A stretch of DNA of 20,432 nucleotides from a virus: positions 1 through 20,432 of the IMG/VR virus record IMGVR_UViG_3300025646_000491. One strand, 5' to 3'. Below the pieces are notes generated by a model, which saw nothing but the letters and a program-made list of their open reading frames with translations, was not told the DNA's origin and searched no databases. The position numbers were made by a program, and so were the translations under genes. Below are positions 1 to 20,432 of this stretch, in pieces (position 1 is the first letter of the stretch; every line of letters begins with the position of its first letter).

Positions 1-1908
1 CATACTCTTGTTGCGTTTACAGCTTGGCGAGGTTGCACTACATCTGGCAGTCCTATTGGGGCAACGCAAACCTCCTCAAACGGAAGTAACGGAACCTCTA
101 TCAGCGCAACCGGTCTTACTACCACCCAGGCGAACTCCATGGTGGTTGCGACCTGTTGTGCTGGGGATAATGCAAGTTCCAGTGGCTGGACCAACTCTGA
201 TCTGGCCTCTATTACACATGCCGGGGATGCAACTACAACTTCTGGTTCCGACGGTGCAATTAGCGTAGCTTACGGAATTAAGACTTCTGTTGGCGCTGTC
301 GGTGCAACGACCGCTACACGGTCCGCAAGTGAAGAGCAGGCTAATATTGTTATTGAATTGCTTGAGCCGGCACCTACAACTCAGACTAAAACTGCTAGTG
401 CGGATGCTAAACTTCAGAAAGCTGGGCTGACCAAAACGGTTAGTTTAGGGGCTATTCTGCAAAAACAAGGGGAAATAAAAACAGCTTCACTGGATTCAAT
501 ACTTATAAAAATCATCACTAAAACTGTCAGCATGGACAGTTATCTGGTAGATTCACTCGACCCTGATTCTTTTGATGGTGGGGCTGGCGTTACCTTCGAT
601 AATGATCCAGGGCCGTTTGATCCTCCGATTACATTGACGGCCCTGGCGGATGCATTACTGCAAAAACAGATTACCTCTACAGCTTCCCTTGATGCAATGC
701 TGCAGAAACTGGGTTTAACCAGAACTGCCGTTGCAGACGCTTTGTTGCAGAAACAAGGACTGACTCTGAGCTTTAGTTCGGACGCGTTACTGAAAGCGCT
801 GGGGGTAGAGCTAGCTTCTTCGATTGATGCATTGTTGCAGAAAGCGGAAACGCAGACCGCACAACTGGATGCTCTATTGCAAAAGGTTGAGTTGTTAACC
901 GCTGCCTATGACGCTGTCTTGCAGTATCCTGGTCTTGAAGTTTCTGCTTCTACTGATGCGCTGTTGCAAAAGCTGGTAACAGCAACCGTTGGTTTTGATG
1001 CGGAGATTATCGCTGGAACTAAAACCGTTGAGACGGCCCTGGATGCCCTGCTGCAAAAACTGCAAAGCGTTCAGACGGGCCTTGATGCGATCTTGCAGAA
1101 GTTAGTAACAGTTACTGCATCTGCAGATGCACTGCTGCAAAGGCAGGCTACGACCACTTCTGGTGCAGATGCAGTGCTGCAAAAATCTGTGCTAGCGGCA
1201 GCGAGTTTTGGGGCTATGCTGCAAAAGTCTGGTATCCAGTTAACCGCATCCCTCGACGCAAAGCTTCAGCAGAACGTCTTGACAACTGTTGCCACAGACG
1301 CTATGCTGCAGAAAGTAGAAAATCAAAGCGTTTCTGTAGGGGCGTTATTGCAGGGAACGGTTTTGGTTTCTACTGCTATGGATGCTTTTCTTAGCGATCT
1401 CCGGGCAGTTACAGCACAATTTAATGCGTTGCTGCAAAAGACTGTTGTAAGAACCGCATCCACAGATGCAATGCTTCTAAAAACCGTAGGATTAACGGCA
1501 TCGTTTGGCGGTCTTGCCCAGAAGTTGAATTTGACTGTGGGCGCCAGTGCAGATGCAACGCTGCAAAAGGTTGAGCAAGTAACCGCAGCTCTTGATTCAA
1601 TCCTCGGAAAGAATGTATTGCTAACCGCGGGTTTGGATTCCCAACTCGTTCAACAGGTTTTAAAGCAAGTAGGGCTTGACGCCCTTCTATTTCGACAGGT
1701 GGTTTTGGTAGGAAGCCTTGATGCTTTCCTCATTTACACTCCCGGACATTGGCCAGCGGAAGGCGAACTTTCAGAGGGCTGGAGTGGGGAGACAGAAAAG
1801 GTAAATGGTTGGACAGCCGAAACCTCTCAGTCATCAACATTTTCTCCTGAATCCGAGGCAGACAGTACCTGGATTCCTGAGGACAGTAAAGAGAACACTT
1901 GGCACTAG
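1..1908 (+). CDS. Tail/fibre protein with ~30 short tandem repeats (5' partial)
   Basis: The reading frame is open to the first base, so the N-terminus lies outside the window; the ATG at 139 is internal. The visible protein has three parts. The first ~125 residues are Ser/Thr/Gly/Ala-rich and beta-like, resembling the Ig-like or carbohydrate-binding-like domains of phage tail proteins (motif around GDNASSSGWTN). Next come about 30 copies of a 14-15-residue repeat with core DAxLQK, interrupted once by an Asp/Gly/Phe-rich insert at 556-627. The last ~43 residues form four Trp/Phe-centred decapeptides (GWSGETEKVN, GWTAETSQSS, and so on). There is no signal peptide to judge. I infer an extended virion appendage or fibre protein because it sits beside other tail genes. 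The repeats are diverged in sequence, so this is an old expansion. Receptor and exact location are unknown. Confidence 0.7.
   Translation, partial: HTLVAFTAWRGCTTSGSPIGATQTSSNGSNGTSISATGLTTTQANSMVVATCCAGDNASSSGWTNSDLASITHAGDATTTSGSDGAISVAYGIKTSVGAVGATTATRSASEEQANIVIELLEPAPTTQTKTASADAKLQKAGLTKTVSLGAILQKQGEIKTASLDSILIKIITKTVSMDSYLVDSLDPDSFDGGAGVTFDNDPGPFDPPITLTALADALLQKQITSTASLDAMLQKLGLTRTAVADALLQKQGLTLSFSSDALLKALGVELASSIDALLQKAETQTAQLDALLQKVELLTAAYDAVLQYPGLEVSASTDALLQKLVTATVGFDAEIIAGTKTVETALDALLQKLQSVQTGLDAILQKLVTVTASADALLQRQATTTSGADAVLQKSVLAAASFGAMLQKSGIQLTASLDAKLQQNVLTTVATDAMLQKVENQSVSVGALLQGTVLVSTAMDAFLSDLRAVTAQFNALLQKTVVRTASTDAMLLKTVGLTASFGGLAQKLNLTVGASADATLQKVEQVTAALDSILGKNVLLTAGLDSQLVQQVLKQVGLDALLFRQVVLVGSLDAFLIYTPGHWPAEGELSEGWSGETEKVNGWTAETSQSSTFSPESEADSTWIPEDSKENTWH
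385..1746 (+). repeat. ~30 tandem 14-15-residue protein repeats (DAxLQK core)
   Basis: In the translated frame the unit is roughly T-x-T-A-S-x-D-A-x-L-Q-K plus two or three variable residues. Clear units include TSTASLDAMLQKLG, TRTAVADALLQKQG, TQTAQLDALLQKVE and TVTASADALLQRQA. I count 30 units, mostly 14 residues and some 15, with one ~24-residue insert after the fourth. Codon choice differs between units (ctgcaaaaa, ttgcagaaa, cttcagaaa), so the repeat is maintained at protein level and is not a recent DNA duplication. The regular period suggests a solenoid or an extended fibrous rod. Confidence 0.85.
1777..1905 (+). repeat. C-terminal Trp/Phe decapeptide repeats
   Basis: Four consecutive units of ten residues follow the pattern [G/T]-[W/F]-[S/T/I]-x-E-x5: GWSGETEKVN, GWTAETSQSS, TFSPESEADS and TWIPEDSKEN, then TWH and the stop. 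Similar W-x-x-E strings occur at the ends of other phage virion proteins (from memory). They form the extreme C-terminus here and may be an interaction tail. Confidence 0.7.
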
Positions 1909-1918
1909 GAGCTGACTA

Positions 1919-2410
1919 ATGGTTGCAACAGTACAGATTGTGGAGAAGAATGGAGCTGGCGGTACCCCCACCGATAAGACCTCCGGAACCATTCGCTTTA
2001 AGAATGCTGACGATGCGACGGTCGATACCAATGATCCTATGGTTATTCCTGGGTCTGGTACCGACTATTCGTTTGAGAAGTGGCTGCGGTTGAATGTGAC
2101 CGTTGCTCCGGACACCAACATCAGCAACCTGAAGGTATACACTGACGGAGCCAATGGATTTGGAACTGGCGTCGGAATGCACTGGAAGGCCGTTACCGCC
2201 TACAGCACCCCGGCAGAGGCAACGGCGACAACCGGCTATACCGATGCTTTTACTTATACCAGTGGCAGTGCGCTTTCCCTTGGCGCAGGTCCATATACTG
2301 GAACCGGGGAGAAAGGTGATCACCTCGTTGCCATCATGACCGTCGCTGACACCGCTACTCAGGGGTCACTGACAGCGGAAACCGTTACCTTCAGCTACGA
2401 CGAGATTTGA
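1919..2410 (+). CDS. Small beta-rich virion protein, unknown function
   Basis: A 163-residue protein with no recognised family. It has no signal peptide or membrane segment and is rich in Thr, Gly, Ala, Val and Asp, with alternating polar and hydrophobic stretches typical of all-beta phage virion proteins. The start is firm: AGGAG at 1907-1911 overlaps the TAG stop of the upstream fibre gene and sits 7 nt before this ATG, so the two are translationally coupled. Its position directly behind the repeat fibre suggests a fibre-associated, decoration or baseplate-type protein, but this is inference from context only. Confidence 0.65.
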   Translation: MVATVQIVEKNGAGGTPTDKTSGTIRFKNADDATVDTNDPMVIPGSGTDYSFEKWLRLNVTVAPDTNISNLKVYTDGANGFGTGVGMHWKAVTAYSTPAEATATTGYTDAFTYTSGSALSLGAGPYTGTGEKGDHLVAIMTVADTATQGSLTAETVTFSYDEI

Positions 2411-2411
2411 T

Positions 2412-2672
2412 ATGAACGCAGGTGTACAGGACCATTGCTATATTACTGAAGAGGCTGACGGTTCTATTCATGCCGTCAGCCCTTCACTGTCAATGACGGT
2501 ACTCCCGGTCGACGGTCGTCCAGGGAAAATCTTCAACCGTAATGGAATCAAGAAGCATCTTGACGGACGTCCAGTAGAGCACGTGCGTTGGCTGGTGGGA
2601 GAGCTGAATGGAGTAAGGGTTTACATCCACCAGGGCGCAGTCATTATGACAACCGAGGATCTGTATCCATAA
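2412..2672 (+). CDS. Hypothetical 86-residue phage protein
   Basis: An 86-residue soluble protein beginning MNAGVQDHCYITEEADGS, with no recognised domain, signal peptide or membrane helix. It starts one base after the TGA of the previous gene, preceded by only a weak Shine-Dalgarno, so it probably depends on coupling with the upstream gene. Its TAA stop at 2670-2672 shares two bases with the left arm of the 38-nt hairpin that follows. It is the last gene of the first tail block, before the lysis genes. Function unknown. Confidence 0.6.
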   Translation: MNAGVQDHCYITEEADGSIHAVSPSLSMTVLPVDGRPGKIFNRNGIKKHLDGRPVEHVRWLVGELNGVRVYIHQGAVIMTTEDLYP

Positions 2673-2708
2673 AGTATGATGATATCATTTTGAATATTAA
2701 CATACTTT
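2671..2708 (+). promoter_or_regulatory. 38-nt conserved hairpin, copy A
   Basis: The arms are AAAGTATGATGATAT (2671-2685) and ATATTAACATACTTT (2694-2708), separated by the 8-nt loop CATTTTGA. Fourteen of 15 positions pair (one G-U, one A-A mismatch). The left arm overlaps the preceding TAA stop. The right arm is followed after 2 nt by AAGGAGG at 2711-2717, the ribosome binding site of the holin gene. A copy with the same length, loop size and placement occurs at 17757-17794 for a minus-strand gene. The stem is AT-rich and lacks a following U tract, so it is not a standard intrinsic terminator. It could be a dyad operator, a phage promoter or an RNA processing/translation-control element. Confidence 0.75.
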
Positions 2709-2721
2709 TAAAGGAGGTTTC

Positions 2722-3186
2722 ATGGCCGTTTTAACAGGAGCACTGATCAGCACCGCCATCAACGGTGTTAAAGAAATCGCAGGAAAGTATTTTGATAACA
2801 AGGAGCAGGAGGAAAAGTTCGTTGCGGAATTCCGTACGAAAGTCCTGGATGTCGTTATCGAGGAGTTGCGAACCTCCGTTGCTATCATCGTCGCGGAGGC
2901 TAAGGGAGACTCCTGGCTGCAGCGAAACTGGCGTCCGATAACCATGCTGACGTTTGTGGGCTTGGTGGTTGCAAAGTGGCTGGGGTGGACTGCAGAGGGC
3001 GTTACGGAAGTTGTGGAACTGCAGCTTATGGAGCTGATCAAGATCGGTCTTGGCGGGTATGTTATCGGCAGAAGTGTCGAAAAGACAGCGAAGATCGTCG
3101 CACCTGCAATTAAGGAGGGGATGCGAAAACGTCGGTTGGGACAGAATGCAAATGATATCTTTGAGGAGTTAAACCCTGATGGATAA
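2722..3186 (+). CDS. Putative holin, 3TM GTA-holin-like family
   Basis: A 154-residue protein resembling the GTA_holin_3TM family, whose members permeabilise the inner membrane for phage or gene-transfer-agent release. The key signature is SWLQRNWRP at residues 64-72, leading directly into a hydrophobic segment (about 71-88, TMLTFVGLVVAKWLG). A second hydrophobic segment lies at about 103-117 (MELIKIGLGGYVIGR). The N-terminal half is amphipathic and charged, with DNKEQEEKFVAEFR. The C-terminus is strongly basic (KEGMRKRRLG). The start is well supported by AAGGAGG four bases upstream. It overlaps the next small membrane protein by 8 nt, forming a probable lysis pair. No endolysin is visible nearby. 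Confidence 0.75.
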   Translation: MAVLTGALISTAINGVKEIAGKYFDNKEQEEKFVAEFRTKVLDVVIEELRTSVAIIVAEAKGDSWLQRNWRPITMLTFVGLVVAKWLGWTAEGVTEVVELQLMELIKIGLGGYVIGRSVEKTAKIVAPAIKEGMRKRRLGQNANDIFEELNPDG

Positions 3187-3415
3187 ACCGATGATTCTCA
3201 AGTGGTGGCCCGTTCTTGTGCTGCTCGGTACGTTTCTCATAGGCTGGGGAACGAATAAGGCTGATATCGAGCAGTTGAAAAAAGGCGCTGATGAGGCCCG
3301 AGCTACCACCGTACATCAAGCCGCCATTGATGAGCGGACCAAGAATATCGCTGAGGACTTGAAAAAGCAGGAAACGCTTTTGATTCAAATCCTCCAAAAG
3401 ATCGGAGATCGGTAA
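3179..3415 (+). CDS. Small membrane-anchored coiled-coil protein (spanin- or holin-accessory-like)
   Basis: A 78-residue protein with one N-terminal membrane segment (residues ~7-23, LKWWPVLVLLGTFLIGW) followed by a charged helix likely to form a coiled coil (about 27-76, ending ETLLIQILQKIGDR). This N-in single-TM plus helix layout is that of an inner-membrane spanin (Rz-like) or a small lysis accessory protein. The gene overlaps the holin by 8 nt and its stop overlaps the next start (TAATG), so it is translated as part of the lysis pair. No embedded or adjacent lipoprotein gene (o-spanin, lipobox) is seen, which leaves the spanin assignment tentative. Confidence 0.55.
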   Translation: MDKPMILKWWPVLVLLGTFLIGWGTNKADIEQLKKGADEARATTVHQAAIDERTKNIAEDLKKQETLLIQILQKIGDR

Positions 3416-4056
3416 TGGATCGTGATACCGCAGTTAGTGTTATTGCAAATCGCTTGGGCCGGCGAAGCGATCCCGCTCGTTTGAACATCGCTACTGAAAT
3501 GATTGTAGCGCAGGAGCGGCTGGAGAATGAGATGGAGGAGATTCCATGGTTTCTCATCTCTGAAAAGGAAGAGACCGCTACAACGGCAAACGATGAGCGG
3601 GTTAAACTTCCAGACGATTTCCTGAAGGAAGTTGACGATATGTTTCTCTGGCTTTACGATGCCACTGCCGATGATCCAGAAAAGGAACTGGAAAAAGGCT
3701 TTTATGATGACATCGTTAACAGTGAGCGGTTTACCGGAAGTGGAGCTCCAAAGGTATATGCGATTGTCGGAGACTACTTTCGGCTCCGGCCGATCCCTGA
3801 CAGTAACTACACGATCAAGATGATCTACGCGAAGCGTGGAACCGCTCTAACCTCTAACATTGAGAATGAATGGCTGAAACACGCATCAGAGTTGTTGATC
3901 GCTGAAACTGGGATGATCGTTGCGGAAAATGTGCATAACGATAAAGCATACGCAAGGTTTTCTCGGGATAAAATGGCAGCGAAAACGGCTTTAATGAAAA
4001 AGATGGTGGCCAGGCAAATGGCTAACCAAGAGCTCTTTATGGGCGGAGGCGAATAA
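3415..4056 (+). CDS. Head-tail adaptor (connector) protein
   Basis: A 213-residue protein resembling podoviral/SU10-type head-tail adaptor proteins that bind below the portal ring and join it to the tail. Supporting features are the helical N-terminus, the segment PWFLISEKEE at ~44-53, the LPDDFLKEVD region at ~65-74, and the beta segment YFRLRPIPDSNYTIKMIYAK at ~121-140 followed by a NEWLKHASELLIAETGMIVA helix. The order 'FRLRPxPDxxYTI...' then a hydrophobic helix ending in a basic tail is typical of that family. ATG overlaps the previous stop (TAATG), with GGAG just upstream. It is odd to find it right after lysis genes rather than beside portal and capsid genes, which are not in the window. 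Confidence 0.65.
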   Translation: MDRDTAVSVIANRLGRRSDPARLNIATEMIVAQERLENEMEEIPWFLISEKEETATTANDERVKLPDDFLKEVDDMFLWLYDATADDPEKELEKGFYDDIVNSERFTGSGAPKVYAIVGDYFRLRPIPDSNYTIKMIYAKRGTALTSNIENEWLKHASELLIAETGMIVAENVHNDKAYARFSRDKMAAKTALMKKMVARQMANQELFMGGGE

Positions 4057-4901
4057 TGGGAATTGAAACTGGCAATTATATCTCGGATTTCGTCTTGACG
4101 AATCCTTTGGGGAGTGACGATCGGTCGACTTCGGATAACCACCATCGGCTGATTAAAACCTTCCTGCAGAACTCCCTCCGGAACCACGATGCGCCTGCAG
4201 TTATTATTCCAGCGGCTGCCGGTGGTACCGCCAACGCGCAGACACTGACGTTGACTCCAGCGTTGGCCGCTTATGTAGCCGATATGATCGTGTGGTTCTG
4301 GCCGGTCGCTGATAATACCGGAGCAACGACGATTAACATCAATGGGCTTGGAGTGAAAACTATCGTTGACCGGCAGGGGAATGCGTTGGTGGCTGGCGAA
4401 CTGCAAACCGAGGTTCCCGCCTGTATCGTATATAACGGCACCAACTTTGTTCTGGTCAATCCGTTCCTCACCATCACTGACTTTGCCAAGACTGTTTTGG
4501 ATGATGCAGATGCAGCAGCGGTCCGGACTACAATAGGAGCAGAAGCAGCGGATGCGGATATCCTGAAGGCCGATACAACAGATCAGCTTACTGCGGGTTT
4601 TACAACCTCGATTGAGGTCATTATCGGGGCATCATACGCTGTTGACTTTAAAAATCAAATGTTGGCTACATGGAGCATTACGGCCAACATTACCATTAAT
4701 GAACCAACAACTGCCGGTGAGTATGGGATTAAGACCATTGTTATCTCCGTAGACGCTACTAACAGGACAGTAACACTGGGAACGGATGTAACACTTACTC
4801 CCTCATCACCAACAACGCTAACCGCAAATAAAGATTACTGGGTTACCATCATCCGCACCAGTGATACGTCAACGACGGTTGCTATCATGGAGATCGGCTA
4901 A
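4056..4901 (+). CDS. Tail fibre protein
   Basis: A 281-residue protein with the usual modular build of phage tail fibres. The N-terminal ~45 residues (GNYISDFVLTNPLGSDD ... NHHRLIKTFLQNSL) match the conserved virion-anchor segment found at the start of many fibres. The middle (~50-145) carries the repeating 'NTGATTININGLG ... LVAGELQ ... VYNGTNFVLVNP' pattern common in fibre shafts. Next is the linker FAKTVLDDADAAAVRTTIGA, a frequent fibre motif, and then a Thr/Val/Ile-rich beta C-terminus likely to be the receptor-proximal part. GGAGG lies upstream of the start, which overlaps the adaptor stop as TAATG. The stop is likewise shared with the next start. The receptor is not predictable. Confidence 0.7.
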   Translation: MGIETGNYISDFVLTNPLGSDDRSTSDNHHRLIKTFLQNSLRNHDAPAVIIPAAAGGTANAQTLTLTPALAAYVADMIVWFWPVADNTGATTININGLGVKTIVDRQGNALVAGELQTEVPACIVYNGTNFVLVNPFLTITDFAKTVLDDADAAAVRTTIGAEAADADILKADTTDQLTAGFTTSIEVIIGASYAVDFKNQMLATWSITANITINEPTTAGEYGIKTIVISVDATNRTVTLGTDVTLTPSSPTTLTANKDYWVTIIRTSDTSTTVAIMEIG

Positions 4902-5542
4902 TGCTATTCATGGGATTACCTGAAGCGAACCGGAGGAGGCTTGATTTCATCGAGTCGCTTTCCGATGCAGTTTCGAGGAGTACCTATACGCTTACTCCGG
5001 CCTCCGTCTCATCTGGCAATAAGATTCTAGTTGTAACTATCGGCTCAGCTGATCGAAACGACAATAACGCAGAGGTTCCAACGGGAGTTACTTACAATGG
5101 AACCAGCATGACAAAAGCTGTTGATGGGGTCGGTACCAGTTTGAGTGATGTAGCTGGGGCTATCTATTACCTTGAAACCTCAGATAATACAGGGAACTTG
5201 GTTATCTCCTTTAGCGATACACAGTCAGGGGTTGGGGTATTCGTTTATGAGGTTACTGCTAATGGAGCAGCGGCACCTACCCAAGCAGTGTTTGAAGGAA
5301 ACCTCAGTCCAACGACCGTAAGTTTTTCTGGAAAGTCCGGAGAGGTTTATGTAGGAATACACATAGATAATCTGGTCGATCCTATGTCAGGGCCTATGGT
5401 CGATGATGGGACAATCCAAACAGCTGACGATGGAGCAGAGGACAGATTCGTTCGCGGTATGCACAAAAACAATGCAGCACCGGTGTTTGAACAGGATATT
5501 GCCGGAGCCGCCGCTGATTATTTGTACGCCTCTTGGAGTTAA
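4901..5542 (+). CDS. Beta-sandwich-like tail/fibre protein
   Basis: A 213-residue protein. After a short N-terminal helix (EANRRRLDFIESLSD), the rest is beta-rich with the motif GVTYNGTSMTKAVDG at about 66-80, then AIYYLETSDNTGNLVISFS. These are hallmarks of a repeated Ig-like/lectin-like domain seen in phage tail proteins. The second half (VFVYEVTANGAAAP ... YLYASWS) has the same general order as the visible N-terminal part of the fibre at base 1, suggesting two proteins sharing a fold. The ATG overlaps the preceding stop (TAATG), with GGAG 8 nt upstream. A later ATG at 4910 is possible but less well placed. Likely role is host-surface binding or fibre decoration; this is inference. Confidence 0.55.
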   Translation: MLFMGLPEANRRRLDFIESLSDAVSRSTYTLTPASVSSGNKILVVTIGSADRNDNNAEVPTGVTYNGTSMTKAVDGVGTSLSDVAGAIYYLETSDNTGNLVISFSDTQSGVGVFVYEVTANGAAAPTQAVFEGNLSPTTVSFSGKSGEVYVGIHIDNLVDPMSGPMVDDGTIQTADDGAEDRFVRGMHKNNAAPVFEQDIAGAAADYLYASWS

Positions 5543-5544
5543 TT

Positions 5545-5946
5545 ATGCAACAATACAAAGATTTTGAAGGAAACGTTGGGTCCACTCGTTTGAAAGGTGA
5601 GAGTGGACGGTTGTATGGCACCCCAGCGCTATACTCTCCGGGGGAATTAGCAGCAATGTTGGCCGACGGAATTGTGGAGTATACTCCTCCACCGCCTCCT
5701 CCTCCTGTAGTAACCATTCCCTCCCACGTCACCCGTTATCGCTTGAAGCTGGCCCTTCAACATTTCGGTAAGTGGGATGCTGTTAGCGCCTTTATCAAAG
5801 CTGATCCTGAGCTGTATGATACCTGGCTGATTATCAACGATGTTGCTCGAAGCAATCCGTTGATTACACAGGGGTTGACCGCCCTGGGAATCACAGCAGA
5901 AGAAGCCGATCAAATCTTCCTTTACGCTGACTCACTGGAAATCTAA
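5545..5946 (+). CDS. XkdW-like small tail protein with polyproline linker
   Basis: A 133-residue protein. The N-terminal ~45 residues (QQYKDFEGNVGSTRLKGESG) are followed by a run of seven prolines, then a helical domain starting VTIPSHVTRYRLKLALQHFG and ending EEADQIFLYADSLEI. The helical part has the pattern of XkdW-type small phage tail proteins: R-x-x-L-K-x-A-L, then a D-x-W-x-I segment, a Leu-rich helix and D-x-I-F-x-x-A. I chose ATG 5545 rather than the TTG at 5533 because TTGGAG itself forms the Shine-Dalgarno (GGAG, 5535-5538), overlapping the previous gene's stop. Position among fibre genes suggests a fibre chaperone or baseplate part. Confidence 0.6.
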   Translation: MQQYKDFEGNVGSTRLKGESGRLYGTPALYSPGELAAMLADGIVEYTPPPPPPPVVTIPSHVTRYRLKLALQHFGKWDAVSAFIKADPELYDTWLIINDVARSNPLITQGLTALGITAEEADQIFLYADSLEI

Positions 5947-7532
5947 TGCCACTCATTCGCGTTCGAGACTTGGATACTTTCGGCATTGTCCGGGACACCC
6001 CCTCGGACCAATTGCCTCCACTTGCTTTTTCAGAGGGCAGTAACATTCGCTTTCTGGATGGTGTTGTTCAGCGGTCAAAGGGATGTATTGATACCTATGG
6101 CAGCATTGGGGTCGATCCCACATACCTCCTTCCATGGGAAGTTAGCGGGACTCCATATTGGATTTATGCCAGCCCTGCAAAAATTCGTCTGACCGATGGA
6201 ACCACTGACAGTGATGTTACCAGAGCGGTCGGCGGAGATTATGCTGCCGGAGCCTTGCCTTTGTGGAACGGCGGGGTTCTCGGAGCGGTCCCCATTTTGA
6301 ATAATGGAGTGGACGTACCGCAGTCATGGGATGGAGCTACCTCTAAGTTTGTCAATCTTCCGAATTGGCCGGCAAGTACAACTGCCAAGGTTCTGCGGAT
6401 TTTCAAACAGTTTATAATCGCCCTGAATATTACAAAGTCTGGGACGAATTATCCAACATTAGTAAAGTGGAGTCAGCCGGCCGCCCCCGGAACCGTACCA
6501 ACCTCCTGGGACGAAACCGATGATACAAAGGATGCCGGAGAATATTCGCTGTCCGAGACAACGGGAGAGCTTATTGATTGTATGCCGCTTGGCGATATCA
6601 ACGTCGTTTATAAGTCAGACTCTATTTGGATGCAGCGTTTCCAGGGCGGCAAGTTTATCTTTCAGTCCTCGAAACTTTTCCAACGTCATGGATTGCTCGC
6701 GCAGAATTGTGTCCAGGAGTTTGACAAAAAGCATTTCTTTGTCTCCCGCGGAGACTTAATGATTCACAACGGTACGGTTCCTGAGTCCGTTGCTGATGGT
6801 AAGATTCGAAGAGCTTTCTTTGCTGAGCTTGATGATACCAACTACGAGCAAGTAATTACCGTCGCTAACGAGCAGGATAATGAAATCTGGGTGTGTATCC
6901 CTATGGTTTCCAGTGCAGGTCTATTGGTGAAGGCGCATATCTGGAACTGGAAAACAGGGAAATGGGGGGAAATGGAGCTTCCCAATCTTTCATTTCTAGC
7001 CTCCGGTATCATCGTCGATCCCTCCGCTTCAACCACATTTGATAGCGACTCCGGCACATTTGATGGCGGAGAGTCTGGACCCTTCAGTGGCGCCCTTGTC
7101 GGAAATAAAACGCCTTCGATCATGGGCGGGTTAGCTGGAGCTAGCCGGCAGCTGTATGAAATGAATCAAGGGCACACCTTTGACGGAGTTTCTTATGAAT
7201 CATATATACAGCGAAGTAACCTCGCGGTCATCGCCCAGAAACATGACGGCTCGTTTATCGTTGATCCGAAGCGTCATAAACAGTGTAATGAAGTTTGGCC
7301 GCTTGTTGATGCTGATCCTGGTGTCACTCTCAACATTTATGCTGGGAGTAGTGATACTATCACCGGGGACGTGGACTGGGACGGACCTCTTAGCTTTGAT
7401 CCTTCTGTGGATGAAAAAGTTGATCCTCTTGTAAGTGGAAGATATTTGCATTTTAAGTTCGCTGTGGTTGGGAATGGTAAATGCAACTTTCATGGATTTG
7501 ACTTCAACGTAGAAGATCTGGGGATGTACTGA
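5946..7532 (+). CDS. Tail nozzle / DNA stabilisation protein (P22 gp10-like)
   Basis: A 528-residue protein with the layout of podoviral tail nozzle or 'phage stabilisation' proteins, which plug the portal-adaptor channel and form a beta-propeller hub. The signature N-terminus is APL-type: LPPLAFSEGSNIRFLDGVVQ (about 23-42), meaning 'non-redundant position plus direction of the genome-encoded profile'. Later segments include VYKSDSIWMQRFQGG (~221-235), LLAQNCVQEFDKKHFFVSRGDLMIHNG and the WVCIPM ... KAHIWNWKTGKWGEMELP blade. Near residue ~365 there is an Asp/Gly/Phe-rich insert (TFDSDSGTFDGGESGPF). Start and stop both overlap neighbours (TAATG, TGATG). In virions of this type it would sit between the adaptor ring and the fibres encoded just upstream. 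Confidence 0.7.
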   Translation: MPLIRVRDLDTFGIVRDTPSDQLPPLAFSEGSNIRFLDGVVQRSKGCIDTYGSIGVDPTYLLPWEVSGTPYWIYASPAKIRLTDGTTDSDVTRAVGGDYAAGALPLWNGGVLGAVPILNNGVDVPQSWDGATSKFVNLPNWPASTTAKVLRIFKQFIIALNITKSGTNYPTLVKWSQPAAPGTVPTSWDETDDTKDAGEYSLSETTGELIDCMPLGDINVVYKSDSIWMQRFQGGKFIFQSSKLFQRHGLLAQNCVQEFDKKHFFVSRGDLMIHNGTVPESVADGKIRRAFFAELDDTNYEQVITVANEQDNEIWVCIPMVSSAGLLVKAHIWNWKTGKWGEMELPNLSFLASGIIVDPSASTTFDSDSGTFDGGESGPFSGALVGNKTPSIMGGLAGASRQLYEMNQGHTFDGVSYESYIQRSNLAVIAQKHDGSFIVDPKRHKQCNEVWPLVDADPGVTLNIYAGSSDTITGDVDWDGPLSFDPSVDEKVDPLVSGRYLHFKFAVVGNGKCNFHGFDFNVEDLGMY

Positions 7533-7789
7533 TGACAATGCAACTGCAGCCGTTGGAGCTTCCTCCGCAAGGATACTCCCCTGAATATCTTCAACAAGAA
7601 CTGGAGAAGCTGCATAATATCATTTTCTTCCTTCTGGAACACACACAGCTCCGTACCCTTCATGTAGCCCCAGACAAGGTTTGGGATGGGTTAATGGTTA
7701 AGGCTGATGGAACGGATTGGAATCCAGGCTCCGGTTCTGGAACATATGTTTATGACGAGGCTACAACCTCTTGGAAACTTCTAGGATAA
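7532..7789 (+). CDS. Small podoviral tail-associated protein
   Basis: An 85-residue protein. The first half is helical (YSPEYLQQELEKLHNIIFFLLEHTQ); the second is a short beta unit ending in VKADGTDWNPGSGSGTYVYD and a Trp-Lys-Leu-Leu-Gly terminus. The order helix, 'P-x-K-V-W-D-G', 'ADGT-x-WNPGSG-x-G-x-Y' is one I recognise in small proteins encoded directly after the tail nozzle gene in many podoviruses, probably trimeric fibre or nozzle accessories. The ATG overlaps the nozzle stop (TGATG). Function is not established from sequence. Confidence 0.6.
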   Translation: MTMQLQPLELPPQGYSPEYLQQELEKLHNIIFFLLEHTQLRTLHVAPDKVWDGLMVKADGTDWNPGSGSGTYVYDEATTSWKLLG

Positions 7790-7793
7790 GGCG

Positions 7794-8624
7794 ATGGCAA
7801 AAGACCTCGGTATTTTAAGTCGGCTGCAGCAACAACAGCAGCAAGCGCCGGCGCAGTCGGGAGGACAGACAGTTAATGTCATCCCGTATTCTACACTCAT
7901 GCAACAGACGCATAACAATGCTCCGGTCACAAACAATCTCCGTGAGTTGACGACTCCTTTGGATCAAAACCTTTCTCCGTTGGAGCAGTTTAAACAGCAT
8001 CGGATGCGGCTGAATGCAGCAGCTACTGCACAACGTCCGCAGTATCCGGCCTGGAATACAAACGCTTTTCCGGCGGCACAGTCAGCTGGTTTAAATGTCG
8101 GCTCAAACCCTTTCGGTGGTATGCCGGGAGGCGGAGGTGAAGCTGGCTCGTATGGAGGAGATGGACAGACGCCTTCCGGTTCGTTTGGTCCTATGACTCC
8201 AGAAGGTTTGACTATGACCAACCTCGTCAGTCGTGCTATCATGGGGCCAGTTTTTGGATCAATGCCCGGAATTGCCGGCATGACTGCCCAGGGAATTTCC
8301 ATGGCGGATGCAATCGCTGTGCAGGCAGGTTTAATGACACCACAAGAGGCTGCATTTAACGCCTCGCTTCCAGCTGGTATTGGTATGGGATCTGGTTTTT
8401 ATGGGGGAGGCGGATATGACAACGTTGGCCACGAGGTTTCCGATAATGATTCTTTCTCCAGTATCGGTGGATGGGGCGCCTGGGGAGATGATAACGAGGG
8501 GTACGGGGACTCTGGCTCAGGAGGAGGCGATGCCGGTGATGGTGGGATGGGCATGGGCTCTGACGGAACCCCTGGTGGAGGATCTCAATCGGATAATGAC
8601 GGAGCAATGGGGGGAATCTGGTGA
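7794..8624 (+). CDS. Gly/Gln-rich low-complexity virion protein
   Basis: A 276-residue protein. It starts with a poly-Gln tract (LSRLQQQQQQAPAQ), has a Pro/Asn/Gln-rich middle, a hydrophobic Gly/Met segment (~145-200, including MTNLVSRAIMGPVFGSMPGIAGM) and a C-terminal ~75 residues that are almost entirely Gly, Ser and Asp. The hydrophobic segment resembles membrane-active stretches of phage internal proteins. It lies first in the run leading to the giant ejection protein, so an internal virion role is plausible. The composition is consistent with a disordered protein extruded through the tail channel. The stop overlaps the GTG start of the next gene. Confidence 0.55.
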   Translation: MAKDLGILSRLQQQQQQAPAQSGGQTVNVIPYSTLMQQTHNNAPVTNNLRELTTPLDQNLSPLEQFKQHRMRLNAAATAQRPQYPAWNTNAFPAAQSAGLNVGSNPFGGMPGGGGEAGSYGGDGQTPSGSFGPMTPEGLTMTNLVSRAIMGPVFGSMPGIAGMTAQGISMADAIAVQAGLMTPQEAAFNASLPAGIGMGSGFYGGGGYDNVGHEVSDNDSFSSIGGWGAWGDDNEGYGDSGSGGGDAGDGGMGMGSDGTPGGGSQSDNDGAMGGIW

Positions 8625-9043
8625 GATTGCTTCGTGTCGCACCCCAGCAAATTGATCAAGTCTGGGACACAGTCAGACCCCATATCCAGGACGCTTTGGA
8701 TAAAACTGGTATGGGATTTCTGACTGATGCCGAACATATAAAAACGGCAATTTGTAAAGATGGGTTGCATTGCTGGGTGGTTGTAGAGGATAATGAAAAC
8801 ATCATTGCAAGTATTGTTACTCGCGTGATGCACCACCCAAAAAGCTCCACCTTTGAGGTAATGCTTCTCGGTGGAGAAAGACTGGACGAGTGGGTAAACG
8901 ATACCTGGGCTTGTCTTAAACAGATTGCAAAAGACGCTTATGGATGTAAGAGTATCTGGGGTTTTGGCCGTAATGGCTGGGCCCGAAAACTCGACGATGA
9001 CATCCACCGCAGCGCCATGTGGTATGTAATGTTAGAGGATTAA
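8621..9043 (+). CDS. GNAT-like phage structural-module protein
   Basis: A 140-residue protein with the size and secondary-structure pattern of a GNAT (acyltransferase) fold: an N-terminal helix after a short strand (RLLRVAPQQIDQVWDTVRPH), a strand pair (HCWVVVEDNENIIASIVTRV), then FEVMLLGGERLDEWVNDTWACLKQIAKDAYGC and a final 'IWGFGRNGWARKL' segment. T7 gp13, an internal-core assembly protein, also has a GNAT-like fold and is encoded just before the ejection proteins, which is the same context. I do not see a convincing acetyl-CoA pyrophosphate loop (Q/R-x-x-G-x-G/A), so catalytic activity is doubtful. Translation starts at GTG, overlapping the previous TGA (GTGA). Confidence 0.55.
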   Translation: MRLLRVAPQQIDQVWDTVRPHIQDALDKTGMGFLTDAEHIKTAICKDGLHCWVVVEDNENIIASIVTRVMHHPKSSTFEVMLLGGERLDEWVNDTWACLKQIAKDAYGCKSIWGFGRNGWARKLDDDIHRSAMWYVMLED

Positions 9044-9044
9044 A

Positions 9045-9926
9045 ATGAGCAAGAGTAACGATACCACGACAGTTCAAAAAGCAGATCCATGGAAGCAACA
9101 GCAGCCATATCTGATGGATATCTTTAACAATGCCCAGGCTCAGTTCTACGGGCTTCAGCCGCAGTTTTACCCAGATCCAATTACGGCACCTTATGCTCCG
9201 CAGGAACAACTTGGGCAAAGTATGCTGGAAGGATATGCCCTCGGGAACGCACAAACGCAGGCAAACAATGCGCAAGCGGCCCAGGCATTTTCACTCGGCC
9301 CTGCAATGTATGCCGACTCAAACCCATACCTGCGCTCGGCTGCACAGGGAGCTATTGACCCAGTTCGTGAAATGTTGATGCAGGAGATTCTTCCTGGCAT
9401 TCGGCATGGCGCCGTACAAATGGGACAGTATGGCGGAACACGACAGGATCTGGCATCAGCCAGTGCTGTCGATAAAGCTATTGAGGATATGCTGAATACA
9501 ACCGCTGGTATGTACAGTCATGGTTATGATTCTGGACTGGAGAACATGTCCCGAGCATTGGCACTGGCTCCCCAGACAATGCAGCTTGGAACGCAGCCTA
9601 TGCAGTATCTGGCGACCTCAGGTGCTATGGATCGTGATATGCATCAGGCGATGCTTGATGAGCAAATCCGCCGCTGGAACTTTGCACAGCAGACACCTAG
9701 CGCGCAGTTGGTAGATTACCAGCAGTTGATTCAGGGGCAGTATGGCGGAACCTCTACTTCACAGTTGGATTCTGGTGGGAACGATTTAACCCAGGCTCTT
9801 GGCGCCGGTATAGCCGGGTATTCTGGCGGCGCATGGCTGGCCAATCAATACCCAAGTTTAGGGTGGACACCGTCTACCGCAGGTAATATTGGCGCAGGGC
9901 TGTCGGTTCTGATGAGCTTATTCTAA
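9045..9926 (+). CDS. Probable internal virion/ejection protein
   Basis: A 293-residue protein rich in Gln and Ala. The N-terminal region (ADPWKQQQPYLMDIFNNAQAQF, ~13-34) and the segment MGQYGGTRQDLASASAVDKA (~126-145) match a pattern I recognise in podoviral virion proteins encoded just before the gp16-like giant protein. A long amphipathic helical section is followed by a Gly-rich hydrophobic C-terminus (ALGAGIAGYSGGAWLANQ and IGAGLSVLMSLF), which could insert in membranes. By position it may correspond to one of the small T7 core or P22 pilot proteins. I cannot assign a specific homologue. Confidence 0.55.
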   Translation: MSKSNDTTTVQKADPWKQQQPYLMDIFNNAQAQFYGLQPQFYPDPITAPYAPQEQLGQSMLEGYALGNAQTQANNAQAAQAFSLGPAMYADSNPYLRSAAQGAIDPVREMLMQEILPGIRHGAVQMGQYGGTRQDLASASAVDKAIEDMLNTTAGMYSHGYDSGLENMSRALALAPQTMQLGTQPMQYLATSGAMDRDMHQAMLDEQIRRWNFAQQTPSAQLVDYQQLIQGQYGGTSTSQLDSGGNDLTQALGAGIAGYSGGAWLANQYPSLGWTPSTAGNIGAGLSVLMSLF

Positions 9927-9935
9927 GGAGGAAAC

Positions 9936-10502
9936 ATGAGTATTTTTAATTTCTTGATGGCCATGGCTTCCGGGAATATGTCACCAGAGCAACTGGATCA
10001 AGCAGCTACAGCACTGGCGCAAAAAGCTGATCCGGCGGAATTCATGCAAGGTATTGAACAGGCAAAACCGGTTATCCTCGGTCAGATGAAAGCGGACCCA
10101 AACACATCGCCGGCAAGGGAAACCCCAAACGTTCCTTGGCAATCACTGCCGCCGTCGAATGTGGGTAAGGGGCCAAACGAGGTTTCACTGGCAGTGCCGG
10201 AGAATACTGGCATTATACCAAAGAAGCCAACTGCACCCGTTCAACCTCGAGGTGCATTGACGCAGCCTACGGATACGGCTGAACAGCCGGATGACGGAGA
10301 GGCAAAACGCCGGGAAGCGTTGATGGCTCTGGCAGGTATCCCGATGGGCGGGAATCAGGCTCCGCCTCCTGCGGGGGTGCGAGCTGTTGGGAATGCTTCC
10401 CCCGCACAGACGGTATTGCCTGATCTCTTTGCACAGCAGATGCAGGGAATTCCACTCCCAGGTCTTGCACAATATTTGATGATGGGAGGTCGCAATGGCT
10501 GA
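9936..10502 (+). CDS. Pro/Ala/Gln-rich protein of the ejection block, unknown
   Basis: A 188-residue protein. Residues 1-55 look helical (NFLMAMASGNMSPEQLDQAA); 60-160 are Pro-rich and probably disordered (VPENTGIIPKKPTAPVQPRG); the last ~25 residues are hydrophobic (PDLFAQQMQGIPLPGLAQYL). It has no recognised domain. A strong AAGGAGG lies six bases upstream of the ATG, one of the best ribosome binding sites in the structural block, implying high expression. It overlaps the next gene by 8 nt. Its place between two probable ejection proteins suggests an internal or scaffolding role. Confidence 0.55.
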   Translation: MSIFNFLMAMASGNMSPEQLDQAATALAQKADPAEFMQGIEQAKPVILGQMKADPNTSPARETPNVPWQSLPPSNVGKGPNEVSLAVPENTGIIPKKPTAPVQPRGALTQPTDTAEQPDDGEAKRREALMALAGIPMGGNQAPPPAGVRAVGNASPAQTVLPDLFAQQMQGIPLPGLAQYLMMGGRNG

Positions 10503-11421
10503 TCTGAGTTTCTTGACTGGAAATGTAGCCCCCGGACAGGAGGTTGCAGCGCAGGATTACTCATTTAACAATGGACGCTTTCAGCCCAATACTGCCCCTG
10601 ACGTAGAGCAGGAAAAACGAAAGGCGGGGTGGAAACAGGCGTTGAGTGGGTTGGCGGACGATCCAGATGCACTGATGACTCTGTTTGTTCTGGGCAATAC
10701 CATGGCGCAGGGAGGAAACGCTGGACAAGGAATGCAGAATGCAATGCTGTATCAAGGACAACTGGCAAAGTTGCGGCAGGCGCAGGCTGACCGTCAACGG
10801 AGCCACAGGGTCGAGGACCAAAAGCTGGCCATGGAGGCTCGCCGAGTAACCGCAACCGAGGGTAATGTCGACGTTGCCAGAACTCGAAATCGTTTGCTGG
10901 AGGAAGAAGGTGTATTGAACAGGAAAAAGTTTGAAGCAGGAGCCGCTGGACGGAAAGCCGATACAGCGAGACTGACTGCGATGGCCCGGAAATATGAGGC
11001 AGAGACCAAACAACTGGACACCGGTATGGGAGCTAAGCCTGGGGCTAATCAACAGTTGATTACCTTCATGGCAAAGAAAGCTATGGATCGTGGCGGTATG
11101 GCAGCCGATGGTACGAAGTTTGGTTCCGAGAATGAGGCTGTGCAATACTACTTTAACAAAGTGATATCGCAAGGGAAAGGAAAAACTGCACAACAGTTCC
11201 GGGATGAAATCATGTCGTCTGTGCTGTCGCAGGGAACGGCCACTCAAAAGGATATCAACGAACTTACCGCTTTGCTGGATCAGACCTTTCCCGGTGCGGC
11301 CGCGGATAATCCCGGGACAGCTACGGACGCGCCCGTACAAGTTAAGACTATTGAGGAGGCGCTGGCCTTGCCGAAAGGCACACAATTCCTTGATCCTAAC
11401 GGAGTGTTGAGGGTACGATAA
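10495..11421 (+). CDS. Coiled-coil virion protein of the ejection block
   Basis: A 308-residue protein. After a short N-terminal segment it has a Gly/Met-rich helix (DDPDALMTLFVLGNTMAQGG, ~55-75), then a long charged helical region (about 85-185, with many Arg, Gln, Glu and Ala) likely to form a coiled coil. The C-terminus ends VKTIEEALALPKGTQFLDPNG, a motif common at the ends of phage internal or ejection proteins. Start: GGGAGG just before an ATG that overlaps the preceding gene; stop overlaps the next start (TAATG). The gene pair with the giant protein downstream resembles the T7 gp15-gp16 order. The role is inferred from this. Confidence 0.55.
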   Translation: MADLSFLTGNVAPGQEVAAQDYSFNNGRFQPNTAPDVEQEKRKAGWKQALSGLADDPDALMTLFVLGNTMAQGGNAGQGMQNAMLYQGQLAKLRQAQADRQRSHRVEDQKLAMEARRVTATEGNVDVARTRNRLLEEEGVLNRKKFEAGAAGRKADTARLTAMARKYEAETKQLDTGMGAKPGANQQLITFMAKKAMDRGGMAADGTKFGSENEAVQYYFNKVISQGKGKTAQQFRDEIMSSVLSQGTATQKDINELTALLDQTFPGAAADNPGTATDAPVQVKTIEEALALPKGTQFLDPNGVLRVR

Positions 11422-14400
11422 TGAGTGATTGGGACCAGTTTGCTAAAGCAGAAGAGAACTCTTGGGATCAATTCCAAGTAGTATCTCCAAACGAGGAACC
11501 ACCCGCTGAAGAATCCGATAATGAAAGTTCAGTTGGAGGGTCCTTCAAGAGAGGGCTTCTTCGTGCGCGTCAGGGTTTGGAATTCCTGGGGGTGCCAACT
11601 GATTTGGAGGGCGCAGCCAAGACGGTAATGGGCGGAAGGGTTTTGGGTAATCCAGACGCTCAACGTAAAGGCATGGAAACGGAAAAGCAAATTCGCGCAA
11701 TTCCGCAGAATGAGACTATGCAGAAGGCATATAAAGCTGCGTCGAAAGAAGAAGGGCTTGTTGATACAGCCGGAGCTTTTATTGAAAATGTTTGGGAATC
11801 TGACGAAAAGCTACGGTTCTTTACTGAAACTGCAGCAGAGCTGATTCCTCAAATTGGTACAATGGCTCTCGGTACCAAAGGTATGGGAGCGTTGACAGCA
11901 GGAGGAAAGATTGCCACCCTTTCGCCAAAAGCTAAGGCAGCGATTAACCTACTTGGCGGCGGTGGTGCAAGCTCGTTTCTGAATACCTATGGCCCGAATG
12001 TTGCTGAAGCGCTGGAGAAAGGACTGGAGTTTGATCAAGCGCAGGCAAGGGCTGCGTTGCAGTCGGCCGCGCAGGGTGGTGTCGATGCGTTGACATCTGC
12101 TGTTATTCCCTTCAAGATAGGTCCGAATCAGTTTACCAATATCCCCGCACAGACACTGCTGCAAATCCTCGGAGGTGGTACTGGCGAGGCCGTTCGCAGC
12201 AAGGTTGTCGGAGAAGAAGTTAACAATGTTGATGTTGTAGTGGAAGGATTGCTGGAGGCTATCGGCCTGCCGGGAGATTTCCTTGCTGCTGCATGGGCAG
12301 GTGCTTGGGATAAAGTCGGGACGAAAGCAGATGGCGAGTCAGATAATGATCTACCTCCGATGGAGGACGTTGAAACGGAGTCGGAAGCTACAAGAGATAT
12401 TCCACAGAGTCAGATTGAAGCGGGCCTCGAGCGGATTAACGCTGCTGAAACGGTGGAGGAAAAACTTAAAATAGCTACGGAACTGGCAGGGGAATTTCAG
12501 GAAAAGGTTGCTATTGATCCTGCAATGGAGCAGCCTTTGGTTCAAGGGGTTGACCCTGACGCGCAACAGGAAACTCAATGGCCAACAACCGTTCAACAGT
12601 ATGACGACCTTGGAGTGCAATTTGGTAGCCGCACAGGGGATGGAACTGCTGATGAACAGTGGACGGCAGAAGAACTTGATACGAAACTGGAATTGATCGA
12701 CCGTCTGGTTGCTGAGAATGAACTCAATAATGAAGATGCCTTGAGGATGCAGTCGGAGCTGCTAAAGGTTCAGGAAGGCGTGAAGGGCATTCGAGCTGCT
12801 CTGGAGGACGGAGAGTTCCGGATGACAACTCCAGCGGCCCGTCGCGTTTGGAACGGACTCTTTGCCCGTGATCTCGGGACCGTCAAGAAAAGTATGGAAC
12901 CCGGAGATGTCGTTGCTGTTGGATTCGGCAGAGCGATGCTGGATACTACATCCGCCGGTGATAAGCAGATCGAGAACGGCGTTAAGCTGGCCATGGGAGC
13001 TATCCATAACTGGAATAAAATGTTCAACCCAGGGGCGAAGGTTGTTCTGGTTGAGGGAAATACTTTCGATCAAAGAAACTCTCATCTTAACAACCCTATG
13101 GGATCGTTGAGTGGAGGAAAAGATGGCATCCATTATATCTCCCTGCAGAAAACCTTGACCCAAGGGCATTATGCGAAAGCGCAAATTTACTCCGTTCTCG
13201 CCCATGAGTATGGACATCTGCTGATTAATGAAAGATTTAAGACAGCAAGCTCAGCGGTCAAAGCTGGATTGATTAATGGATATAGGAATTGGCTGGCCGA
13301 GCGGGTTATTAATAAGGATACTGAAAAGGTTGGAGATTTAAAAGAAACTCGTTTGAATCCTTTTGGGGAGGATCGAGGAGAGCGTCATAGACTGAACAGA
13401 CCTTTATGGAGTAACTCTTTTTTCGATGGACAAGAACTGGTTAATCAACGTCCGAGGGATTATTACCTTTCCTTTAATGAATATCTGGCGGAAAGTATCT
13501 CGACGGTTTTGACGAAGGAGCATACTGTTCGTGGCCCCGTTCGTCACTGGTTGAAGAAAACGGAGACCATGCTGCGGAGGTTTTTCAAATCCGTTGCTGG
13601 ACAGAATATCGGTGTTACAAAGTCTGTCGACGATTGGATGGCATCGTTAAGGTTTCAGACTCTGGCAGAACAGCTGGAACAACTCAATGCACAGGAAAAT
13701 GTTGGCGCAGCTTTAACGTCAACAAACGAAAAGCTGGTTTCAATGGGATTGAAAAAGCTCGCTAAAGGAATAGAGAAGGTTACTGGAGCATCACTCAACC
13801 TTCCACCTGAAACAGAAAGTGGACTGGAGGTTAATGATACCCCAGCAAAGAGCATCGCAAGCTTTAATGGGTTTATGAAGTGGATGCTAACGCTGACACA
13901 GATTGAACAGGAAAATGCGGATGTTCCCGGGGTACTGAAATACGTCGAGGGAATTCGTAAGTGGTGGGCGGAGAAAGGACGGTTAACCCACCTCGCTGAT
14001 CAGCGGATTCGTGAGTTGTCTGCCTTGTCGAAAGCGGATCGACACGCTTTTTCACACTTTGTCCATGAAGCTACGATTAAGAGTGATGAAGTTGGTCGGC
14101 GTTTAAATGGGGATGAGCTGCAAGAACTGATGTCCAAGTGGCCAATGGGTGAACAGGCACAACGGTTGATTGAGGAAACACAAGCTGATTTCCATATGAT
14201 CTTGGACGAGATTTTCAGTGTTCTTCGGGCCGACCTTGCACGGAGGTATGGACACCTATCTCCAAATGATCGGGATGCGGTCATCCAACAGAAAACACAA
14301 CAGTTGACAAAAGAACTGCAATCGTTGAAGAACCATAACTACTGGCCCCTGAATCGCTTTGGTCAGTATTGGGTGCAAGCGAAGGCTCCAAAGGATATGA

Positions 14401-16520
14401 AGTTTCAGGGTAGAAACTTTAAGGAAGGAGAGGTGTTTCTGTTTGAAACCTTTAATACTGAGAAGGAGCAAAGAGCACGACAGCAGCAGCTGAAAAAATC
14501 CTACGGAGATCGGATTGGTGGAGGAAAGTTTTCCGAAGTGGAAATGACCTTTCAGGGAATGCCACCACAGTTGGTAGGTAAGCTGAAGCAATTGATGCTG
14601 GAAGGCCTGGAAATTAACGATCAAATGACGGAGGAGGAGAAGGCGACCGAACGTGGGAAGATGGATGAGCAGCTGAAACACCTGGACGATATGCTGCATA
14701 ACCTTGCACCGGGACAGAGTTTTAAACATCGACTACAAAGGAGGAAAGGAACTCCTGGCTATGACATGGATGCCATTCGAGGATATGCGTCGTATATGCA
14801 AAATGCTGCAAATCATATTTCCAGGATCAAGCATTACGCTGAGTTGATGGATTCCATCGGAGAATTGCGGACATTCAGAAAGCAAGTCGAAGATACTGAT
14901 ATTGGAAACAAAGAAGCAGGATTGGAAGATTTTCTCCGCCGGCATTATCAGTACTCAATGAACCCTGGAAATGAATGGGCGAACCTGCGTGCTCTGGGTT
15001 TCCTTTGGTACCTCGGGTATGTTCCCAAGTCAGCGTTCGTGAACTTGACGCAGCTTCCGCTGGTAACGTATCCTCATCTGGCCGCAAAGTTTGGGGATGT
15101 AAAAGCAGTCGGAGCGCTTGCGCGGGCAATGGGAGATATTAAGAAGGTATGGACATCTGGTACTGAACTGGAACCACATTTACGCGCTGCGGTTCAGGCC
15201 GGTGTGGAAGCTGGATTCTTGGAAGAGTCCTTGGCGACAGAACTGGCAGGTATGGCTGAGGGGAGTAATCTGCAACGGTTGCTTCCAGGAAGTTTTCTCA
15301 AGTCTGAGCGTGCCGCCAGGGGGATTCGTCAGGTCTCTCACTTAGGTGCCTGGATGTTTCAACAAACGGAGAAGATGAACCGTTTGATTACATTCACTGC
15401 TGCGTTTCGCCTTGAGATGGAAAACTCGGGAAATGCAGAGACGGCGTATAAGGTAGCTCGAGATGCCGTTGAAAATACACAATATGAGTATGCGCGGTGG
15501 AATCGTCCTCAGTTGATGCGGGGACGGAAATCGAGTCTGTTCTTGTTTAAGATGTATTTGCAGAATACGCTGTACTTCGCTGCAAGAAACCCAGGAAGTG
15601 GAAGGTACTTGGCAATGTCATTTTTGCTGGGTGGACTTTCCGGTATGCCGTTTGCAGATGACCTCATGGATCTGCTGAAAATCTTCACTTCACTGTTGGG
15701 CAAACGCTTTGGCGTATCCGATCCATTGGTCGATATGGAAAAGGATTTCCGTGAGATGATGACCGGAATAGGCGTTAGTCCCGATCTGTTATTGCACGGC
15801 GCATCACGCCATACGGGCGGCATATTCGATCTATCCGGGTCATTAAGCATGGGGCAGGTCATACCGGGGATTGAAGGATTATCAGATGTCGTTACGGGCC
15901 GACGGGATTTTGCACAGGGACTGGAGTCAGCCGTGGAAGATGTTAGTGGCCCGTTGTTTGCGGTGCCATTACAGATGATGCGCGCGATGGCTTCAAAGTC
16001 TCCAGATAGATGGAGAGAAACCGAGAAGATGCTGCCAAAGGCTCTGTCAAATATAAGCAAGGCAATACGGAGAGGAACAAGAGGATATGAAACTTCATAT
16101 TCAGGGGCAGATATCTTAGCCCTGGATTATGATCCCACTGATCCGATCCATATGGCTGAACTTATCGGGCAAGCCCTGGGATTTGTCCCCACAAGAGTCT
16201 CGGAGGAAATGGATAAACGCTGGGCTATGAAGCAATCCCATTTATACTGGAGTGCCCGGGCAACTCATTTGCGGATGCAGCATAACGTGGCACGAAAGGC
16301 AGAGGACAGGGAAGCGATTGCTGATGTAAAGGAAGCTATCCGTCGGTTTAATCAGCAGGTTCCGAATGGAGAGTATCGGATTACCGGAAAGGAACTGTCG
16401 GATTCGTGGAAAGCGAAGAAGCGAAACTGGAAAAAGGAAAGCCAGGGCCGAGGGATTACCAGGGCCCAGGATAAGTTGTTTAAGGATTATACAGAGGCTT
16501 GGACAGAGGACGCACCCTGA
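11421..16520 (+). CDS. Giant DNA-ejection protein with PLxRFG motif and metallopeptidase-like domain
   Basis: A 1699-residue protein, comparable in size to gp16-type internal virion proteins that form the trans-envelope DNA-ejection channel. N-terminus: two WDQF motifs (residues 4-7, 15-18), then a Gly-rich hydrophobic stretch (about 139-190, plus 240-300) that may contact membranes. Middle: HEYGH at 595-599 in LAHEYGHLLINERF, with NEYLAE at 686-691 downstream, the layout of a HExxH zinc peptidase with a distal Glu ligand. Centre: YWPLNRFGQYW with PLxRFG at 976-981, the hallmark of a family of giant phage proteins. C-terminal third: 'FLWYLGYVPKSAFVNLTQLP' and a hydrophobic segment from about 1371, both typical of those proteins. 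No lytic transglycosylase (SLT) motif is evident. Its 3' end overlaps the convergent gene by 34 bp. Confidence 0.75.
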   Translation: MSDWDQFAKAEENSWDQFQVVSPNEEPPAEESDNESSVGGSFKRGLLRARQGLEFLGVPTDLEGAAKTVMGGRVLGNPDAQRKGMETEKQIRAIPQNETMQKAYKAASKEEGLVDTAGAFIENVWESDEKLRFFTETAAELIPQIGTMALGTKGMGALTAGGKIATLSPKAKAAINLLGGGGASSFLNTYGPNVAEALEKGLEFDQAQARAALQSAAQGGVDALTSAVIPFKIGPNQFTNIPAQTLLQILGGGTGEAVRSKVVGEEVNNVDVVVEGLLEAIGLPGDFLAAAWAGAWDKVGTKADGESDNDLPPMEDVETESEATRDIPQSQIEAGLERINAAETVEEKLKIATELAGEFQEKVAIDPAMEQPLVQGVDPDAQQETQWPTTVQQYDDLGVQFGSRTGDGTADEQWTAEELDTKLELIDRLVAENELNNEDALRMQSELLKVQEGVKGIRAALEDGEFRMTTPAARRVWNGLFARDLGTVKKSMEPGDVVAVGFGRAMLDTTSAGDKQIENGVKLAMGAIHNWNKMFNPGAKVVLVEGNTFDQRNSHLNNPMGSLSGGKDGIHYISLQKTLTQGHYAKAQIYSVLAHEYGHLLINERFKTASSAVKAGLINGYRNWLAERVINKDTEKVGDLKETRLNPFGEDRGERHRLNRPLWSNSFFDGQELVNQRPRDYYLSFNEYLAESISTVLTKEHTVRGPVRHWLKKTETMLRRFFKSVAGQNIGVTKSVDDWMASLRFQTLAEQLEQLNAQENVGAALTSTNEKLVSMGLKKLAKGIEKVTGASLNLPPETESGLEVNDTPAKSIASFNGFMKWMLTLTQIEQENADVPGVLKYVEGIRKWWAEKGRLTHLADQRIRELSALSKADRHAFSHFVHEATIKSDEVGRRLNGDELQELMSKWPMGEQAQRLIEETQADFHMILDEIFSVLRADLARRYGHLSPNDRDAVIQQKTQQLTKELQSLKNHNYWPLNRFGQYWVQAKAPKDMKFQGRNFKEGEVFLFETFNTEKEQRARQQQLKKSYGDRIGGGKFSEVEMTFQGMPPQLVGKLKQLMLEGLEINDQMTEEEKATERGKMDEQLKHLDDMLHNLAPGQSFKHRLQRRKGTPGYDMDAIRGYASYMQNAANHISRIKHYAELMDSIGELRTFRKQVEDTDIGNKEAGLEDFLRRHYQYSMNPGNEWANLRALGFLWYLGYVPKSAFVNLTQLPLVTYPHLAAKFGDVKAVGALARAMGDIKKVWTSGTELEPHLRAAVQAGVEAGFLEESLATELAGMAEGSNLQRLLPGSFLKSERAARGIRQVSHLGAWMFQQTEKMNRLITFTAAFRLEMENSGNAETAYKVARDAVENTQYEYARWNRPQLMRGRKSSLFLFKMYLQNTLYFAARNPGSGRYLAMSFLLGGLSGMPFADDLMDLLKIFTSLLGKRFGVSDPLVDMEKDFREMMTGIGVSPDLLLHGASRHTGGIFDLSGSLSMGQVIPGIEGLSDVVTGRRDFAQGLESAVEDVSGPLFAVPLQMMRAMASKSPDRWRETEKMLPKALSNISKAIRRGTRGYETSYSGADILALDYDPTDPIHMAELIGQALGFVPTRVSEEMDKRWAMKQSHLYWSARATHLRMQHNVARKAEDREAIADVKEAIRRFNQQVPNGEYRITGKELSDSWKAKKRNWKKESQGRGITRAQDKLFKDYTEAWTEDAP

Positions 16521-17743
16521 GGTTGGGAAGCGGTTAGCTGCTCGTTATAGTATTTCTCACTGACGAGCAGCACCCTTCCTTGGGCGTTGATGAGCCGGAT
16601 CATACCGGCATCCATACAGGTTTTTATTCCTTCCTCAATCTCCCTGGATGAAAGTGTTCTTGACAATTCTCGCACCAGCACAGACCGGTCGACAGCATTG
16701 TGTTTACATACCACTCCATACACCGCTTCGGTAAATCTGGCGGAATCTGACTGACCGATAAGCTGGAACACCTTGGGCATCTCTGCTTCAAGGTCCGTGA
16801 TAATTCTTCCTGCTTCTTCGAGATCCTCCTTTTCAATAACCAAGTCAGTGTGGCGCGCAGCAGCGAGGATAATTGCAAGTTTATGTATGTGCGTTTGCTT
16901 ACGGGCTTTGTATCCAGCCTTTTGATTGTCTTGCTCAGTATGTCCTCGAGTATCCGCGTAATGTTCTGCATACCAATCCTCTCCATATTGTAAGGCTTCT
17001 GGAGTTAATTTGTATTCTCCGAAAAGCTGCGAAATCATTTCCAGGTCATGGACCAGATCTTTTTCCAGTTCCTTTAATTCGGTTGGAACGTGACGGGAAG
17101 GGTAAGCAACAAGATGGCGTTTCTCCTCCGCGTAAACGAAAACACAACGGGAGGTAAAACCACCGCCTACCATGTACTTAGGAAAGTTCTCGGCAATCCA
17201 GGCTGGAGTGGTACAAGCATTCATGTTAATCCAGGGATTAACGATAAGATCACTTCCCTGAGTCTTCGTCACCTTCTCCCACGTTCCCAACTGTCCGTCC
17301 CACAGGCTCACCATTACATCCACCATCTCCCGATCCCTCGGGTCCATGAAGGTTCCGAACTCCGAACTGGATATTGTGATGCAACTCATTGGGTGACCGA
17401 GTCCGTCTGGACCTGGAACCTCCTCCGTGCTTTTCGCTAAGGCGTCTGTCAGCGCCTGCCACGTAACAGCATCTGGGCCAAACCTCACGTCCGGCACCTG
17501 CTTTAATAAACGCATTGCGATTCCGGCAGTGGTTGACTTCGATACAATACCCGGAGGGGCTACAAACACAATATAAAAGTTTGGAGTCCATTGAAAATAT
17601 ACCTGATCGATCCAAACACGACGACGGAGAGCGCCGGCCACAGCGCTAACCCCAGCCCAGAAATGAAACTTCTCCGGGGCTTCGGAATACTTAGTGTATT
17701 GGAGGTAAGACTCTAGCCAGTTTTTCAAACGGCGTTCGGGCAT
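16487..17743 (-). CDS. DUF3987-like P-loop ATPase (replication helicase candidate)
   Basis: A 418-residue protein resembling phage DUF3987-type ATPases linked to primase-helicase functions. Visible elements: a P-loop-like VAPPGIVSKST at ~61-71 (GK replaced by SK), a Walker B-like strand ending in SSSEFG (~125-130), a sensor-like NMNACTTPAWIAENFP (~173-188), and an arginine-finger candidate GGGFTSRC with Arg199. The C-terminal ~70 residues (YGVVCKHNAVDRSVLVRELS onward) look like a winged helix. AGGAG at 17750-17754 supports the ATG. Hairpin copy B sits just upstream. The gene is the last of the leftward replication operon and overlaps the giant ejection gene tail to tail. Whether it drives unwinding cannot be told from sequence. 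Confidence 0.65.
   Translation of the reverse strand: MPERRLKNWLESYLQYTKYSEAPEKFHFWAGVSAVAGALRRRVWIDQVYFQWTPNFYIVFVAPPGIVSKSTTAGIAMRLLKQVPDVRFGPDAVTWQALTDALAKSTEEVPGPDGLGHPMSCITISSSEFGTFMDPRDREMVDVMVSLWDGQLGTWEKVTKTQGSDLIVNPWINMNACTTPAWIAENFPKYMVGGGFTSRCVFVYAEEKRHLVAYPSRHVPTELKELEKDLVHDLEMISQLFGEYKLTPEALQYGEDWYAEHYADTRGHTEQDNQKAGYKARKQTHIHKLAIILAAARHTDLVIEKEDLEEAGRIITDLEAEMPKVFQLIGQSDSARFTEAVYGVVCKHNAVDRSVLVRELSRTLSSREIEEGIKTCMDAGMIRLINAQGRVLLVSEKYYNEQLTASQPQGASSVQASV
16526..16579 (+). terminator. Hairpin at the convergent junction, possible terminator
   Basis: An exact 9-bp inverted repeat, GCTGCTCGT (16537-16545) and ACGAGCAGC (16563-16571), is flanked by an outer GGAAG/CTTCC pair (16526-16530, 16575-16579). 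It starts 6 nt after the stop of the giant ejection gene and lies inside the 3' end of the opposing ATPase gene. No U tract follows, so termination would be factor-assisted or weak; the structure could also be chance under coding constraint. Confidence 0.35.
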
Positions 17744-17756
17744 TAGAGGCTCCTAT

Positions 17757-17794
17757 AAAGTATGATGATATTATTCTAGATATGATCGTACTTT
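17757..17794 (-). promoter_or_regulatory. 38-nt conserved hairpin, copy B
   Basis: Plus-strand arms are AAAGTATGATGATAT (17757-17771) and ATATGATCGTACTTT (17780-17794) with an 8-nt loop. Fourteen of 15 positions can pair. On the minus strand the element begins inside the TAA stop of the DUF1937 gene and ends two bases before AGGAG of the ATPase gene, exactly as copy A at 2671-2708 is placed on the plus strand. The first 17 bases of the plus-strand comparison, ATAAAGTATGATGATAT, are identical between the copies. An operator, phage promoter or RNA-level control element is possible. Confidence 0.75.
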
Positions 17795-18158
17795 ACTCAT
17801 CACCCTCATCAAACCGTTCAGGAATTTCCATAAAGTCAAAGAAGAATACTGGGATGGAAAGCTGTTTTGCCAGGGCAATTTCCTGTGCAATACCTTTGGA
17901 ATCTTCCCAGCCGTGCAGACGAACAACCCAGAGTTCAGATGCTTTTGCCAGGATAGCATAATCAATACGATGCCAGAAATCAAACGTTCTCGGCATATCA
18001 AATTTTGCTGCAAGCGGATGGTTATGAACAATGGGAGAGAAAACATTATATCCCCGTTTAAGGGCTTCTGCTGTATGCTCCTCCGCCATGTCATAACGGT
18101 GCTCCATTCTTCTTGGATCGGAGTCTGAATAAGGTGTCGCAAGGTAAATGAAAGACAT
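17793..18158 (-). CDS. DUF1937 family protein (nucleoside deoxyribosyltransferase-like)
   Basis: A 121-residue protein with the DUF1937 pattern: IYLATPYSD at 4-12, VFSPIVHNHPLA at 39-50, FWHRIDYAIL at 61-70, ELWVVRLHGWEDSKGIAQEI at 75-94. The fold is related to nucleoside 2-deoxyribosyltransferases, where SxGxxxE carries the catalytic Glu; here this is S87, G89 and E93. It may therefore act on nucleosides or nucleotides in phage DNA metabolism; the actual substrate is unknown. GGAG sits 7 nt upstream of the ATG. The 56-nt gap between it and the polymerase stop (18159-18214) holds nothing recognisable beyond this ribosome binding site. Hairpin B overlaps its stop codon. Confidence 0.75.
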   Translation of the reverse strand: MSFIYLATPYSDSDPRRMEHRYDMAEEHTAEALKRGYNVFSPIVHNHPLAAKFDMPRTFDFWHRIDYAILAKASELWVVRLHGWEDSKGIAQEIALAKQLSIPVFFFDFMEIPERFDEGDE

Positions 18159-18214
18159 TGGTATCTCCGTGTTAGTTATTTTTTACTTGAGGTGTATGTG
18201 GTTTTGTATTGTCG

Positions 18215-19012
18215 CTATACTTCCCACGGCACCTTGGCTACATCACCCCAAGATACTTCTGAAATTTCCAGTCCTACTGGGATGACCAGAGGATCGTCAT
18301 AGGGTACGGTGACGAGGAGCTGTTCTCGAATCTGTGGCCGTATCCAGGGGTCATACTTTTTCTCATACTGAAAGACAACAGAGTCATGAACTTGAAGAAG
18401 CATTTCGACCTGAGGGAGATTCTCATCCAGGTTCGCAAGGCCAATGTTGGTGACGATAGCAACAGTTGACTGCGGTACCCAAGCCAATGCTTCTGGTAGA
18501 ATTCCATCAATCCTGTCAAAGTAGATACGGTGGAAGCCGAACGGGTTAACAACCCTGCGGTCGAGCATAAGCTGTTGTTCGGTTCTGTCGTGCCACCTTT
18601 TGATCCCAGGGTGAGTAGCAAACCAGCGCTTTTGTGCATCGTCAGCTTCACGAATAGTGAGACCACAGTTAATAGCCATCGTTCTTGCTGACCCTCCATA
18701 GTTTGTTCCATGTACGAAGGCTTTAGCAAACTTCCGCTGTTTCGCATAGCGTTTAGCATGTTCTGGATATTCGGGATGCGTCGGAATAAGTTCTTCCTCA
18801 GGGGGAAGTTCCATACGCTTGATTTCAAGTCCGTTTGTAATGTGCATATCAACGCCATCCCGGAGTCTCCGTTTAAGGTCAGCATCATCTGCCTCCCAGA
18901 CTACCACTTGCAGGTCTGCCCTGTCAAGATCAACGTCGGCAATGATGTAGCCAGGATCGGGAATGAACAGCTTACGGATGTTGGGGAGTTGAGGAGTATA
19001 GAAACCTGTCAT
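18215..19012 (-). CDS. Family A DNA polymerase, palm/fingers core only
   Basis: A 265-residue protein containing the three polymerase motifs of family A (Pol I). Motif A: IIADVDLDRADLQVV at 23-37, metal-binding Asp D28, and D33 at the position of the E. coli steric-gate Glu. Motif B: RKFAKAFVHGTNYGGS at 93-108 (R93, K97, Y105), with His101 where E. coli has Phe762. Motif C: LLQVHDSVVF at 205-214, metal-binding D210. The thumb, N-terminal palm and 3'-5' exonuclease, normally 300+ residues upstream, are missing. The start is firm: GGGGAGG lies 5 nt before the ATG and an in-frame TAA at 19025-19027 blocks any extension. The exonuclease/thumb may be encoded separately to the right of the window. 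Highly likely to be replicative, but its independent activity is uncertain. Confidence 0.8.
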   Translation of the reverse strand: MTGFYTPQLPNIRKLFIPDPGYIIADVDLDRADLQVVVWEADDADLKRRLRDGVDMHITNGLEIKRMELPPEEELIPTHPEYPEHAKRYAKQRKFAKAFVHGTNYGGSARTMAINCGLTIREADDAQKRWFATHPGIKRWHDRTEQQLMLDRRVVNPFGFHRIYFDRIDGILPEALAWVPQSTVAIVTNIGLANLDENLPQVEMLLQVHDSVVFQYEKKYDPWIRPQIREQLLVTVPYDDPLVIPVGLEISEVSWGDVAKVPWEV

Positions 19013-19013
19013 G

Positions 19014-19232
19014 TTAACCTCCCCTTACGGTAATCATTGCGCAGAAACCTTTGTCCTCAGACGCGGCTTCGATCCAGGCCATACACTCACAGTGAATGCA
19101 GTTAGCTCCGACCCAGGTTATTTGCTCTCTAATGCTGACAAACCTGTTCCCGCAAGTGCCATCTTCCTCCACCAGTCTGGCAAACGGACACCATTTCTTT
19201 TCAGCTTCTTCTCTTGTCATTGGTGCAGGCAT
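19014..19232 (-). CDS. Small Cys-rich protein, possible metal binding
   Basis: A 72-residue protein with six cysteines at 15, 27, 45, 48, 50 and 64 (KKWCPFAR, GTCGNRF, NCIHCECMAW, GFCAMI). I recognise the order 'KWCPFAR ... C-x2-C-x-CMAW ... GxC' from small phage proteins of unknown function; zinc or iron-sulphur binding is plausible. ATG overlaps the preceding stop (TAATG) with GGGGGAG upstream. Its own stop is one base before the polymerase ATG, and its last codons carry the polymerase ribosome binding site, so the two are coupled. It may be a polymerase or helicase cofactor, but nothing proves this. Confidence 0.65.
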   Translation of the reverse strand: MPAPMTREEAEKKWCPFARLVEEDGTCGNRFVSIREQITWVGANCIHCECMAWIEAASEDKGFCAMITVRGG

Positions 19233-19459
19233 TAGTGCTCCCCCTTATCCGGTCTAGCAAGGTCAGTAAGAAATTTTTCAAGGATATCCTCGATCATCCG
19301 AATGCATTCCTCTCCTACACTATCCGGAGAACTGTCGGAAGTAAGTGAAATCTCCGCTCGCCGTGAAAGGACTGGATAGAAGAGGCGCTCTTGATCTTCT
19401 GTATATTCCCTATTCCCCAAAGCGATGTTAATCATAATAGTATCTGGAACCTTAGACAT
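19232..19459 (-). CDS. Hypothetical 75-residue protein
   Basis: A 75-residue acidic soluble protein (MSKVPDTIMINIALGNREYT at the start, helical EECIRMIEDILEKFLTDLAR near the end). No family recognised. I chose the ATG at 19459 over the TTG at 19462: AGGAGG at 19470-19465 is 5 nt upstream of the ATG, and this ATG overlaps the helicase stop as TGATG. The last helicase codons (Arg-Arg-Arg) therefore double as the ribosome binding site. It sits between helicase and the Cys-rich protein in a fully coupled operon, suggesting a replication accessory role. Confidence 0.6.
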   Translation of the reverse strand: MSKVPDTIMINIALGNREYTEDQERLFYPVLSRRAEISLTSDSSPDSVGEECIRMIEDILEKFLTDLARPDKGEH

Positions 19460-20432
19460 CAACGCCTCCTTTCAAAACATTTAAAGGTATCGACAGCTCG
19501 GGTAACGGCGGTGTATAGCCATTGCTTCCGTTCCTCCCTCTTCCCCCGCCAGTTGAACATACCATCGTCGATCAGGATAACGTCATTGAACTGTGATCCT
19601 TGAGCTTTATGGACAGTGACGCTGTATGCAAAATCCATTTGCTGCTTTCCTTTGAACATATAGTAAGGGATTTCATCGGTGACACCGGGATGAGTGTATT
19701 CATCAAAGGCAGCGGAAATGATTGGCAAACCCTCATATTCTTTGTCCAACTCTGAGATACAATCCAGGTACATCTCAAAGTTTGTTGGAGTTCCATCCGG
19801 CCCTTCTTCATACTCCGCATCTGCCAGAGCCTCAAACATCAATCCGTTAAAGACGCCAGCTCTCTTATCATTACGGAGCGCGATAAGGCGATCTCCTTTC
19901 TCTGGATAGGCAGTGGTGAACCCGAGGAGTTTCCGAAGATGGCGGTTGCTTGCCCTGCGTGTCGCATTCTTTCCGACCAGGATTTGTGATGCTTCAAGGA
20001 GCGCTTCGTTGGTACAAGCACTAGCCGCAAAGCGCCCTGCTGTCTTCGAGAAGTGTATCGGGATGCTACCGTGCTCTCTAACTGCCATAGAAAGAGCGAT
20101 GATAGGATTATCCTTTTCCTGTCGGCGAATGTCAGTGAGCATGGTGTCGGGTGTTCCCCCAGTAAAGTACCCCTCACCCGTAATAGGAGGCAGTTGCCCT
20201 GGGTCTCCAAGCACAAGAATCGGAACCTTAAAGGAGAGGAGGTCTTGGGCCATCTCCTCCCCAACCATCGAACATTCGTCCAGGATAAGAAGGCTTGCGT
20301 CCTTGAGCGGAGACTCCGGGTCGAGTTCAAACGATGGCTCTTTGAGGGTTCGGAGTTCCTGTGTGATGACAAGCGCATCGGCCGGCGAGGCCTTACGGCG
20401 TAGCGTTTCAAGTTCCTCGATCCGTTCCTCAT
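19459..20432 (-). CDS. SF1 helicase, RecD/Dda-like (N-terminus outside window)
   Basis: The frame is open to the right edge (first whole codons read EERIEELETLRRKAS), so Walker A and motif Ia lie beyond the window. Visible motifs, in order: motif II LLILDECSM (20292-20266), motif III LVLGDPGQLPP (about 20214-20182), a motif IV-like LTDIRRQ, motif V YSVTVHKAQGSQF (about 19635-19590) and motif VI WLYTAVTRA (about 19530-19500). This is the order of SF1B RecD2/Dda-type 5'-3' DNA helicases. It probably unwinds DNA for the polymerase encoded downstream. The ATG at 20268 is internal, since motif II begins before it. Its stop overlaps the next gene's start (TGATG). Confidence 0.85.
   Translation of the reverse strand, partial: EERIEELETLRRKASPADALVITQELRTLKEPSFELDPESPLKDASLLILDECSMVGEEMAQDLLSFKVPILVLGDPGQLPPITGEGYFTGGTPDTMLTDIRRQEKDNPIIALSMAVREHGSIPIHFSKTAGRFAASACTNEALLEASQILVGKNATRRASNRHLRKLLGFTTAYPEKGDRLIALRNDKRAGVFNGLMFEALADAEYEEGPDGTPTNFEMYLDCISELDKEYEGLPIISAAFDEYTHPGVTDEIPYYMFKGKQQMDFAYSVTVHKAQGSQFNDVILIDDGMFNWRGKREERKQWLYTAVTRAVDTFKCFERRR

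Follow-up and report, generated by a model that had tools for sequence, protein, structure and literature searches.

The C-terminal half of a family A DNA polymerase as a separate phage gene, and the recurrent cut that defines it among relatives

Replicative DNA polymerases are usually single chains, and a break through the palm beside motif A should be severe. Split phage polymerases are already known, both in family B (gp43 of Aeromonas phages) and in family A (the Methylophilales, or OM43, phages MEP401 and MEP402). In the T4-like Aeromonas phages 25 and 44RR the replicative polymerase is made as two polypeptides, as appears to be the case at the locus described here, although gp43 is a family B enzyme; in phage 25 a homing endonuclease lies between the two halves, and gp43A and gp43B co-purify with polymerase activity (PMC2988022). 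The split NrdA of phage Aeh1 and the T4 topoisomerase gp39/gp60 are likewise essential phage enzymes encoded by separate genes and functional as assembled subunits, but they are other enzymes, for which homing endonuclease insertion is the documented cause (PMC2988022). In MEP401 and MEP402 two ORFs, separated by a small one, encode the family A polymerase (PMC10580990), but theirs is a different PolA lineage, cut elsewhere: the 387-aa N ORF starts at the exonuclease, with no UDG-like region seen, and runs through the IRxxF segment (..IKTLFLSRYGE), and the C ORF opens at motif A (MILNADAK), which puts the break about 15 residues beyond the one described here.

Among annotated phages, those most closely related to our locus are Vibrio phage vB_VspS_VS-ABTNL-3 (MF497422), Microcystis phage Mel-JY34 (PP438425) and phage ctMlz233 (MW202489). 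VS-ABTNL-3 shares with it the UDG-exonuclease-family A polymerase family (UDG-PolA), the cut point, the N half upstream and a DUF3987-like gene following the polymerase (PVS_29, PVS_28 and PVS_27), but a 184-aa gene rather than a helicase lies between PVS_29 and PVS_27, and its C half is only about 40% identical to ours; we found no paper discussing this split polymerase. The polymerases of Mel-JY34 and ctMlz233 are homologous over both halves and are also followed by a DUF3987 gene, but each is a single ORF of 780–811 aa with a loop of 13–19 residues at the cut site. What is new is that an exact cut recurs within this UDG-PolA phage group and that replication genes sit between the resulting halves.

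The window analyzed here is an entire IMG/VR record, a linear fragment of 20,432 bases that ends inside a Dda-like helicase gene. On its minus strand the helicase, which runs off the contig, is followed by a 76-aa ORF, a 72-aa ORF, the polymerase gene (hereafter polC), a DUF1937 gene and a DUF3987 gene (Table 1). The helicase stop and the probable start of the 76-aa ORF overlap (TGATG), the 76-aa and 72-aa ORFs likewise overlap, stop to start, and one base separates the 72-aa stop from the polC ATG. From this spacing, the genes form an operon with probable translational coupling, including that of the 72-aa ORF to polC. A DUF3987 gene also follows the polymerase in relatives L002, L006, L007 and others (L numbers denote loci recovered in the scans below), and the window protein is 57–61% identical to the gene after polC in L006, L007, L013 and L017. 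On the plus strand, a 1699-aa protein (window 11421-16520) resembles very large phage proteins over their C-terminal part (phrog_11358; DarB-like antirestriction, phrog_10089) and is probably a virion-packaged protein. An ORF at window 1-1908 contains numerous near-repeats of the form T-A-S-x-D-A-L-L-Q-K and probably encodes a repetitive tail or fibre protein.

Table 1. Minus-strand features at the right end of the window (window coordinates).
Feature	Position	Strand	Evidence or remark
Dda/RecD-like SF1 helicase, C-terminal 323 aa, off contig	19459..20430	(-)	phrog_325, E 8e-58
76-aa ORF, probable ATG at 19459	19232..19462	(-)	without Pfam or PHROG match
72-aa ORF between helicase and polC	19014..19232	(-)	without Pfam or PHROG match; no homologue among fetched loci
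Start region of polC: TAA 19025-19027 overlaps Shine-Dalgarno AAGGGGAGGT	19013..19027	(-)	read directly
polC, C-terminal half of UDG-exonuclease-family A DNA polymerase, 265 aa	18215..19012	(-)	PF00476 139-362; fold; 65% identity to L006 polC
Content of polC: end of palm, fingers, motifs A, B, C	18215..19012	(-)	
DUF1937 / nucleoside 2-deoxyribosyltransferase-like protein after polC	17793..18158	(-)	PF09152, E 1.8e-18; phrog_355, E 6.6e-19
DUF3987 / primase-helicase-like protein	16487..17743	(-)	phrog_14296, E 6.7e-76

The original prediction placed a family A DNA polymerase in the polC ORF, and this is borne out by a match to Pfam DNA_pol_A (PF00476; 71.7 bits against a cut-off of 34.3, profile positions 139–362 of 381) and by sequence comparison, in which E. 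coli Klenow also matches. The exonuclease and thumb are absent, as predicted, and so are the first palm strands; polC does not hold thumb, palm and fingers in a single chain, and in relatives the remainder is a second gene. The motif A Asp is D28, 27 residues past the start Met and at the predicted distance from it; motif B reads R93-K97-H101-Y105 and motif C Q207-V-H-D210-S. Residues D28, R93, K97, Y105 and D210 align with E. coli D705, R754, K758, Y766 and D882, so that the claim of intact motifs A, B and C holds for the catalytic positions but not for every letter, as motif C is HDS rather than HDE and position 762 (E. coli numbering) is His. The canonical His-Asp-Glu, and Phe, Tyr or Leu at 762, are absent, but these are variant rather than disqualifying positions. 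An HDS-type motif C occurs in 159 of 161 family matches, and His at the 762 position, the type to which polC belongs, in 109 of 110 family members counted. Nasko et al. distinguish Phe, Tyr and Leu types of viral PolA at 762 (PMC6302109); we found no description in the literature of the His762 type, which is further to that typing.

The predicted gene start, with its in-frame stop and strong ribosome binding site, proved real. The in-frame codons before the polC ATG (19012) are TAA GGG GAG GTT AAC, which contain a strong Shine-Dalgarno sequence, and the TAA four codons ahead leaves no alternative start. The protein opens at an LPN(I/V)RK segment with its own start codon (MTGFYTPQLPNIRKLF), preceded by the Shine-Dalgarno sequence and the in-frame stop.

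A single-sequence scan yielded no close relatives of polC, but a profile scan of IMG/VR recovered 80 loci and an N-half scan 80 more, and the two halves were then located with a profile of each. Leaving the window aside, one identical cut point, between NLQNIPKGD and LPNIRKLFIPDPGY, is shared by at least 23 phage contigs whose C halves are distinct, among them VS-ABTNL-3, whereas both halves lie in one ORF in 112 loci by the two-half profiles; as the scans were biased by similarity, these counts do not represent population frequencies. Comparison with full-length relatives, as the original prediction had proposed, located the split point: the N profile ends at 548–551 and the C profile starts at 2–4. 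The same cut is found in two MAG contigs, L230 (Dokdonella) and L231 (Ignavibacteria). In all 23 contigs and both MAG contigs the N half is found on the strand of the C half and upstream of it, at a distance of -4 to 1817 nt in the 23 contigs and up to about 1.9 kb when the MAG contigs are included; in nine contigs the halves abut or overlap (-4 to +7 nt). The relatives' N halves comprise a UDG-family domain, DNA_pol_A_exo1 (a DEDD exonuclease) and DNA_pol_A to profile position 133–135, which complements polC, beginning at 139. No separate C half that clearly matches the family and has enough flank was without an N half in its locus; L194, with a weak C-profile hit (27 bits) and no N half, was left out as a generic 657-aa polymerase. 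Related complete phages are 40–46 kb long.

Several features of the relatives' polymerases lie outside this shared cut. The UDG-family domain is fused to the polymerase N-terminus in the N halves (e.g., L090:3338-4981) and is degenerate in L013. Six loci are cut inside the N half, at profile position about 147 or 349: the cut at about 349, within or after the exonuclease domain, is recurrent (L016, L019/L021, L047, L052 and L193), and that at about 147, between UDG and exonuclease, was seen once (L083). In two one-ORF polymerases (L130:10687-12288 and L153:11669-13309) the C-terminal part is about 290–310 aa longer and DNA_pol_A matches in two stretches; no Pfam intein domain was called in the extra stretch, although an intein, or some other insertion near motif A/B, probably accounts for it.

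Within the window itself we found no N half. Searches with the N halves of Mel-JY34, ctMlz233, VS-ABTNL-3, L006, L007 and L090 (tblastn) gave no credible thumb or exonuclease sequence in any frame, a profile search of all window ORFs gave no credible N half, and the 1.42 kb from polC to the contig end holds no N half gene. A simple frameshift of an intact polymerase gene is excluded by the absence of N-half sequence from all window frames. An exact 30-mer from the right end of the window matched no other viral contig. With the helicase as query, a single-sequence scan led to three phages whose fetched stretches lack this polymerase, and a two-sequence helicase profile led to L193 and others. 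The 5.8-kb contig L090 carries, in order, a methylase, an 81-aa ORF, a 170-aa ORF, an N half terminating in ...NLQNIPKGGEK*, a 74-aa ORF and a helicase at the contig end, its own C half being off the contig. Its helicase is 62% identical to that of the window over 118 aa, and the overlap of the two contigs is 68% identical in DNA, which marks L090 as a relative and a different phage. L090 and the window therefore look like complementary fragments of one arrangement from different phages; as L090 has no C half on its contig, the gene order is a composite, most likely N half, helicase, 76-aa ORF, 72-aa ORF and C half. The N half of the phage studied here would then most probably lie upstream in the same operon, just past the contig end and beyond the Dda-like helicase. 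For this reason, the description of polC as a polymerase reduced to its catalytic core was misleading, since another gene of this operon most probably encodes what polC lacks.

We propose, with high confidence, that polC encodes the C-terminal subunit of a family A DNA polymerase that a tailed phage makes in two pieces, the N subunit being encoded upstream. The original suggestion of a polymerase split between two gene products gains support from the identical cut and upstream N half in the 23 contigs and two MAG contigs. The N subunit would comprise the UDG-like domain, a 3'-5' exonuclease, the thumb and the first palm strands, ending ...NLQNIPKGD/E, and the two polypeptides would associate after translation to give a single Klenow-like enzyme; the cut lies in a variable-length loop between two palm elements. 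In such an enzyme motifs A, B and C would come from the C half, and proofreading, the thumb and the R668-equivalent from the N half. We take the conserved Arg of GTETFRFSS in the N half to be this equivalent of E. coli R668.

The absence of the N half from this fragment could also mean that polC is a decaying remnant of a lost or replaced polymerase. We consider this very unlikely. In closely related split pairs, pS is about 0.68–0.84, saturated or nearly so, against a pN of 0.08–0.35 in both halves, and polC itself compared with that of L006 gives a pN of 0.26 with a saturated pS of 0.79; low pN against saturated pS indicates that strong purifying selection acts on the halves and maintains them as functional proteins. 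All catalytic and family-invariant residues are retained in polC, which also has a good ribosome binding site and tight coupling, and the same split form recurs in many phages.

The original prediction offered a second reading, a stand-alone mini-polymerase in which the 265-aa protein works alone without thumb or exonuclease, and we judge it highly improbable. Its own strong ribosome binding site fits such a protein, as does the confident fold predicted for the C half by itself (AlphaFold2, mean pLDDT 96.2), but residues 11–259 of the model superpose on Klenow 688–928 only (Z 21.7, rmsd 1.9). Alone, polC has neither a thumb nor the R668-equivalent and cannot form a normal primer-template cleft, and an upstream N half accompanies all other separate C halves that are clear family members with enough flank.

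In L013 a single in-frame TAA followed by an ATG lies between the halves. When the pair is read through the stop as one chain it is modeled with a mean pLDDT of 93.0, although confidence drops locally in the loop that contains the cut, and matches the M. smegmatis Pol1 large fragment over 543 residues (Z 35.3). The adjacent L013 pair is thus predicted to fold as one Klenow-like enzyme, a single-chain prediction that does not by itself prove docking of separate chains. From the relatives, the predicted fold and the gp43A/gp43B precedent, we infer that two chains assemble.

The gap between the halves holds diverse genes in relatives. Some are full-size replication genes: at the same cut site, L230 contains a ribonucleotide reductase large subunit of 603 aa (L230:3964-5772); in L121 a DnaQ-like exonuclease separates the halves; in L193 a helicase of the window helicase's family lies inside the polymerase at the other split site (N profile about 349). 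L007, with an HNH endonuclease, is the sole relative with an endonuclease between the halves, and the part of the gap covered by the window contains no endonuclease gene. The L231 gap (5234-5979) contains a ChlI/Lon-like protein and a Phd/YefM-type antitoxin-like ORF, and a Lon_C protein occurs in the L081 gap. The methyltransferase-like inserts of L006 and L042 form the only strong match between gap genes (61%). Common ancestry of the inserted genes was considered and rejected, the 72-, 76- and 74-aa ORFs having no homologue among the fetched loci.

These gap contents bear on whether a group I intron or split intein could join the halves into one normal polypeptide. Phage polymerase introns and split inteins are known (PMC6892783, MIJ3 PolB), the split PolA of MEP401 has been suggested to contain an intron (PMC10580990), and the HNH endonuclease in L007 would fit, but we regard such joining as extremely improbable. 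No Rfam match at gathering threshold was found in nine loci, and halves that abut or overlap in nine contigs leave no room for an intron. The N halves extend no more than a few residues past the polymerase sequence, and in most C halves that sequence is reached within about 20 residues of the start, so that neither the window nor most relatives have extra sequence at the ends of the halves that could accommodate intein parts; moreover, complete genes, here probably including a helicase, lie between the halves. That an assembly or sequencing artefact truncated a whole gene has negligible probability, as, although the window is a single metagenomic contig, its upstream 1.4 kb holds coherent coupled genes and N-half sequence in no frame, and the identical cut occurs in independent samples and in the isolate record of VS-ABTNL-3.

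The split forms do not make up a single clade. Holding the 15 split rows together in the phylogeny was rejected (AU p = 0.0009), and on the 137-row tree the split label must change 12 times or more, and well-supported branches force 4 of these changes, although long branches make exact counts unsure. This pattern indicates that the split was gained several times, was undone by re-fusion, or both. The loop at the cut point ranges from 6 to 25 residues in one-ORF relatives, a sign of tolerance at the site. In the abutting contigs the codons that end the N half (PKGDE, e.g., CCGAAGGGAGAAGAAG) form the probable Shine-Dalgarno sequence of the C half. Among unsplit genes, an SD-like match of at least 5 nt is present at the site in 32% of 102 genes, compared with 11% of background windows, and a 4-nt match in 76% compared with 37%; this enrichment is supportive, yet it is driven by the amino acids Lys-Gly-Gly.

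A ready ribosome binding site in a tolerant loop would explain, as a hypothesis, the repeated use of one point. Taking this further, it is possible, though on balance doubtful, that the NLQNIPKGD-LPNIRK loop is a recurrent, maintained fission slot, with conserved PKG(D/G) codons resembling a ribosome binding site, where replication genes lodge and where the split is selected, not merely tolerated. A stop and a nearby start arising in the loop would yield two translationally coupled subunits, and inserted genes would then be co-translated with the polymerase (the helicase here; elsewhere ribonucleotide reductase, DnaQ-like exonuclease, methyltransferase, Lon-like protease or HNH endonuclease). 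Insertion of a mobile endonuclease, as the HNH gene in L007 suggests, is another possible route to a split, but most gaps are without an endonuclease.

In this phage polymerase family the same precise point has been cut several times and the enzyme has stayed divided over long divergence, while relatives keep one chain. This amounts to a natural experiment in how a polymerase tolerates fission, for which the possible gains include regulation, swapping of the proofreading half, and a landing slot for cargo genes. A split of the polC type also provides a natural design for split DNA polymerases.
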